A stretch of DNA of 64,000 nucleotides, from assembly GCA_017557885.1 (NCBI GenBank), contig JAFYXV010000003.1, positions 196,902-260,901 of the forward strand, read 5' to 3'. How positions within the stretch are numbered: position 1 is the stretch's first letter; each line of letters starts with the position of its first letter. Origin of the DNA: a bacterium. Lineage in GTDB: Bacteria; Auribacterota; UBA3054. Below are positions 1 to 64,000 of this stretch, in pieces. Both the position numbers and the translations under genes were made by a program. The notes beneath the pieces are model-generated. The model saw only the letters and a list, made by a program, of their open reading frames with translations, was not told where the DNA came from and did no database searches.

Positions 1-1
1 G

Positions 2-511
2 GTCCTGGGCCCCGAGATGCGCTCCACCGGCGAAGTACTTGGCATCTCCACTTCCCCCGGCCTCGCTTACTTCAAATCCCAGGTGGCCGCCAACCAGAAA
101 CTGCCCACGGAAGGCACCGTTTTAATGACAGTGGCCGATCACGACGAGATGCTCCTGGAGACCGCCAGACTCTTCAAGGAACTCAAATTCAAGATCCTCG
201 CCACCAAAGGCACCTGCGCCTACCTCAATGAAAACGGGATCGAGGCCGAGCCTGTCAAGAAACGTCTGGAGGGACGTCCGAACCTTGTGGACGCCATCAC
301 CAACGGCGAGATCAATCTGATCATCAACACTCCGATAGGATGCCGCTCCAAGGACGACGACTCCTACATCAGGAAGACCGCCATCAAGTACAAGGTCCCC
401 TACATCACCACAATGACCGCCGCTCACAACGCGGCCCTTGGCATCAAGGCCTTCCTGCACGGTTCAGCCCCCCTCAAGAGCATCCAGGAATATCACGCCG
501 ACATCAAATAA
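2..511 (+). CDS. carB: Carbamoyl-phosphate synthase large subunit, C-terminal part (partial at window edge)
   Basis: This is the last ~169 residues of CarB, which makes carbamoyl phosphate from glutamine-derived ammonia, bicarbonate and ATP for arginine and pyrimidine synthesis. The frame is open to the left edge and reads VLGPEMRSTGEVLGI, the conserved junction between the second ATP-grasp domain and the C-terminal allosteric MGS-like domain. The MGS-like fold follows, with GTVLMTVADHDE, the LATKGTCAYL strand and the NLIINTP segment. The ATG at 17 is internal, not the start. The gene ends at a rho-independent terminator 15-50 bases downstream. The first ~900 residues lie outside the window. 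Identification is secure. Confidence 0.95.
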   Translation, partial: VLGPEMRSTGEVLGISTSPGLAYFKSQVAANQKLPTEGTVLMTVADHDEMLLETARLFKELKFKILATKGTCAYLNENGIEAEPVKKRLEGRPNLVDAITNGEINLIINTPIGCRSKDDDSYIRKTAIKYKVPYITTMTAAHNAALGIKAFLHGSAPLKSIQEYHADIK

Positions 512-525
512 AGCGTGAGCAAAAT

Positions 526-559
526 AAAAACCTCGGGAAAAATATCCCGGGGTTTTTTT
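526..559 (+). terminator. Rho-independent terminator after carB
   Basis: An 8-bp stem (CCTCGGGA 531-538 with TCCCGGGG 545-552, one G-U pair) with a 6-nt loop is followed by a run of seven T. It sits 15 bases after the carB stop. Confidence 0.85.
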
Positions 560-564
560 ATTGA

Positions 565-604
565 TAAAAAAAGCGCCCCTCTTGCGAGAGGCGCTCTTTT
601 TTTA
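565..604. terminator. Bidirectional terminator between carB and the histone-like gene
   Basis: The hairpin AGCGCCCCTC / GAGAGGCGCT (one mismatch) around 572-595 is flanked by A7 on the left and T7 on the right, so it works on both strands. It most likely ends the minus-strand histone-like gene, whose stop is 13 bases away. Confidence 0.8.
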
Positions 605-616
605 AGAAGTTAAAAA

Positions 617-943
617 TTACTTCTTGGCTGCGGGCTTCTTGGCCGGGGCTTTCTTAGCAGCGGGCTTCTTGGCAGCGGGCTTCTTGGCCGGAGCGGCTTT
701 CTTGGCAGGAGCGGGCTTCTTGGCAGCGGGCTTCTTGGCCGGAGCAGCTTTCTTGGCGGGAGCGGCTTTCTTCACAGCGGGCTTCTTGGCCGGAGCGGCT
801 TTCTTGGCGGGAGCAGCTTTCTTGACAGCGGGCTTCTTGGCAGGAGCGGGCTTCTTGGCAGCGGGCTTCTTAGCCGGAGCAGCTTTCTTGGCCGGGGCTT
901 TCTTGGCAGCCGGTTTCGCAGCGGGTTTCTTAGCAGTAGGCAT
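617..943 (-). CDS. Histone H1-like Lys/Ala/Pro-rich DNA-binding protein
   Basis: This 108-residue protein consists almost entirely of Lys, Ala and Pro, in repeats of the type PAKKA, PAAKK and PAVKK, without aromatic residues. It resembles the C-terminal tail of eukaryotic histone H1 and bacterial H1-like proteins such as chlamydial Hc1/Hc2. The expected role is charge-driven, non-specific DNA binding and nucleoid compaction; no folded domain is visible. The ATG at 943 is preceded by a good AAGGAGA ribosome site. It ends at the bidirectional terminator at 565-604. The upstream region is AT-rich with tandem inverted repeats, suggesting regulated expression. The repetitive DNA should make the length variable between strains. 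The composition is certain; the exact role is inferred. Confidence 0.85.
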   Translation of the reverse strand: MPTAKKPAAKPAAKKAPAKKAAPAKKPAAKKPAPAKKPAVKKAAPAKKAAPAKKPAVKKAAPAKKAAPAKKPAAKKPAPAKKAAPAKKPAAKKPAAKKAPAKKPAAKK

Positions 944-975
944 AGTGTTTCTCCTTTTTGTTTGGTTGAAAAAAA

Positions 976-989
976 TGTCGATGTCGACA
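976..989. promoter_or_regulatory. 14-base palindrome in the histone-like gene leader
   Basis: TGTCGA-TG-TCGACA is a perfect 6-bp inverted repeat with a 2-base spacer. It lies about 33 bases upstream of the histone-like start codon, between the AT-rich promoter candidate and the ribosome site, so it could be an operator or a small hairpin in the mRNA. Confidence 0.45.
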
Positions 990-995
990 AATTTA

Positions 996-1067
996 TATAT
1001 ATTTTTTTCAGATGCTGGATCTGTTTTTTTCTATATATTTTTTTCAGACGTTAAATCTGTTGTTTTC
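996..1067. repeat. Two tandem 36-base repeats, each containing a CAGAY-N5-RTCTG inverted repeat
   Basis: Units begin at 996 and 1032. Each starts with the identical 17 bases TATATATTTTTTTCAGA and then ATCTGT after 6 differing bases. Each CAGA...TCTG pair forms an inverted repeat (CAGAT-N5-ATCTG in unit 1, CAGAC-N5-ATCTG in unit 2), and the centres are 36 bases apart. The TATATA tracts may also serve as -10 elements for the minus-strand histone-like gene. Likely a tandem regulator-binding site. Confidence 0.5.
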
Positions 1068-1308
1068 CAAAATGCCTTTATTACTGCGGTCCGCCGTTCA
1101 TTCATCACTCATCGCACAACAAAAATGAATAGCGGATATTCACTGCTTTCCTAATATTTTATCAGATGCTTTTTTAAAAAGCAATGAGTAGTTCGCGCAA
1201 GAGACGAAAGAAATGAAAAGCAAGTGAAGAAAAATTTTTTATGCCGTCAAAAAAAAGCGCGTGTCTCCTGAACGCTTGATTTTTAAAGGCCTACCGCGAT
1301 TGCTAAAT

Positions 1309-1337
1309 TTGACCTCAAAATTTTTTTCTGTTAATAT
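1309..1337 (+). promoter_or_regulatory. Promoter of the amidohydrolase gene, predicting a near-leaderless mRNA
   Basis: TTGACC (1309-1314), a 17-base spacer and TAATAT (1332-1337). The start point predicted 7 bases later is ~1344, only 3 bases before the ATG at 1347, and no ribosome site is visible. Confidence 0.6.
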
Positions 1338-1346
1338 TCTTCCATC

Positions 1347-2159
1347 ATGAAATACATAGACATACATACGCACGCTTTTCCTGACGCTCTTGCAGACAGA
1401 GCGATCGAAGGGATTGCGAAGGTCAGCGGCGACATAAAACCGAAAACGAACGGCACCGTAAGCGATCTGATAAGATCAATGAACGAAGACGGGATAAACG
1501 TTTCAGTCATTGCCAACATCGCCACCAAGGTTCCGCAGTTCGACGCCATCCTCAATTGGTCGAAGACGATCATGACAGATCGCATCGTCCCCTTCGCTTC
1601 GATCCACCCCGAGGACGTCAGCTTTAAGGAAAGGATAGAAAAGGTCGTCGGCTCCAATATCCGCGGGCTTAAGATCCACACCTTTTACCAGGGTCACGCC
1701 GTCGATGACAAGATATGGTTCCCCTTGTACGACGCCGCTCAGGAAACAAACATCCCCATACTTTTTCACGCCGGCTTCGACGTTGCCTTCGCCGCCCTTG
1801 ACCAGGCCCATCCCTGGCGCTTCCAAAAAGTCATCGACAATTTTCCCAAACTAAATATCATCATGGCCCACATGGGCGGCTGGCTGGCTTATAACGATTT
1901 TCTGAGAGACATGTGCGGGAAAAAAGTCATGATCGACACCAGCTGTTCCGCCGGGCTCTGCCCGGTGGAAGTCACCAGGGAGATCCTCTCACGCCACGGC
2001 GCGGAAAACATTCTCTTCGGCAGCGACTGCCCCTGGGGAAGTCAGAAGGATCACATCCGCTTCGTCAAGGATTTCTGCCCCGACGAAAAAAAGCAGGAAC
2101 TGATCTTCTATAAAAACGCGGAACGCTTGCTTAAGATCACAGTTCCTGACTTTGAATAA
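1347..2159 (+). CDS. Metal-dependent hydrolase, amidohydrolase-2 family
   Basis: This 270-residue cytoplasmic protein has the TIM-barrel amidohydrolase signature: the metal-binding HTHAFP motif at residues 7-12, a conserved KIH segment near residue 110, a histidine strand (LFHAGFD), IIMAHMGG near 175 and the C-terminal FGSDCPW motif near residue 225, whose Asp is the expected catalytic/metal residue. The length suits the PF04909 group, which hydrolyses or decarboxylates small cyclic or amide compounds; the substrate cannot be read from the sequence. It is a single-gene unit with its own promoter and a terminator just after the stop. The start lacks a Shine-Dalgarno sequence but lies directly at the predicted transcription start. 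Confidence 0.85.
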   Translation: MKYIDIHTHAFPDALADRAIEGIAKVSGDIKPKTNGTVSDLIRSMNEDGINVSVIANIATKVPQFDAILNWSKTIMTDRIVPFASIHPEDVSFKERIEKVVGSNIRGLKIHTFYQGHAVDDKIWFPLYDAAQETNIPILFHAGFDVAFAALDQAHPWRFQKVIDNFPKLNIIMAHMGGWLAYNDFLRDMCGKKVMIDTSCSAGLCPVEVTREILSRHGAENILFGSDCPWGSQKDHIRFVKDFCPDEKKQELIFYKNAERLLKITVPDFE

Positions 2160-2195
2160 AAAAAACGCCGGCTGTAATTCAACCGGCGTTTTTCT
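2157..2195. terminator. Bidirectional terminator between amidohydrolase and M20 peptidase
   Basis: The stem AACGCCGG (2163-2170) / CCGGCGTT (2182-2189) is flanked by an A-run on the left and a T-run on the right. It ends both convergent genes, overlapping the amidohydrolase stop and lying ~13 bases from the peptidase stop. Confidence 0.88.
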
Positions 2196-2207
2196 TTGCG
2201 ACAGATT

Positions 2208-3401
2208 TTATTCCGAGAGATTTTTGAAGAGAAGCCCCAGCGCCACGCCGAACATGGGGATCTCGGAGAGCTTGATGTGCTCGCCGGTCTGGTGGGCGGA
2301 GCCGTCGTCGTCCTGGCTGTAGCCAAGCGACGGGATGCCGGCGGCGAGAAGCTGCTTGCAGACTGTGGTGCCGTTCATGCCGAAGAGCACGGCGTCACGG
2401 CCGGTGAGATCCTTCGTGGCCTTCAGGGCAGCTTCGCAGAGCTTGCCCTTGGGATCGATCTCGAAGGCAACCATGTGGTCGGGCATTTCGCAGGAAAAGG
2501 ATGTGCCGGGATAATCGTCGCAGGCGGCCTTGGCGAGGCTGTCGGTCCATTCCCTGATCTCTTGGAGATTCCGTTGCGGAGTATAGCGGATGTCCATCCT
2601 GACTTTCGTTTCCTTTGGAATGATGTTGTAGGCGCTGCCGGCTTCCAGTCCGGAAACGGTGAAAGTCGAGGGACTGAAGTTGGGCTGGTCTTTTTCTTTC
2701 AGGAAACCGATCTTCTCGGAATAGCTTTCCCTTACGGAGTTCAGGAAAGCGACCGCCGGCCAAATGGAGTTTACGCCGTGGTCGGGATAGGCGGCGTGGC
2801 CGGCTTTGCCGTGGAAGGTGTACTGGAATCTGAGGAGGCCTTTCTCGCCGTAGGAGAGTTTGTAGATGCCGGAGCCGGTGTCGGGCACGACGGCATAGTC
2901 GGCTTTTATCTTTCCGGTTTCAGTGAGCCAGACCAAGCCGTCGGTGGAGCCGACTTCCTCGTCCGCCACGGAAGCGAAAAGGAAGGTGCCTTGGAATTTG
3001 CCCTCGTTCTGCTTTAAGAATTTGGCGAGCAGGAAGGCGGAGACCATGGGGCCCTTGTCGTCGCCCACGCCTCTTCCGTAGGCTACGCCGTTCTCAATCT
3101 TGACTTCGAAGGGATCGTGATCCCAGTCAGGGTTGACGGGCACCACGTCGGCGTGGCAGGGAACGAAAAGGATCGGATGCCCCTCCCCCACTTTCGCGAT
3201 GAGGTTAGTCCTTCCGGGAGTTTTCTCAAAGGTCTCGTACGGTATATTTAGTTCGTCAAAATATTTTTTCAGAACGTCGGCGACCAGGTATTCGTTGCCG
3301 GGAGGGTTGACGGTGTTCTGGGCCACGAGCTCTTTCAGGAGCGCTATGCCTTCCTCTTCATGTTCCTTGAAGAAGCGTTCCAGTTCTTCCTTCCAGCTCA
3401 T
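2208..3401 (-). CDS. M20 family metallopeptidase (ArgE/DapE/dipeptidase type)
   Basis: This 397-residue protein has the di-zinc M20 layout: VPCHADVVP near residue 80 (metal His and catalytic Asp), YGRGVGDDKGP near 110 (bridging Asp), and DEEVGS near 148 (catalytic Glu-Glu). A dimerisation domain follows (residues ~180-300) and then the C-terminal metal His region. Members hydrolyse dipeptides or N-acyl amino acids in the cytoplasm; which one is not decidable here. The start codon overlaps the stop of the upstream MORN protein (ATGA) and has an excellent AAGGAGG site. It is the last gene of the prfB-MORN-M20 operon. Confidence 0.9.
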   Translation of the reverse strand: MSWKEELERFFKEHEEEGIALLKELVAQNTVNPPGNEYLVADVLKKYFDELNIPYETFEKTPGRTNLIAKVGEGHPILFVPCHADVVPVNPDWDHDPFEVKIENGVAYGRGVGDDKGPMVSAFLLAKFLKQNEGKFQGTFLFASVADEEVGSTDGLVWLTETGKIKADYAVVPDTGSGIYKLSYGEKGLLRFQYTFHGKAGHAAYPDHGVNSIWPAVAFLNSVRESYSEKIGFLKEKDQPNFSPSTFTVSGLEAGSAYNIIPKETKVRMDIRYTPQRNLQEIREWTDSLAKAACDDYPGTSFSCEMPDHMVAFEIDPKGKLCEAALKATKDLTGRDAVLFGMNGTTVCKQLLAAGIPSLGYSQDDDGSAHQTGEHIKLSEIPMFGVALGLLFKNLSE

Positions 3402-4558
3402 TTTTCCTCCTTTCCTTCCGCGCTCATTTCTTCGGCGGCTTGCTGCTCCCTGGCCCTGGCGGCCATTTGACGGAGGGCCTCGAAGCTCCTGGGATTCTGC
3501 TTGGTCACGTCGTAGTTGTTTTCGTTGAGGTCGATGCTGCGGCCGGAGTCGGTGGTGACGGTCATCTCCATTTGGGTGGGAGGCTGCATGATGACTTCGA
3601 ATTTCCTGGGGCCGTACTGGAAGGGCTCCTGGGATTCCTGGATATTGGACATGGGGTTCTGCTGCTGATCCTGCTGCTGCGCGGCGGCGGCAGCCCTTCT
3701 TGCGGCCGCGGCCTGGGCTTCCGCAAGAGCGCGTCTGTGTTCCTTCAGCGTCTCAGGCACGCCGCCCATGTCCTTCTGCTCCAGTTTGCCGTTTTCATAA
3801 TAGCGCCAGACGCCGTAGGGCGTTCCGTTGAAAAGCAGTCCCTGGGAGGCCATGACTTCGTCCTCGGCGTAAACGGTCTTGATCTGGGAGCCTGTGAGTT
3901 TGCCGAAGATCACTTCGCTTTCAGTTTTCTCCTTCAGGTCGCCGTTGGGATAATAAGTTTCCTCTCTCTGACCCATCAGCACTCCGGCTTTGTAGGTCTC
4001 GACGGTCTGCTTGTCCTTTCCGTCCAGTTTCCACTCGCCGTCCTTCTCGTCGTTGACGAAGCGGCCGTACCAAAGCTTGTTGCCCCTGGCGTCGTAATAA
4101 ACCCTTTTGCCTACGCGTTTGCCTTCCTTGAAATCGCCTTCGGTCTCGACAACTCCGTTGGTGTGCCAATAGGTCCAGGTGCCCTTGGCCAGGTTGTCGG
4201 AGAATTTTCCCTCGGCCATCTTGGCGCCGTTCTTGAAGAAATAATACCAGCGGCCGTCTTTCATGCCTTTGCTGTAGGGGCCGTAGGATTCCACGGAGCC
4301 GTTCTCAAAGAAGTTGGTCCAGGTCTTGCATTTGTAGCCTTCCTTGAAATATCCGGCGCTCTTTAAAAAACCGTTCTGGTAGAAATACTGCCAGTAGCCG
4401 TGGGGGATCTCGCCGGCTTCCGGATGGATCATGGCGTAGCCGGCGTATTTCAAATTGCCGTTCTGGTAATAGTCGGTTCTTAAAACGACTTCCTCCGAGG
4501 CCGCGAAAACAGCGGCGCTCAGAAAAAGCAAACTCAAGCACGCAATTAATTTTTTCAT
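3398..4558 (-). CDS. Secreted MORN-variant repeat protein
   Basis: This 386-residue protein has a clear signal peptide (MKK, hydrophobic core, cleavage around AVFA-ASEE, residue 20). Residues ~25-270 are about ten repeats of the MORN-variant type (PF07661), recognisable as Y.NG.....G....G.....G.W..Y, for example YYQNG, YFYQNG and YFFKNG. The tail (residues ~275-386) is Gln/Ala/Glu-rich with a probable coiled coil around RRALAEAQAAAARR. Such proteins are exported and of unknown or structural function. It lies 22 bases after prfB and overlaps the M20 peptidase start by 4 bases, so the three genes are probably co-transcribed. No enzymatic motif is present. Confidence 0.8.
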   Translation of the reverse strand: MKKLIACLSLLFLSAAVFAASEEVVLRTDYYQNGNLKYAGYAMIHPEAGEIPHGYWQYFYQNGFLKSAGYFKEGYKCKTWTNFFENGSVESYGPYSKGMKDGRWYYFFKNGAKMAEGKFSDNLAKGTWTYWHTNGVVETEGDFKEGKRVGKRVYYDARGNKLWYGRFVNDEKDGEWKLDGKDKQTVETYKAGVLMGQREETYYPNGDLKEKTESEVIFGKLTGSQIKTVYAEDEVMASQGLLFNGTPYGVWRYYENGKLEQKDMGGVPETLKEHRRALAEAQAAAARRAAAAAQQQDQQQNPMSNIQESQEPFQYGPRKFEVIMQPPTQMEMTVTTDSGRSIDLNENNYDVTKQNPRSFEALRQMAARAREQQAAEEMSAEGKEEK

Positions 4559-4580
4559 GCCGGTCCTATGGATTTTAAAG

Positions 4581-5684
4581 TTAGGAAAGCGTGGCTGTCG
4601 CTCTCAAATACGCTTCGATGAAAAGATCTATCTCGCCGTCCAGGACGGCGCCGGTGTTGCTTGTCTCGGTGTCGGTCCTGAGGTCTTTGACCATGTTGTA
4701 GGGATGCAGGACATAGGAGCGGATCTGGCTGCCCCATTCTATCTTCTGCTTGTTGGAGTAGGCGGTGTTCTGCTTGGAGAGCCTTTCGTTCATCTCCAGC
4801 TGGTAGAGTTTCGCCTTCAGCATCTTCATGGCTTCCGCTTTGTTCTTGAACTGGGAGCGCTCGTTCTGGCAGGAGACCACGACCCCGGTGGGAATGTGCG
4901 TGATCCTGATGGCCGATTCGGTCTTGTTGACGTGCTGGCCGCCGGCGCCGGAACTGCGGTAGGTGTCTATCCTGAGATCCTTCTCCTCGATGGTGATGTC
5001 GATGTCGTCGTCAACTTCGGGGGTGACGTCCACGGAGGCGAAGGAGGTTTGTCTCCTCTGGTTGGCGTCAAAGGGCGAGATCCTGACCAGCCGGTGTACG
5101 CCGATCTCGCATTTTAAGTAGCCGTAGGCGTACTCGCCGGCGATGTGAAGAGTCACGGATTTATAGCCGGCTTCCTCGCCTTCCAGCACGTCCTGGACTT
5201 TGCATTTCATGCCGTGGCGCTCGGCCCAGCGCTCGTAAAGGCGCTTGAGCATGGCGCACCAGTCGCAGGCTTCCGTGCCGCCGGCGCCGGAATGGATGGT
5301 CAGGTAGGCGTTGTTGTGGTCTGTCTCGCCGTTCAGAGTCTGGTGAAACTCGAATTCGTCGTAGCCGGATTGCAGTTTATGTATCTCGGCTTTGATCTCC
5401 TCAGAGAGAGATTCGTCCTTTTCAGAATCGGCCAGCTGCAGGAACTCTTCGGTTTCGGTAAGGAGTTTCTCCAATGATCTGGCTTCCGTGGTGACGCGTT
5501 TCAAGGAGTCCTGTTCCTGCAGCAGAGTGCGCGCTTTTTCAGGAGAGTTCCAAAGGTCCTGGGCTGTGGTGAGGACGGACAGTTCTTCCAGACGCTTTTC
5601 CTTGGCGTCCAGATCCAAGCCCGCGAAAAGGTGCGTAAGGCGGTCGCGGATCTCCGCCAATTGGTTTTTCTCTATGTCAAACAT
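4581..5684 (-). CDS. prfB: Peptide chain release factor 2
   Basis: RF2 recognises UGA and UAA stop codons and triggers peptide release. The 367-residue protein starting at MFDIEK contains the anticodon-like tripeptide SPF (residues 203-205), which distinguishes RF2 from RF1, and the catalytic GGQ (248-250) in SGAGGQHVNKT. An open frame extends upstream to 5744, but MFDIEK is the conserved family start and lies exactly at the start predicted from the promoter. The N-terminal region runs in one frame through LTHLFAGLDLDAKEK, so the programmed +1 frameshift found near codon 25 of many prfB genes is absent. First gene of an operon with the MORN protein and M20 peptidase; no Shine-Dalgarno sequence. 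Confidence 0.95.
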   Translation of the reverse strand: MFDIEKNQLAEIRDRLTHLFAGLDLDAKEKRLEELSVLTTAQDLWNSPEKARTLLQEQDSLKRVTTEARSLEKLLTETEEFLQLADSEKDESLSEEIKAEIHKLQSGYDEFEFHQTLNGETDHNNAYLTIHSGAGGTEACDWCAMLKRLYERWAERHGMKCKVQDVLEGEEAGYKSVTLHIAGEYAYGYLKCEIGVHRLVRISPFDANQRRQTSFASVDVTPEVDDDIDITIEEKDLRIDTYRSSGAGGQHVNKTESAIRITHIPTGVVVSCQNERSQFKNKAEAMKMLKAKLYQLEMNERLSKQNTAYSNKQKIEWGSQIRSYVLHPYNMVKDLRTDTETSNTGAVLDGEIDLFIEAYLRATATLS

Positions 5685-5690
5685 GTCTAA

Positions 5691-5719
5691 ATTATACCAT
5701 ATCTCCAAACAACCGCTAA
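5691..5719 (-). promoter_or_regulatory. prfB promoter, predicting a leaderless transcript
   Basis: On the minus strand TTAGCG, 17 bases, then a perfect TATAAT (5696-5691). The predicted +1 is base 5684, the A of the prfB ATG. No ribosome site precedes the ATG. Confidence 0.6.
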
Positions 5720-5810
5720 CGCTGCCGTAAGGGAAAGATCTCATGCGCTATTTCGTTCACAAGGGTTTTGCTTTTCGCTGGCTTTTTCCCGTTCCTTTTT
5801 GCTTGAATGG

Positions 5811-8237
5811 ATGATGAGCGCGCCTTTTTTCCATATTTTGGCCGGGACTCTTTCCGGCGTCCTCTGTTCGGAATGCCTGGACACTTCTCCCGTATGGCTG
5901 CTTTGGTTTTCCGGCGCAGCGTATTTTCTGATCAGCTTTTGCGCCTTTTTGAAAGTCCGGCGCTTTCCCTTGTCGCTTCTTGTTTTCGGAGGCGCTTTCC
6001 TTGGCGCAGTACTGCATTATGACGCAGTTGACCGTCCGCCTTGCGAAAGGGACGAGGAGAATTTCCTGCTGTGCGAGGCCTGCGAGAAAGCCGTTTGGTT
6101 TCGGGAAAAGGAAAACAGGAAATACTACGCCTCCCTCACGGCCTCGGGAGCCAGGGAGCGCTTCAAAGTGATCCTTTACTCCAAGCTCCCCTTCCCTTTG
6201 GAGAAGGGGGACGTTTTGGCCGGCCAGTTCAAATTCTCCCCCTTGAAGGGCGCCGCGGCCCCGGGCTGCTTCGACGCCAAGGCGCATTACGCCAGGGAAA
6301 ACGTTTACCGCACCGCCGTTCCCAAGGGCAGTTTTCTCATCAAAGGCGCAAGACCTGCATCCCTGGCGAAAAGGATAGACGCCGTCAGGGACGCGGCCTC
6401 GCTTGCGCTTTCCGACGACAAATACCCGGTGGCTTCCCAGCTTCTCAGGATCATGCTGCTGGGCAGCCGGGAAAAGCTGCCTTCCAAGGTTGAGCGGGGC
6501 ATCAAGAAAAGCGGTATCGCGCACATACTGGCGGTCTCCGGGCTGCACATCGGGCTGTTGAGCGGCGTCTGGTTCCTTCTGACGCGCCTTTTGGGATTGT
6601 CCCGGCTGTGCTTCAAGCTGCCCTTGCTGCCGCTGCTGTGGCTTTACGCGCTTTTCCTGGGGGACAGGCCCTCGGTGGTGCGCGCCGTGATCTTGATGAC
6701 TCTTTTCATAGGCGGCCGCATAATGCGGAAAGCGACGCTTTCGGTGCATTTCCTCGGCATGGCCGCCTTCCTTTACGCCCTGGTATCCCCGAAACAGATC
6801 TTCTCCTATTCCTCGCTTCTCTCCTACGCCGCCACCGCGGCGCTGCTCACAATGCTTCCCCAAATGGACAGCCTGTTCGCGCTGAAAAAGTCCGAGAGTT
6901 TTCCTTTTTGGAAAAAATGCGCCTGCTTCCTTCTTGATTATGTCGTCCAAAGCCTCAAGATCTCCCTGGCCGTCCTGCTCTTTTCCCTGCCCTTGCTGCT
7001 CGGCATGCTCCACATGATAACGCCTCTGGGCTTCCTTATGAACATTCTGACGATCCCCTTGTGCGCGCTTCTGTTGATCTGCGGGCTTTGGAGGATGGCG
7101 GTTTATTTCTCTCCCCTGCCGATTGCGCTAAGCGACCTGCTTTGGGATCCCATTATGCTGCTTTGGGAGAAGATCCTCCCGGTAGTCGCGCGCTGCGGGG
7201 AAAACAATCTTTTCGTTCTAAGCCTGCCTTCCCTGCCTCCCGGCCGCATTCTCCTCTATTATCTGACGATGCTCTTTTTCCTGCTTTCCGAGCAGGCCGC
7301 GCAAAAATACTATGTTTGCAAAAACGAAAAGGAGGAAAGCTCCTTCAGAAGTCTGAAAATCCTGGAAAGCCGCGCCCTCCTTCTCCGAAGGATCTTTATT
7401 GCCCTTGTCCTTTTCGCCGCGGCCGTCCTTCTGCGTCCCTTCGTCCCTTCCCAAGCCTTGAAAATTACCGCCCTGAACGTCGGGCAGGGCGACGCTTTCG
7501 TCATAAGGTCGGATCTCGGTCCAAAGCTGGTGGTGGACTGCGGCCGCTCCTCCGGCGGCTCCTCCCAGGGGGAGCAGATAGTGGCCCCCTTCCTTAGGGA
7601 CCAGGGGATCGGCGGGATCGACGCCCTCGTCGTTTCCCATTATGACGACGACCACATGGGCGGAGCCGGGGATCTAATCCGGGAAATAAAAACGCGAAAG
7701 ATCCTGGCTCCCCCTGTGCTGAACTACGAGACCAACGGCTGGGAGCTGCGCGCCGAGGCCGCCTGCAGAAACGTGCCCTGGGAGGAGATCCGCGCCGGGG
7801 ACAGCGGCTTAATCAAGGGGATGTTTTGGAAAGCTCTCTCCCCTCCCCGCTTCCCCCTGCCCGCAACCAGCAACGGACGCTCTCTTGTCCTAAGTATGAA
7901 TTATTTGGGCTTTGAACTGTTGTTCAGCGGCGACGCGCCCAGGGAAACGGAAGAAACGCAGCTGGAAAATCTCGGTGAAAAAAGGAGGATAGCCGTTTAC
8001 AAGATCCCCCATCACGGCTCCGCCTCCTCCGGCGAGGAGAGTTTTCTCAAAGCCATATCCCCGGCCGTTTCTCTTCTCAGCGTAGGCAAAAACTCCTACG
8101 GCCACCCCCACGCAAGCCTCATGGAAAAATACTCCCGGCTGCGCCTGGAAGTCTTAAGGACCGACGAATTGGGGACCTTCACCCTGAGCCTCCGCAAAAA
8201 GCGAGGGACCGGTCGGGAAAAAGCCTCGGCAAATTGA
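5811..8237 (+). CDS. comEC: ComEC/Rec2 DNA-uptake channel protein
   Basis: ComEC forms the inner-membrane channel through which single-stranded DNA enters during natural transformation. This ~808-residue protein has the full layout: N-terminal membrane helices and a short OB-like soluble part, the Competence domain with SGLHIGLLSG (around residue 243) and several helices to ~510, then a metallo-beta-lactamase domain with DVGQGDAF, SHYDDDHMGG and a final IPHHGS. The canonical HxHxDH motif is here HYDDDH, as usual for ComEC. A TTG at 5799 and ATGs at 5811 and 5814 are candidate starts; none has a ribosome site, and 5811 is chosen. It diverges from prfB. No other competence gene is in the window. 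Confidence 0.92.
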   Translation: MMSAPFFHILAGTLSGVLCSECLDTSPVWLLWFSGAAYFLISFCAFLKVRRFPLSLLVFGGAFLGAVLHYDAVDRPPCERDEENFLLCEACEKAVWFREKENRKYYASLTASGARERFKVILYSKLPFPLEKGDVLAGQFKFSPLKGAAAPGCFDAKAHYARENVYRTAVPKGSFLIKGARPASLAKRIDAVRDAASLALSDDKYPVASQLLRIMLLGSREKLPSKVERGIKKSGIAHILAVSGLHIGLLSGVWFLLTRLLGLSRLCFKLPLLPLLWLYALFLGDRPSVVRAVILMTLFIGGRIMRKATLSVHFLGMAAFLYALVSPKQIFSYSSLLSYAATAALLTMLPQMDSLFALKKSESFPFWKKCACFLLDYVVQSLKISLAVLLFSLPLLLGMLHMITPLGFLMNILTIPLCALLLICGLWRMAVYFSPLPIALSDLLWDPIMLLWEKILPVVARCGENNLFVLSLPSLPPGRILLYYLTMLFFLLSEQAAQKYYVCKNEKEESSFRSLKILESRALLLRRIFIALVLFAAAVLLRPFVPSQALKITALNVGQGDAFVIRSDLGPKLVVDCGRSSGGSSQGEQIVAPFLRDQGIGGIDALVVSHYDDDHMGGAGDLIREIKTRKILAPPVLNYETNGWELRAEAACRNVPWEEIRAGDSGLIKGMFWKALSPPRFPLPATSNGRSLVLSMNYLGFELLFSGDAPRETEETQLENLGEKRRIAVYKIPHHGSASSGEESFLKAISPAVSLLSVGKNSYGHPHASLMEKYSRLRLEVLRTDELGTFTLSLRKKRGTGREKASAN

Positions 8238-8262
8238 CAAGCCAGAGCCAATAAAGTATCAT
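8234..8262 (+). promoter_or_regulatory. Promoter of the prs-lipoprotein-helicase operon
   Basis: A perfect TTGACA (8234-8239), 17 bases and TATCAT (8257-8262). The -35 box overlaps the comEC stop codon. Predicted start ~8269, leaving a ~78-nt leader before prs. Confidence 0.8.
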
Positions 8263-8279
8263 AGTAGGTGTGTGTGTTT

Positions 8280-8304
8280 AAGGAAACTTAACTAGCGTTT
8301 CCTT
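8280..8304 (+). promoter_or_regulatory. Leader hairpin upstream of prs
   Basis: AAGGAAAC (8280-8287) and GTTTCCTT (8297-8304) form a perfect 8-bp stem with a 9-nt loop near the 5' end of the predicted transcript. It is followed by only two T and then GCGCGG, so it is not a standard terminator; it may protect the 5' end or regulate. Confidence 0.5.
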
Positions 8305-8346
8305 TGCGCGGAATCCATAAAATCCAAACGGAAAAGCGAGTTTTTT

Positions 8347-9531
8347 ATGAACGTCAACCATGTTTTCGGCAGAGATTACCGGCACGTCCCCCAAGCCCCA
8401 ATAGGCATCATCGCCACCCCGGGAGGCCGGGAACTGGCGGAGACCATCGACAAGGAACTCATCAAAGAAAGGCTCTCGCTTTTGGACGGATATCCTCCCT
8501 ATGAAAACTACCCGGGTTTTTTAAGGGACACTTTCATAATCGATTCCGACGCTCCCCGTTTCCAGAACGGCGAAGGCAAAGCCGTCATCAACCTCTCGGT
8601 CCGCGGACTTGACCTTTTCTTCATCACGGACATCGGCAACTGGGGCATCAAATATTCCCGCAACGGCGAGACCGTCTCGATGGCTCCCGACGAGCACTTC
8701 CAGGACCTCAAGAGACTGGTGGCCGCCGCCCGCGGCATGGGCCACCGCTGCAACGTCATCATGCCGATGCTTTACGAGAGCCGCCAGCACCGCATTTCCG
8801 GAAGGGAATCCCTGGACTGCGCCATCGCGCTGCAGGAGCTTGTCAATCTCGGGGTCAACAACATCATGACCATCGACGCCCACAACGCGCACGTTCACAA
8901 CGCCATTCCCAACCACGGCTTCGAGAACCTCCACGCGGCTTACCAGATCATAAAGAAAATGGTCAACACGATCCCGGATTTCCGCATCGGGCCGGACAAC
9001 CTGATCGTGGTCAGCCCCGACCTGGGCGGCATGTCCCGCTGCCGCTATTTCGCCGAGCAGCTTCACACTCACCTCACCGGCTTCTATAAACTCAGGGACC
9101 TCTCGAGGGTGGTGGACGGCAAAGCGCCTGTTTTGGAGCACAAATTCCTGGGCGGCAGCATAGCCGGCCGCGACGCCATAGTGGTGGACGACATGATCGC
9201 CTCCGGCGGCTCCGTCATCGAGGTGGCTTACAAACTCAAGGAAGCCGGCGTCAGGAACATCTACGTGGCCTGCACTTTCATGCTCTTCACCAGTGGTTTG
9301 GAAAAATTCAACAAAGCCTATGAGGAAGGCGTCATCACGAAGGTCTTCGGCACCAACGCCACCTACACCCGCCCGGATCTTCTCCAGGCTCCCTGGTACA
9401 CTCAGGTCAGCGTTTCCCGCCTGATCTCGCTGTACATCGACCTCTTCAACCGCAACGAATCCATCGCCAAACTTCTGGACAACAGCGCCAAGATAAGCAA
9501 GCTTCTGGAAACTCACGATCTGCATGCCTAG
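8347..9531 (+). CDS. prs: Ribose-phosphate pyrophosphokinase (PRPP synthetase), long form
   Basis: It makes phosphoribosyl pyrophosphate from ribose-5-phosphate and ATP, feeding nucleotide, His, Trp and NAD synthesis. The 394 residues include the flexible-loop region LYESRQHRISGRES (near 145), the metal-binding MTIDAHNAHVHN (near 177) and the PRPP-binding AIVVDDMIASGG (near 276). At 394 residues it exceeds the usual ~315; the extra length lies in the N-terminal region and in insertions after HNAI and near the C-terminus. It is the first gene behind a strong promoter and overlaps the following lipoprotein gene by 8 bases. The family assignment is firm; the allosteric class is not determinable. 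Confidence 0.92.
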   Translation: MNVNHVFGRDYRHVPQAPIGIIATPGGRELAETIDKELIKERLSLLDGYPPYENYPGFLRDTFIIDSDAPRFQNGEGKAVINLSVRGLDLFFITDIGNWGIKYSRNGETVSMAPDEHFQDLKRLVAAARGMGHRCNVIMPMLYESRQHRISGRESLDCAIALQELVNLGVNNIMTIDAHNAHVHNAIPNHGFENLHAAYQIIKKMVNTIPDFRIGPDNLIVVSPDLGGMSRCRYFAEQLHTHLTGFYKLRDLSRVVDGKAPVLEHKFLGGSIAGRDAIVVDDMIASGGSVIEVAYKLKEAGVRNIYVACTFMLFTSGLEKFNKAYEEGVITKVFGTNATYTRPDLLQAPWYTQVSVSRLISLYIDLFNRNESIAKLLDNSAKISKLLETHDLHA

Positions 9532-10000
9532 TTTCAGGCACTACCTACCTTTCCTTCTCTTTGCCCTTGCGCTGACGGCTGGGCTGGACGGCTGTTCCTC
9601 CGAAAAGCTCCCTCCCGCCGACCTCATCACCCCTGATCAGGATTCCGCCGAGCTTGTCGATCCCATGAACCCGCAGGATTTCGCCGCCGGGGAGAATTCC
9701 GGCTCCGAAAGTTCCGGCCTGACGCCCCAGGAGGAGATCACGATAACGGGATCAGGCTCGTCCCTGGGCGATCCGGCGGTCATCAAAGGCGTTTACACCC
9801 GGTTGGGAAAAATGGAAGCGGAGAACGATTTCATCACGGAAAAACTCGGCAAAGAAGGCAGCGGCTGGAAAACGAAAAGCGTCTCGGGCCAAAGCGTCGG
9901 AGAAAGGAAGTGCGAGCTCGTGACCGTCGAGGTCCTCCCTGACCAAAGCGTCAGGATATTTTATTTCGACATTACGGAATACTCCGATTCCTGGGAGTAA
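9524..10000 (+). CDS. Small putative lipoprotein of unknown function
   Basis: This 158-residue protein has an N-terminal signal (RHYLPFLLFALALTAG) followed by LDGC at about residue 24. It resembles a lipobox, although Asp at -2 is unusual. After the Cys comes an acidic, Ser/Gly/Pro-rich linker to ~residue 75 and a small predicted alpha/beta part (KGVYTRLGKMEAEND...). I do not recognise a family. It overlaps prs by 8 bases and ends 6 bases before the helicase gene, so it is translated within this operon. Envelope location is inferred from the signal. Confidence 0.6.
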   Translation: MPSFRHYLPFLLFALALTAGLDGCSSEKLPPADLITPDQDSAELVDPMNPQDFAAGENSGSESSGLTPQEEITITGSGSSLGDPAVIKGVYTRLGKMEAENDFITEKLGKEGSGWKTKSVSGQSVGERKCELVTVEVLPDQSVRIFYFDITEYSDSWE

Positions 10001-10006
10001 GATTTC

Positions 10007-11962
10007 ATGAAGAGCTTCCATCCTTTCCCCTACGATGAGTTTCAAAAGAAGGCCATCCGGGCCATCGACGGGGACTCCTCCATTTTCGTCTCCGCCCCCA
10101 CCGGTTCAGGCAAGACCGTCATCGCCGAGCACGTCATAGCCGACGCCGTCACGCTTCATCAGCGGGTCGTTTACACCGCTCCCATAAAAGCTCTCAGCAA
10201 TCAGAAATACCGGGAGTTCGTTAAAACTTACGGCGAAGCTTCCGTAGGCATTCTTACGGGCGACGTGAACATAAACAGGGACGCCCAGATCATCGTCATG
10301 ACCACGGAGATCTACCGCAACACGCTGCTGGACGAAGAGAACGCCCTGAAGAACGTGGCCTGGGTGATCTTCGACGAAGTCCACTACCTGGACGATCCGG
10401 AGCGAGGCACGGTCTGGGAGGAAGCCATCATCTTCTCCCCGAAGGAGACCCGCATCCTGGCGCTCTCCGCCACCGTGCCAAACGCAAGGGAGATCTGCGA
10501 CTGGATGGAGAACGTCCTCGGCCGGCCCATGACTCTGGTGGAGGAAAGCAAGCGTCCGGTGCCGCTCTCCTTTTATTTCCAAGCCCAGAACAAAGTCTTT
10601 TCAGATTTCCAGAGTTTTAAAAACGAAGCCTACCAGAACCTGGCGCGCCGCAAGCATCATTTTCAGCGCGGCCGCCGGCCGGCCCCGGAAGTCACGCCCA
10701 ATTCCCTGCCAAGGCTTTTGGAACGCCTCAAGGCCGAGGACGGTTTCCCCTGCCTTTATTTCGCCTTCGGGCGCAAGCTGACCGAGGAGTTGGCGGCCAA
10801 CACCATGAGCTGCTTTTCCCTTCCCAAAGCGGAAAAGGAGGAGATCGAAAAACGCTTCCGGGAGCTTTGCGAACGCTACGGCGTGACAGGCGAGGCCGCG
10901 GCCCGTAAACTCCAGCCCATGGTACGGAACGGCGTAGCCTTCCACCATGCGGGAATGCTGCCCACCATAAAGGAGATCGTCGAGCAGCTCTTCAACGAGA
11001 AAAGATTGAAAATGATCTTCGCCACCGAGACCTTCGCCCTGGGCCTCAACATGCCGGTGAGGACCGTCATTTTCGACAGCCTCCGCAAATACTATCCCGG
11101 CGGTTTCAACGTCATGAGAACGAGAGATTTTTTCCAGATGGCGGGACGCGCGGGACGCCGCGGCATGGACGATTTCGGAAGGGTCTATCTCAGGATCGAT
11201 CCCAGGCGCGTAAGGGCGGAACAGGTCAAAGAGTGCGTCTTCGGAGCAGCCCAGCCTGTCATGAGCCAGTTCAACGCCTCCTACGCCACTCTTTTGAACC
11301 TCTACGACAAGCACGGCGATAAAATACTGGACATTTATCCCAAGACCCTGAACTATTACCAGGCCTCCAAACGCCAGCGCCAGAAAGAAAGGCAGAAATT
11401 CATCTTCCGCCTGAAAGTCCTCCAGAAATGCAACTGCATAAGGAACGAGTCGCTCACGGGCAAGGGGCGCTTCGCCTGCTGGTTCTTCGGCTACGAGCTG
11501 ATGATGGCGGAGCTTTACAATTCCGGCTGCTTCGACCGCTGGAACGTTTACGAGACGGGCCTGGCCCTTTCCACACTTGTGATGGAGCCCAAGCCGGGGC
11601 TGCCGCCCATACGCCATCTTCCCCAGCGCCTGACGCGCGTAATGCGAGATGTGGAGGAAGTCTATTCCGAAATAGAACTGATCGAAAGCTCCTACCGGGT
11701 GGACACCCCGGTGCCTCCTCCGCAGACTACGCTTTTGAAAGCGACGGAACTTTGGCTGAAGGGCGCCTCTTTCCAGGACACGGTGCAGGCCTCCAAGCTT
11801 GACGAAGGCGAATTGATCCGCTATTTCCGCATGATCATCCAGCTGGCCAGGCAGCTGGCCCAGGCGCCGGGAGTCTCGGAAAGGATCGCGGCGAACGCCG
11901 AGGATCTCAGGAGACTCATGGACCGCGGCGTGGTGGACGCGGAGCGCCAGCTCCGGGGCTGA
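10007..11962 (+). CDS. Superfamily 2 DExH-box RNA helicase, Ski2/Mtr4-like
   Basis: This 651-residue ATP-dependent helicase has motif I APTGSGKT (residues ~27-34), motif II DEVH (~124), motif III SAT (~152), and motif VI QMAGRAGRRG (~380), which is typical of the Ski2-like group. The C-terminal 250 residues match the ratchet/winged-helix part of bacterial Ski2-like helicases and end in a small helical domain (WLKGASFQD). The expected role is RNA unwinding in decay or ribosome-related work; the partner nuclease is not apparent. A GGGAG ribosome site precedes the ATG. Its stop lies only 4 bases from the convergent alr stop, with no terminator visible between them. Confidence 0.88.
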   Translation: MKSFHPFPYDEFQKKAIRAIDGDSSIFVSAPTGSGKTVIAEHVIADAVTLHQRVVYTAPIKALSNQKYREFVKTYGEASVGILTGDVNINRDAQIIVMTTEIYRNTLLDEENALKNVAWVIFDEVHYLDDPERGTVWEEAIIFSPKETRILALSATVPNAREICDWMENVLGRPMTLVEESKRPVPLSFYFQAQNKVFSDFQSFKNEAYQNLARRKHHFQRGRRPAPEVTPNSLPRLLERLKAEDGFPCLYFAFGRKLTEELAANTMSCFSLPKAEKEEIEKRFRELCERYGVTGEAAARKLQPMVRNGVAFHHAGMLPTIKEIVEQLFNEKRLKMIFATETFALGLNMPVRTVIFDSLRKYYPGGFNVMRTRDFFQMAGRAGRRGMDDFGRVYLRIDPRRVRAEQVKECVFGAAQPVMSQFNASYATLLNLYDKHGDKILDIYPKTLNYYQASKRQRQKERQKFIFRLKVLQKCNCIRNESLTGKGRFACWFFGYELMMAELYNSGCFDRWNVYETGLALSTLVMEPKPGLPPIRHLPQRLTRVMRDVEEVYSEIELIESSYRVDTPVPPPQTTLLKATELWLKGASFQDTVQASKLDEGELIRYFRMIIQLARQLAQAPGVSERIAANAEDLRRLMDRGVVDAERQLRG

Positions 11963-11966
11963 GCGG

Positions 11967-13160
11967 TCAGTTTAAAAAGGTGGAGCCGCCCATCAGGCCG
12001 AAGTTGCTGAAGACGAAATTGTAGAGATGATTGCCGTTGAACATGTAGCGGCGCTCGACTCTGGCGGAGATCGCGGTGTAAACTTCGTAGGTGATGGTGC
12101 CCATCCACTCGGCCATTTCCTGGACCGTGATCTCGTTTTCGCCCTGTTTGCCTAAGAGGACGACTTCGTCGCCGGGCTTGACTACCGGTTCGTCGGGGCC
12201 GAGTTCCACCGTGGTCTGGTCCATGCTGATCATGCCTCTTACGGGATAGCGCTTGCCTTTGACGAGGACTTCGGCCCTGTTGGAAAGGATCCTGCGGTAG
12301 CCGTCGCCGTAGCCGACTTCAATGGTCGCGATGTAAGTTTCCTGGGTGGTCGTGTAAACTGCGTTGTAGCCCAGGGACTGGCCCTTGGGGACTTTTTTGA
12401 TCTGGGTGACCCTGGTCTTCCAGCTGAGCATCGGCTCAAGCGTCGCGCCGTGCAGTTTTTCTTTCTCGGCCTGGGAAAGCGGATAGCCGCCGTAGATAAG
12501 TATGCCCGGGCGGACCATGTTGTAGCCGGAGTTGTCGATGTTGAGAACGGCGCCGCTGGCCTCCATATGCCTCAGGGGGATCGTGATCCCGCGCTTGAAA
12601 AGGTAAAGAAGCACTTCCTGGAATCTCGCCTGCTGGTCTATGGTCAATTGGGAATCGGGGTGATCAGCCATGGACAGATGGGTCATAATGCCCGTGATCT
12701 TGATGTGGGAGAGCTGGGTGGCGGCGTAGATGTCGTCGAGATTGCTGTAGCGGAAGCCGATGCGGCCCATGCCGGTGTCGATCTTGAGATGCGCCTGCAA
12801 GGGCATGCCGAAGTGGCGGGCGCTCTCGTTCATGGCCCTGGCGTTCTCAAGATCAACCAGCACCGGCGTAATGTTGTGGATGGAGAGGACTCTTACGTCG
12901 TCTGGTTCCGAAGGACCGAGGACCAGTATGTTGGCGTTGGGAACGTAGGAGCGGATCTCCAGGGCCTCCTTGCAGGTGGCCAGGCCCAGCCAGTCGATGC
13001 CGAACTCGAAGGCCGCTTTGGCGGTGGCCTCCAGACCGTGCCCGTAGGCGTTGGCTTTCAGGGGCAGCAGGAGCTGGCAGCCCTTGGGAATGAGTGTTCT
13101 TACGGTGTCAACGTTGTGCCGGAAGGCGTTCAAGTTTATTTCCGCCCAGGAATAATACAT
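11967..13160 (-). CDS. alr: Alanine racemase
   Basis: This PLP enzyme interconverts L- and D-alanine for peptidoglycan. The 397 residues start with the family pattern (SWAEINLNAFRHN) and carry the PLP-binding lysine in LPLKANAYGHG (Lys near residue 35). The barrel strands KIDTGMGRIGF and GYGDGYRR follow, then the C-terminal beta domain with RGMISMDQTTV. It is somewhat longer than the usual ~370, with an extra C-terminal tail (GLMGGSTFLN). It is the last gene of nnr-mnmG-alr, 6 bases after mnmG, a setting consistent with constitutive expression. Confidence 0.95.
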   Translation of the reverse strand: MYYSWAEINLNAFRHNVDTVRTLIPKGCQLLLPLKANAYGHGLEATAKAAFEFGIDWLGLATCKEALEIRSYVPNANILVLGPSEPDDVRVLSIHNITPVLVDLENARAMNESARHFGMPLQAHLKIDTGMGRIGFRYSNLDDIYAATQLSHIKITGIMTHLSMADHPDSQLTIDQQARFQEVLLYLFKRGITIPLRHMEASGAVLNIDNSGYNMVRPGILIYGGYPLSQAEKEKLHGATLEPMLSWKTRVTQIKKVPKGQSLGYNAVYTTTQETYIATIEVGYGDGYRRILSNRAEVLVKGKRYPVRGMISMDQTTVELGPDEPVVKPGDEVVLLGKQGENEITVQEMAEWMGTITYEVYTAISARVERRYMFNGNHLYNFVFSNFGLMGGSTFLN

Positions 13161-13166
13161 AAGCGA

Positions 13167-14996
13167 TCAGTTCTCCTTTTCTCTGATGTCAAGATAGGCC
13201 GCCAGCAGAGCGGTGTCGGCCGGGGTTATGCCCGGGATGCGTCCGGCCTGTCCCACGGTCACGGGACGGATCCGGCTGAACTTCTGGAGCGCCTCGATCC
13301 GCAAGCCCTTGACAGAACTGAAATCGTAGTCGAAGGGGATCTTCTTGCGGTCGAACCTTTGGGAGCGCGCCACCTGACGTTCCTCTCTCAGTATGTAGCC
13401 GTCATACTTACAGCGTATCAAAATCTCCTCCCAAATGGAATCGTCGCAATCCGCAAGGCCGAGCGCTTTCCTTATGTCGTCCTCTTCTTTACCGGTGATG
13501 TCCGGGCGGCCCAGCACCCTGATAAGCGGCGTTCCCTCCTGATACTTTTCCCTCAGGAATTCCATTTGGGAATTTATCTTTTCTTCCTTTTCCGCCACCT
13601 TGTCAAGCTCAGCCTTGTCTATAAGTCCGTATTCGGCGGAGATCCTCCCCAGCCGGTAGATGGCGCTGTCAGCTCTCAATATCAGGCGGTATTCCGCCCT
13701 TGAGGTGAACATTCTGTAGGGTTCGTCCACTCCCAGGGTGACAAGGTCGTCGATCATGACGCCCAAATATCCTTCGGATCTGGCCGGGACAAAGGGCGGC
13801 AGTCCCTTGACGGCGGCGGCGGCGTTGATGCCCGCGGCGATGCCCTGGGCGGCCGCCTCCTCGTATCCGGAGGTGCCGTTGATCTGTCCGGCAAGATAGA
13901 GGTTCGGCACGATCTTGCTCTCCAAAGTCGGATAAAGATCCCTGGGGTCGGAATAGTCGTATTCTATGGCGTAGGCGGGATGAAGGAAGACCGCCTTTTC
14001 AAGGCCCGGTATGGAATGCACGAAAGCTTCCTGCACGTCCCTGGGCAGACTGGTGGAGATGCCGTTGGGATAGTAGCTCTCGGTGTCGTTGCCCTCGGGT
14101 TCCAAAAAAACATGGTGCGTTTCCTTGTCTTTGAAGCGCACGATCTTGTCCTCGATGGAAGGGCAGTACCTCGGGCCGATGCCTACTATCTCGCCGCCGT
14201 AGAGCGCGGACTTGTCAAGATTATCGGTGATGATCTTTTTCGTTTCCGCAGTGGTGTGCGTGATATAGCAGGGCAACTGGTTGATAGTTTCCAGCGCGGG
14301 CGGCCTTTTGTTCCTGAAGGAGAAAGCAGGAGGATCCTCGTCGCCGGGCTGGAGCTGCGTCTTGGAAAAATCAATGGAAGACTTGAGAAGCCTGGGAGGC
14401 GTTCCGGTCTTCAGGCGGCCTAAGTTCAGGCCTAAGTTTTCCAAAGAATCGGAGAGTTTTCTGGCGGGAGGATCGCCCAGGCGTCCGCCCTCCTTTTTCT
14501 CTCTGCCGATATGCATCAGGCCTTTCAGGAAAGTGCCGACCGTCAGGATGACCTTTTTGGTGGTCAGATTTGATCCGTCGGCCAGAAGGACGCCGGAAAG
14601 CCTGCCGTTCTCAGTCGTCAGCTCTTCCGCCAAACCAACGATTATCGTAAGGTTCGCGGCGCTTTCGAGGGCCGTCTGCATGTAGGCGGAGTAAGAGCTG
14701 CGCTGGGACTGCGCTCTCAGCGCTCTTACGGCCGGGCCTTTGCTGAGATTCAAAACTCTGTACTGCAAGCCGGAATTATCGGCGGCCAAACACATCAGGC
14801 CGCCCAGGGCGTCCACTTCGCAGGCCAGGTTGGTTTTGCCAAGACCCCCGATGGCGGGGTTGCAGGACATCTGCGCGATGGTTTCAAAGCTGATGGTGAC
14901 AAGGGCTGTCTTCAAGCCCATTTTGGCGCAGATATGGGAGGCTTCTATGCCGGCGTGTCCCCCGCCGATGACTATGATGTCGAAACTCGCAGTCAT
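13167..14996 (-). CDS. mnmG: tRNA uridine-5-carboxymethylaminomethyl modification enzyme MnmG (GidA)
   Basis: With MnmE, MnmG installs the cmnm5 group on wobble U34 of several tRNAs, using FAD and methylene-tetrahydrofolate. The 609-residue protein starts with the Rossmann motif [11 protein letters not shown] and contains [10 protein letters not shown] (active-site Cys region, near 47), LKTGTPPRL (~200) and the [17 protein letters not shown] motif (~375). The C-terminal MnmE/tRNA-binding domain includes [14 protein letters not shown]. It overlaps the upstream nnr by 4 bases. MnmE is not in the window. The assignment is certain. Confidence 0.97.
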
Positions 14997-16492
14997 ATCC
15001 CGGAGAATTTAAAAGCCGAAGGCAGCGCGGAAATGAGCTGAGAGGCGGAGAAAGGTCCGCGGGCGGCCAAAATGTCTGCGGAAAGTCCGTGAAAATATGC
15101 CGCCAGCGCCCCGGCGTCCTGAGGCTCCAGGGATTGGGCCAGGAAGGCGCCTATTAGGCCCGTGAGCACGTCTCCCGCCCCTGCGGCGGCCAAGTAGGCG
15201 TTCCCGCTTAAATTGACGTAAGGAAGGCTTCCGGGGGCGCAGACAACGGTGTGGCGTCCTTTCAGAAGGAAAGGCGTTTCGTAATATTCCGCAGCCTTAG
15301 CGGCGGCTTCCAGCCTTCCCGGATCGTCCTTGGGAGACGCCTCGCCCATAAGGCGCTGGAATTCGCCCTCGTGGGGCGTAAGAATGATGTTTTTGTCCTT
15401 GAAGGGAAAGCTCAGGGCATCCCCGGCGAGAAGCGACAAGGCTCCGGCATCCCAGACTTGCGGCTTGTCGCACTCGTAAGCCGCTTTCAAAAGCGAAGAA
15501 TGGTATTCGTCGTCAGGAAACCCGCAGCCCACAGCCAAAGCGCCGGCTTTTTCCAAAGGCGCCGCCAGGGCTTCCAGATCCTTTTCGATATCCCCTGTCA
15601 GGCCGACGGTGAGTATATGGGGCGCTCTGGCGTTCAAAACCGGAACCAAAGGCGCGGGCACCGCCGCGGTGACCATACCGGAAACCTGGGCGGCGCTTTC
15701 CGCGCACAAAACGGCCGCGCCTCCCATGCCTTCGGAACCAGCCAGGACCAGCAGATGTCCCCGCTTGTATTTATGGCCGTTTTCCGCCGGCTTGGGAAGA
15801 AGGGTGAGCGCTTCCCTGAGGGACAGAGCCCTGGCCGCCGAGGAGGGGTTTTTGACCTCCGGGCAGCCGATGTCAACGATCTCCGTGCGGCCGCAGCAAT
15901 AACTTTGTTCTGTCAGGAAGACCTGTTTGCCCTGGGCAAACGAGACCGTCCAGTCCGCTTTCACACAAAGCCTCGCTTCCTCGCCGTCCGAGGGAAGGCC
16001 GCTGGGAATATCAAGCGCGAAGACCTTCGCCCGGCTTCTGTTTACGGCAGTAATGGCGGAGGCCAGAAGAGCGTTGGCGCCGCCTTTGAAGCCGCTGCCG
16101 CACATCCCGTCCACAATGACGTCGCCCCGCCAGAAATTCAAGTAGTCGCTTATTCCCTCCGGAGTCTTAACGCTGTGTATTCGTACGCCCAAACGTTCCA
16201 GCCTGCGGTATTGCAGCAGCGCGTCGCCCTTCAGTTTGGCAGTGTCTCCCAGAAGGACCGGATCGCATTTCAAGCCTTCCTGAATGAGATAACGGGCAAC
16301 CACCCAGGCGTCGCCGCCGTTGTTTCCGCAGCCTCCCAAGACGAGAAAACGGGAGGCTTGGGGCGCGAAGATCTTTCTCAGGAAGCAAAAGGCGGCGTAG
16401 CCGGCGTTCTCCATGAGAACGGCTCCCGGTATGCCCTGAAGCTGAGCTTCCTGGTCAAGGGCGCGTATCCTGTCAACGGGAAGAAAATACAT
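14993..16492 (-). CDS. nnr: Bifunctional NAD(P)H-hydrate epimerase / ADP-dependent dehydratase
   Basis: Nnr repairs damaged NAD(P)HX. The 499 residues combine an N-terminal epimerase (NnrE, residues 1-~215: [42 protein letters not shown]) with a C-terminal ribokinase-like dehydratase (NnrD, ~225-495: [46 protein letters not shown]). The start codon lies only 8 bases from the T-run of the V-ATPase terminator and has no ribosome site, so transcription must come from readthrough or a promoter inside the terminator region. The gene overlaps mnmG by 4 bases. Confidence 0.94.
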
Positions 16493-16497
16493 CTGAC

Positions 16498-16530
16498 GTA
16501 AAAAAAGCGCCGCATCAAGCGGCGCTTTAT
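16498..16530 (-). terminator. Terminator of the V-ATPase operon
   Basis: A perfect 8-bp GC-rich stem (AGCGCCGC 16506-16513 / GCGGCGCT 16519-16526) with a 5-nt loop is followed on the minus strand by seven T. It lies 13 bases after the atpK stop and directly before the nnr start. Confidence 0.9.
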
Positions 16531-16538
16531 GCGCAAAA

Positions 16539-16997
16539 TCAGGCAGGCAGCTTGGAAATGAGGATCAGGGAGAAGGCCATGATGAAGATGGCCACGGTCT
16601 CGATGATGCCCAGAGCCAGAAGGTAGTTCACGAAGCCCTTGCCGGTCTCGCCGAAAGCGTCGCAGGCGCCCGCAGCGGCTTTGCCCTGCATCCAGGCGGA
16701 AAGTCCGATGGCGATGCCGCCGACGATGCCGATGGCCAGGTAGGTCGGATAGTACTCAGCTTTGCCGCCCATGATGATGAACATGATGATCATGCCGTAA
16801 ATGGTCTGGGAAAGCGGAGCGCCGGCGAAAACTGTCAGCTGGAAGCTGGCGGGCTTGTTTTGCATGTAGCTGCGCTTCCAGGCGCCCACGGCGCCCTGAC
16901 CGGCGCAGCCGGTGCCAAGAGCGCTTCCCATGCCGGCGAAGCCAACGGCGCAGAGAGCGCCAGCGTACATCAGAGCGGTTTGCAGAAATTCGTTCAT
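16539..16997 (-). CDS. atpK: V-type ATPase membrane rotor subunit K
   Basis: This forms the rotor ring that carries the coupling ion. The 152-residue protein has four membrane helices as two related hairpins. Only the second hairpin has the ion-binding carboxylate, Glu133 in GIIETVAIF; the first has Ser63-Gln64 and Tyr67 at the matching place. Together with Gln104, these match the sodium ligands known in Enterococcus hirae NtpK (Thr64, Gln65, Gln110, Glu139, with Tyr68), so Na+ coupling is predicted. The last gene of the V-ATPase operon, it has a GGAG ribosome site and a terminator right after. Confidence 0.93.
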   Translation of the reverse strand: MNEFLQTALMYAGALCAVGFAGMGSALGTGCAGQGAVGAWKRSYMQNKPASFQLTVFAGAPLSQTIYGMIIMFIIMGGKAEYYPTYLAIGIVGGIAIGLSAWMQGKAAAGACDAFGETGKGFVNYLLALGIIETVAIFIMAFSLILISKLPA

Positions 16998-17013
16998 ATT
17001 TATTCTCCTTTGA

Positions 17014-18822
17014 TTAATTGTTTTCTATTGATCCACTGAAAGGCTTGTAGGCTTTGCCTTCCCAGTTTATCTGCATATGGTTGGAAAATTCCAGCGTGTT
17101 CAGCCTGAGTCCGTGCACCAGAACGCTCATCATGCCGAGGACGATGTTAAGAACGTGCCCTATCACTATGACAAGCGCTCCGCAAAGCCCGAAAACTATG
17201 AGCTTCCAGCCTGTCTGCCCGGCGTAGAGCATCGAACCCATATCGTTGAAGCATTGGGCGATGTAAGTGCCGGAAAGTCCCACCGCGAACAGGCGGATAT
17301 ATGAGAGGACGTCCACAAAGCTGTTGATGAAGTTAAAGGGCGTGTAAAGAACGTCGCCGATGTTGCCCCAGTTGACGCTGAACAAGAGGATAAGGACGGC
17401 GCCTATTATGCCTCCGGCGTAGCACCAGACCGGGAAGGATTGCACGCTCGTATGCTCGACGAAGGGGAAGGTGTCCCCCACTATCATCGTTATGATGGCG
17501 AAGAAATTGCAGGTCAGGAAGAACATCCAGCCGAGGTTGCCGAGGGCTTCCCTAAGGGAGCCTGCTATGACGGCGCGCCAGATCCTGGCGCCCGCCAAAT
17601 GCGTCAAAGCGACGGCGAAGCAGAACCATTGGACGCAGGCCATCGACTTCTCCCCCTGCAGGCAGGGCAGGCCTCTCAGGAAGACCGGAAGGCTTTCCTT
17701 GGCGATGCCGAAGAAAGCGCCGTTAAGAAGACCCCAGACGACCGTGCCGCAGCTTAGGATGATGAGGAAGATGATGGCCGGCTGAGCGGCCCTGGCCTTC
17801 ACTTTCAGCTTCAGGATGATCGAGGCTATGAGATAGATGAGGCCGTAGCCCGCGTCGCCTACGATGATGCTGAAGAAAAGCGTGAAGTAGATCATGACCG
17901 GAAGAGAAACGTCGCACTCGTTGTAGCCGGGCATAGCGTCGATGAAGTCGAAGACGACTTTCACCGGCTTCAGCCAGCCGGGCAGATCGAGAAGCGTCGG
18001 GACCGCCGGATCGCTGCGGTCGGCCTTCTCGTACCAGAGGCCCCAGCCTTCCCTTTTCGCGGTCTCAATGAGTTTCCCCATTTCGGGTTCAGGCACGAAA
18101 CCTTCAAGATAAACTATCTTGCCGTCCACCGTCACGGAATCGAAAGCGCTGGCGTAGGCGTATTCCCTTTCCAGTTCCTTCAAATATTTTTCCAGAACCG
18201 AAACGGCGCCTCTCAGGCTGTTCAGCTCTTTTCTGGAATTTTCCGCGCGGTTAAGGAGCCCTTCGTATTCGAGTTTCAGTTCCTTTGTGGATTTCTCCGG
18301 AAGAGAAACTTCCGGAAGTTCCAACGAGAAATCTTCCCTGCCGCATAGGGCGAAATAGACTTGCCCTTTCGTCCTGGCGATCACTTGTTTGACTACGCCG
18401 TAGGGTTCTTCCGGCTCCTGCTCTTCCTGGCAGGAATAGAGCTTAACTATGACGCCGCTCTTCCTGAGTTCCCTTATGATCTTGGGGTCGAAATCTCCCC
18501 AGGCGGAAAGAAGCTCAAGCTGGTTTTTAAGTTTCTGCGCGTTTTCCGTGTCGGCGGAAACGGAAGCGGTCAGCTCCTGGACCTTCCTGATGATCTCTTC
18601 GGGAGAAAGATCCGGAACATGATTGTCCTTCGGGCAGTTGAGGAGCGTGTTGACGACGCCCTGGGCGACTTTGATCTTTTCGGAAAGGGAATCCTTGGAG
18701 CGGCGCTCGGGCTTTTCCTTCTGGGTTATGTGGAGAACGCCCAGCTCCCTCAGCTGCTTGAGGAGTTCCTCTTCCTGGGAGGCGATGGAAAGGACCGCGA
18801 CTTTTTGCATATCTACTATCAT
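17014..18822 (-). CDS. atpI: V-type ATPase subunit I (membrane stator)
   Basis: Subunit I (the a subunit) holds the ion half-channels and ties rotor and stator together. The 602 residues comprise a cytoplasmic N-terminal half with long helices (residues ~1-290) and a membrane half with about seven helices (~300-590). The essential arginine probably lies in the VDVLSYIRLFAVGLSG segment (near residue 515). The start overlaps the atpD stop by 4 bases and has an AAGGAGG site. The overall length matches the bacterial family (~600-650). Confidence 0.92.
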   Translation of the reverse strand: MIVDMQKVAVLSIASQEEELLKQLRELGVLHITQKEKPERRSKDSLSEKIKVAQGVVNTLLNCPKDNHVPDLSPEEIIRKVQELTASVSADTENAQKLKNQLELLSAWGDFDPKIIRELRKSGVIVKLYSCQEEQEPEEPYGVVKQVIARTKGQVYFALCGREDFSLELPEVSLPEKSTKELKLEYEGLLNRAENSRKELNSLRGAVSVLEKYLKELEREYAYASAFDSVTVDGKIVYLEGFVPEPEMGKLIETAKREGWGLWYEKADRSDPAVPTLLDLPGWLKPVKVVFDFIDAMPGYNECDVSLPVMIYFTLFFSIIVGDAGYGLIYLIASIILKLKVKARAAQPAIIFLIILSCGTVVWGLLNGAFFGIAKESLPVFLRGLPCLQGEKSMACVQWFCFAVALTHLAGARIWRAVIAGSLREALGNLGWMFFLTCNFFAIITMIVGDTFPFVEHTSVQSFPVWCYAGGIIGAVLILLFSVNWGNIGDVLYTPFNFINSFVDVLSYIRLFAVGLSGTYIAQCFNDMGSMLYAGQTGWKLIVFGLCGALVIVIGHVLNIVLGMMSVLVHGLRLNTLEFSNHMQINWEGKAYKPFSGSIENN

Positions 18823-19427
18823 GCCGTCAGTCCTCCTTTCTCCGTGCTTTTACGCTTGGCGATCTTGCCTCTCACCACCGCGCTGGCCTGCTGGTCGCCG
18901 ATGAAGATCTGGATCTTTCTGATATTGCTCTTGCACTCGGGGATCTTGACCTTGTCGAAGAGGTTTATGCGCTGCACGGTCACGCGCATCTCGGCGTTTA
19001 TGAGACGCTGCTGTTCCGTCAGCACGGCGCGGTGATTCTGCAGCGAACTAAGCTCCTTTACGGCCGCGATGCCGAAGTCCACCCAGGCGGGAGTCGTCGT
19101 GAGGTCGTAGTCTGACAGGGCGAACTCCGTATCCTCGTAGATGGGGATGGGAACGCCGGCGATGTTGCCGTCCTTGGTCTTGACGGACTTGACGGAAACA
19201 AGCTTCTCCAGTTCGACCGGCTCGGAAAAGAGCACGGTCCATTTCTCCAGGTCCGCCTTCAGGTCTTCCTCGCGTTTTTTTATCTCAGCCTGTTCTTTCT
19301 CGATGCGCCGCACTTCCGCCACCAGCTGCTCTTTTTTCAATTCAAGAGTCGGCAGGAAGCGGCGGTAGCGGCTTAAGGCGTCGCGTTCGCTTTTCAGGGC
19401 TGATTTGGAAAATTTAAGTTTGGCCAT
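18819..19427 (-). CDS. atpD: V-type ATPase subunit D (central stalk)
   Basis: Subunit D is the rotating shaft inside the A3B3 head. This 202-residue protein is mostly two long helices (SERDALSRYRRFLPTLELKK... and the C-terminal half), with the family's VQRINLFDKVKIPECKSNIRKI near residues 155-180, the conserved core that sits in the catalytic head. It lies 3 bases after atpB and overlaps atpI. Confidence 0.93.
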   Translation of the reverse strand: MAKLKFSKSALKSERDALSRYRRFLPTLELKKEQLVAEVRRIEKEQAEIKKREEDLKADLEKWTVLFSEPVELEKLVSVKSVKTKDGNIAGVPIPIYEDTEFALSDYDLTTTPAWVDFGIAAVKELSSLQNHRAVLTEQQRLINAEMRVTVQRINLFDKVKIPECKSNIRKIQIFIGDQQASAVVRGKIAKRKSTEKGGLTA

Positions 19428-19430
19428 GGT

Positions 19431-20726
19431 TTATTTTGCGGGCCAGTATTTGGCTATGAGTTCCGGTTTCAAGCTGATCTCGGTCTTTTCAAAACATTCG
19501 CCGAGGATCTGCCAGCAGAGGTCCAGGGCGGCTTCCAGAGGAATGTTCACGCTTAGATCCATGAGCTTATCCTCAAAAAGCTTTCCGTACTTCAGGAGCT
19601 TCAGGTCCCAGGCGCTCATCAAAAAGCCCATGGACTGTTTCTCCTGCGTCTCGCGGCACTGGGCGTAGAGCTGGATCATGGTGTTCATGATGGCGCGGTG
19701 GTCGTCACGAGTCTTGTTGTTGACCTGCTGTTTCAGACGGGAAAGGGAGCCGAAGGGCTCGATGCGGCCGTTCTTCAGATAGAACTGGCCTTCCGTGATG
19801 TAGCCGGTGTTGTCCGGGACGGGATGCGTGACATCGTCGCCTGGCATGGTCGTGACGGCCAGAATGGTGATGGAGCCGGCGTCCTCGAAGTCCACGGCTT
19901 TTTCATAACGGCTGGCGAGCTGACTGTAGAGGTCGCCGGGGTAACCGCGGTTGGCCGGCACCTGTTCCATGGTGATGGCGATCTCCTTCATGGCGTCCGC
20001 GAAGTTCGTCATGTCGGTCAGAAGCACAAGAACGCGCTTTCCAGCCACAGCGAACTGCTCGGCGGTGGCCAGGCACATGTCTGGCACCATCTGGCATTCC
20101 ACGATGGGGTCGGCGGCCGTATGCACGAACATCACGGTTCTAACCAAGGCGCCGCGCTCCTCGAAGGTGTCGCGGAAGAAAAGATAGTCGTCGTGCTTAA
20201 GCCCCATGCCGCCGAAGACGATGATGTCGACTTCCGCCTGCATGGCGATGCGGGCCAGAAGTTCGTTGTAAGGTTCGCCGGCGATCGAGAAGATCGGCAG
20301 CTTCTGGGATTCCACAAGCGTGTTGAAGACGTCGATCATCGGGATGCCCGTTCTCACCATGTGGCGCGGGATGATGCGCCTGGCGGGGTTGACGGAGGGG
20401 CCGCCGATATCCACCGCTTTGCCCTGAAGCGCCGGGCCTCTGTCACGGGGCTGTCCGCTGCCGTTGAAGACGCGCCCTAAAAGGTCGTCGCTGAAGCTGA
20501 CCTGCATGTTGCGGCCAAGGAAGCGCACTTCGTCGTTGGTGGCGATGCCTCTTGCGCCCGCGAAGACCTGCAGCGACACAAGGTCGCCCGCGATCTTGAT
20601 GACCTGGGCCAAAGAGGTGCCGCGTTTGCTGGTGACTTCCGCGAGCTCGTTATAGCCTACGCCCGTGGCGGAGACTGTAATAACGCTGCCTGCTATCTGT
20701 AAAACTCTGGTGTGTATAGTCTGCAT
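19431..20726 (-). CDS. atpB: V-type ATPase subunit B (non-catalytic)
   Basis: Subunit B alternates with A in the head. The 431 residues have the P-loop-like fold but no GKT Walker A, as expected for B: the corresponding stretch is [17 protein letters not shown] (~residue 150). The family segments [18 protein letters not shown], and [16 protein letters not shown] are present. It sits between A and D with short gaps (14 and 3 bases). Confidence 0.95.
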
Positions 20727-20740
20727 ATCTCTATTCTCCT

Positions 20741-22468
20741 TTACGCTCTGCGCTCCGCGACATGTTTGTCAAGAAGCTCTTCAGCCGCCTTGCACTTCTC
20801 GCTTTCCCAGGGCGAAATGTTCCAGTTCTTGAATTCCCTGGTCAGTTCGAGGAAGAAGCTGCGGGCCTGGTCCTTGGTGTCGAAAGAAAACTTCGTCTTA
20901 ATGATGGAGAGCATCTTATCGAAGACGTAGCGCTGGCGCTCAAGGGAGCAGGCGGCGTCCACTTCGTCGAAGGAGTCCTGCTGAAGGAAAGCGTTGTCCA
21001 AAAATTCGGATTTCAAATAGAGCACGAAGTCGTCCATGGAGGTGCCTTCTTCGCCCACCACTTTCATCATCTGGCTGACTTCGTTGCCGCGCCTCAATAT
21101 CGCCCTGGCTTCCGGAACTTTCTCGGAAACCGGGTTGGGGTATTTGCTCCAAGAGTCAAGCGGGTTGATGGCGGGGTAACGGCGGGCGTCGGAACGCTCC
21201 CTGGAAAGGCCGTGGAAAGCGCCCACGACTTTCAGGGTGCCCTGCGTCACAGGTTCCTCAAAGTTGCCGCCGGCGGGACTGACGGTGCCGCCGATGGTGA
21301 CGGAGCCTTTCTCGCCGTTATATAGTTTGACGTAGCCGGCCCTTTCGTAGAAGTTCGCAATCAAGGATTCCAGATAAGCCGGGAAAGCTTCTTCGCCCGG
21401 GATCTCTTCCAGGCGGCCACTGACTTCGCGCAGCGCCTGGGCCCAGCGGGAAGTGGAGTCCGCCAAAAGAAGGACGTGCAGTCCCATCTGGCGGTAATAT
21501 TCGGCCAGCGTCACCGCCGTATAAACGGAAGCTTCGCGGGCCGCCACCGGCATGGAGCTGGTGTTGCAGATGATGATGGTCCTTTCCATCAAAGAGCGCC
21601 CGGTCCTGGGGTCGATGAGTTCCGGGAATTCGCGGAGCGTTTCCACGACTTCGCCGGCGCGTTCGCCGCAGGCCGCCAGGATGACGATGTCAACGTCGGC
21701 GTTGCGGCTCGTGACCTGCTGCAGAACAGTCTTGCCGGCGCCGAAAGGACCGGGAATGCAGTAGGTGCCGCCTCGGGAGATCGGGAAGAAAGTGTCGATG
21801 ATCCTGGTTTGGGTGACCATCGGCTCAAGCGGGCGGAGCCTCTCGGCGTAAGCGTTGATGGCGAGCTTCACCGGCCATTCCTGACGCATGGCGACCGTCT
21901 CCACAGTCCCGTCCTCAAGGGATTCCACTTCCGCGATCTTTTCCGTCACGGTGTAACTGCCTTTGGGAGCGATATACTTTATCTTCCAGGTCCCTCTCAG
22001 TTTCAGCGGGACCATGATCTGGTGCTTGAAGATGCCTTCCGGAACGAAGCCCAGCCAGTAGCCGGCTTCCACTTCGTCGCCGACCTTGGCGGTCGGGGTG
22101 AAATCCCAGGCTTTCTGCATATCCAGAGCAGGCAGGTATTTTCCGCGCTGCAGGAAGTTGCCGCACTCCGCGGCCAGATCGTTCAAGGGGTTCTGCAGTC
22201 CGTCGTAGGTACGGGAGAGAAGGCCCGGGCCCAGTTCGGCGCTCAGAAGTTCGCCGGTGAATTCAACAGCGTCGCCCTGCTTCAGGCCGCGGGTATCCTC
22301 GTAAACCTGCAGGTCGGCGTATTCGCCGCGGATCCTGATAACTTCAGACTTCAGGCGCTTGTCGCCCACTACGGCGTAGGCCACCTCGTTCTGGATCACC
22401 TTGTCGGCGAACTTGACGGTGATGATGTTGCTGTTGACGGCAGCAACTCGTCCAACTGATACAGCCAT
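20741..22468 (-). CDS. atpA: V-type ATPase subunit A (catalytic)
   Basis: Subunit A hydrolyses or makes ATP. The 575 residues include the A-type Walker A GPFGAGKT (residues ~231-238), the catalytic Glu region GERAGEV, Walker [17 protein letters not shown] (~333), and the ~90-residue non-homologous region typical of V/A-type A subunits between the N-terminal barrel and the Walker A. The gene order and length match PVC and spirochaete operons. Confidence 0.96.
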
Positions 22469-22484
22469 CTATATTGCTCCTATT

Positions 22485-22991
22485 TTAACTTTTTACCATG
22501 CATGAATCTTTAAGCACCTCTTGCCCTTTCAGGTCGTCGAGGCATTTCCAGCGCCAGAGGATCACTAACTTCTTGAAGTAGCAGTAAACCGCCGTGTAGT
22601 CGAAGAAATGGCCAGCGCTCATCTCGTCCAGGCGGGAGAAGCAGATGAGGTCCAGGCCTCGCTCTATCTTCAAAGGCTCGCCGGTCTTGTAAAGCTCCGT
22701 TATCCCCTGCTTCGTGGCGCCGTCCATGACGTCGGTCCTGAGCCTGTCGGCTTGGAATTCCTTTCCAAGCCTCGCGGCCCTGATCTGCGCCACCGCGCTC
22801 CTGAAGGATCTCTCCCAGAGAGCCCATTCGGCGGCCACGTCAAGTTTGGCGTTCGCGTCTGTCAGCGCTTTCAGTTCTTCATCCCCCAGCCACGGCGCGG
22901 CCCTCTCGATGAACTCGTCGGGCGACATGGGAGGTTCGCCTTCAAAGTTCAGATAAGGAAGAGAACAGACGAAAGTGTAGTAATTGCCCAT
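22485..22991 (-). CDS. DUF2764 protein of the V-ATPase operon
   Basis: This 168-residue protein starts with MGNYYTFVCSLPYL, the signature of the DUF2764 family encoded between subunits E and A in chlamydial and other bacterial V-ATPase operons. It is soluble and predicted mostly helical with several Trp (WLGDEE, WALWERSF, ILWRWKCL). These operons encode no obvious subunit C/d, so this protein may take the place of the C-type stator/rotor adaptor; that is inference. It is 3 bases after atpE and 16 before atpA. It seems shorter than the chlamydial relatives I remember. Confidence 0.8.
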   Translation of the reverse strand: MGNYYTFVCSLPYLNFEGEPPMSPDEFIERAAPWLGDEELKALTDANAKLDVAAEWALWERSFRSAVAQIRAARLGKEFQADRLRTDVMDGATKQGITELYKTGEPLKIERGLDLICFSRLDEMSAGHFFDYTAVYCYFKKLVILWRWKCLDDLKGQEVLKDSCMVKS

Positions 22992-22994
22992 TTT

Positions 22995-23585
22995 TTAGTC
23001 TCTCAGGACCGCGGCGAGTTTAGGCGAGAGCTGGGAACTGAGAAGTTCCACCAGCGTCTCGTCGGTAAGTTCGATCTTCAGGTCTCCGTTCACGGAAACG
23101 ACGGAAGCGCCGGCTTTCAGGCCCTTGACGGGGCAGACCTTTACGCCGCCCTTGGCTTTTCCGGCGAGTTCGCTGAAGAAATACTTTTCCAGCTTCTCGA
23201 CGTCGCTGCCTTCCGGAACTTCGACCTTTACGTCGCCTTCGCACTCGGCTGCCAGCTTCAGTATGATCGGCTTGACGGAATCAAGCGTCAGCACTTCCGG
23301 AGCTTTTTCCGCAAAAACTTTCTTCAGGAGACTTTCCAGTTCCTGGCGCGTGTAAGTCAGGACGTCCCTTGAGGCGAAACGCAAAGTCTTCTCGCCGTTC
23401 TCCGCAAACTGCTTTGCTTTGGCTTCGGCGTCGGCGATTATCTTTTCCGCTTCCTTGCGGGCGTCGCCGAGGATCTTTTCCGCTTCCAATTTGGCTTGGG
23501 CTAATTTAAGTTCGGCTTGCTCCGTGGCTTTTCCCACGGCTTCGTTTTGGATCTTCTCCAAGAACTCATTGAGTTGTTCGGCCAT
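22995..23585 (-). CDS. atpE: V-type ATPase subunit E (peripheral stalk)
   Basis: Subunit E forms the outer stalk. The 196 residues begin with a long Ala/Glu/Lys-rich coiled coil (residues ~5-75) and end in a globular domain (~85-196), ending in SPKLAAVLRD. First gene of the operon, with an AGGGGA ribosome site. Its own promoter overlaps the end of the upstream protease gene. Subunit G/H, the usual partner of E, is not encoded here. Confidence 0.88.
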   Translation of the reverse strand: MAEQLNEFLEKIQNEAVGKATEQAELKLAQAKLEAEKILGDARKEAEKIIADAEAKAKQFAENGEKTLRFASRDVLTYTRQELESLLKKVFAEKAPEVLTLDSVKPIILKLAAECEGDVKVEVPEGSDVEKLEKYFFSELAGKAKGGVKVCPVKGLKAGASVVSVNGDLKIELTDETLVELLSSQLSPKLAAVLRD

Positions 23586-23631
23586 ATATTTCCCCTAAAT
23601 ATGAGAATAATTTAAATAAAAAACTCCGGAA

Positions 23632-23660
23632 ATTATATCAAAAGATGTTTTCTGAGGCAA
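23632..23660 (-). promoter_or_regulatory. V-ATPase operon promoter
   Basis: Minus strand TTGCCT, 17 bases and a perfect TATAAT (23637-23632). It overlaps the last codons and stop of the S8 protease gene; start predicted at ~23625, giving a ~40-nt leader. Confidence 0.65.
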
Positions 23661-26600
23661 CGAAGCGCCAGAAGCGCCACCAGGAACGCCAGGACGCCCG
23701 GTTCGGGAATGTACGGGCCTATGGAGACGGTCAGGTCCCTGACGTCCACGTAGGTCCCGTCGTAGGTCAGTTTGAAGCAAAGGCTGTCCAAACCGTCGGA
23801 TTCCGATATCTTCGTGCCGGTGATCTTGCGGCCCTCGTCCTTCGTCGTATCGGCGAAGGTGATGGTGTCGAGATACTTCACGCTGTTGGTGAAGGAGATC
23901 TCGAAGGAATAGTCGAAGAAGGAACCCAAGGGCGTCTTGTTCGTGAAGAGGCCGGTGTTCCTCAAATAGTCCGTAAGCGTAACTTTGACGTACTTCTGGC
24001 CGCCTGTCGACATCGTTGTGAAGGCGCTCTGGAACTGCCTGTGAGGCTCGTCCTGCGTGTGGTAGAAGTAGCCTTTGAAGTCGTCAGAGAACCTAAGCTG
24101 GCAGCTGATGGTCAGAGGCAGATCGTCTATCATTCCTTCGGGAAGGCCGACCTGGCAGAAGGCGCCCTGCTCGGTTATCGGCAGCGAAGAATTGCGCGCC
24201 TTAGTTACTCTGACAAAGCCTTTGTCCTTATATATGCCTGAGGTCGCGGTCGTGCTGGCCTCGCATTTCCAGTTGGCTTCGACGTCTTCCATCGCGGTGC
24301 CTTCCGGGTAGCTGTCGAAACTGGACTTGTAAAGGACGTAGCCGGATTCGTCGCAGCCGGAGGGGCAGCCGAAGCGCATGGTCTTCTTGCCGGCAGATCC
24401 CGCGTCGATCTCTATGGTTCCCCAGAGATAGGTCGCCCTCGCTCTGTTGTCCGGGCCCGTGATCTTGAGGTTGCAGACGTCGTTGAAAGTGCCGCTCATA
24501 GGTTCGACGCTGAATTTGTCGGCGCCTTCCGTAATCCTGGCGGTGAAAGTGATGCTTTCCGTGGCGTAGCTGTTGGTCAGCGGCCATTCCATAAACTCTT
24601 CGCCGAGGTTGAAGGAACGGGAGCACACGAAAAGCTTCGGAGTCTCGAAAGCTTCCGTTCTCATGTTTATGTTGGCGACGTCGAGCTGGCTGCCTCCTTC
24701 CGGCAGATAGATGCGCATGTCCTCGATGGCGCCGCCGGAAACGACCTTTTCGCCGTCGATGGCTTTGTCCACGGTATAGACCTTGTCGCCGAAGAAGACG
24801 CGCTTCAGGGTCTTCTTGCCGGCGTCCGTGTTGATCCTGTAGCCGTAGCGGAAGAATTCGCCCTGCGGCACCGTGTCGGTGATCAGTTCGGGGGTAGAGG
24901 CCAGGTCGGTCAGGTAAAGCTTCACATTTCCGCCGACGCAGCGCAGCTCGCTTTGGAACTGCCTGCTCAAGGGGTCCTGGCCCACTATGACTCTGGCGCC
25001 GTCGCCGCTCACTCTAAGCGTGGAGTCGAAAATGAAATCGTGGTCCTCGGCGTGCGTTTCCGGCATACGGGCCTTGAAATAGACGCCCGCTTCGTCTTCC
25101 GTGGAGGTGGCGTCGGGCTCTCCGTAGAGCGTCAGCGTCTGTTCCCTGCTTTCGTTGGAATACCAGCGCTCGATCTTAAGGTCGTCGAAGGCGAAGCCGC
25201 CGTTGCCGAACTGGTAGAAGCGCAATATTGTGAAGTAGTCGTTGTTGCCGGCGCCGCCGGTAGGTCCGTAGCAGTCCTCCACCGTGTCCCCTATCTTTAC
25301 TCTCCTCAGGGTGTGCTTGTTCATATTATTGTCGACTTCCACCCAGAGTTCCACGTCCGTCCACTCGTTCTCAACTAACCTAGTTTTCGAGCGGTACTGC
25401 GGATGGTTGCCTTCCGTGGAACCCGAACGAATGACGTACTTGCGGCCGTACTTGGTGAAGAAGAGCTCGCCGACAGTTGGCGTCCACAAAGAGAACGATT
25501 TGTCCGCCGTGCCCCAGGCCTTGGCTTTGAAGCTGAATTTCAGATAGCTGTGGTCGTAGGCTTCGCTCCACTTGGAGGTCAGTCCGCTGATCTTGTAATG
25601 CGGGCAGTAGCTGGAGTTGATGCGGGAGATGTCGAGATATTTCCCGTCCGGCCCGCCGTTTTTAACCATGGTCGTGCCGTTGGTGGAAAGCCCGGCGGCC
25701 AAGGTCCAGCCGTTCTGGCCGATCACGGAAACGTCCGTCTCATAGCCTTCGAAATCTTCCTCGAAGACCGTGTCGATGTAGACGGGGTCCATGAAGGTTA
25801 TGCTTTCGCCCGTTCCGCCCTGTTCAGTCACAGCCACGTCTTCTTCGGCAACTGAGCCGGCGTCGCTTCCCTCGAAGCGGGAAGTGAAGAGCGTATAGCC
25901 CTCTTCGCCGCCGACCGGCACGCCGATCGTTCTTGTGACCGCGCCGCCCTGGCCGCCGTTGATCATGAATTCGCAGACCGGATACGCGCTGGTGGCTTTC
26001 GAAAGATCGGCGTTCAAAATTATGGTCATAGACTTCTCGAAACTGCCGGAAGTCTTGGAGAAGGAGAAAACTTTTTCATAGTTCTTGTTAAAGGAGGCTG
26101 TGAATTCCAGCGTGCAGTTCTCCTCTAGATTGGTAAGGACGATCTCGCAGCTGGCGGAGCCCATTTCAAACTGCGGTTCATTTGCCAGCGCGAGCTTGGG
26201 ATTGCGCTGACTTGTACCGTAGGTGAAGGCGACGCTGGCGACCTGGGGTCCGTTCATGATAGTGGCGGCCTTGACGATCACTTTGTAGGTGCCCGCTTCG
26301 CTGTTGCCAAGATGCAGAATTTCGGTGGTGTCAAGGTGATTGCCGCGGTTGTAAACGGTGCCGCTGGGTGAAATGACGTAAAGGTCAAGGTCGTTGACGA
26401 TCGCTTTCTCAGCGCCGGAAGTGCCGGGATAGTCGCTCCAGGCCAGGGAGACCGTCAGATCGCAGTCAGCCGGTTTCTCAAACGTGTTGGTGGCCGCGGC
26501 GCCGGTCCTACTTAACTGGCATTCGAAGAAGTCCATCTTTCCGTTGGCCGGCGTTAAGCTTTCTCTCAGATTGACGTGGCCGTGGCCTTCCATATAGTTG

Positions 26601-28153
26601 GGCCTGAAATCTGCCACTTCGTCGAAATCGGGATACTGTCCGGGGTAGAGCGTGCGGCAGCCCGCGATCATGATCGCTTTGGTAAGCGAACCGCGGGGAT
26701 TCTCCACTCCCCTAACTTTCTCGAGATATTCCCTGATGACGGCGCAGCAGCCGGCCGCCAGAGGAGAGCTCATAGAGGTGCCGCCGGCGCTGTAATAGTA
26801 TTTGTCCCTGTCCCTGGTCTGCTGTCCGCCGTAGCCGGCGGCCATGATGCCGGAACCGGGGATGACCACGTCAGGTTTCATACGGCCGTCGGCGCAGGGG
26901 CCGCGGCTGGAGTAGCCGGCCAGACCCTGGTGAACGCCGTCGTAATAGCCGCTCTTTTCAGAGGCGCCGACCACGATGGTGCTCTTGGCAGCCGCCTGGT
27001 CGTTGAGCTGGGAGGTCGGTTCCTCCGGACAGTCGTTGTAGTTGCCGGCGGAATGGCAGATCAAAAAGTCGCTGTGATCCCACATCAATCTGTCGTCGGT
27101 GCGCGCGCTGGAATAGTAGCGTCCGCCGCGGCCGGAACCGAAACTGCAGTTCATGATGCGGGCGCCGGCATTGTACATGATCTCGTAGTCCTCGTCAGAG
27201 CCGGACAGGATGCCGCCGCCCGAGGAGCCTGCGCAGAGCACGTAAAGGGAGGCGTCGGGCGCCATGCCGCGGTAAAGTCCGTCGCTCATTTCGCCGTTGC
27301 CAAGCGCGCAGCCGGTCACATGGCTGCCGTGGCTGCCGGCGTCGCTCCAGTCGTCGTAAGTTCCCCTCTGATTGGCTACCCAGGTCGTGCAGCGGCCGAT
27401 GATCACTCTGTCATGGCTGGTGTAGTCGGGGTTCATGTCAGCTATCCTGCCGTTGTCAAGGCCGGTGTCCTGGATGCAGATCATCTGTCCTTCGCCGCGG
27501 AAGCCTTCCATATGCAAATAATCGACGTTCGCCATCGCTTCCGACCTGACGTCGTTGCATTCCGGCATAGCGATCTCGTATTCCTCGATAAAGCGGACTT
27601 CCGGAAGATCGGCCAGCTCCGTTGCCTGCCCTGTCGTCACGGAAGCTATGACGCTCGGTTCGAAATTGCCGGGCGTCAGTTCATATTCGCTGATCCCCAT
27701 CGCTTCCAGTTTTTCAGTGATCACTTTTCTGTACTCAGCTTTTACGGCTCCGATCAGGACCTGAAAAGGCTTCTCTTCTCCCTCCGCCGCCACAGAATCA
27801 GGGAAGGTCATCTTGTATTCCGGCAGGTACGGTCCGAGGTAAGAGAACTTGAAGCGCGCTTTGAGATCACTTAGCCTCGCCTTCTCAACTTCAATGATGT
27901 AGGCGTTGGGGAAGACAAAGCCGTCCACGCGCACTCCGAGACTCGGCAGTTCCGCAAGCTCTTCCGGAGTGAAGTTCGTCATCGGCGCGGCCAGGTAGAG
28001 CGCCGTGCCGTCTATAGTCGCGGGAACGTTCTCGCAGGCGGCGGAGATGGTTGGCTGAGAGGGGTCGATGGTCGCTTTGATCAAATGAATGGGACCGGGG
28101 TCGGCGCTGACAATGCCAGCGGAAACAAAGATGAGCAGAAGGAGCTTTTTCAT
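23633..28153 (-). CDS. Secreted S8 (subtilisin-like) protease with PEP-CTERM tail, paralogue 1
   Basis: The 1506-residue precursor has a signal peptide (residues 1-17), a pro-region-like domain shared with the two paralogues downstream (~18-200; NFTPEE, PNAY, YLPEYKM), and an S8 domain with the Asp229, His275, Ser460 triad (IQDTGLDNG, GSHGSHV, GGTSMSSP) and oxyanion Asn in HSAGN. Then come a P-domain-like part, a jelly-roll type segment starting EDFEGYE, two copies of a module with RQFQS, and a C-terminal tail with PEP, a hydrophobic helix and basic residues. The start overlaps the AEC gene stop by one base (TAATG) with no ribosome site of its own, implying coupled translation. It is probably an exported, exosortase-processed protease; its substrate is unknown. 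Confidence 0.88.
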   Translation of the reverse strand: MKKLLLLIFVSAGIVSADPGPIHLIKATIDPSQPTISAACENVPATIDGTALYLAAPMTNFTPEELAELPSLGVRVDGFVFPNAYIIEVEKARLSDLKARFKFSYLGPYLPEYKMTFPDSVAAEGEEKPFQVLIGAVKAEYRKVITEKLEAMGISEYELTPGNFEPSVIASVTTGQATELADLPEVRFIEEYEIAMPECNDVRSEAMANVDYLHMEGFRGEGQMICIQDTGLDNGRIADMNPDYTSHDRVIIGRCTTWVANQRGTYDDWSDAGSHGSHVTGCALGNGEMSDGLYRGMAPDASLYVLCAGSSGGGILSGSDEDYEIMYNAGARIMNCSFGSGRGGRYYSSARTDDRLMWDHSDFLICHSAGNYNDCPEEPTSQLNDQAAAKSTIVVGASEKSGYYDGVHQGLAGYSSRGPCADGRMKPDVVIPGSGIMAAGYGGQQTRDRDKYYYSAGGTSMSSPLAAGCCAVIREYLEKVRGVENPRGSLTKAIMIAGCRTLYPGQYPDFDEVADFRPNYMEGHGHVNLRESLTPANGKMDFFECQLSRTGAAATNTFEKPADCDLTVSLAWSDYPGTSGAEKAIVNDLDLYVISPSGTVYNRGNHLDTTEILHLGNSEAGTYKVIVKAATIMNGPQVASVAFTYGTSQRNPKLALANEPQFEMGSASCEIVLTNLEENCTLEFTASFNKNYEKVFSFSKTSGSFEKSMTIILNADLSKATSAYPVCEFMINGGQGGAVTRTIGVPVGGEEGYTLFTSRFEGSDAGSVAEEDVAVTEQGGTGESITFMDPVYIDTVFEEDFEGYETDVSVIGQNGWTLAAGLSTNGTTMVKNGGPDGKYLDISRINSSYCPHYKISGLTSKWSEAYDHSYLKFSFKAKAWGTADKSFSLWTPTVGELFFTKYGRKYVIRSGSTEGNHPQYRSKTRLVENEWTDVELWVEVDNNMNKHTLRRVKIGDTVEDCYGPTGGAGNNDYFTILRFYQFGNGGFAFDDLKIERWYSNESREQTLTLYGEPDATSTEDEAGVYFKARMPETHAEDHDFIFDSTLRVSGDGARVIVGQDPLSRQFQSELRCVGGNVKLYLTDLASTPELITDTVPQGEFFRYGYRINTDAGKKTLKRVFFGDKVYTVDKAIDGEKVVSGGAIEDMRIYLPEGGSQLDVANINMRTEAFETPKLFVCSRSFNLGEEFMEWPLTNSYATESITFTARITEGADKFSVEPMSGTFNDVCNLKITGPDNRARATYLWGTIEIDAGSAGKKTMRFGCPSGCDESGYVLYKSSFDSYPEGTAMEDVEANWKCEASTTATSGIYKDKGFVRVTKARNSSLPITEQGAFCQVGLPEGMIDDLPLTISCQLRFSDDFKGYFYHTQDEPHRQFQSAFTTMSTGGQKYVKVTLTDYLRNTGLFTNKTPLGSFFDYSFEISFTNSVKYLDTITFADTTKDEGRKITGTKISESDGLDSLCFKLTYDGTYVDVRDLTVSIGPYIPEPGVLAFLVALLALRCLRKHLLI

Positions 28154-29181
28154 TAATTTATGAGATGGGTGTTGTTTAAAATATAGAAGGCCGCAAAGAG
28201 CCAGATTATCAAAAACGGCAGGGCTATTATGTAATTCCAGAAGAGGAGCGACGTCATGAAAGGCAGATGCTTCCTGGTGTTCTGGCAGATTATGATGAGG
28301 TTCAGTCCGGGAGGCATGCAGCCTTCCAGGATGATTATCAGGGCCGTAAGATACGTCACTTCCACTCCGGCTTTGACCAGGATCACAAGCAAAAGAAGCG
28401 AAAGCAAGGGAGCCATGACGTATTTGGCAAAAGAGAAATGCATGAGAAAATCAGCTGGGATCTTCTCACGATCGCTTGCGCTGGCAAGGTTGGCGCCCAG
28501 CAAAAGCAGCGCGCAGGGCGCGGTGGCGTCCCCGAACATGCTGGCCGCCGAGAAGACGAACTGCAGAGGAGCGTTCGGCGTTATGAAAAGCTTGTGCAAA
28601 GGAGTGAACGCAAGAAGGAGCGTAACTAAAGCCGTAACGAGAGGCGGCGTCACGCATTTTTTTAACTGCATCTCCCTAAGCGAGGAGAAAGCCAGCAGAT
28701 TGTAGCCGATGACCCAAAGCAAAGGAGAGAAGACCACAAGATAAAGGGCCACCAAACCAGTCCCGACGCCCCGCATGTCCCCGTGTTCCGGGCAGCAGCA
28801 CAGGCTGGAAAAGGAAAGCGCCACGATCAAACTTATCGGAATGTAGCCGGTGTTGGTGAAAGCCATGGCGGCCATGGCAGGCCTGATAAGCTCCTTTTTT
28901 CTGGCGGCAAAAGCTGTTATGGCGCCGAGCAGCATTCCCAAGGCGAGGTTGAAAAAAGCCATGACCGGCAGGATCCAAAGCGTTTTCCAATTCGATTGGG
29001 CCGCCGCCGGCATAAGCTGCGCCACGATCAAACTGGGCAGAAAGACGTACATCAAAACGGCGCTCAATTTATGGCGCGTTTCAAAATCAAGTATCTCCTT
29101 TTTGGCGAGCAAAAATCCGGCCGCTCCCATAATGAAGAGCACCAGCACCGTTTCAACGCTTTGCCAAAAGATCGAGATCAT
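28153..29181 (-). CDS. AEC (auxin efflux carrier) family transporter
   Basis: This 342-residue inner-membrane protein has about ten hydrophobic helices in two halves, the layout of PF03547 carriers, starting with VLVLFIMGAAGFLLAKK. The characteristic discontinuous-helix segments are near FTNTGYIPISL and EGCMPPGLNLI. Bacterial members export small organic acids such as malate; the substrate cannot be told. It overlaps the LysM lipoprotein gene by 4 bases and the S8 protease by one, so it belongs to that three-gene operon. Coupling a metabolite exporter to a secreted protease is unexplained. Confidence 0.85.
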   Translation of the reverse strand: MISIFWQSVETVLVLFIMGAAGFLLAKKEILDFETRHKLSAVLMYVFLPSLIVAQLMPAAAQSNWKTLWILPVMAFFNLALGMLLGAITAFAARKKELIRPAMAAMAFTNTGYIPISLIVALSFSSLCCCPEHGDMRGVGTGLVALYLVVFSPLLWVIGYNLLAFSSLREMQLKKCVTPPLVTALVTLLLAFTPLHKLFITPNAPLQFVFSAASMFGDATAPCALLLLGANLASASDREKIPADFLMHFSFAKYVMAPLLSLLLLVILVKAGVEVTYLTALIIILEGCMPPGLNLIIICQNTRKHLPFMTSLLFWNYIIALPFLIIWLFAAFYILNNTHLIN

Positions 29182-30401
29182 TCGGGGATCACCAGTTTCA
29201 TGCCGATCTTGAGTTTGTTGGGATCCGGCAGAATGTCTTTGTTGGCTTCGGCAATATCTTTCCAGCGGCGGAACTCGCCGTAATACTTTCTTGAAATGTT
29301 CCCGAGGTTGTCACCCTGCTCCACCACATGGTATCTTGGAGTTTTCTCTGCCGTTTGTTCCTTGCTTTCGGATGACGCAGCGCCTTCCTTGGGAGAAGCA
29401 GGCAAGGCTGCGACAGTGTTGGTGGAAGTTTCTTTTTCCTCTTCCGTCAATTCCAGCTCCAAGTCCTTGGCTTCGCCCGGACCTTTGGGCAGTGAGGAAA
29501 CGGATATGACGGTGCCCCGCTCCGAAAGCGTCCCTTCCCTGACCATGGTTTGGACAAGGGCGTCGATCTTTTCGTCCCTTTCCTGCTTTTCTTTTTTCAG
29601 GCGCTCAGCCTCGGCTTTTTCTTTCGCCAAAGCCGCCAGTCTTTCCTCTTCGGCTTTCTTCTCGGCGGCCAGACGGTCGGCCTCGGCTTTTTTCTCAGCG
29701 GCCAGACGCTCGGCCTCTGCTTTTTTCTCAGCGGCCAGGCGGTCGGCCTCGGCTTTCTTTTCGGCAGCCAGCTTCTCAGCCGCCGCTTTTTCAGCATTTT
29801 CTTTTTCTCTCTGCAGATCAGCGACGGATATCTGCGGCGTTTCCGCGTCGGCCTTCAAGTCCAGGCCGTTGGCGGCTGTCTTGTCTTCCTTGGCGCTTTC
29901 TTCTTTCGTTTCTTTGGAAGCCGCAACTTCCTCCCTAAGTTTCGCCAACTCCCCTTCGTAGCGGTTGACCAGCTGGCGGCGCAGCTCCTCGTACTGGGCC
30001 GTGCGCTGCTCCAAAAGCTCCCTGGCCTCCGGCGGCATTTCCTCCACCTGGCGCAGCGGCAGGGATATCCCCTCCTCCGCCTCTTTCAGCCAGGAAGCGA
30101 CTTTGCCGCGCATTTCCTCGTTGGAACTAAGGGCCAGAAATCTCTCGTAATAAGGCTTGGCACCCTGGGCGTCTTTCAAATATTCGTCGTAAAGGATCCC
30201 CAGCTCAAGGTAGGTCTCAGGATAATTGGGCGCGACTTTGGAAGCTTCCAAGAGAAGTTCTTTGGCTTCCTGTATCTCGCCCTCGTCCCTGAGTTCCTGA
30301 GACTCTCTGATCATTTCCTGAGCCTGCTGGCGCGCGGAGCGGCAGGCGCTCAGCGTGAAAAGGAAAAGCAGACAAAGGAGCAATGTTTTAGTCGCTTTCA
30401 T
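29178..30401 (-). CDS. LysM-domain lipoprotein with TPR and Ala/Glu/Lys repeats
   Basis: The 407-residue precursor has a lipoprotein signal with LSAC (Cys20). Residues ~30-100 contain a TPR-like pair (AKELLLEASKVAPNYPETYL, GAKPYYERFLALS). Residues ~200-285 are a charged coiled coil with an 11-residue repeat AAEKKAEADRL. A C-terminal LysM domain (residues ~355-405, GDNLGNISRKYYG...LKIGMKLVIPE) should bind peptidoglycan or another N-acetylglucosamine polymer. It is likely an envelope scaffold. It is the first gene of the operon with the AEC transporter and protease 1, with a TATAAT box at 30433-30438. Confidence 0.85.
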   Translation of the reverse strand: MKATKTLLLCLLFLFTLSACRSARQQAQEMIRESQELRDEGEIQEAKELLLEASKVAPNYPETYLELGILYDEYLKDAQGAKPYYERFLALSSNEEMRGKVASWLKEAEEGISLPLRQVEEMPPEARELLEQRTAQYEELRRQLVNRYEGELAKLREEVAASKETKEESAKEDKTAANGLDLKADAETPQISVADLQREKENAEKAAAEKLAAEKKAEADRLAAEKKAEAERLAAEKKAEADRLAAEKKAEEERLAALAKEKAEAERLKKEKQERDEKIDALVQTMVREGTLSERGTVISVSSLPKGPGEAKDLELELTEEEKETSTNTVAALPASPKEGAASSESKEQTAEKTPRYHVVEQGDNLGNISRKYYGEFRRWKDIAEANKDILPDPNKLKIGMKLVIPE

Positions 30402-30432
30402 GTTATTGGGATAAATTGTTTTAAATATAATT

Positions 30433-30438
30433 ATTATA
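30433..30438 (-). promoter_or_regulatory. -10 box of the LysM-AEC-protease operon
   Basis: A perfect minus-strand TATAAT about 30 bases upstream of the LysM gene. The -35 position falls in the loop of the preceding terminator and is weak, so a regulator may be needed. Confidence 0.45.
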
Positions 30439-30470
30439 ACAAAAACCGCCCTTATTTTAGTAAGGGCGGA
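30439..30470 (-). terminator. Terminator of the protease-sixA operon
   Basis: CCGCCCTTA (30446-30454) and TAAGGGCGG (30461-30469) form a perfect 9-bp stem with a 6-nt loop, followed on the minus strand by T5. It separates this operon from the LysM gene. Confidence 0.88.
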
Positions 30471-30528
30471 ACAGAAAGCGGCAAAGCCGCGGAAATCAAG
30501 AGTGATCGGTGATCCGAAGATCTCTCGG

Positions 30529-30966
30529 CTATCCCATCAAAAGCGTGCGGGACTGGGCCGGGCCGAAGGGCGTGTACTCTCCGGAAAGCATGGAATAAAG
30601 TTGGGAAACCGCTGGGTTGTGCCCCACTATGAGCATGTGGGAAAAGCCCTTCTGGTTGTCCAATATGATGTTGTAAAGCTGGCCGGCGGAACAATCGTAG
30701 AGCTCTTTAATTTCCCTGATCTCGGTCCCCTCCATAAAGAGGCCTTTCAAATGTTTCAACGTTTCCTGAGCTCTCAGGGCTGTGCTGACCAAGACGACGT
30801 CGGGGGGCGGCGCAGTGCCGGAAAGTTCTTTGGCAAGGCTTTTCGCCGCCTCGACGCCCTTTTCGCTCAAAGGCCGGTCGTGGTCGCTTCCGCAGAAATC
30901 GGAAGCGGCCACGGCGTAGGCGTGCCTCACGAAGGTGAGGCTTTTCAGCTCAAGAACTTTCGACAT
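30529..30966 (-). CDS. sixA: SixA-like phosphohistidine phosphatase (histidine phosphatase superfamily)
   Basis: This 145-residue protein has the phosphate-binding RH signature FVRHAYA (residues ~12-18), the conserved DRPLSEKG (~31), STALRAQET and the second catalytic His in IVGHNPAVSQL (~113). Its size and lack of extra domains match SixA, which removes phosphate from phosphohistidine proteins such as HPt domains or NPr. The ATG overlaps the protease 2 stop by one base (TGATG), so it is translated in step with the protease, an unusual partnership. It ends at a strong terminator. Confidence 0.82.
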   Translation of the reverse strand: MSKVLELKSLTFVRHAYAVAASDFCGSDHDRPLSEKGVEAAKSLAKELSGTAPPPDVVLVSTALRAQETLKHLKGLFMEGTEIREIKELYDCSAGQLYNIILDNQKGFSHMLIVGHNPAVSQLYSMLSGEYTPFGPAQSRTLLMG

Positions 30967-33900
30967 CAGCTTCTCTTTCTCGTTAAGAGCAGCGCAAAGG
31001 CTGCGGCAAGAGCCAGCAAAGCCGGTTCCGGCACGGGCGATTCGAGCGTCACCCTGAGGTCTTTGACGTCAACATACGCGCCGCTGCCGGTCAGATTGAG
31101 GCGGAGATAATCCACCTGGTCGGAAGAGGCGACTTTCGTTCCTGTGATCTTGTACCCTTCCACTTTGGTCGTGTTGTAAAAGGTGATCTCCTCAAGCTTC
31201 TTGTAGGATGGCAGGGCGTTCAGTTCGAAATCATAGGCGATCCATTCGCCCCTGGGAGCGTTCTTGGTGAAGAGGCCCGTGTTCCTCGTGTAGTCGGTCA
31301 AAGAGAGCTTGATCATCTTCTGCCCGCCCGTATTGATGGCGGAGAAAGCGCTCTGGAACTGGCGCTGATCCTCGTTCTGCGTCAGGTAGAAATAACCGGC
31401 GTAGTCTTCCGGGAATCTAAGCTTGCACTGGACGCGGAAGTTCAGATTGGTGCTGTGGCCCTCCGGTGCGCCTATGAAAATGAAGGCTCCCTGGTCGGCG
31501 TTGGGCAGAGTGGAAGTTTTGCTCCTGCCGAAACGGAGGAAGGAGCTGCTTCCGTCGTTCTCGACAGTAACGGAGAGCTTTTCGTTTTGGCTCCAGCTGC
31601 TGTCGGTTACGTCCAGCTCCTCGCCGACACTATTTTTGAAATCGTCGGAATAGAGCAGGTACCCTCTCCCGTCGTTGCCACGCGGACGGATGAATTTCTT
31701 CGTTATGGTTCCGGCCTCGCCGGCTTCGATCTTAACAACGCCCAAGTCTTTCCCAAAAGTTGTGGAATCGTTCTTGCAGCGGATCGTCAGAGCCGTCATG
31801 TCGGTGAAGGTTCCGGATTCCGGCGAGACTTCGAACAATTCGGAACCGGAAACTATGCTGGCGGTGAAATTGATCGCCTCGGAAGGCGCCGCGTTCGTAA
31901 GAGTCCAGGCTGTCTCCGTCTCCCCTATCCTGAAGGGTCTGGGAACGACGCCGAGGCTTGCTTTCTCAAGGGGAAGCAGCTTGACTTCCAGGCTCTTCAC
32001 CATCGCCTCGCCCGTGCATTTGGGAAGGTACATCCTGACGGAATCCACGGAAGCCATAGGCTTGACGGCGGAACCGGTCAGCTGTTTCTCCACGGAAATA
32101 TTGTCGCCGTTGATGAAAAGCCTGTGAAGGATTTTCTTTCCGGCGGCGGTGTTGATATTGTAACCGTAGCTTATGAAATCGTTGGTGGGGAATTCGGTCT
32201 CGATGAGTCCGGGATCATCGGCAAGATCCGTCAATTCCAGTTTGAAATCGCCGCCCTCGTTCACGAATTGGCTCTGGAACTGGCGGTTGGAGCTGTTCTG
32301 CCCCAGCACGAATTTCGAGACCTTGTCGTTCAAGGACATCTCGACGTTGAACTGCAGGTCGAATTTCGTCTGCAATCCCGCCGGCAGGCCGATCTTGGCC
32401 AAGAGGCCGTCGGAATCGGGATTGGAGGAATTCGTTCTTTCGACATTCTTCATGATCGCTATCTTCTCGTAGGGAACGTCGGAAACATAGCGTTCGATCT
32501 TTATGTCGTCGATGCAGAATTCGCCCTCGCCCCACTGGAAGAAGCGCAATACGGAGAAATAGTCGTCGCTGCTGGCTTTACTAAAAACGCCGTAGCAGTC
32601 TTCCTCAACGCCGGCGAACTTCAGCCTTCTAAGTATGTGGCGGTTCGCGCCGGCAACTTTCGTGGCGTCGGCTTCTATGAGCATTTCCAGATCAGTCCAT
32701 TCGTCGTCCCTGAGATAGCCCATGGACCTGAACCTGTTGCCAAGTTCGTCCTTGCCGTCGGAATCGACGATGAAGCCGCTGGCGTGGCGCTTGAAGACTG
32801 GTTCGGCAATGTCCGGGGTGAAGAAGGAGAAGGTCTTGTCTCCCCTGCCGGACATCTTCACCTTCGCCGAGATCAGGAAATAGCCGTGAGCGAAGGATTG
32901 CGTCCATTTGGTCTTGATGCCCTGGACTTTCAGGTGAGGAGCGTAATAGCCGGTGAGATACCTGACCTGAAGATACTTGTTGGTGACGCCGCCTTTCAAT
33001 TCGCAGCGGACGATGGAGCTGCCGTTGGTGGCGGGGCCGTAGCCCACCGTCCAGCCGCCTTTGCCTATTATGCTCTCGTCCGCTTCGTAGCTTTCGAAAT
33101 CCTCGCTCTTCACAAGGTCGTAGTAATTCGGCGAGACGCTCTTCATTTGGAAATCAACTTCCTTGGTGGCGGAAAGCGCGGCGTCCTCTTCTACGAGATC
33201 AGTGAAAAGATCCTGCGTGAAATCTTCCTTGTAAAGCGTGTAGCCTTCCTCGTCGGAACCGTTGGGCAGAGAGATCTTCCTTATAAGGCAGCCGGCGGAT
33301 TGCGCGTTGATCTTCACTTTGCAGTAAGGACGCGCGGAGTTGGATCTGGTAAGGTCAGCCGTCAGAATTATGGTCTCGGAGGAAGAGAATCTGCCTTCTT
33401 CTTTGGAAATGGTGAAGAGGCCTTCGGGGTCGTCGATTATTTCGGCGCGATAGCCGATGTAACTGTTGGGAACGGTGTTCGTAAGGCTAAGTTTGCAAGT
33501 CGTCTCTTTCCAGGGGAAGAAAGGCTCCTCCGTGAAGGCGAGATTGCCGACTTTCCAGCCTTTGCCGTAGCTGAAGACCACGGCGCAGGGCTGGACGCCC
33601 TCCATGATGTTATAAGCTTTCACTATAACGGCGTAGCGGCCGGCTCGCGTGTCGCCGAGCCTCATAGTTTCGATGTTGTTGAGGTGGTCGTCCAAAGTAT
33701 GGACCGTGCCTCCGGGTTCGACGACGTAAAGGTCGAGGTCATTGATGAGGGCTTTTTCCGAGCCCCAGTTTCCGGGATAGTCCGTCCAGCAGAGGCCGAC
33801 GTTGAGGTCGCAGCCCGCGGGTTTTTCAAAATAGTTCGTGACGGCTTTCCCCGTAGAGGCGAAACTCATTTCGGCAAAAGACATCTTGCCGTCCGTGGGC

Positions 33901-35537
33901 TCGAGGCTCTCCTTGACGTTCACGTGCCCGTTGCCTTCCACGTTGTTCGGACGCTCGGGAGGGATCTCCATGAAACGGTCGTACTGGCCGGGGAAAAGCG
34001 ACCTGGCGCCCACGCACATGACGCATTTTACCAGCGCGGCGCTGGGGCTTTCAACGTGCCTGTTGTTGGTGAGGTAATCCCTGACCACCGCCGCGCAGCC
34101 GGCCGCGATGGGGCTCGCCATGGACGTGCCGCCCATATAGGTGTAGTACTGGGCTCTGGTGCTGGTCTTGTCGGCGCTGGCCAAAGTCGAATAGACGCCG
34201 GTGGCCGGAGCGATGACGTCCGGTTTGGTGCGGCCGTCGGCGCAGGGGCCCCTGGCGGAAAAGTCCGCGATGCCCTGATGCACGCCGTCGAAGGGCTCGC
34301 ATTCCGTCGCCAGTTTCGGACGCCAGTTCTCGGAACCGCCAACGGTTATGATGTTCTTGGCGGAGGAGTCGTACATGATGGCGCTCTGGGTGGGAAGGTC
34401 GATCTTCTTGTTGCCGTTGCCGCTTGAGAAGCAGATGGTATAGTCCGGGTGATCCCAGATGACTTTGTCGTAGAGGCGCGCACCGCTGCCGTAGTAGCCG
34501 TCCGAGTTGCTGCCCCAGCTGTTGTTCATGACGCGGGCGCCTTCGTTGTAGGTGTTGACAAGGTCGTCCTCGTTGCCGGAATAGATGTAGCCGCTCCTAA
34601 GTCCGGCGCACAGGCAGAAGATGTCCGCTTCGCAGGCCATGCCGCGGAACTGGCCGTTGCTGGCGGCGCCGTTTCCGACTGCCGAACCGGCCACGTGGGT
34701 GCCGTGGTTGCCCGCGTCGGCCCAGTCGTCATAGGAGCCTCTTTCGTTGGCGATGCCGGTGGTGGCGCGGCCCTTTATGTTCTTCCCTAGAAAGTCCGGG
34801 TGGATCTGGTCGGTGGTGCCGTTGTCAAGGCCGGTGTCCTGAATGCAGACCATCTGTCCTTTGCCGCTGTAGCCGTCCAGCTGCAGGTCGTCAACGTTGC
34901 ACAAGAATTCGGATCTGGAGACGTCGTTGCAGATCTCTTCCTCGGCATAGGGCTCTATGAAAGCCACGTCTCCCCTCTTCGCTATCTCATAAGCCTGGCT
35001 GTTCGTTATGAGCGCCTTCACGCAGGGTTCCAGCGTGTTGAAGAGCTCTTCCACCTCTTTGGCGCCGACATTTTCCAGCGCTTCTTTTATCGCGGGAAGA
35101 TATTCCTTCCTGATGGTGCCGACCTGCACGGGATGGTATTCCTCTTCGCCAACTGCGGAAACGCTGGCAATAGCGGCTCCTGGATACGTCATTTTGTATT
35201 CAGGCAGATATTCCCCGACGTAAAGCAGGGAAAAACGCTCTTTCAAAGCGGCCAGTTCGGATTCCCCCGCCTCGACGAAATAGGCGTTGGGCGGAATGTT
35301 GCCCTGAATCGTGACGCCGAGGGCTTTGACCTCTTCGCGTTCCTCCGGCGTAAAGTTTCTTTCAGGCTGCACGATGTAGATGCGCGTGCCGTCGGCTGTG
35401 GGAGCGCAAACGGGAGCTTGCAGACTGTTGACAGCCGGAGCGCCCGGATCGATGGTCGCCTTGATAAGCTTGATCTTGCCGGGATCGGCGAGAAGGGTTA
35501 GGGAAATGAATGCGGTTAAAAGAGCGAGTTTTTTCAT
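30966..35537 (-). CDS. Secreted S8 protease with PEP-CTERM tail, paralogue 2
   Basis: The 1523-residue precursor shares the whole architecture of paralogue 1: signal peptide, pro-region-like domain (NFTPEE, IPPNAY, YLPEYKM), S8 triad Asp234, His278, Ser472, the EDFESYE jelly-roll type segment, two RQFQS modules and a PEP-CTERM tail (PVPEPALLALAAAF then TRKRS). The S8 domain is closer by eye to paralogue 3, which follows the same N-terminal sequence with few gaps. An AAGGAA ribosome site precedes the start. It lies 26 bases downstream of paralogue 3 and is translationally coupled to sixA. Exported; function unknown. Confidence 0.88.
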   Translation of the reverse strand: MKKLALLTAFISLTLLADPGKIKLIKATIDPGAPAVNSLQAPVCAPTADGTRIYIVQPERNFTPEEREEVKALGVTIQGNIPPNAYFVEAGESELAALKERFSLLYVGEYLPEYKMTYPGAAIASVSAVGEEEYHPVQVGTIRKEYLPAIKEALENVGAKEVEELFNTLEPCVKALITNSQAYEIAKRGDVAFIEPYAEEEICNDVSRSEFLCNVDDLQLDGYSGKGQMVCIQDTGLDNGTTDQIHPDFLGKNIKGRATTGIANERGSYDDWADAGNHGTHVAGSAVGNGAASNGQFRGMACEADIFCLCAGLRSGYIYSGNEDDLVNTYNEGARVMNNSWGSNSDGYYGSGARLYDKVIWDHPDYTICFSSGNGNKKIDLPTQSAIMYDSSAKNIITVGGSENWRPKLATECEPFDGVHQGIADFSARGPCADGRTKPDVIAPATGVYSTLASADKTSTRAQYYTYMGGTSMASPIAAGCAAVVRDYLTNNRHVESPSAALVKCVMCVGARSLFPGQYDRFMEIPPERPNNVEGNGHVNVKESLEPTDGKMSFAEMSFASTGKAVTNYFEKPAGCDLNVGLCWTDYPGNWGSEKALINDLDLYVVEPGGTVHTLDDHLNNIETMRLGDTRAGRYAVIVKAYNIMEGVQPCAVVFSYGKGWKVGNLAFTEEPFFPWKETTCKLSLTNTVPNSYIGYRAEIIDDPEGLFTISKEEGRFSSSETIILTADLTRSNSARPYCKVKINAQSAGCLIRKISLPNGSDEEGYTLYKEDFTQDLFTDLVEEDAALSATKEVDFQMKSVSPNYYDLVKSEDFESYEADESIIGKGGWTVGYGPATNGSSIVRCELKGGVTNKYLQVRYLTGYYAPHLKVQGIKTKWTQSFAHGYFLISAKVKMSGRGDKTFSFFTPDIAEPVFKRHASGFIVDSDGKDELGNRFRSMGYLRDDEWTDLEMLIEADATKVAGANRHILRRLKFAGVEEDCYGVFSKASSDDYFSVLRFFQWGEGEFCIDDIKIERYVSDVPYEKIAIMKNVERTNSSNPDSDGLLAKIGLPAGLQTKFDLQFNVEMSLNDKVSKFVLGQNSSNRQFQSQFVNEGGDFKLELTDLADDPGLIETEFPTNDFISYGYNINTAAGKKILHRLFINGDNISVEKQLTGSAVKPMASVDSVRMYLPKCTGEAMVKSLEVKLLPLEKASLGVVPRPFRIGETETAWTLTNAAPSEAINFTASIVSGSELFEVSPESGTFTDMTALTIRCKNDSTTFGKDLGVVKIEAGEAGTITKKFIRPRGNDGRGYLLYSDDFKNSVGEELDVTDSSWSQNEKLSVTVENDGSSSFLRFGRSKTSTLPNADQGAFIFIGAPEGHSTNLNFRVQCKLRFPEDYAGYFYLTQNEDQRQFQSAFSAINTGGQKMIKLSLTDYTRNTGLFTKNAPRGEWIAYDFELNALPSYKKLEEITFYNTTKVEGYKITGTKVASSDQVDYLRLNLTGSGAYVDVKDLRVTLESPVPEPALLALAAAFALLLTRKRS

Positions 35538-35563
35538 ATGTGTTCCTTAATTTAAACTGTATT

Positions 35564-38188
35564 CTATTCAGTGCTGTTGTCGTTTATCCATTCGTTAAGG
35601 CCTATCGCCAGGGAAGCCGGATCTCCTTCTCCGGAGGAGATCAGTTTCATCTTGAGGCTGAATTTTCCGGTCTTCTTTTTCACGCTGGCTTTGACCGTGG
35701 TCCCTTCCGCGGGAGAACCGGAATAAACTATCACCTTGCCTTTGTCCTCGCCCCGGCAGAGAGAGTCACCCACGAACCTGACATCGCCGTCATCGGTGTT
35801 GATGATAGTCATCTCGGTATCTTCGCCGTAGGCGTCCTTCAGATCGTCCAAGATGACGCCCTTCCCTTTTATCGCGGCTTTGTCAGGCGGCGTGTAATAG
35901 ATCATGCTGCCGTCGTAAGTCAAAAACGAGATATAGTTCGTGGCCCCTTTGTCGGAATAGGAGAACTTGTCGTTCTTCGTCGCGTAAGAGAAGGAAAATC
36001 CGCCGTCTTTAACGACAAGTTTCCCCTTCTCCAGCTTGGGGGAAAACTTTCTGCCGATAAAGATGTTTTTAACAGTGTTGAAGATCCCCATGTAGCCGGT
36101 GTACTCGACCGCGGAGCGGCCTTTGTTTCCAAGCGTCCCCGTAAGCGAGAAATTAAGGCTGCCCTTCCAGTCCATCGGCCTGAAAGTATAGCGGCCTTTG
36201 CCGGAGGTGCGCTCGGAGGCGCGGTAATGGAAGACCAGGGCGCATGGCTGCGGGCCCTGCATGATGTTTTTGGCTCTGGCGATCACCTTGTACTCGCCTT
36301 CCGGAGCTTCGTAGATGTGCAAAACTTCCACGTTGTTAAGGTGGTCGTTAAGAGTGTGCTTCATGCCGTTGGGATCGATAACATAGAGGTCGAGGTCGTT
36401 AACCAGCGCCTTGTCCGCGCCGACCGAACCGGGATAGTCGGACCATACGAGCCCGACGTTCAGGTCGCAAACGGCCTTCTTGGAATAGACGTTGGTGACA
36501 GCCTGGCCGGACTTGCTTAAAGTGAATTCACTGAAAAACATTTCGCCGTCCGTGGGCTCCAGGCTCTCCTTGATGTTGATGTGCCCGTGGCCTTCCACTG
36601 TGTTGGGCCTGACGTCTTCAAATTCTTTCTCATACTGCCCGGGGATAAGCGTGCGGGCGCCGGTCACAAGGATCGCTTTCACAAGCGCGGCGCTGGCCGA
36701 GTCAATACCGTGCTTTTTATTGAGATAATCCCTTATTATGGCGCAGCAGCCGGCCGTAATGGGGCTCGACATGCTGGTGCCGGACATATAGCAGTAATAT
36801 TCACTCCTTACGGAAGAGTGCACATTGCTGGACAAAGTCGAATAAATATAAGTTCCCGGCGCCACGACGTCCGGTTTGATCCTGCCGTCGCGGCAGGGGC
36901 CGCGGCTTGAAAACCAGGCCATGCCCTGGTGCACGCCGTCGTCCGGCTTGGCGTCGCTGCCCTCTTCCGGACGGTAGCTTTCCGCGGCTCCCACCGTGAT
37001 GACGTTCTTGGCGGCGGAAGCCTGGTTCATGGTGCTTTGCGTGGGAACATAGGCTTTTTTGTTCGCGTTACCGGATGAAAAGCAGACCGTGTAGTCAGGG
37101 TAGAGCCAGATGAGGGAATCGTATAGACGGGCTTCCGAACTGTAATAGCCGTCGCTGGAAATGCCCCAGCTGTTGTTCATGACGCGGCAGCCGGAATGGT
37201 AAGTGTTCGTAAGATCCGCCGCGTTGCCTACGCCGATATATCCGTCGCTCCTGCCGGCGGCCAAAAAGAAAAGCGAAGCGTCCGGCGCCATGCCGCGGTA
37301 CTGGCCTTTGCTGGCTGCTCCCGTGCCGACGGCGGAACCGGCCACATGCGTGCCGTGATCGCCGTTGTCGCGCCAATCGTCGTAAGAGCCGCGCTCCTGG
37401 GCGACTTCGGTGGTGGCGCGTCCTATGATCTTCTTATTCTTGAAGTCGGGATGAATGTTCGCCATGTCGCCGTTGTCCAAGCCCGTGTCGTGAATGCAGA
37501 CCATCTGACCTTTGCCGGTGTAGCCGGCTAACTGCAGATCTTCTAGATTGGCAAGGTTTCCGCTCTTGGCGACGTCGTTCAAAGGCTTCGCCGGAGCATA
37601 AGGCTCGATGAAAGCCACGTCTCCCCTTTTGGCGATCTCTTTTGCCTCGCTGTTCGTGAGTTTAGTCCTGACGCAGGGCTCCAGGGTACCGCTGACTTCC
37701 GCAATATCCGGCGCGCCCAAAGCTTCCAGCGCTTTCACGATATCACCTAGGCATTCCTTCCTGAAAGTTCCCACCTTGACGGGATAGGAGATCTCCTCGC
37801 CTGCCGCGTTGACACCCGTTTCGTCAGCGCCCTGGTAAAGCAGTTTGTATTCCGGCAGATATTCGCCGGCGTAAAGGATTGAGAATTCTTCCAAGAGCGC
37901 CGCAAGATCTCTTTCGGACGACTCAACGAGATAGGCGTTGGGAGGAATGTTGCCGCGGAAAATGATCCCAAGCTTTTCAACACGAACGCGCTCCTCAGCC
38001 GTAAAATTAGTTTCCGGCTGCACGATGTAGAGACGCGTGCCGGCGGAGGAAAGCGAACAGATCCGTGTTTGAGGACTGTTTACGGTAAGCGCGGCCGGAT
38101 CTATGGTGGCCTTGGCAAGTCTTATTTGGCCGGGATCGGCGAAAAGGGAAAGAGCGAGCAGCGAAAGAAGCAGCGGGAGTTTTTTCAT
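35564..38188 (-). CDS. Secreted S8 protease, paralogue 3, with a distinct C-terminal domain and no PEP-CTERM
   Basis: The 874-residue precursor has a signal peptide, the shared pro-region-like domain, and an S8 domain with triad Asp234, His278 and Ser472 (CIHDTGLDNG, HGTHVAG, SGTSMSSP), followed by the P-domain-like part. From residue ~664 it switches to a ~200-residue C-terminal domain (MDWKGSLNF... YSGSPAEGT... TGKFSLKMK) also found as a separate protein encoded just upstream. The jelly-roll modules and PEP-CTERM tail of paralogues 1 and 2 are missing, so this one should be released or anchored differently. AAGGGGTG ribosome site; 10 bases after the upstream gene's stop. Confidence 0.88.
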   Translation of the reverse strand: MKKLPLLLSLLALSLFADPGQIRLAKATIDPAALTVNSPQTRICSLSSAGTRLYIVQPETNFTAEERVRVEKLGIIFRGNIPPNAYLVESSERDLAALLEEFSILYAGEYLPEYKLLYQGADETGVNAAGEEISYPVKVGTFRKECLGDIVKALEALGAPDIAEVSGTLEPCVRTKLTNSEAKEIAKRGDVAFIEPYAPAKPLNDVAKSGNLANLEDLQLAGYTGKGQMVCIHDTGLDNGDMANIHPDFKNKKIIGRATTEVAQERGSYDDWRDNGDHGTHVAGSAVGTGAASKGQYRGMAPDASLFFLAAGRSDGYIGVGNAADLTNTYHSGCRVMNNSWGISSDGYYSSEARLYDSLIWLYPDYTVCFSSGNANKKAYVPTQSTMNQASAAKNVITVGAAESYRPEEGSDAKPDDGVHQGMAWFSSRGPCRDGRIKPDVVAPGTYIYSTLSSNVHSSVRSEYYCYMSGTSMSSPITAGCCAIIRDYLNKKHGIDSASAALVKAILVTGARTLIPGQYEKEFEDVRPNTVEGHGHINIKESLEPTDGEMFFSEFTLSKSGQAVTNVYSKKAVCDLNVGLVWSDYPGSVGADKALVNDLDLYVIDPNGMKHTLNDHLNNVEVLHIYEAPEGEYKVIARAKNIMQGPQPCALVFHYRASERTSGKGRYTFRPMDWKGSLNFSLTGTLGNKGRSAVEYTGYMGIFNTVKNIFIGRKFSPKLEKGKLVVKDGGFSFSYATKNDKFSYSDKGATNYISFLTYDGSMIYYTPPDKAAIKGKGVILDDLKDAYGEDTEMTIINTDDGDVRFVGDSLCRGEDKGKVIVYSGSPAEGTTVKASVKKKTGKFSLKMKLISSGEGDPASLAIGLNEWINDNSTE

Positions 38189-38198
38189 TTGTCACCCC

Positions 38199-38927
38199 TT
38201 AATCCTTGTCTTCCAGGGGAGGATCCGGCACCCAGCAGCACAAGCTCGGCACCACAGAGGTGAAATTCGTGTTGGAAGCCTCCTTTTTGACTTTCATCTT
38301 GAAATTGACTTTTCCGGTCCTTCTTTTCAGAGTAACTTTGATCTTCGTTCCTTCGTAAGGCGAGCCGCTATAGGTGAAATTCTGGCCAATCGGCTGCAAT
38401 TCGACCATGGAATCGCTTACGGCGAAAGGTTTTTCTTCGTCGGAATTGTAAAGCGTGAAGCCGTAATCGTCGTTGAAGTAAGGCATCACGGAATCAAAGA
38501 GCGTTCCCTGCCCTTTGATCTTTCCTATTCCCTGGTTAAGTTCGTTGGAATAGTACATGTCGTCGTTTTTATTAAAAGTCAGAATGGAGATCCAATCCTC
38601 GGCGTAGCGGTCGTTGTAAGTGAATTTTCCTGTCGCAATGGTGTAGATAAATTCGGAACAGTCGTCGCGGAAAACAAAATTGCCGTTCCTCTTTTCGGGA
38701 ATGACCTTCATGCCTACACAGATGTCGTTAAGTTTGTTATAAAGGCCTATCACCTGGTTATCGATAACTTCGTTGAGTCCGGCGCTCGACAAAAAACCAG
38801 TCAGTGTCAGGGTGAAATTGCCCTTCCACGAAAGGGGTAACAGGTCATAATGGCCCTTTTCCGGCTCCTCTTCCGCAAACGCCGCACAAGTGAGGAGCAA
38901 AGCTAAAATGAACAATACTTTTTTCAT
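38199..38927 (-). CDS. Small secreted protein homologous to the C-terminal domain of S8 protease 3
   Basis: The 242-residue precursor starts at MKKVLFILALL, with a clear signal peptide and a GAGGTG ribosome site; the open frame extends 16 codons further upstream. The mature part aligns along nearly its whole length with residues ~664-862 of protease 3: WKG...LTG at the start, VGMKV, KFTYND, WISILTF, IKGQGTLFD, YSGSPYEGT, RTGKVNFKMK. It therefore looks like a detached copy of that domain. It ends with CC near the C-terminus. First gene of the protease 3-protease 2-sixA operon. I know no family for this domain. Confidence 0.82.
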   Translation of the reverse strand: MKKVLFILALLLTCAAFAEEEPEKGHYDLLPLSWKGNFTLTLTGFLSSAGLNEVIDNQVIGLYNKLNDICVGMKVIPEKRNGNFVFRDDCSEFIYTIATGKFTYNDRYAEDWISILTFNKNDDMYYSNELNQGIGKIKGQGTLFDSVMPYFNDDYGFTLYNSDEEKPFAVSDSMVELQPIGQNFTYSGSPYEGTKIKVTLKRRTGKVNFKMKVKKEASNTNFTSVVPSLCCWVPDPPLEDKD

Positions 38928-38960
38928 ACACACCTCGCAATAATTTAAATGGTTATTACA

Positions 38961-38966
38961 ATTATA
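38961..38966 (-). promoter_or_regulatory. -10 box of the small secreted protein/protease operon
   Basis: Minus-strand TATAAT in a very AT-rich stretch, ~34 bases upstream of the ATG at 38927. The -35 is weak (TTTTTA at 17 bases or TTTTAC at 16 bases). Confidence 0.45.
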
Positions 38967-38984
38967 TTTTAACATAAAATTGGT

Positions 38985-39022
38985 AAAAAAAGAAAAAGGC
39001 GCGCCTCAGGAAGCGCGCCCAT
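38985..39022 (-). terminator. Terminator of the infA-rfbC-xer operon
   Basis: The stem GCGCGCC (39013-39019) with GGCGCGC (38998-39004) and an ~8-nt loop is followed on the minus strand by a T-rich run (TTTTTCTTTTTTT). It lies ~30 bases after the recombinase stop. Confidence 0.8.
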
Positions 39023-39053
39023 AAAAAGGGAAAGGAAAAGCGGACGGCCGCCG

Positions 39054-39947
39054 CTATTTTCTGGGATGCGTCTTGTCGTAGACTGCTTTCAGCCTTTCTA
39101 TGGTCACGTGGGTGTAGATCTGAGTGGTGCCGATGCTGGCGTGTCCCAGCATCATCTGGACGCTTCTCAGATCCGCGCCGTTGTCCAGAAGGTGTGTGGC
39201 GAAGCTGTGCCTGAAAACGTGAGGCGTCACATGCTTGTCGATCCCCGCCGAAGCGGCCCGGTCGTTTATCATGCGCTGGATGGTGCGGACGGTCAAAGGC
39301 TTCCCCTTCATACCGGGGAAACAAGGCTCGCCGGACCCGGAGCCGCCGTATTCCGGATGGGCGAAATAAGCCAGCAGGGTTTTTTTTGCTATATCTCCCA
39401 GCATGACATAGCGGGTCTTGTTGCCCTTGCCCACGACCCTGGCCACATTCTCGTCCATATCCAGCATGTTGTGCTTCAAATTGACCAGTTCGGAAACGCG
39501 CAGACCGGTGGAATAAAAAAGCTCCATGATAGCCCTGTCCCTCAAACCCTCCAGTGTCGTCAGATCGGGAACGTCCAGGATCGCCTCGACCTCCTTCAGC
39601 GTAAGCACCGTCGGCAAAGGCTTGCCCCTTTTGGGCGTGACCAGAGAGTCGGCCGGAGAAGAGGAAATGTTGCGGCGCCTGAAATGAAAGGAGAAAAAAG
39701 AACGCAAAGCGGAAGCCTGCCTTGCCACGGTCCTGGGATCGTGATCTTTTTCCGCGACGGAATCGGCCAGAAACGCCCTGAGCATTTCCCTGGTGACCTG
39801 ATCCAGTGCGGGAAGCGAACCGCATTCCTTCAGAAAATTGAAAAAAGCCTCCAGATCCCTTCCGTAACTCAGGATCGTCCTTGGGCTGTAGCGCCGCTCA
39901 CTCTTGAGATATTCCAAAAACTCTTCTCTGGCGGCTTGGAGATCCAT
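39054..39947 (-). CDS. xerC: Tyrosine recombinase XerC/XerD
   Basis: XerC/D recombinases resolve chromosome dimers at dif. The 297-residue protein has the N-terminal SAM-like core-binding domain (residues ~1-85) and the catalytic domain with Arg in STGLRVSEL, Lys region GKGNKTR, HVFRHSFATHLL (His-x-x-Arg), LGHASIGTTQIYTHV with the nucleophile Tyr. Length and composition are those of a housekeeping Xer, not a phage integrase. It could equally be XerD, as only one Xer gene is in the window. It follows rfbC by 6 bases and ends at a terminator. Confidence 0.9.
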   Translation of the reverse strand: MDLQAAREEFLEYLKSERRYSPRTILSYGRDLEAFFNFLKECGSLPALDQVTREMLRAFLADSVAEKDHDPRTVARQASALRSFFSFHFRRRNISSSPADSLVTPKRGKPLPTVLTLKEVEAILDVPDLTTLEGLRDRAIMELFYSTGLRVSELVNLKHNMLDMDENVARVVGKGNKTRYVMLGDIAKKTLLAYFAHPEYGGSGSGEPCFPGMKGKPLTVRTIQRMINDRAASAGIDKHVTPHVFRHSFATHLLDNGADLRSVQMMLGHASIGTTQIYTHVTIERLKAVYDKTHPRK

Positions 39948-39953
39948 ACTTGA

Positions 39954-40508
39954 TCAATATTTGAAATTATGTTCCGCTTCCGCCAGGAAAGGCGCTTTCT
40001 CGTCCTTCGGGGAAGTGATCTTGGGGATCTCCGGAAGAGGCCATTCGACAGCCACGGTGGGGTCGTCCCATCTGAGTCCGCCCTCCGCTTCCGGATGATA
40101 AAATTCCGTGCACTTGTAATGGAAGACCGCCGTGTCGCTCACCACGCAGAAGCCGTGGGCGAAGCCGGGCGGAATGTAAAGGCTCTTTTTGTTCTCGGCG
40201 CTAAGCACATCCCCGACCCATTTGGCGTACCAGGGCGAACCCTTGCGAAGATCCACGGCGACATCGAAGACCGCTCCTTCCACAACGCGCACCAGTTTTC
40301 CCTGAGCATAGGGCGCTTTCTGGAAATGCAATCCCCTGAGAACGCCTTTCCGGCTGCTGCTCATGTTGTCCTGGACAAACTCAACGTCTATGCCGGCCTC
40401 TTCGAAAAGATCCCTGCGGTATGTCTCCATAAAGAAGCCGCGGCTGTCGCCGAAAACATCCGGCTCGATCATCTTCACGTCCGGAATGGAAAGAGAAATA
40501 ATCTTCAT
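39954..40508 (-). CDS. rfbC: dTDP-4-dehydrorhamnose 3,5-epimerase
   Basis: RmlC converts dTDP-4-keto-6-deoxyglucose to the L-lyxo form on the way to dTDP-L-rhamnose. The 184-residue cupin has PDVFGDSRGFFMETY, GVLRGLHFQ (catalytic His), DLRKGSPWYAKW and IPPGFAHGFCVVSD (second catalytic region with Tyr further on, HYKCTEFYHPEAE). The AAGGCA site precedes its ATG. The other rml genes are not in the window. It sits between infA and xerC, consistent with the window's scattered surface-polysaccharide genes. Confidence 0.94.
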   Translation of the reverse strand: MKIISLSIPDVKMIEPDVFGDSRGFFMETYRRDLFEEAGIDVEFVQDNMSSSRKGVLRGLHFQKAPYAQGKLVRVVEGAVFDVAVDLRKGSPWYAKWVGDVLSAENKKSLYIPPGFAHGFCVVSDTAVFHYKCTEFYHPEAEGGLRWDDPTVAVEWPLPEIPKITSPKDEKAPFLAEAEHNFKY

Positions 40509-40518
40509 TCAAATTGCC

Positions 40519-40740
40519 TTAGTCGCGGTAGCGATACGTTATGCGCCCTTTGGTCAGGTCGTAGGGGGACATTTCCAGTTTGACGCGGTCGCCGGCGACG
40601 ATCTTAATGAAGAAGTGGCGCATCCTGCCTGAAATATGGGCAAGCACCTCCATGCCGTTGTCAAGTTTCACACGGTAGAGGGTGCTGGGCAGCACTTTCG
40701 TGACTACGCCCTCAACTTCGATCACATCATCTTTAGCCAT
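40519..40740 (-). CDS. infA: Translation initiation factor IF-1
   Basis: The 73-residue protein is a complete IF-1: [51 protein letters not shown]-1 occupies the A site of the 30S subunit during initiation. It has its own promoter (TTGAAA-17-TATTAT, listed) and no clear ribosome site, and is followed by rfbC after 10 bases. It is unusually away from the ribosomal-protein operon. Confidence 0.97.
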
Positions 40741-40770
40741 ATAGTGTTTGGATTGGTTAAATATGGGGAT

Positions 40771-40799
40771 ATAATAGCAGATAAGTGATTTGATTTCAA
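40771..40799 (-). promoter_or_regulatory. infA promoter
   Basis: Minus-strand TTGAAA (40799-40794), 17 bases and TATTAT (40776-40771). Predicted start ~40764, a ~23-nt leader before infA. Confidence 0.65.
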
Positions 40800-40819
40800 G
40801 ATTTCCGTCGTCCGCGGCC

Positions 40820-42202
40820 TCAGTCGGCCGGATTGTCCCCTTCCTGGGAGAAATGGCTTTCCCGCCAAAGTTTGTTCTGCTTCTGATCTTTTCTCACAAC
40901 GATGTTTTTCCCGCCGGCCACCAGAACGGAGCCCGCTTTGGCGTGGCGCGGCTTTGTGACGTATTTTTTGTAAGTGTAAATAACGTCGACCAACGCCAGG
41001 TCCGGCGCCTGGGAAAGGGCAGCGCACATTTCCGCCGCCTCCCGCCAGGCGGTCATGCTGATCTCTCTTTTTTTCTCAGCCCTTATGATGGCGTGGCTGC
41101 CGGGATAATCCCGCACATGCAGCCAGCCGTCGTTGCCGTTGGCCAGTTTTACGGTCACGTAGTCGTTGTCCTTGGCGCTGCGCCCTATTATGATGGTGAA
41201 GCCGTCGCTGGAACGGCAGCTGTAGATCTTGTAGCGGGAGGAGGGAGCCGCCTTCTTGCTCAAGCCGGGAGGTTTTTGCTTAACGGGCTTTTTCCCCTCA
41301 AGGCTAAGCAGGATCTTTTTCATTTCCGGTATTGAAAAAGCGTTCAAACCTTCGATGAGCCTTTTCGTTTCGGCTGCTTCCGCAGCGCATTCTTCGGCCC
41401 TTTTCTTGAGAAGCTCCAAGCCGTTTTTGGCTTTTTCCGCCAGTTTGAAATAATGGCCGATGTTTTCCGCCGGGCTTTTGTCCTTCAGAAGCTTTATCTC
41501 GATTTCCGGCTCGTCAGGCAAAAAAACGTTTTTTACCATGATCGACTCCCTGCGGGGAGTCATGAGGTGGTAGTTGATCTTCAGAAGTTCTCCCAGCGTA
41601 AGGTAATGCTCGTGCCTGCCGGCCTTCTCGAGATCCTCCTTGACTTTGGCGAGTTTGCGCTCCTCCCTGTCCAGCTCTTTTCTCAAATTCTTTTCCAGCA
41701 GGGAACGCAAGGCGTTCAGTTCGTGCGCCTCCCCCTCTCTCTTCATCTCCTCCGGCGCCAGCTCCCGCCACTCATAGGCCGAGGACCTGTCCGGCGGCGG
41801 CGTATAGTCCTCGCCTGCCTGCAGCCGTTTGCTGCTGGAAACAAGAATATGCCCGAACTTGTCGATAAGAGTCGCGTGGGCCCCTGCGCAATGGAGATGA
41901 AGGATGAATCCTTCGGAGAAATAAAGCGAGACCACGGAGGTCTCTTTGCGGAAAACGCACTTTTTCAGCGCAAGGCCCTTCAGGACCTCGGTGTAAGTTC
42001 CAAGGTGATCCGTGTCCTCTGGATACTCCTCCCCGGGGGAATTAAGAGAAAAAGCAAGGGCGCCAAGCGGAGCTGGAGCAAGATAAAGATAAAAGGCGCG
42101 CGCCGACTCCAGGCGGAGAGTCCAGATTATGCCGTTCAGGAGACCGATTTTTTTCAAGGTCGCCGGAAGAGGCGCTTCCTTCCAAAGGTTCAGGTCCGTC
42201 AT
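40820..42202 (-). CDS. rqcH: RqcH/Rqc2 (NFACT) family protein, divergent
   Basis: RqcH binds stalled 50S subunits and recruits tRNA-Ala to add C-terminal Ala tails. The 460-residue protein has the C-terminal NFACT-R domain (residues ~330-450: [54 protein letters not shown]), a long coiled-coil middle (~170-310) and a shortened N-terminal domain. The conserved DR pair needed for tailing in B. subtilis RqcH and yeast Rqc2 aligns with Thr88-Ser89 ([10 protein letters not shown]), so activity may differ. It overlaps the upstream glycosyltransferase by 4 bases. About 100 residues shorter than usual. Confidence 0.8.
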
Positions 42203-43419
42203 AATCCGAGGGCGGTATACAAAGCGAAGACTTTGCGGGCGTTGGACTCGGCGTCAAATTCCTCCGCGGCAAATTTAGCGGCCTTTTCTCCGCAGGAGAC
42301 CCGCAGTTTTTCGTCCCTGGCGAGGCGCTCCAGAGCGGAAGCGAACTTAACGTGATCGAAGGGCGGAACGGTCAGCCCGGTCTCCTCCGGAACGATCTCC
42401 TCCCCGGGGCCGTCTATATTGAAGGCCACCGAAGGCTTGCCGGCGGAGGAAGCCTCCGCTATAAGGCGGGAGAAATGTGGTTCCTGAAAAGGCACGGCAA
42501 GGATGTCGCAGGCTGTCACCAAAGGCATGACGTTGGTGGAGGGACCGCAGAAAGTGACCGTGTCCCAAAGCCCCATCTTGTCTATCATGCGCCTGAGCCT
42601 GTCTGACCAGGACATCAGTCCGAAGAATTTGCGCCAGAAAGGATATTGCTTCTCTGTTTCCACAGGGCCAACCAAAGCCAGATGAAAATTAAGGCCTTCC
42701 TTTTTCAAAAGAGCGGCGGAACGCAAAAGCTTGTGAACGCCCTTCGCCCTGGTGAAACGGCCGAAATAGCCAACCAGGATCTTTTTGGGATCTCCTCCCG
42801 TCAGGCTTGAACGAAAATTAAAGTCCGGCTCCACCGTCTGGTAAGCGGGCACGTCTATGAAATCGAAAACGTCGCAGGTAGGAACGCTTTCCCTGATCCG
42901 CCAGCGTTTGTGTTCCGAAGGAAGCATGAAAACGAAAGCGTTGCCCCACCTTTTAGTAAAATGCCTTATTAGCATGCGCCGGAATCCGGTGTAGCCCCTG
43001 GACAAAACTTCCAAAACATTCACCACCACCGGACAGCCATAGCCGTGCGCCGCCTTAAGGATCCCCGGGACCACGATGGTGTTTATGTGGATCAGGTCCG
43101 GCTTCTCTTCGGCAAATATCCTTTTGGCGGTCCGGTAGGAAGTGAACTGCCCCTTGGTCATCCGAAAGACAAGATGAGGCTTCCTGATACCGTAAAAACC
43201 GTCCGATATATGCAAAAAAGGGATCGCTCTCTCATCCACGACGACCCGGTAGCCGCTCTTTTGGAAAAGATCGGAAGCCGAGCTCTTGCGGATGCACCAA
43301 ATTACGGGATCGTATTTTTCCTTGTCAAGTCTCTTCAAAAGTTCCAGAAGAAGCTGAGGAGCGCCTCCCATTCCGGAGCCGTGGTGAACGAAAAGGATCT
43401 TTTTTCTGCCAACACCCAT
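42199..43419 (-). CDS. Glycosyltransferase family 1/4, GT-B fold
   Basis: The 406-residue cytoplasmic enzyme starts LFVHHGSGMGGAPQLLLELL, the N-terminal Gly-rich donor of GT4, and ends with the C-terminal EX7E-like donor-binding region (VPFQEPHFSRLIAEASSAGKP, then NIDGPGEEIVPEETGL). It should transfer a sugar from a nucleotide donor to a surface glycan; specificity cannot be read. First gene of a pair with rqcH. No other glycan genes lie next to it, although ugd, fcl, GT2 and rfbC are within 15 kb. Confidence 0.85.
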   Translation of the reverse strand: MGVGRKKILFVHHGSGMGGAPQLLLELLKRLDKEKYDPVIWCIRKSSASDLFQKSGYRVVVDERAIPFLHISDGFYGIRKPHLVFRMTKGQFTSYRTAKRIFAEEKPDLIHINTIVVPGILKAAHGYGCPVVVNVLEVLSRGYTGFRRMLIRHFTKRWGNAFVFMLPSEHKRWRIRESVPTCDVFDFIDVPAYQTVEPDFNFRSSLTGGDPKKILVGYFGRFTRAKGVHKLLRSAALLKKEGLNFHLALVGPVETEKQYPFWRKFFGLMSWSDRLRRMIDKMGLWDTVTFCGPSTNVMPLVTACDILAVPFQEPHFSRLIAEASSAGKPSVAFNIDGPGEEIVPEETGLTVPPFDHVKFASALERLARDEKLRVSCGEKAAKFAAEEFDAESNARKVFALYTALGL

Positions 43420-43455
43420 GATCTCTATTAAAATGCCAACCTGTTTTTCTTATTG

Positions 43456-43484
43456 ATTTTATTAAAAAAAGCCCTGCGGTGCAA
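43456..43484 (-). promoter_or_regulatory. Promoter of the glycosyltransferase-rqcH operon
   Basis: Minus-strand TTGCAC (43484-43479), 17 bases and TAAAAT (43461-43456); start ~43449, ~30-nt leader. Confidence 0.55.
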
Positions 43485-43522
43485 GCAAAACCAGCGAAGG
43501 CAGCTTGTCCTGCACGGTGTTT

Positions 43523-43556
43523 AAAAAAGAGAAAGCCGCCTGCGAAGGCGGCTTTC
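43523..43556 (-). terminator. Terminator of the 2-hydroxyacid dehydrogenase gene
   Basis: A perfect 10-bp stem GAAAGCCGCC (43531-43540) / GGCGGCTTTC (43547-43556) with a 6-nt loop; on the minus strand CTCTTTTTT follows. Confidence 0.85.
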
Positions 43557-43563
43557 CATAGCG

Positions 43564-44502
43564 TCATTTCCCGGGCTTGAATTCCCGTATGGTCTTGGCG
43601 ATCCTTTTCACCAGCTCCACCCTGGACTCATAGCTGGCCCAGGCGATGTGGGGAGTAAGGATCATCTTGTCGGGATCGTTTACCTGAAAATACGGATGGT
43701 TGAAAGGCAGCGGCTCCTGGGTATAGGTGTCGCAGGCCGCGCCGGAAATGGTGTAATCGTTGACGCACTGCACGAGATCTTCCTCGTTTATGACGCCGGC
43801 GCCGCCGAAATTAAGAACGCAGGCCGTGGGTCGCATCATCTTCATCATTTTGTTGGTGACGAGATTGATAGTCTGGCTGGTGGCCGGAGCGTGCACCGAA
43901 AGGACGTCGCTGCGGCGCATAAGATCGTTGATGGAGACGGCTTCGTAGGTGTCCGAGGGAGTTTCGTCCCTAAGAGGGTAATAAATTATCTTCATGCCGA
44001 AGGTGGTGGCCATCTCGGCCACCTTCACGCCGACGCGGCCCATGCCGATGATGCCCCAGGTCTTGCCGACGATGTCGAAGAAGTTCTGGGAACTGTCCGT
44101 GAAGGAATGGCCCCGGGAATAGGCGCCGGATTTCACCGCCTTGTCGTAATAGCGGAACTTGCAAACCAGGCTCAGCATGGCGGCGATAGTGCACTGGGCC
44201 ACGGAATTAATGGCGAATCCGCTTATGCCTATCACTTTGATGCCGTTCTGGCCGGCGTATTCGAGGTCAATGTTGGGGAGATTGTCGTCGATGGTGACTA
44301 TAAGCTTAAGATTCTTGGCGCGCTCCATGTTGACGGCCTTGATCGGAACATGGCTCGTCACCACGCATTCGCAGCTTTTGATACGTTCGGCAAGATCCAA
44401 AGAACCAGAGCTGGCGTAAACCATGAGAGCCCCCTGCTCCGCAATGGGTGAAAGATCCAGCATACCCAGTGAATCAGCGTCTAGAAATACGATGTTCAGC
44501 AT
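43564..44502 (-). CDS. D-isomer-specific 2-hydroxyacid dehydrogenase (glycerate dehydrogenase-like), atypical active site
   Basis: The 312-residue NAD-dependent protein has the family's two Rossmann domains: GIIGMGRVGVKVAEM near residue 150 and KTWG before it, VAQCTIAAML near 102, and TPHIAWASYES (catalytic His285) with Glu263 in DTYTQEP. The overall pattern is closest to hydroxypyruvate/glycerate dehydrogenases. The conserved active-site Arg of the family (NASRG in E. coli SerA, Arg240) is replaced here: the segment reads NFGGAG, with Gly234 at that position. This may mean another substrate or loss of activity. It is a single gene with its own promoter and terminator. Confidence 0.8.
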   Translation of the reverse strand: MLNIVFLDADSLGMLDLSPIAEQGALMVYASSGSLDLAERIKSCECVVTSHVPIKAVNMERAKNLKLIVTIDDNLPNIDLEYAGQNGIKVIGISGFAINSVAQCTIAAMLSLVCKFRYYDKAVKSGAYSRGHSFTDSSQNFFDIVGKTWGIIGMGRVGVKVAEMATTFGMKIIYYPLRDETPSDTYEAVSINDLMRRSDVLSVHAPATSQTINLVTNKMMKMMRPTACVLNFGGAGVINEEDLVQCVNDYTISGAACDTYTQEPLPFNHPYFQVNDPDKMILTPHIAWASYESRVELVKRIAKTIREFKPGK

Positions 44503-44652
44503 TTTTTTGTGGTTTTATCGGTTAATGGGAAGAGATATGGCGTCTCTACTTCAAAGTGCCGCCTATCAATATCCGTAACATTAAATTCTCTTTTATTATA
44601 ACAGAATACATCGGAAAAATAAAATAGACTATTCATACCATACATTTGGTAT
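44503..44652. other. Intergenic region with the dehydrogenase promoter
   Basis: These 150 bases include an extended -10 TGtTATAAT on the minus strand (TATAAT at 44600-44595; the -35 is weak) and an ~85-nt leader to the dehydrogenase ATG. Close to the PEP-CTERM gene stop there is only a weak ATACC/GGTAT inverted repeat and no convincing terminator. Confidence 0.5.
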
Positions 44653-47241
44653 TTATGACACATTCAAAAGTTTTCTGCTTCTTTTCAGCAGCAGACAGAC
44701 GGCCGCCGTCAGCGTGAAAAGCCAGGGTTCCGGGACGCTGCCGGAAGAAACCGTGAGATTGTCCACGTAAAAGATTGCGTCTCCAGCCATAGCGATCTCA
44801 AGCATATCGATATCCTTGTCAAGATAACGTTCCTCAACGGGAAGTTCTCCGTCGCCGAATTCCTTCAGGTCGTCGTTCAGGCTGATCGATCTTATGCAGC
44901 CGTTGGCGGGAGTCGAATCCACCACTACGGAAAGCTCGTTCCACTCGTCCAGGGGAGCAGACATCAGATTTGTCAAAACGCCTTCCGCCATGCAGAAGAG
45001 TTCGCTCTCGCCGCTCTCGGGATCAAGATTTATGTAAAGCGGGAAGTTGCCTTTCAAATTCTTGTCCATGTCCCTCAGGCTCTCGTTGTCCCCGCTTATT
45101 CTCACCGAGCAGTTTTCCCCGGAACTTTCCATATAGTAGAGAAGCCTCAGCCTGTATTCGGAATTTTTGGGAATCTTTAAAGACGTTCTGGCGTACCCTG
45201 CGCCGCCCATAGCCAGGCACTGTCTCTTGTCAAAGGCGGCGACGCTCTGTTCTCCCTTGGCAGTCCAGGTGTCCTGGCCGCCAAGGTATCCCAGTTTGTA
45301 ATAAGGCTCCTCAAAGTCGGAGGCGTAGTGCCAGCCGCCCTTGGAGTAAGTGTAAAGGGAAGTCAGAGCGCCTCTGTTGGCTTCGTCCCAATCCCAATAA
45401 TTCATCACCACCCGGGAGCGGAAGAATCCGTCCGGGAAAAAGTTCTTATAAATAATAAACCAAAGAGAAGAGGAACGGGAGACCGAACCGCTGACCGAAT
45501 AAGGCAGGAACCAATAGGAATAGTCCAGGACTTTGAGAGCATAGTCGAAATCCTTCGCGCCGTAATTTAAGACCGTCGTGGAGAAAACGTTGGTCAAGCC
45601 CTCGTCACCCAGGTTCGTCACGCCGCCCCAATTCGGGATAGGCTTGTACTCTCTGGGGATAATTTCGACCGTCAGATCGTCAATGAAAAGGGCGGCGTCC
45701 CCCGTGTTTTCGCCTCCTCCGCTGATCGCGAGCCTGTCGAGAAAGTCTGTCGGATTCGTGAAATCGTTTGGCATATTGCGGAGCGGAATGCCCTTGGCGT
45801 AGTTCGTGGTGAAATCGCCGAAAGTCAGGGACGTCAGAACGTAGCGCTCATAGTCCAGGGTAAAAGACAGAGGGAACCATTCGTCCAAGGGCGCGGTCGT
45901 TTCGCCCACAAGAGGATATTTCTCTTCGCGGCTGCAGAAGCCGTAGATCTTTACGCCTTCCCCGCTGCAGCGCAGATTGAGATCCGCGGCGTTGTTCCAA
46001 TAGTTCTGGCGGATGGCGAATTCGTTAAGATCGCCGTCGGATCCTTTGTAAAGTTTCATGCTGACCCTGACGACGGCTTTCTTGGGCGCGTCTATTTTGC
46101 AGGTGTAGCCGTCCCAGCCGCCGCCTCTCACAAAATGGGCGCAGCGTCCGTTTATGCCGAAGTCAACGTTCGTCACGGTCATCTCGTTGTAAGGCTTGCC
46201 GTAACCGTCTTCCTTCTTGCCGTCCCATCTGTATTGGCCTGTGATCTCGCCCTCTTTCATGTAGGGTGATTCGAAATTTTCGTAGAAAAAGACCTTGCCG
46301 GAACCGGCCCGCAGCGTGACATATCTTTGTCCGAAAGTTCCGAGATCCACAAGCAGTTTCGTCTTGTAATAGCCGTTCGTCATTTCGGAGCGGTTCAAAG
46401 CGATCTCCAGTTCGCAGGCCGAAGCACAGACGCCGTTGGTGCCGGAAAAAGCCAGCCATTCCAGGTTTTCCGTCGGCTGGACGGAATAGTTGAAATAACC
46501 GCCGCCGTCGTTGGCGATAACAAGGATCTTGCTCCCTTCCTCAGGGGAATACTCCAGAATATCCGCGCTGACTTTGGGAACAGGTTCGTAAAGGCTCTCG
46601 TAGGCCGCCTCTATATCGTCTATGGGCGCGCATTTTGGAGGATTGGCCCCAAATACGCCGACGCCGAAATAATTGACGTTGACTTCGTCAAGCACAAAGT
46701 TTTCCGGCGTGTTTGTCACACTGTTTATAATAACGTTCATAAGCCTGCGGGAGGGATAAGAGATGTTGAATTCAACGGGCGTGAAGACCTGGTCGCCCAC
46801 TCCGCCGACACCGTATTCATAATCGTCGTTTTTAATATAAAACGTGCCGCCGTTGCGATAGCAGTAAAGAGCTCTGCCCTCTTCGCCGTCCCCCAGCATC
46901 ACGCCAGCGTAATTATATGAGGATTTTATCTGAAAGCGTATCCGCAAAACGCCGGAATCCGTGAAAACACTTGGCTGCGTCCCCATGGGGATCCAGAGCC
47001 CGGAATTATCATACCAGCCGGCGCTGATCTTCATTACGGAAAGGCATTTTGTCGTAACGTTGGTGATATCGTAAGAATAATCGTCCTTGAAATCTTCCTG
47101 ATAATACTTCAAATCGTCGCGCTGGGAGAAGAAGTCGCCCTCTTCATAACTCTCGAAATTCTCGCTGAAAAAAACAGTAGGTTCGGCTTTCAAGTTAACC
47201 GATATGGCAAACAAAACGAAAAACAGCAGAAGTTTTTTCAT
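44653..47241 (-). CDS. Large secreted PEP-CTERM protein with repeated jelly-roll-like segments
   Basis: The 862-residue precursor has a signal peptide (MKKLLLFFVLFAISVNLKA), at least three similar segments starting FESYEEGDF (~20), FESPYMKEGEITGQ (~330) and FEEPYYKLGYLGGQ (~640), each followed by a beta-rich stretch, and a C-terminal PEP-CTERM tail (SVPEPWLFTLTAAV then KRSRK). The segments resemble those in S8 proteases 1 and 2 (FESYE/FEGYE), so they share an origin. No catalytic motif was found. An upstream ATG at 47268 is open but lies 1 base before the predicted transcription start, so 47241 is chosen. Probably exported and sorted by an exosortase. Confidence 0.75.
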   Translation of the reverse strand: MKKLLLFFVLFAISVNLKAEPTVFFSENFESYEEGDFFSQRDDLKYYQEDFKDDYSYDITNVTTKCLSVMKISAGWYDNSGLWIPMGTQPSVFTDSGVLRIRFQIKSSYNYAGVMLGDGEEGRALYCYRNGGTFYIKNDDYEYGVGGVGDQVFTPVEFNISYPSRRLMNVIINSVTNTPENFVLDEVNVNYFGVGVFGANPPKCAPIDDIEAAYESLYEPVPKVSADILEYSPEEGSKILVIANDGGGYFNYSVQPTENLEWLAFSGTNGVCASACELEIALNRSEMTNGYYKTKLLVDLGTFGQRYVTLRAGSGKVFFYENFESPYMKEGEITGQYRWDGKKEDGYGKPYNEMTVTNVDFGINGRCAHFVRGGGWDGYTCKIDAPKKAVVRVSMKLYKGSDGDLNEFAIRQNYWNNAADLNLRCSGEGVKIYGFCSREEKYPLVGETTAPLDEWFPLSFTLDYERYVLTSLTFGDFTTNYAKGIPLRNMPNDFTNPTDFLDRLAISGGGENTGDAALFIDDLTVEIIPREYKPIPNWGGVTNLGDEGLTNVFSTTVLNYGAKDFDYALKVLDYSYWFLPYSVSGSVSRSSSLWFIIYKNFFPDGFFRSRVVMNYWDWDEANRGALTSLYTYSKGGWHYASDFEEPYYKLGYLGGQDTWTAKGEQSVAAFDKRQCLAMGGAGYARTSLKIPKNSEYRLRLLYYMESSGENCSVRISGDNESLRDMDKNLKGNFPLYINLDPESGESELFCMAEGVLTNLMSAPLDEWNELSVVVDSTPANGCIRSISLNDDLKEFGDGELPVEERYLDKDIDMLEIAMAGDAIFYVDNLTVSSGSVPEPWLFTLTAAVCLLLKRSRKLLNVS

Positions 47242-47273
47242 AGCGCGGCAAGTTTGGTTGTTTATCATCTAAT

Positions 47274-47301
47274 ATTCTAATATTTTTCAACTGTGAGACA
47301 A
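47274..47301 (-). promoter_or_regulatory. Candidate promoter of the PEP-CTERM gene at 44653-47241
   Basis: Minus-strand TTGTCT (47301-47296), 16 bases and TAGAAT (47279-47274), overlapping a tandem pair of AATATTAG. Start predicted ~47267. Confidence 0.4.
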
Positions 47302-47339
47302 TGTTTTTAAACTACATGCCTCGCTTCAAAATTAGAACA

Positions 47340-48203
47340 TCAGATCAGATCTTTCAGCTTGCCAATGATAAGATCGATATCGCTTTGGGGAGTGGATGCG
47401 CCGGCTGTAACGCCGATCTTGCGGTATGGCTTCAGTTCGGCAGGCTCCCAGTTCGCGGGATCAGTTACGAAAAAAGTCGCCTTGCCGCTGCTCTTGCAGA
47501 TCTCGGCCAAACGGTTGCTGTTGGCGCTGCCTATGCCTCCTATCACGATCATGGCGTCGCAAACGCCGCAGAGCGAGAGCGCTTCTTTTTGGCGCTTTTC
47601 CGTCGCCTGGCAGCGGGTGTTGCGGATCTTGGCAAAGGGATATTTTTTTAAGATCTCAGATTTTACCGCTTCGAAGGTGGAACTGTCTAGGGTCGATTGG
47701 CAGACGACTGTGAAAGGCTTGTCAAACTTAAGATCGGCCGCTTCTTCAACAGAACTGACGACTGTCCCCTCTTTGGCGAAACTCATCAGGCCCGTTACTT
47801 CCGCATGGCCCTTGTCGCCTAAAATGACTACCGGCTCCCCTTCTTCCGCGGCGCGCTCGATCATTCTTCTTATGGCAATGACATGCGGACATGTGCCGTC
47901 CAGAATATCAAGGCCGTTACTTTTTAAAAGCTCATACTGCTCCTTGGAAACGCCGTGAGCCCTCACGAGAAGTTTGGCGTTCCCGGGAAGTTCTTTAACG
48001 GCTTTCGTGTCCAGGGAAGAGCTGAGAACGCTCATGCCTTTCGCTTCAAGTTCTTCAATGACGGAGGGGTTGTGAATAAGCGGCCCCAGGGAAAAAAGCT
48101 TTTTAGCGCTCTCCTTTTCCAGCGAATCGTTGGCCAGCTGCACTGCGCGCCTTACTCCTGCGCAGAAACCGGCTTCCCTGGCCACGATGATCTCGCGCTT
48201 CAT
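47340..48203 (-). CDS. ispH: 4-hydroxy-3-methylbut-2-enyl diphosphate reductase
   Basis: IspH is the last enzyme of the MEP isoprenoid pathway and holds a [4Fe-4S] cluster. The 287 residues have the three cluster cysteines in GFCAGV (~13), GTCPHV (~100) and NTRCQATEKRQ (~197), plus LGPLIHNP, GDKGHAEV and VTAGASTP. First in its pathway in this window; no other MEP gene is near. It overlaps the downstream end of the UvrC-like gene by 4 bases, as the last gene of tyrS-ugd-cho-ispH. Confidence 0.96.
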   Translation of the reverse strand: MKREIIVAREAGFCAGVRRAVQLANDSLEKESAKKLFSLGPLIHNPSVIEELEAKGMSVLSSSLDTKAVKELPGNAKLLVRAHGVSKEQYELLKSNGLDILDGTCPHVIAIRRMIERAAEEGEPVVILGDKGHAEVTGLMSFAKEGTVVSSVEEAADLKFDKPFTVVCQSTLDSSTFEAVKSEILKKYPFAKIRNTRCQATEKRQKEALSLCGVCDAMIVIGGIGSANSNRLAEICKSSGKATFFVTDPANWEPAELKPYRKIGVTAGASTPQSDIDLIIGKLKDLI

Positions 48204-48880
48204 TGTTTTTCTCCTGTTTCCGACGCTTCGGGCTCCAGTTTTATCTGGACACGCTCATAGCGCCTTAGAGAGGCCGTGATCTTTTCAAGCTTCTCCGCGT
48301 ATTCTTCAGGAGTCACGGAGCCGCTGCAGGGCGCGCAGCAGCGTCCGATCTGCGCGTAAAGGCAGGGCTTGCCCTTTTTCAGCTGGCTCACGGTGCAGCG
48401 CCGCAATTGGAAGCGGTCCCTATAGCGCCGCAAAAGCTCAGCGGCGGAAACGCCCACCACAAAAGGTCCGAAATAGCGGCTGCCTTTTTTCAAATGGCGA
48501 TGGGCCGCCACAAGCCTTGGGAAAGGTTCGAGGACCGTCAGTTCCAGGGAGGGATAGCTTTTGTCATCCTTCCTCAGAACGTTGTAATGCGGCTTGTATT
48601 CCTTGATGAGCTTGTCTTCCAGAAAAAAAGCCCTGGCTTCGTTCCCGGTGATCCGGTATTCGATCTTCCTGACTTTTTCAATGAGGAAGGGCACGCTTCT
48701 TCTGCCGTCCCCGCCCAGCCGGAAATACTGCTGCATGCGGGCTTTCAGATCATTGGCCTTTCCGACATATATGACGGTCCCTTCCGCGTCATACATAATG
48801 TAAACGCCGGTGGCCCTTGGCGCGCCCTTGACACCGGGCTCCGCCGTGATCGTTTTTATCGTCTCTTCCTCTTCCCGCAT
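48200..48880 (-). CDS. Cho-like nuclease (N-terminal half of UvrC, GIY-YIG domain)
   Basis: The 226-residue protein has a GIY-YIG nuclease domain (residues ~20-105: GVYIMYD, YVGKANDLKAR, EARAFFLEDKLIKEYKPHYN) and the UvrC-type Cys cluster Cys162, Cys173, Cys181, Cys185 (also Cys182), the [4Fe-4S] site. It stops there: the UvrBC-interaction, RNase H-like endonuclease and HhH domains of UvrC are absent. This is the layout of E. coli Cho, which makes a 3' incision at bulky lesions, although Cho is somewhat longer. Because the frame is clean and overlaps ispH, it is probably a functional short protein, not a broken uvrC. Confidence 0.8.
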   Translation of the reverse strand: MREEEETIKTITAEPGVKGAPRATGVYIMYDAEGTVIYVGKANDLKARMQQYFRLGGDGRRSVPFLIEKVRKIEYRITGNEARAFFLEDKLIKEYKPHYNVLRKDDKSYPSLELTVLEPFPRLVAAHRHLKKGSRYFGPFVVGVSAAELLRRYRDRFQLRRCTVSQLKKGKPCLYAQIGRCCAPCSGSVTPEEYAEKLEKITASLRRYERVQIKLEPEASETGEKQ

Positions 48881-48889
48881 GGGTGGGAT

Positions 48890-50200
48890 CTATTTGACCA
48901 CCGGACGCCCGATGCTGTAATAAGTGAAGCCGAGCTCCTTCATTTCCTTCAGGGAATACTGGTTGCGGCCGTCGAAGATCACCGGCTGCTTCAGAAGAGC
49001 TTTGATCTTCTGAAAATCAGGCACTCTGAATTCGTTCCATTCCGTAACGAGCATCATTGCGTCCGCGCCTTCCAGAGTTTCGTAGGCTTCCTCGCAATAT
49101 TCGATCGTGTCTTGGAAGACAGCCCTGGCGGTCTCCTTGGCGATGGGATCGTAAGCCTTGACTTTCGCGCCGGCTTCCAAAAGAAGCTTGATGATAACGC
49201 GGGAAGGAGCGTCGCGCATGTCGTCGGTCTGAGGCTTGAAGGCCAGGCCCCACATGGCGATGGTCTTGCCCTTCAGATCTCCCTTGAAATGCTCGCTGGC
49301 AATGCTGAAGAGTATCTCTTTCTGCCTGGCGTTGACTTTCTCGATGGCGTCTATAAGGATGGGTTCGTAATCGTTCTCCCTGGCCGTGGCGGCGAGCGCC
49401 TTGACGTCCTTGGGGAAACAGGAACCGCCGTAGCCGATGCCGGAATACAGGAAGCGGCGGCCGATGCGGGAGTCGAGGCCCATGGCGATCCGCACTTTCG
49501 TCACGTCCGCGCCCACCCTGGAGCAAATGTTGGCTATTTCGTTCATAAAGGAGATCCTGGTGGCCAGCATGGCGTTGGAGGCGTATTTGCACATCTCCGC
49601 GGATTTGTTGTCCATCACGAGGAATTCCGCGCCGTTTTTAAGGAAGGGATCGTAAAGGGTGCGCATTATTTCGCCGGCCTTTTCGGAGGTGGTTCCTATG
49701 ACCACGCGTTCCGGCCTCAGGAAGTCGTCCAGCGCCGCGCCTTCCTTGAGAAATTCAGGATTGGAGACCACGTCGAATTTTTCCTTCGTGCCCTGGGAGA
49801 GTATCTCGCAGACCTTGGCGGCGGTGCCCACCGGCACGGTGCTTTTGTTGACCACGATCTTGTAGCCGTTGAAATAAGGGGCGATCTCCTTCATGACAGC
49901 CCAGACAGCGGAAAGATCCGCCTTGCCGTCAGATCCGGTGGGCGTTCCCACGGCGGAGAAAATGACTTCGGAATTCTCGATGGCATAACGCATGTCCGTG
50001 GTGGGAATGAGCCTTTTGGCTTTCAGGTTGCGCTTGACCATCTCTTCCAGTCCGGGCTCGAAAATGGGGATCTCGCCGTTCAATAGCTTGTTGATCTTCG
50101 CTTCGACCTTGTCAACTGTGATCACGGTGTTGCCGCTGTCAGCAAAACAGGTGGCGGCCACAAGGCCGACGTAACCGGTGCCGATAACTGCTACTTTCAT
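48890..50200 (-). CDS. ugd: UDP-glucose 6-dehydrogenase
   Basis: Oxidises UDP-glucose to UDP-glucuronate for surface polysaccharides. The 436 residues begin VAVIGTGYVGLVAATCFAD (NAD site), include SNPEFLKEG, the catalytic Cys in GYGGSCFPKDVKAL (near 260) and AFKPQTDDMRDAPS. The family name fits, though closely related UDP-ManNAc dehydrogenases share these motifs; the SCFPKD and NPEFLKEG wording favours UDP-glucose. It lies 18 bases after tyrS. Confidence 0.92.
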   Translation of the reverse strand: MKVAVIGTGYVGLVAATCFADSGNTVITVDKVEAKINKLLNGEIPIFEPGLEEMVKRNLKAKRLIPTTDMRYAIENSEVIFSAVGTPTGSDGKADLSAVWAVMKEIAPYFNGYKIVVNKSTVPVGTAAKVCEILSQGTKEKFDVVSNPEFLKEGAALDDFLRPERVVIGTTSEKAGEIMRTLYDPFLKNGAEFLVMDNKSAEMCKYASNAMLATRISFMNEIANICSRVGADVTKVRIAMGLDSRIGRRFLYSGIGYGGSCFPKDVKALAATARENDYEPILIDAIEKVNARQKEILFSIASEHFKGDLKGKTIAMWGLAFKPQTDDMRDAPSRVIIKLLLEAGAKVKAYDPIAKETARAVFQDTIEYCEEAYETLEGADAMMLVTEWNEFRVPDFQKIKALLKQPVIFDGRNQYSLKEMKELGFTYYSIGRPVVK

Positions 50201-50218
50201 CTCTTGTCTCCTCTTTAT

Positions 50219-51421
50219 TTAACGAATGACTTTCAGATATTTTCTCTTGCCGACTTTCAGTATGAAGCTTTCGGCCTTAGGCATGGTGAGGTTGAAGCCG
50301 GTGACCTTTTCGCCGTCGCAGGAAACGCCGCCCTGCTGGATTATGCGGCGGGCCTCGCTTTTCGTGGCGGCCAGCTTGTTCTCCACCAGAAGCTCCAGCA
50401 GATCCAGTTCCGGGACGCCGCCTTCCTTAAGCTTGTATTCCGGGATATCGTCGGGAAGCTCCTTGTGGGAGAAAACGTTTTCGAAATTCGCCACCGCCGC
50501 GTCCGCGGCTTCCTTGCCGTCGTAGATCTCGGTGATGGCGTGGGCCATGGCTTTCTTGACCGTCATGGGATGCACGCTGCCGTCCTTGACGCCCTTCTTC
50601 CATTCGGCTATCTGTTCCATGGGGATGTCGGTCAGAAGTTCGAGATACTTGAACATCAGCTCGTCGTTGACGGACATCAGTTTGCCGACTTTCTCGTTGG
50701 GAGGATCGGCGATGGCCACGTAGTTGCCGTAACTTTTCGACATCTTCCTGACGCCGTCCAAACCTTCCAGAAGCGGCATGGTCAGGCAGACCTGGGGCTC
50801 CATTCCCTCTTCCCTCTGGAGATCGCGGCCCACCATCAGGTTGAAGGTCTGGTCGTTGCCGCCCAGTTCCACGTCGGCCTTCAGAACCACCGAGTCGTAG
50901 CCCTGCATGAGAGGATAGACAAACTCGTGCATATGAATCGGCAGGTTCTCTTTGAAGCGCTTCTGGAAATCGTCCCTTTCAAGCGTCCTGGCCAGCGTGG
51001 CCTTGGCAAGCAGCGCGATGACTTCCTTGAAGGTCATCTTGGAGAACCACTCGCCGTTGTAGCGGACGATAAGCTTGTCCCTGTCGAGAACCCGGGCGGC
51101 CTGCTCCAGATAGTGCTCGGCGTTTTTAAGCACCTGCTCCTCCGTGATCTGGGGGCGCGTCTTGTCGCGGCCGGTGGGGTCGCCCACCTGGGCCGTGAAG
51201 GAGCCGATCAAAAGTATGGCCTGGTGGCCGAGGTCCTGGAACTGCCTCAGTTTGCGCAAGACCACGGTGAAGCCCAAATGAAGGTCCGCCGCCGTGGGGT
51301 CCACGCCAAGTTTGACGACCAGGGGTTTGCCCTTGGCCAATTTCTTTTTAAGTTCTTCCTCTTCCGTGATGGTCATGGCGCCTCTTTTCAGGATCGCCAT
51401 CTGTTCCTCTACTGGTCTCAT
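50219..51421 (-). CDS. tyrS: Tyrosyl-tRNA synthetase
   Basis: The 400-residue class I enzyme has the Thermus-type TyrRS sequence: DPTAADLHLGF at residues ~42-51, RKMSKSYGN (KMSKS, ~235), the tyrosine-specificity segment QGYDSVVLKADVELGGNDQ, and a C-terminal S4 domain (~340-398). The HIGH signature reads HLGF: the second His, important for catalysis in TyrRS from Geobacillus (His48), is Phe51 here. The ribosome site GGAAAG and own promoter are visible. First gene of tyrS-ugd-cho-ispH. Confidence 0.94.
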   Translation of the reverse strand: MRPVEEQMAILKRGAMTITEEEELKKKLAKGKPLVVKLGVDPTAADLHLGFTVVLRKLRQFQDLGHQAILLIGSFTAQVGDPTGRDKTRPQITEEQVLKNAEHYLEQAARVLDRDKLIVRYNGEWFSKMTFKEVIALLAKATLARTLERDDFQKRFKENLPIHMHEFVYPLMQGYDSVVLKADVELGGNDQTFNLMVGRDLQREEGMEPQVCLTMPLLEGLDGVRKMSKSYGNYVAIADPPNEKVGKLMSVNDELMFKYLELLTDIPMEQIAEWKKGVKDGSVHPMTVKKAMAHAITEIYDGKEAADAAVANFENVFSHKELPDDIPEYKLKEGGVPELDLLELLVENKLAATKSEARRIIQQGGVSCDGEKVTGFNLTMPKAESFILKVGKRKYLKVIR

Positions 51422-51454
51422 GTATCTTTCCGTTTTATTTGTTGATTATTTTTT

Positions 51455-51483
51455 ATTTTAGCACATCAAAATGTCGATATCAA
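51455..51483 (-). promoter_or_regulatory. Promoter of the tyrS-ugd-cho-ispH operon
   Basis: Minus-strand TTGATA (51483-51478), 17 bases and TAAAAT (51460-51455). Start ~51448, ~27-nt leader. It lies between the antiporter stop and tyrS, where no terminator for the antiporter operon is visible. Confidence 0.6.
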
Positions 51484-51507
51484 ACCGATCCGTTGTCTTT
51501 CCCTGCG

Positions 51508-53139
51508 CTACTGCCCCTCCCTGACGCCGTGGAGAAGCATCTTCATCTGGGACATCTTCTCCTCGCTGGCGGCCATGATAAGAAGCTCGTCCCCTTCCTG
51601 AATGATAGTCGAGCCGTTGGGAGTAATGAAGTCCGCTCCCCGCTTGATGCCCATGATCAGGCAGTTTTTGGGAAAAGACATGGACAAAAGCGACCGGTTT
51701 ATGCACTGGTCTCCGCCCCTTACCGTGAAGCTGTCAAGATGGGATTGGAAAGTGTCGGAAACTTCCAGTCCGAAATCCGCCGTGTTGCTCTTGGTCTGCG
51801 GCACCGTCACGTCGAACAGTTTGCCAGCCCAGACCAGGCTGGAGCCCTGCAGCAAAACCGAGGAGAAGGAAATGCAGCAGACCACGAAAAAAAGCGCCCT
51901 GGCCATTGGATCGTCAACTCCGAAGGCCACAAGAGGGTAAGTGGCGAAGACGATGGGCACGGCGCCCCGCAACCCTACCCAGGAGACGAAAAGCTTGTCC
52001 TTCACGCTCATCTTGAAAAAATGCAGGCAGAGGAAAACCGATATGGGGCGCGCCACGAACATCAAAATGGCGGAGACGGCCAGACCGTAGCCGATGTAAG
52101 GCTTGAAGCGGTGGAAGGGCGCCGCCAGAAGCCCCAGCATAATGAACATGGTTATCTGCATGAGCCAGGCGAAGCCGTCGAAGAAACGGGACATGCTTCG
52201 CTTGTGGATGATGTTGGCGTTGCCCAGGACCATGGCGGAAATATAGACCGCCAGGAAGCAGTTGCCGCCCAAATGCTCCGCCGCGGAGTAAACGATCATG
52301 GTCATGGAAATGACCAGGACCGAATACAGCCCGTCCGCCTCCAGCCTGATCCGGCGCATGATGAAACTCATGCCGTGGCCAAGTATGAAACCCGTAAGGG
52401 CGCCCACAATCATGCCCTGCAAAAGCGTCAGGATCATGTTTCCCGGCGCGCACTGCCCCTTGACCAGATCGATGCAGGTCACTGTCAGGAAGTAGGCCAT
52501 GGGGTCGTTGGAACCGCTCTCCAATTCCAAAAGCGGCCGCAGGTTGTTTTTGAAATCAAGATTCCTGGTGCGGAAGATCCCGAAAACGGAGGCCGCGTCG
52601 GTGGAGGAAACGATGGAGCCCAGAAGCAATGCCGAGGGCCAGCTGAAGTATTGGGGAAAAAGCAGTTTCGTCAAACTGCCCAGGATGCCGGCGGTCATAA
52701 GGACGCCGACGGTGGAAAGCACGATCCCCCTGGCGAAAACAGGCCTGACCTTGTAAAACTTGGTCTCCAGTCCGCCGTAGAAAAGAATGAAGATCAACGC
52801 GAAATCGCCCAGGGCTCTCGCCACTGTGACGCTGGAGAAATCCAGCCCGTATTCCCCCGCCAGAAAGCCCACGAACAAAAAGAGGGCCAGGATGGGGATG
52901 CCCGTCCGGCTGATGGTGCGGCTGAAAATAATTGACAGGAAAAAGAGGATGGCGCCAATAAGGAGGAAATTGTCCTTGGAAAGCTTCAGGATGCCCCTGG
53001 TGGCCTGCTCCGCCGCCGGAACATTCCTGATCACCGCCTGCGTCACCGTGTTGTTGGTGAGGGCGCTGAAATCCGGAAGGAAAGGGTTCCCTCCGGAAAA
53101 CCAGTCGAATTTGTCCAGCAGCAAACTTCCCTGAAGCAT
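51508..53139 (-). CDS. CPA1 family cation/proton antiporter with RCK-C domain (NhaP2-like)
   Basis: The 543-residue membrane protein has about twelve helices with the CPA1 core FVGFLAGE, the STDAA motif (LGSIVSSTDAASVF, ~180) and LESGSNDP (~205), which contains the conserved ND pair for proton/cation exchange. From ~420 it has a cytoplasmic part including an RCK-C (TrkA-C) domain (ITPNGSTIIQEGDELLIM). NhaP2/CvrA members exchange K+ or Na+ for protons. It is the last gene of a long operon with KtrA and KtrB upstream, so potassium exchange is plausible. Confidence 0.86.
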   Translation of the reverse strand: MLQGSLLLDKFDWFSGGNPFLPDFSALTNNTVTQAVIRNVPAAEQATRGILKLSKDNFLLIGAILFFLSIIFSRTISRTGIPILALFLFVGFLAGEYGLDFSSVTVARALGDFALIFILFYGGLETKFYKVRPVFARGIVLSTVGVLMTAGILGSLTKLLFPQYFSWPSALLLGSIVSSTDAASVFGIFRTRNLDFKNNLRPLLELESGSNDPMAYFLTVTCIDLVKGQCAPGNMILTLLQGMIVGALTGFILGHGMSFIMRRIRLEADGLYSVLVISMTMIVYSAAEHLGGNCFLAVYISAMVLGNANIIHKRSMSRFFDGFAWLMQITMFIMLGLLAAPFHRFKPYIGYGLAVSAILMFVARPISVFLCLHFFKMSVKDKLFVSWVGLRGAVPIVFATYPLVAFGVDDPMARALFFVVCCISFSSVLLQGSSLVWAGKLFDVTVPQTKSNTADFGLEVSDTFQSHLDSFTVRGGDQCINRSLLSMSFPKNCLIMGIKRGADFITPNGSTIIQEGDELLIMAASEEKMSQMKMLLHGVREGQ

Positions 53140-53144
53140 AAATT

Positions 53145-53759
53145 TTAAAGCGTTTTCCTGGGCAGCGCGGCCCTCAGGTGAAGATAGATCGCCTCGGGGG
53201 GAGCCGCCTCCCCCTTCTCAAGTTTTTTCAAAGCCAGCGCGGCCAGGATCTTCGCGCCGAATTCGATCTTCAAAGGGACGAACTGCGCTTCCGGGAAAGT
53301 CGTTTCGTCGCATTCCCCGTAATAGCGGAGGCAATTCGGAAACTTTGAAGAAAGCTCTTCTTTGATCGCGTATCCCGCCTCGTATTTCCCGGCCTGGCGA
53401 TATTCGTAGTAAAAGCCGCCGCCCGCCCGGGCGTTCAAAAGCAAAAGCTCGTCGCCGTCTTTTTCCGCTCTTGGATAATAATCGAAAAAAGAGACTCCCG
53501 CCAGCTTCGCGCCCCAGCCCAGGGCCAGACCCTGGGCCGCCGCCAATCCCGTCCTTATCCCCGTGAAGGAACCCGGGCCCCTGTCAACCACGATGAGATC
53601 CGGAATATGTTCCTTCGTCATTTCGGCCAGTTCGGGAACGAGTTGGGAGGAAAGGTCCCGGCCCATGGGATAGACCTTTTCGCGCAATACTTCGCCGTCT
53701 TTTATCAAAGCGGCGGAAGCTTCAGCGTAAGAGGCTGTCTCCAATGACAGGATCACCAT
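53145..53759 (-). CDS. tsaB: tRNA t6A biosynthesis protein TsaB
   Basis: TsaB is the inactive partner of TsaD in the t6A37 modification of ANN-decoding tRNAs. The 204-residue protein begins VILSLETASYAEASAAL and has GPGSFTGIRTGLAAAQGLAL near residue 60, which is diagnostic for TsaB. It lies 5 bases before the antiporter and directly abuts the sugar-phosphate transferase stop. Its placement among envelope genes is unusual. Confidence 0.9.
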   Translation of the reverse strand: MVILSLETASYAEASAALIKDGEVLREKVYPMGRDLSSQLVPELAEMTKEHIPDLIVVDRGPGSFTGIRTGLAAAQGLALGWGAKLAGVSFFDYYPRAEKDGDELLLLNARAGGGFYYEYRQAGKYEAGYAIKEELSSKFPNCLRYYGECDETTFPEAQFVPLKIEFGAKILAALALKKLEKGEAAPPEAIYLHLRAALPRKTL

Positions 53760-54371
53760 TTAGAGTTTCTCCTCGTCCCCTTCTTTGACGACGAAATTTT
53801 CCTTGGGGGCGTAAACGCCCTCGCCCTTCGCCCAAACGCCAAAGGTCATCAGGAAGATCTTGAAATCTAACCAAAGCGACCAGTGCTCCACGTACCAGAC
53901 GTCGAGCTCGATCCTTTGCGGCCAAGAGAGCGAATTGCGGCCGTTGACCTGGGCCCAGCCCGTCACTCCCGGAGGCACAAGCAAACGCTTCTTCTGATGT
54001 TCGTCGTACTCCGCCGTCTGGTAGAGCAGCGTAGGCCTGGGCCCCACGATGCTCATCGTGCCGTTCAGAATGTTGATCAGCTGAGGAAGTTCGTCGAAAC
54101 TAGTCTTCCTCAGCCAGTCGCCGACTTTCGTGATCCTCGCGTCGCCTTCGCCGGTATAATAGCCTTCCTTCTCCGCTCCCACCGTCATGGTCCGGAATTT
54201 GTAGATCAAAAAAGGCTTGTTGTCTTTGCCAGCCCTTTCCTGAACGAAGAAGACCGGGCCCTTTGAATCGCGCTTTATGAGTATCGCGATAACGAGCCAG
54301 GGGATCGCGCAGAAGAGCAATCCTGCGAGCGCGAAAAGAATGTCGATGATCCTTTTTAAGAATCTTTGCAT
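53760..54371 (-). CDS. Polyprenyl-phosphate sugar-1-phosphate transferase (PglC/WcaJ type)
   Basis: The 203-residue monotopic enzyme has an N-terminal re-entrant hydrophobic helix (ILFALAGLLFCAIP), FRTMTVGAE, KTSFDELPQLINILNG with the catalytic Asp-Glu, SIVGPRP and PGVTGWAQVNGRN. It attaches the first sugar phosphate to undecaprenyl phosphate, starting a surface glycan. The short, PglC-like form lacks the extra membrane domains of WbaP. It follows fcl by one base; the pair suggests a fucose-containing glycan. Confidence 0.9.
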   Translation of the reverse strand: MQRFLKRIIDILFALAGLLFCAIPWLVIAILIKRDSKGPVFFVQERAGKDNKPFLIYKFRTMTVGAEKEGYYTGEGDARITKVGDWLRKTSFDELPQLINILNGTMSIVGPRPTLLYQTAEYDEHQKKRLLVPPGVTGWAQVNGRNSLSWPQRIELDVWYVEHWSLWLDFKIFLMTFGVWAKGEGVYAPKENFVVKEGDEEKL

Positions 54372-54372
54372 A

Positions 54373-56349
<1,977 letters not shown>

Positions 56350-56350
<1 letters not shown>

Positions 56351-57036
56351 TACTTGATATCGGTGAATTTTCTGACGTTGGCGTCAGTGCCCACCACCAC
56401 CAGGATGTCGTTTTCCTGCAGCGGCGCGTCCGGCGCCGGCGACAAGACCAGGAAACGCTCGCCCTCGTCCCGCTGGACGGGAAGCCTGCGGATGCCGATG
56501 ACGTTGATGCCGTAGCGGTCCCTGAGCCTCAATTCCATCATGGACTTGCCCACAAAACTCTTGGGAATGTCCACCTCCGCGATGCTGGCGCCGGAAGAGA
56601 AAGGAATGACTTCCTTCAAATTTGGGGCGTAGATCATTCTGGCCACGCGGAGACCCATTTCCTTTTCAGGGTTTACCGCCTCCGTGGCGCCCACTTTTTT
56701 CAGGATGTTGGCGTGCAGTTCGGAGCTGGCCCTGGCCACGATGCGTTTTACGCCAAGCTGCTTCAGGAGCGCCGTGACCATGATGCTGTTCTCCACGTGA
56801 TGGTCGCCTATGGCCACCACCACGACTTCCATGCTGGTGATATCGGCTTCCAGAAGCGCGGATTCATCGGTGCAATCCATGCACAGGGCGCCCGTGACGT
56901 TCTCCTCATCCGCCACTTTCTGGACCACGTCCTTGTCGGAGTCGATCGCCAGCACCGGTATATTGTGGGATTCCAGCCAGCGGACAACTTCCGTACCGAA
57001 ACGGCCGAGGCCTATAACTGCGCATCTTTTGATCAT
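56350..57036 (-). CDS. ktrA: Potassium uptake regulatory protein KtrA (RCK)
   Basis: The 228 residues form an N-terminal RCK-N Rossmann domain (VIGLGRFGTEVVRWL, then IDSDKDVV, residues 1-~140) and an RCK-C domain (~150-225, VGKSMMELRLRDRYGINVIGIRR). KtrA gates the KtrB channel in response to ATP/ADP or NAD. It lies 13 bases after ktrB, the expected partner. Confidence 0.93.
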
Positions 57037-57048
57037 AAGTTTTCCTCC

Positions 57049-59121
57049 TTAGCCCACCATCAAAGGCGTCTTGGGATATTCGATAGCCGAGCGTTTTCTG
57101 GTCGGCAGTAAAAGCAATAAAGTAAGAGGACCGATCCTCCCTATGAACATCATGGCGGTAATGACCAGCTTGCCCATGACGCTTAATTTCTCGGTTATGC
57201 CCATGGAGAGGCCGGTCGTGCCGATAGCGGAGACCGATTCGAAAAGGAGTTCCTCGTAGCCTCCGTTCTCAAAAGTGATGAGCAGGATGAAGCCGGTGAG
57301 GAACGTGACGTTGTAGAGCATGAAGACCGTGACGGCGCGCCAAACGGTGTTGGCGTTGAAAGAGTGGCGGCCAAGCGTCACGTCGTCGCGCCCTCTCAAT
57401 ACAGCAAACAAAAGTGCCAGGAAGATCACCAGCGTCGTAAGCTTGACGCCGCCGGCGGTGGATCCGGGCGCGCCGCCCACGAACATAAGCACCATGGTAA
57501 GGAACCTGCCGGCGCGGCTCATGTCGTTAAGGTCGAAGGTCGAGAAGCCCGCCGTACGGGCGGTAACCGAACAGAAAAGCGCGTTGCTGATCTTTTCAGG
57601 CCAGTTGAAACCTTGCAAGCCGCGCGCATGGTCCCAAAGCAAAAAGCCTACCGTGCCGCCGAAGACCAGAATAAGCGTTCCCACCAGAACGACGCTGACG
57701 TAGAAATTTGAATGCGGCTTCTTGAAGCGCACGAAATCGCTGATCCAGGATAAAACGCCGAAGCCCAGGCCGCCGGCCACGATGAGTGCCGTGAAGGTCA
57801 GAAGGATCCAGGGGTGATGCTGGAACATCATGAGGCTGTCGGTCTGCAAAGAAAGCCCGCCGTTGCAGAAGGCGGAGACGGAATGGAAGACGCTCTTCCA
57901 GAGCGCCGTCTTCCAGCCGAGCCCCATGTGCAGCATCTGCGGGAAAAGGAAAGCGACGCCCACGGCCTCTATGATGAAGGTCGCGGTGCAGATGAAGATC
58001 GTCAGAGGCAGAACGTTCGACTGGCGCTTCTCGCCCAGCATATCCTTGACGAAATACTCCTGCCTGAGTCCGATGGCCCTCCCCAGCACCAGCGCGCTGA
58101 AGGTTGACAAGGTCATGATGCCCAGACCGCCGACCTGGATGAGGCCAAGAATGACGACCTGTCCGCTGAAGGAGAAGAACTTCGAGATATCGACCGTCGC
58201 CAGGCCCGTCACGCAGGTCGCGGAAGCCGACATGAAGAGCGCGTCCACCAACCCTATGTCATAGCCCTTGTTTAAGACCCAGGGCAGAGCCAGCAAATAT
58301 GTTCCGGTAAGAATAACGCCGAGGAAGCTCACGACCAGCAAAAGCGCCGGGTGCTGGAAGAAGTAGTTGCTGAAGCGGTCAAAAGCGGCGGAGCGGGCAA
58401 AGTAATGCGCCAGGACGAAGCTCAGGACCGCCATCACTCCGAGAAGACCCAGGGACCATTCGCCGAAAGCGAAAGCCGCAATAGTTAAAACAAAGGCCGC
58501 CAGGATGAAGAAACAAAATTTTCCCCTGCTGCGCTTGTAGAGATGCATCTCGCAGCGGAAGCTGCCGTACAAAGCCCAGAGAGCCAAAACCGAACTGGCC
58601 GCGAAAGCCACCCATCCCAAAACGTCCGCCCGGTAAAGCAAAAGAGCGAGCGTAAAAAGCGTCACCCAGTTCAAGGGCATGTACAGCATCGTCCTGGGAC
58701 CGAAAACAGGCTTCAGCCAGCGCTTCTCGTTCAGGACGGCCGCTTCCGCGTCAACATTGGCGCGGTGGAAACTGAAGGCCACCCTGAAGACTAAAAAGCC
58801 GCAGTAGATAGCAGGCGCAAGCCCCAAAAGCCAGCTGCGCCAGTCCTTGGTCCATAAAAAGAAGAGAGGAGCAAAAGCGAAGGAGAGAAGCGTTCCCAAA
58901 AGCAGGGAGCGCAAGGGCCTTTTCAAGGAAAGGAAGAAGGCGCCTGCCAGAAGCAGGACGTTCCCGGCCAGAACGGCAATAAACAAAGGATCCGTCATCC
59001 TGCCCGTTCCGAAAGCGAAGGAAACGAGGAAGACGTTGGCAATAAGCTCCGCCAAAAGCAAAAGCAAGGCGTTCCTGGTCTCTCTCTGGACCAGGACTTC
59101 TTTTACACGGAATATTAGCAT
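57049..59121 (-). CDS. ktrB: Potassium channel/transporter KtrB/TrkH with N-terminal membrane extension
   Basis: The 690-residue protein has the four half-repeats of the TrkH/KtrB superfamily: TCVTGL (near 290), FCNGGLS, TARTAGF and AIGTTGLS, each with the selectivity-filter glycine. The core starts around residue 255, and the ~250 residues before it form an extra block of about eight hydrophobic helices not present in the usual ~450-residue KtrB. It is the first gene of an operon with ktrA, GT2, fcl, PGT, tsaB and the antiporter, behind a promoter giving a 2-nt leader. Confidence 0.9.
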   Translation of the reverse strand: MLIFRVKEVLVQRETRNALLLLLAELIANVFLVSFAFGTGRMTDPLFIAVLAGNVLLLAGAFFLSLKRPLRSLLLGTLLSFAFAPLFFLWTKDWRSWLLGLAPAIYCGFLVFRVAFSFHRANVDAEAAVLNEKRWLKPVFGPRTMLYMPLNWVTLFTLALLLYRADVLGWVAFAASSVLALWALYGSFRCEMHLYKRSRGKFCFFILAAFVLTIAAFAFGEWSLGLLGVMAVLSFVLAHYFARSAAFDRFSNYFFQHPALLLVVSFLGVILTGTYLLALPWVLNKGYDIGLVDALFMSASATCVTGLATVDISKFFSFSGQVVILGLIQVGGLGIMTLSTFSALVLGRAIGLRQEYFVKDMLGEKRQSNVLPLTIFICTATFIIEAVGVAFLFPQMLHMGLGWKTALWKSVFHSVSAFCNGGLSLQTDSLMMFQHHPWILLTFTALIVAGGLGFGVLSWISDFVRFKKPHSNFYVSVVLVGTLILVFGGTVGFLLWDHARGLQGFNWPEKISNALFCSVTARTAGFSTFDLNDMSRAGRFLTMVLMFVGGAPGSTAGGVKLTTLVIFLALLFAVLRGRDDVTLGRHSFNANTVWRAVTVFMLYNVTFLTGFILLITFENGGYEELLFESVSAIGTTGLSMGITEKLSVMGKLVITAMMFIGRIGPLTLLLLLPTRKRSAIEYPKTPLMVG

Positions 59122-59129
59122 ATATGTAT

Positions 59130-59135
59130 ATTATA
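59130..59135 (-). promoter_or_regulatory. -10 box of ktrB operon, predicting a near-leaderless mRNA
   Basis: A perfect minus-strand TATAAT (59135-59130). The predicted start ~59123 lies 2 bases before the ktrB ATG; no ribosome site. The -35 position is weak, and a CCCC-N5-GGGG inverted repeat (59145-59157) overlaps it, a possible regulator site. Confidence 0.55.
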
Positions 59136-59162
59136 CCATCTCAGCCCCGATTTGGGGGCAAA

Positions 59163-59197
59163 ATAAAAAGCGGGCGGCTTATGCCGCCCGTTTAAAA
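59163..59197 (-). terminator. Terminator of the SUMF1 operon
   Basis: CGGGCGGC (59171-59178) / GCCGCCCG (59183-59190), perfect 8-bp stem with a 4-nt loop; a T-rich run follows on the minus strand. It lies ~30 bases after the last SUMF1 stop. Confidence 0.85.
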
Positions 59198-59219
59198 AGC
59201 AAAACGATTTGTGAAACGT

Positions 59220-60446
59220 TTACTTTACGATGGCAAGCCTGACGCCTCTGTTGCCGCCGCGGTCGGTGGTGGAAAAGCCCATCCTTCTGGAGGAACGGCA
59301 TCTTATGGCCCATTCGTTGTAGGCGCCGCCTCTGATGACGCGGTAGTTGGTTTTGACAGCGGGTCCGACCGGATCGAGCGTGAAAGCCGTGTTGTCGGCC
59401 GCATAGCGGTCAATGCACCATTCCCAGACGCCGCCGTGCATGTCGTAAAGTCCGAGGGCGTTCGGGAGTTTCAACCCGACGGAGTGCAGAGAGTTGCCGT
59501 TGCCCCTGTACCAGCCAAGGCTGTCAAGGACTGTGTTCGTCGTGCCGTTGCCCGTTCCTTCCCAGGCGACGCCGTTGTTGAAAGCGGTGTCAGTGCCGGC
59601 GCGGCAGGCCTTCTCCCACTGCGCTTCCGTAGGAAGATCGAAGGTGAAGGAATTTCCGGCTTGTTCACGCAGTCTGCCGAGGTAGCTGTCGGAGTCGACC
59701 ATGTAGTCGGTGTGTTCCGGCCAGGTGCTGCCGAAAACGCTGCCCCTCATCATAGCGTAGGAAACGTTGGTCGCCGGCAGAGTGGAATTAGGGTCGACAG
59801 ATCCGTTCTGGGCGGGGTTCTCGTTGAAGAGATTGGAGAACTGCCCCTGGGTCATTTCATAAACGCCGATGTAATAAGCTTTCGTGATGGTGACGGTGTG
59901 ACGCACCTCGTTGTTGTTGTTGTCGAAGTGGCCGGTCTCCTCTTCAGGGGAGCCCATCTCGAAAATTCCGGGCTCCACACGGCGGAACCAAAGCTCTTTG
60001 GTCTTGGCCGCCGACTCCAAAACTTTGGGGAGCGTGGCGGAGAAATCCATCTTTCTGTTGGCGATGTTGTAGTGAAGATACGCGGCGCCGCGTGTAACTT
60101 CTTTGGCGCTCACGCCGATCTTCATGTTTTCAGTTCTTATAGCGCGGGCTGAAGCGTTGGAATCCCAAGTCACGCGCTTGGCGCCCGAACCCAGCGCGAT
60201 ACCGCAGGCGCCGTCGCCAACTAGGTCCTGCAGTTCGAAGCATTCACTGCCGTCGATGCTGGCATAAAACTTAACGCTGTAAACGGGGCAGGTCTCCTCG
60301 CTGGGAGACAGGATGTAGTTGATGTCCACCTTGCCGTTCCAGGGCCAGCGCTGCTGGCAGCTGACGGATACGACCGCATCGGCCAAAGCCTGCGCGGCAA
60401 AGAGGGCCGCCAGGGCGATGATCGTTGTCTTGCTGTTTATTTTCAT
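59220..60446 (-). CDS. Secreted SUMF1 (formylglycine-generating-enzyme-like) domain protein, copy 1
   Basis: The 408-residue precursor has a signal peptide (cleavage near residue 22), a shared N-terminal beta domain (VSCQQRWPWNGKVDINYIL; ~25-115) and a SUMF1 domain (~140-405: YIGVYEMTQGQFSNLF, LPTEAQWEKACRAGT, GVWEWCIDRY, VIRGGAYNEW, SSRRMGFS). The paired catalytic cysteines of true formylglycine-generating enzymes are not evident; the end reads NRGVRLAI where active enzymes have a Cys-containing GFRC. It is therefore probably not a sulfatase activator, more likely a binding or structural protein. Paralogue of the upstream gene; last of the operon. Confidence 0.82.
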   Translation of the reverse strand: MKINSKTTIIALAALFAAQALADAVVSVSCQQRWPWNGKVDINYILSPSEETCPVYSVKFYASIDGSECFELQDLVGDGACGIALGSGAKRVTWDSNASARAIRTENMKIGVSAKEVTRGAAYLHYNIANRKMDFSATLPKVLESAAKTKELWFRRVEPGIFEMGSPEEETGHFDNNNNEVRHTVTITKAYYIGVYEMTQGQFSNLFNENPAQNGSVDPNSTLPATNVSYAMMRGSVFGSTWPEHTDYMVDSDSYLGRLREQAGNSFTFDLPTEAQWEKACRAGTDTAFNNGVAWEGTGNGTTNTVLDSLGWYRGNGNSLHSVGLKLPNALGLYDMHGGVWEWCIDRYAADNTAFTLDPVGPAVKTNYRVIRGGAYNEWAIRCRSSRRMGFSTTDRGGNRGVRLAIVK

Positions 60447-60477
60447 ACAGTTTCCTGATATTGTTTCGAATTTAAAA

Positions 60478-61815
60478 CTACTGGATGATGATCGCGATCC
60501 TGAAGCCGACGGAGGAAGTCGGCATATTGCCGGTCGTCCCCTTTTTCGGGTCGCAGGAGAAACGTCTGGCGGAACGGGCTCTGACCGCCCATTCGTCCCA
60601 CGCGCCGCCGCGCAGAGAGCGGGTGTTTCCGGTCATGGGGCCAGGCGAGTCTATGCTTGTGTAAGAGCCGCCGCGGTAAACTCTCGTAATGCACCACTCC
60701 CAAACGTTGCCGTGCATGTCGTAAAGGCCAAGGGCGTTGGGAAGCTTCTGGCCGACGTTTTGGCAGCGGGTATAATCGGTATTGTCGCTGTACCAGCCGA
60801 GCAGGTCAAGATTGTCGCAATGTCTCTGTACCGCCGCTTCCTCCTCTTTCGTCTCGACGACCTCGGCTTCCCCGCCTTCGCTATCAGCGGAGTTTATTCC
60901 GCTTTCAGGATCTTCTTCCGGAACAAGCCAGGCTACGCCGTTGTTCCAGGCGGTGGTCGTCCCGGCGCGGCAGGCCATTTCCCACTGGGCGTCGGTCGGA
61001 AGGTCGAAGATCAAGCCGTTGTCAACCAAGCTGCGCACAGTGTAAAAGAAACTGTTCGTATCGATGCGGTAGTCCTGGTTCTGGGGCCAGGTGCTTCCCA
61101 GCTCGCTTCCTCTCAGGTCGTAATAGGAAACGTTGTTGACCGGGCAAAGCATTTCGCCCGGGCTGGAAGTGGAGGGGTTCTTTCCCGTGATGTTCTGGTA
61201 CTGAGCCTGGGTGACTTCAAGGACGCCGAGATAGAAGGCTTTCGTCACCGTAAGGGTGCGCTGCACTTCGGCGGCGGCGTTCTTCTTGTGGCCGATCTCG
61301 TTCTCCGGAGAACCTGTCACAAACGTTCCCGGCTCAATTCTTCTGAACCACATCTGGGTCGTCTTGGAGGCTTCATTCTCAAGGTCCGGACCAACGGAGC
61401 TTATGTTAAGGCTTCCGTCGCTCAGGGTAAGGCAGATATATTTGGCGTTCGCTGTGACGTCCTGAGCGGCGACGCCGACGCTAAGGTTCTGGGTGTTCGT
61501 AAAGGGCTTGTCGGCGCCGGCGTTCCAGGTCACGCGCTTGACGCCCGAACCGAAAACATAACCCCTGGAGCCTTCGCCTTTGAGGCTTTGGAGAGCAAAA
61601 GGCTCGCCGTTGTCTATTTTGCCGAAGAAAGCGACGGCGAAGACAGGCGAAGTGGCCTCGTTGGTCGTTTCCACCGAATAATCGATGTCAACTTTGCCGT
61701 TCCAGGGCCAGCGCTGATGGCAGCTGACGGTGACGTTGACAACCGGAGTTTCCCCGAAGACAGCCGCGGAAAGGCAGAACACGGTCAATAACAAAACATT
61801 CAAAATCGTTTTCAT
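60478..61815 (-). CDS. Secreted SUMF1 domain protein, copy 2
   Basis: The 445-residue precursor has the same layout as its neighbour: signal peptide (to ~20), N-terminal domain with VSCHQRWPWNGKVDIDYSV, and a SUMF1 domain (FYLGVLEVTQAQYQNI, LPTDAQWEMACRAGT, GNVWEWCITRVYRGGSY, LRGGAWDEW, SARRFSCDP). An insertion of ~40 residues, rich in Glu (EAEVVETKEEEAAVQ, ~300), separates it from copy 1. A Cys in RRFSCDP is present, but no GFRC. It lies 2 bases after the PEP-CTERM gene. Confidence 0.82.
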   Translation of the reverse strand: MKTILNVLLLTVFCLSAAVFGETPVVNVTVSCHQRWPWNGKVDIDYSVETTNEATSPVFAVAFFGKIDNGEPFALQSLKGEGSRGYVFGSGVKRVTWNAGADKPFTNTQNLSVGVAAQDVTANAKYICLTLSDGSLNISSVGPDLENEASKTTQMWFRRIEPGTFVTGSPENEIGHKKNAAAEVQRTLTVTKAFYLGVLEVTQAQYQNITGKNPSTSSPGEMLCPVNNVSYYDLRGSELGSTWPQNQDYRIDTNSFFYTVRSLVDNGLIFDLPTDAQWEMACRAGTTTAWNNGVAWLVPEEDPESGINSADSEGGEAEVVETKEEEAAVQRHCDNLDLLGWYSDNTDYTRCQNVGQKLPNALGLYDMHGNVWEWCITRVYRGGSYTSIDSPGPMTGNTRSLRGGAWDEWAVRARSARRFSCDPKKGTTGNMPTSSVGFRIAIIIQ

Positions 61816-61817
61816 AA

Positions 61818-62702
61818 TCAGCGGACTCTTTTCAAAACTATGACGGCAAGCGCCAGAAGAAGCGCAAAGCCCGGTTCAGGGAGAAGGGTTATGGCCGCGG
61901 TGGCGGTCTCTGTGCCGAAGACCGTGCCGTCGTCGCCATATACGGTATAAGTGAGAATGTAGGAAGTGTTCCTGGGCAGGACCGTCGGATCAACGTGGGA
62001 GTAATCCCAGCTGTAGTCGCCTTTTTCCTCTCCTTCGCTTGTGAAGACGGTGTAAGGTTCGGAAGAAAGCGAGAAAACGGAGGGACCGGAAGATTCCTTT
62101 TCAACGAGCTGGATCGTCATGGATCTGTCGTAACCTTCGATCCAGTCGGTGCTGTAAGTAATGTTGGCGGGAGAATCGAGCAAAAGCGTATCAGCCGAAA
62201 CGCTTACGTTGTCGAGCTTGAAATCGTCAGACCAATTCGTCGCCACAGAAGTATCGTCGGACAGAGTGACATAGACCGTCTCGGAATCGACCGCGTAGGA
62301 AACGCCGTTGGTGGTATCGGTGATCACGTGCGTAAGGGCGTAAACTTTCGCGCTTCCCCTCGGCAGGATCGATTCGTCGGTGTTTGAGTAGTTCCAGTTG
62401 AATTTGCCTTCGAGGCCTTCAACGTCGGCAGAAAAAACATTCTGCTCCAGAACGCCCTCGGCGTTCGCTTTCACTACCACTCCCCTGTTATAGCCCAAAT
62501 CGACCCAGCGGGTGCTGTACTGAAGCTCGTTCCAAAAATGGAGTTCGATGGGATTGGAGGAAGTGTTCGGCACGTTGACAGTATCCAGGCTGACCGGGTT
62601 CGACCAAGCTTCGCTGAATTCGCTGACGCTGTCCGCTTCCTCCGCTAAGGAAGGTAAGTTCAAAAGCACCAGCAAGCTTAAGGTTAAGATCGTTTTCTTC
62701 AT
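61818..62702 (-). CDS. Secreted PEP-CTERM protein with two tandem repeats
   Basis: The 294-residue precursor has a signal peptide (MKKTILTLSLLVLLNLPSLA), two ~110-residue repeats, recognisable by YSTRWVDLGYNRG... NWNYSNTDESILPRG (first) and YSTDWIEGYDRSM... SWDYSHVDPTVLPRN (second), and a C-terminal PEP-CTERM tail (LLPEPGFALLLALAVIV then KRVR). Function unknown; likely a surface-sorted partner of the SUMF1 proteins, since it opens their operon. Preceded by a strong promoter and structured leader. Confidence 0.8.
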   Translation of the reverse strand: MKKTILTLSLLVLLNLPSLAEEADSVSEFSEAWSNPVSLDTVNVPNTSSNPIELHFWNELQYSTRWVDLGYNRGVVVKANAEGVLEQNVFSADVEGLEGKFNWNYSNTDESILPRGSAKVYALTHVITDTTNGVSYAVDSETVYVTLSDDTSVATNWSDDFKLDNVSVSADTLLLDSPANITYSTDWIEGYDRSMTIQLVEKESSGPSVFSLSSEPYTVFTSEGEEKGDYSWDYSHVDPTVLPRNTSYILTYTVYGDDGTVFGTETATAAITLLPEPGFALLLALAVIVLKRVR

Positions 62703-62736
62703 ATTTATATAACTCTTATTTGATTACGATTCGATC

Positions 62737-62813
62737 CCTTTACCGGGCCAATCTTCGGCAGCGTTTGCGCTCCGAAGCTTCCTGAGCGCCGATATCCTTT
62801 TTCAGGGTAAAAG
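62737..62813 (-). ncRNA. Candidate structured 5' leader RNA with mutually exclusive hairpins
   Basis: On the minus-strand transcript, an outer 8-bp helix pairs CTTTTACC (62813-62806) with GGTAAAGG (62744-62737). Inside, GCGCTC (62789-62784) can pair with GAGCGC (62772-62767), or CTTCGGAGCG (62777-62768) with CGCTgCCGAAG (62763-62753, one bulged G). The two inner hairpins share bases 62767-62772 and cannot coexist, as in a switching leader. I recognise no known riboswitch class. Confidence 0.45.
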
Positions 62814-62828
62814 CACACACAGTTGGAG

Positions 62829-62857
62829 ATTATATCAAAGCATTAAACGCATTTCAA
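62829..62857 (-). promoter_or_regulatory. Promoter of the PEP-CTERM-SUMF1 operon
   Basis: Minus-strand TTGAAA (62857-62852), 17 bases and a perfect TATAAT (62834-62829). Start ~62822, giving a ~120-nt leader. Confidence 0.75.
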
Positions 62858-62971
62858 GGGCTTAATGGTGTGTATGGATTAACCATCTGTATTACGCACA
62901 TTTATTTTTTAAGCTTTCAGTGAAAAAAGCACTTTTTTGCCTAAATTTGATTGAATTCAATTTTAAAAACG

Positions 62972-63008
62972 GCACAAAAAAAACGGGAGGGTGATCCCTC
63001 CCGTTTTG
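62972..63008 (-). terminator. Terminator of the partial Ig-like protein gene
   Basis: AAAACGGGAGGG / CCCTCCCGTTTT (about 62980-62991 and 62996-63007), perfect stem with a 4-nt loop; T-run on the minus strand. It lies 25 bases after the stop. Confidence 0.9.
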
Positions 63009-63031
63009 AACGCCTGTTCCTCGGATAAAAA

Positions 63032-64000
63032 TCAGAACCAGGGAGCGCTGCTTTTGTATTTGCCGGCGCTGTCCAGGAAAATATTGGTGGAACCCAGCGA
63101 CTGGTCGAGCTTGATCTCCAGAGGAACATATGTGTTGAAAGGCACCTTCTGGAGCTGTTCGTAGAATAGGCTGTTGGTGGTGAAGAGTTTCAGATCGCAG
63201 CGGATGAAATCCTTGTTGGGCTTGCCATGGATCTTGCCGCTGATCTTCTCGTCCGTATTCCTTACCTTGTAGTTGGAAACATAATCGTTCTGCCTGGTCC
63301 AGCCGCCCTGGGTAAGGGGGATCTCCACGCCGCCGAAAGTGATCTTGCCCTGGCCGTGGGGCGTTTCCCAGACCAGGTTCGTCTGGGTTATGTTGCTGAC
63401 GTAGAGGGAAAGCGAAGTGCGCTTCTTGTTGATCACCACTTTCTTGATCCTGAAATCCGTGCTGCCCCTGAAATAGGTCAAGCCCACGCTGTTGGTCAGA
63501 TGGCTCCCGCTCACGGCGTAGATCTTTATGTTGTTGTTGCCTTTGAATAAAGGAAGAGTCCCCGCCCAGTTGCCTTTCGCGTCAAGCTCCACCTTTGCGT
63601 CTTCGCCGTTCTGTCCTCTTACGGAGGCGTAAACGTTCGAGATGCCGCTGTCGGCATAAGCCGTGCCGTACACTTCCGTCTCGGTATCGTAAGTGAAATA
63701 TTTCTCCCCCGCCTTGTGGGACAAGAGCTCGATTTCCGGCTTGGCTTCCTTCGGGACTCTCAGGTTCACGAAGACCCAGTTCGTGTAGCCGTTCTCCGCC
63801 ACCGCGTAGGCTTTGATCTTGTTGGCGCCCTCTTCCAAATTCAGGGCGCACTGCCAGTTTGTCGTTCCTTCCGCGGTAAGATCCTTCGTGCCGGAAGCGC
63901 TCACCTGCTTAACGGTCACCTTCCTGATGCCGCTCGTATGGCTGGCCGTCCCTTTGAGGATGTAATCCCCCATCGCGGCGTCCACGTCGTCGTACTCGTC
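63032..64000 (-). CDS. Secreted or surface protein with Ig-like repeats (partial; N-terminus outside window)
   Basis: The frame is open to the right edge (reading DEYDDVDAAMGDYILKG at the edge), so at least 322 residues of a larger protein are present. Two ~90-residue Ig-like beta domains of the glucodextranase-B type are visible (KGTASHTSGIRKVTV... NLEEGANKIKAYAV; VYGTAYADSGISNVYA... LFKGNNNIKIYAV), then a different ~130-residue C-terminal domain rich in aromatic and basic residues, ending APWF. No PEP-CTERM tail. A GTG at 63985 is a possible but unlikely start. Probably exported; function unknown. Confidence 0.7.
   Translation of the reverse strand, partial: DEYDDVDAAMGDYILKGTASHTSGIRKVTVKQVSASGTKDLTAEGTTNWQCALNLEEGANKIKAYAVAENGYTNWVFVNLRVPKEAKPEIELLSHKAGEKYFTYDTETEVYGTAYADSGISNVYASVRGQNGEDAKVELDAKGNWAGTLPLFKGNNNIKIYAVSGSHLTNSVGLTYFRGSTDFRIKKVVINKKRTSLSLYVSNITQTNLVWETPHGQGKITFGGVEIPLTQGGWTRQNDYVSNYKVRNTDEKISGKIHGKPNKDFIRCDLKLFTTNSLFYEQLQKVPFNTYVPLEIKLDQSLGSTNIFLDSAGKYKSSAPWF

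Follow-up and report, generated by a model that had tools for sequence, protein, structure and literature searches.

Stand-alone propeptide-like subtilisin inhibitors of the I9 family, of which POIA1 is an example, are free homologues of a domain that belongs to the subtilase itself. In the dentilisin operon prcB-prcA-prtP of Treponema denticola, the product of the first gene, prcB, is a small, exported interaction partner of PrtP, and when prcB is lost prtP is transcribed but the PrtP protein is not detected (PMC8167434). At the C-terminal end of exported proteins, PEP-CTERM has been proposed as an exosortase sorting signal (Haft 2006, PMC1569441). The locus described here lies in the window, i.e. 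the whole stretch of 64,000 nucleotides that was analysed, and associates an S8 protease, whose C-terminal module takes the place of a PEP-CTERM-type tail, with a small gene encoding a free homologue of that same module. Its features are as follows.

38997-39020, minus strand: strong terminator-like hairpin, 3' of the XerC/D-like gene and upstream of the free gene (10 pairs, 7 GC, then TTTTTCTTTTT)
38199-38927, minus strand: free module gene, 242 residues, a signal peptide then an acidic mature protein (ATG with upstream GAGGTG)
38247-38852, minus strand: module proper in the free protein (family HMM, residues 52-253 of the stop-to-stop ORF, E 4e-71)
38592-38822, minus strand: first internal repeat of ~77 residues, mature residues 18-94 (hhalign, half versus half)
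38283-38531, minus strand: second internal repeat, mature residues 115-197 (hhalign, half versus half)
35564-38188, minus strand: S8 protease 3, 874 residues (PF00082, E 7e-43; D234, H278 and S472 invariant)
37574-38137, minus strand: protease 3 pro-region, residues 18-205 (structure model, local pLDDT mostly 60-85, whole model poor)
36635-37516, minus strand: S8 catalytic domain, residues 225-518 (PF00082)
36218-36553, minus strand: predicted beta-rich domain after the catalytic domain, residues 546-657 (low-confidence whole model)
35621-36193, minus strand: protease 3 C-terminal module, basic, pI about 9 (alignment and family HMM)
30966-35537, minus strand: S8 protease 2, paralogue of 1523 residues with a PEP-CTERM-type tail, next in the operon (coordinates; same order in L032-L034)
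30969-31031, minus strand: protease 2 PEP-CTERM-type tail, PEPALLALAAAFALLLTRKRS (read from the sequence)
23633-28153, minus strand: S8 protease 1, paralogue of 1506 residues (PEP-CTERM-type tail at 23636-23707)

The free gene, whose ATG is preceded by a Shine-Dalgarno-like GAGGTG, is separated from protease 3 by 10 bp, and protease 3 from protease 2 by 26 bp. The terminator-like hairpin indicates that the free gene opens the transcription unit, and the single operon proposed in the first-pass annotation, which had given correct coordinates for both genes, is upheld by this spacing and by the hairpin. The export of both products, also proposed there, is supported. Protease 3 belongs to peptidase family S8, as established by its PF00082 match and its invariant Asp/His/Ser triad. 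The open frame of 990 residues that runs antisense to protease 2 (31455-34427, plus strand) is probably a composition effect.

The free protein matches the last ~215 residues of protease 3 from end to end. Residues 656-874 of the protease are identical to it at 70 of 222 positions (32%; 52% positive; BLASTP E 7e-38), and the Smith-Waterman score between the free protein and the protease 3 C-terminal segment is 306, to be compared with a mean of 35, a standard deviation of 5.5 and a maximum of 60 over 500 shuffles. The end-to-end alignment claimed from first reading is thus significant; all the motifs that had been listed as common are present in it, and over a set of eight sequences, free and fused, drawn from four species, 45 columns are invariant. 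Pfam and NCBIfam contain no match to the free protein or to the C-terminal domain, which agrees with the earlier statement that no named family could be given, and a PDB sequence search returned no match worth naming for either. When queried with individual proteins, and also with the complete set of 21 family members of the genome, Pfam, NCBIfam and the PDB sequences gave only scattered hits to single members; the free protein, used as a query, retrieved no viral relatives.

The module consists of a duplicated unit of ~80 residues: profiles of its two halves align to each other (hhalign) with a probability of 92.9% and a score of 42.9, the maximum of 60 column-shuffled controls being 16.3. 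An AlphaFold (AF2) model from eight sequences (pLDDT 67, pTM 0.66), in which the order strand-helix-strands occurs twice, suggests at medium confidence that the module is beta-rich. With this model (pLDDT 67), Foldseek returned nothing under 1e-3 from the PDB, and the best VIA-align Z was 6.1 (AdoMetDC, then TBP), which is not above background; the AdoMetDC, TBP and double hot-dog folds, compared over the whole module, gave VIA-align Z values of at most 6.1. In BFVD, three matches under 1e-3 had a TM of at most 0.30 and none was convincing. No solved fold stands out, which does not suffice to make the fold a new one.

A profile of free and fused sequences detected 21 copies of the module in the 2.24-Mb genome to which the window belongs (G000), and 113 copies in the eight genomes of the genus, this one included. 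Elsewhere in the phylum, across its 36 other genomes, it had no match, and it found zero copies in the 376 genomes searched outside the genus. An apparent distant hit, in G087, was a TPR-like protein aligned mainly across its signal peptide and was discarded. The named relatives are uncultured bacteria from ruminant metagenomes (goat, yak and buffalo rumen). Eleven of the 21 copies are free, with an exported-type N-terminus wherever it was read, eight serve as the N-terminal domain in FGE-sulfatase (PF03781) proteins, one lies on protease 3 and one ends a 324-residue protein; in sister species, the module is also found at the end of a 2381-residue ORF and of two proteins of 792 and 486 residues. 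Seven free copies of 208-230 residues stand in tandem (L046:4903-9705, i.e. G000:C11:42902-47704, minus strand) and neighbour a carbohydrate-binding protein of the Cthe_2159 type (PF14262, E 2e-48). These seven have strongly diverged among themselves and are nearly identical across species. On the basis of these sequences, we regard the module family as unnamed, so far restricted to the genus, extracellular and used in many secreted proteins.

Further features of the FGE-sulfatase proteins were noted. The genome has 39 PF03781 domain matches, with up to four in one 1756-residue protein (e.g. L051:5087-10357), and the window itself holds two such proteins without a module hit (59220-61815; C2:256133-256879 and 257394-258239). 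The C-termini of the FGE proteins are variable around RGG.W..CRSA.R and resemble the targets of diversity-generating retroelements; such an element was considered and set aside, no reverse transcriptase having been found.

This distribution bears on the idea, put forward in the first-pass annotation, that the protease's own domain had been set free. Most copies of the family are unconnected with proteases, being free tandem genes, FGE N-termini or the C-termini of other proteins, so that the reading as a detached protease domain is too narrow. It also weakens the inhibitor and decoy roles suggested at the same time; surface partner or chaperone are the best remaining of those early options, in view of the opposite charge and the shared clade described below. 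That the free copy inhibits protease 3, or protects against it, by occupying the module or the active site is highly improbable, even though its gene is adjacent, its product exported and its sequence homologous to part of the protease. Protease 3 already has a pro-region of its own, which in the structure model is predicted to contain two beta-alpha-beta-beta-alpha-beta units, like I9 propeptides, and the module family lies mostly outside proteases, fused or free in many contexts. Moreover, no inhibitor family was matched by the free protein at E <= 1 (Pfam, NCBIfam), and neither protease 1 nor protease 2 has its own partner of this kind. The full-length model of protease 3 (pLDDT 47) is too poor to position the module relative to the active site.

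The two partners differ in charge. The fused modules are basic in all 35 distinct copies (pI 8.4-9.7), and the module of the protease carries a net charge of +5 to +9 in the four species where both partners were computed. The mature free protein adjacent to the protease is acidic in each of the six species where the copy is complete (pI 4.8-5.2, net -4 to -8), an acidity that depends partly on the tails, as the module core alone has a pI of 5.5 to 7.9 in complete copies. Such an opposition would be expected of paired acidic and basic homologues, although charge by itself is no proof of binding.

Conservation of the pair across the genus is extensive. As the earlier proposal to look for a free domain beside an S8 protease in other genomes anticipated, the protease with its module occurs in all eight genomes, with the free gene ahead of it as far as contigs allow: orthologues are found in G001-G006, and in G007 only the last residues of the gene survive, at the contig end. 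In relatives, the free gene and the protease are 8-16 bp apart, and the order free gene, protease 3, protease 2 recurs in L032-L034. The upstream neighbours are RNase H and YebC in L032-L034 and L076, and a XerC/D-like gene in the window and in L075 (G006); as they differ, the free-protease unit has been kept across two contexts. In a tree of 81 modules, a quick tree with long branches elsewhere, the eight protease modules and the seven adjacent free copies form one clade (SH-aLRT 99), within which each side is a clade of its own (SH-aLRT 94 and 98, respectively). This topology argues for one fusion and one duplication before the species split, both products having been kept. With a dN/dS of 0.10-0.23, the free gene evolves under purifying selection. 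The module of protease 3 occurs as two types that are ~50% identical across species, when the catalytic domains are 82% identical; the module alone has thus rapidly diverged or been replaced between species. G002 has a type-II module, yet its free copy is no closer to the free copies of the other type-II species, which argues against tight co-evolution of the two partners and leaves room for another explanation, in which both bind the same glycan or matrix.

According to this explanation, the module would bind an anionic extracellular glycan, either the bacterium's own exopolysaccharide or plant pectin; fused copies would tether enzymes and FGE-domain proteins to it, and free copies would be independent matrix or adhesin proteins without direct contact with the protease. 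The uniformly basic fused modules, their presence on several unrelated exported proteins, the eleven free copies of the genome and the position of the seven tandem copies next to the PF14262 protein are consistent with it, as is a free copy that does not follow the type of the protease module. It is weighed down by the acidity of the protease-adjacent free copy, unlike most of the family, by the conserved pairing and joint ancestry of the free gene and the protease, and by the searches with Foldseek (PDB) and VIA-align, which recognised no known glycan-binding fold. We consider it unlikely, although it deserves consideration.

The C-terminal end of protease 3 provides a further line of evidence. 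Among the eight S8 paralogues of the genome, it is the sole carrier of the module; a PEP-CTERM-type tail terminates each of the other seven, and likewise the S8 homologues from further genera of the order (G008, G010 and G013). The tails of proteases 1 and 2 (PEPGVLAFLVALLALRCLRKHLLI and PEPALLALAAAFALLLTRKRS, respectively), read directly, have the PEP-hydrophobic-basic organisation and lie outside the PF07589 list at E <= 0.01; with that reservation, the claim that the module replaces a PEP-CTERM tail holds. The region of these two proteases presumed to be jelly-roll gave no significant Pfam hit. Protease 3 itself ends in ...GLNEWINDNSTE, with no PEP motif, hydrophobic helix and basic end, and a PEP-CTERM-type tail is absent from every fused module protein whose end was read. 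Both an exosortase and PEP-CTERM proteins are present in the genome. S8 paralogues number at least eight in each genome, that of the window and those of its sisters alike, and several of them are arranged in tandem (e.g. L156 and L157); G002 has a second protease-2-like copy (C68:24050-26023).

We tentatively propose that the module is an alternative device for surface retention or assembly, and that the free copy is a dedicated, co-secreted partner; it is a possible reading that we favour without holding it for probable. Protease 3 would be exported with an N-terminal propeptide handling its folding and latency, and its basic C-terminal module would hold it in the envelope, the extracellular matrix or a complex, standing in for the exosortase-type PEP-CTERM tail kept by the sister proteases. 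The acidic free copy, the first product of the same mRNA, would be co-secreted and would pair with the basic module as a hetero-dimer, thereby assembling or stabilising protease 3 outside the cell. We infer the surface location, the physical pairing and the stabilisation from the homology, the internal repeat, the conserved pair with its joint clade and purifying selection, the replacement of the tail in a genome that has an exosortase, the opposite charge and, by analogy, the dentilisin precedent (PMC8167434). Several observations speak against this proposal: the free copy of G002 does not follow the module type, the acidity of the free protein is due in part to its tails, some free copies are encoded far away from proteases, FGE proteins carry the module at their N-terminus, and no known fold was recognised. 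More broadly, and quite doubtfully, a duplicated fold may have given rise to two sets of proteins, basic docking modules carried by enzymes and display proteins, and free counterparts that are acidic or neutral, which would make a genus-specific, exosortase-independent extracellular assembly, cohesin-dockerin-like in function but drawn from a single protein family.

A family of modules without a name, which one rumen genus has amplified to as many as 21 copies, is defined here. The locus also offers a natural comparison between eight sister proteases, of which a single one has given up its sorting tail and acquired the module. If the free copy binds the fused one, the locus would provide a simple model for the retention of extracellular enzymes without exosortase processing, and possibly a clue to the organisation of enzymes on the surface of rumen bacteria.

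With respect to exosortase sorting, the module occupies, within one S8 family, the C-terminal position of the PEP-CTERM tail, but it is a folded domain of ~200 residues with neither PEP motif nor membrane helix, and is also found N-terminal and alone. Its N-terminal position in FGE proteins shows that it is not a position-dependent sorting tail, and a T9SS C-terminal sorting domain was rejected, as NCBIfam gave no such hit and the module is also N-terminal and free. The free protein shares with the I9 inhibitors its homology to a subtilase's own domain; here, however, that domain is a C-terminal module and not the N-terminal I9 propeptide, and the free protein has no I9 match at E <= 1 in Pfam and no I9 hit in NCBIfam. 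As for the dentilisin operon, membership is ruled out by the PrcB sequence and lipoprotein criteria: the free protein has no similarity to the PrcB family (Pfam and NCBIfam at E <= 1), its orthologues have no lipobox Cys, their signal peptides ending in LFA-EDE, LMA-EDE and VFA-EEE, and protease 3 scores 23 bits against denti_PrtP, for an NCBIfam cut-off of 300. Like PrcB, nevertheless, the free protein is encoded by the first gene of an S8-protease operon, and a functional analogy may be retained. A stricter form of this analogy, in which the free copy would be a periplasmic chaperone or pilot that masks the basic module of protease 3 until export, as PrcB might for PrtP, seems to us rather improbable. 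It would suit a small, exported protein of opposite charge, encoded first and 8-16 bp ahead of its protease in relatives, and has the PrcB precedent (PMC8167434); against it, PrcB similarity is missing in Pfam and NCBIfam, the eight other fused proteins of the genome, of FGE type, have no adjacent free gene, and the sequences lend no support to periplasmic retention. The favoured reading, with a co-secreted partner of protease 3, keeps the likeness to dentilisin in that a small exported protein is encoded first, followed by an S8 protease with a special C-terminal domain, and assembly, here proposed, would take place outside the cell. It differs by the lack of prcA and by a free partner that is homologous to the C-terminal module of the protease itself. 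An accessory exported gene ahead of an S8 protease is an arrangement already known, and it is the module family itself that is unnamed.
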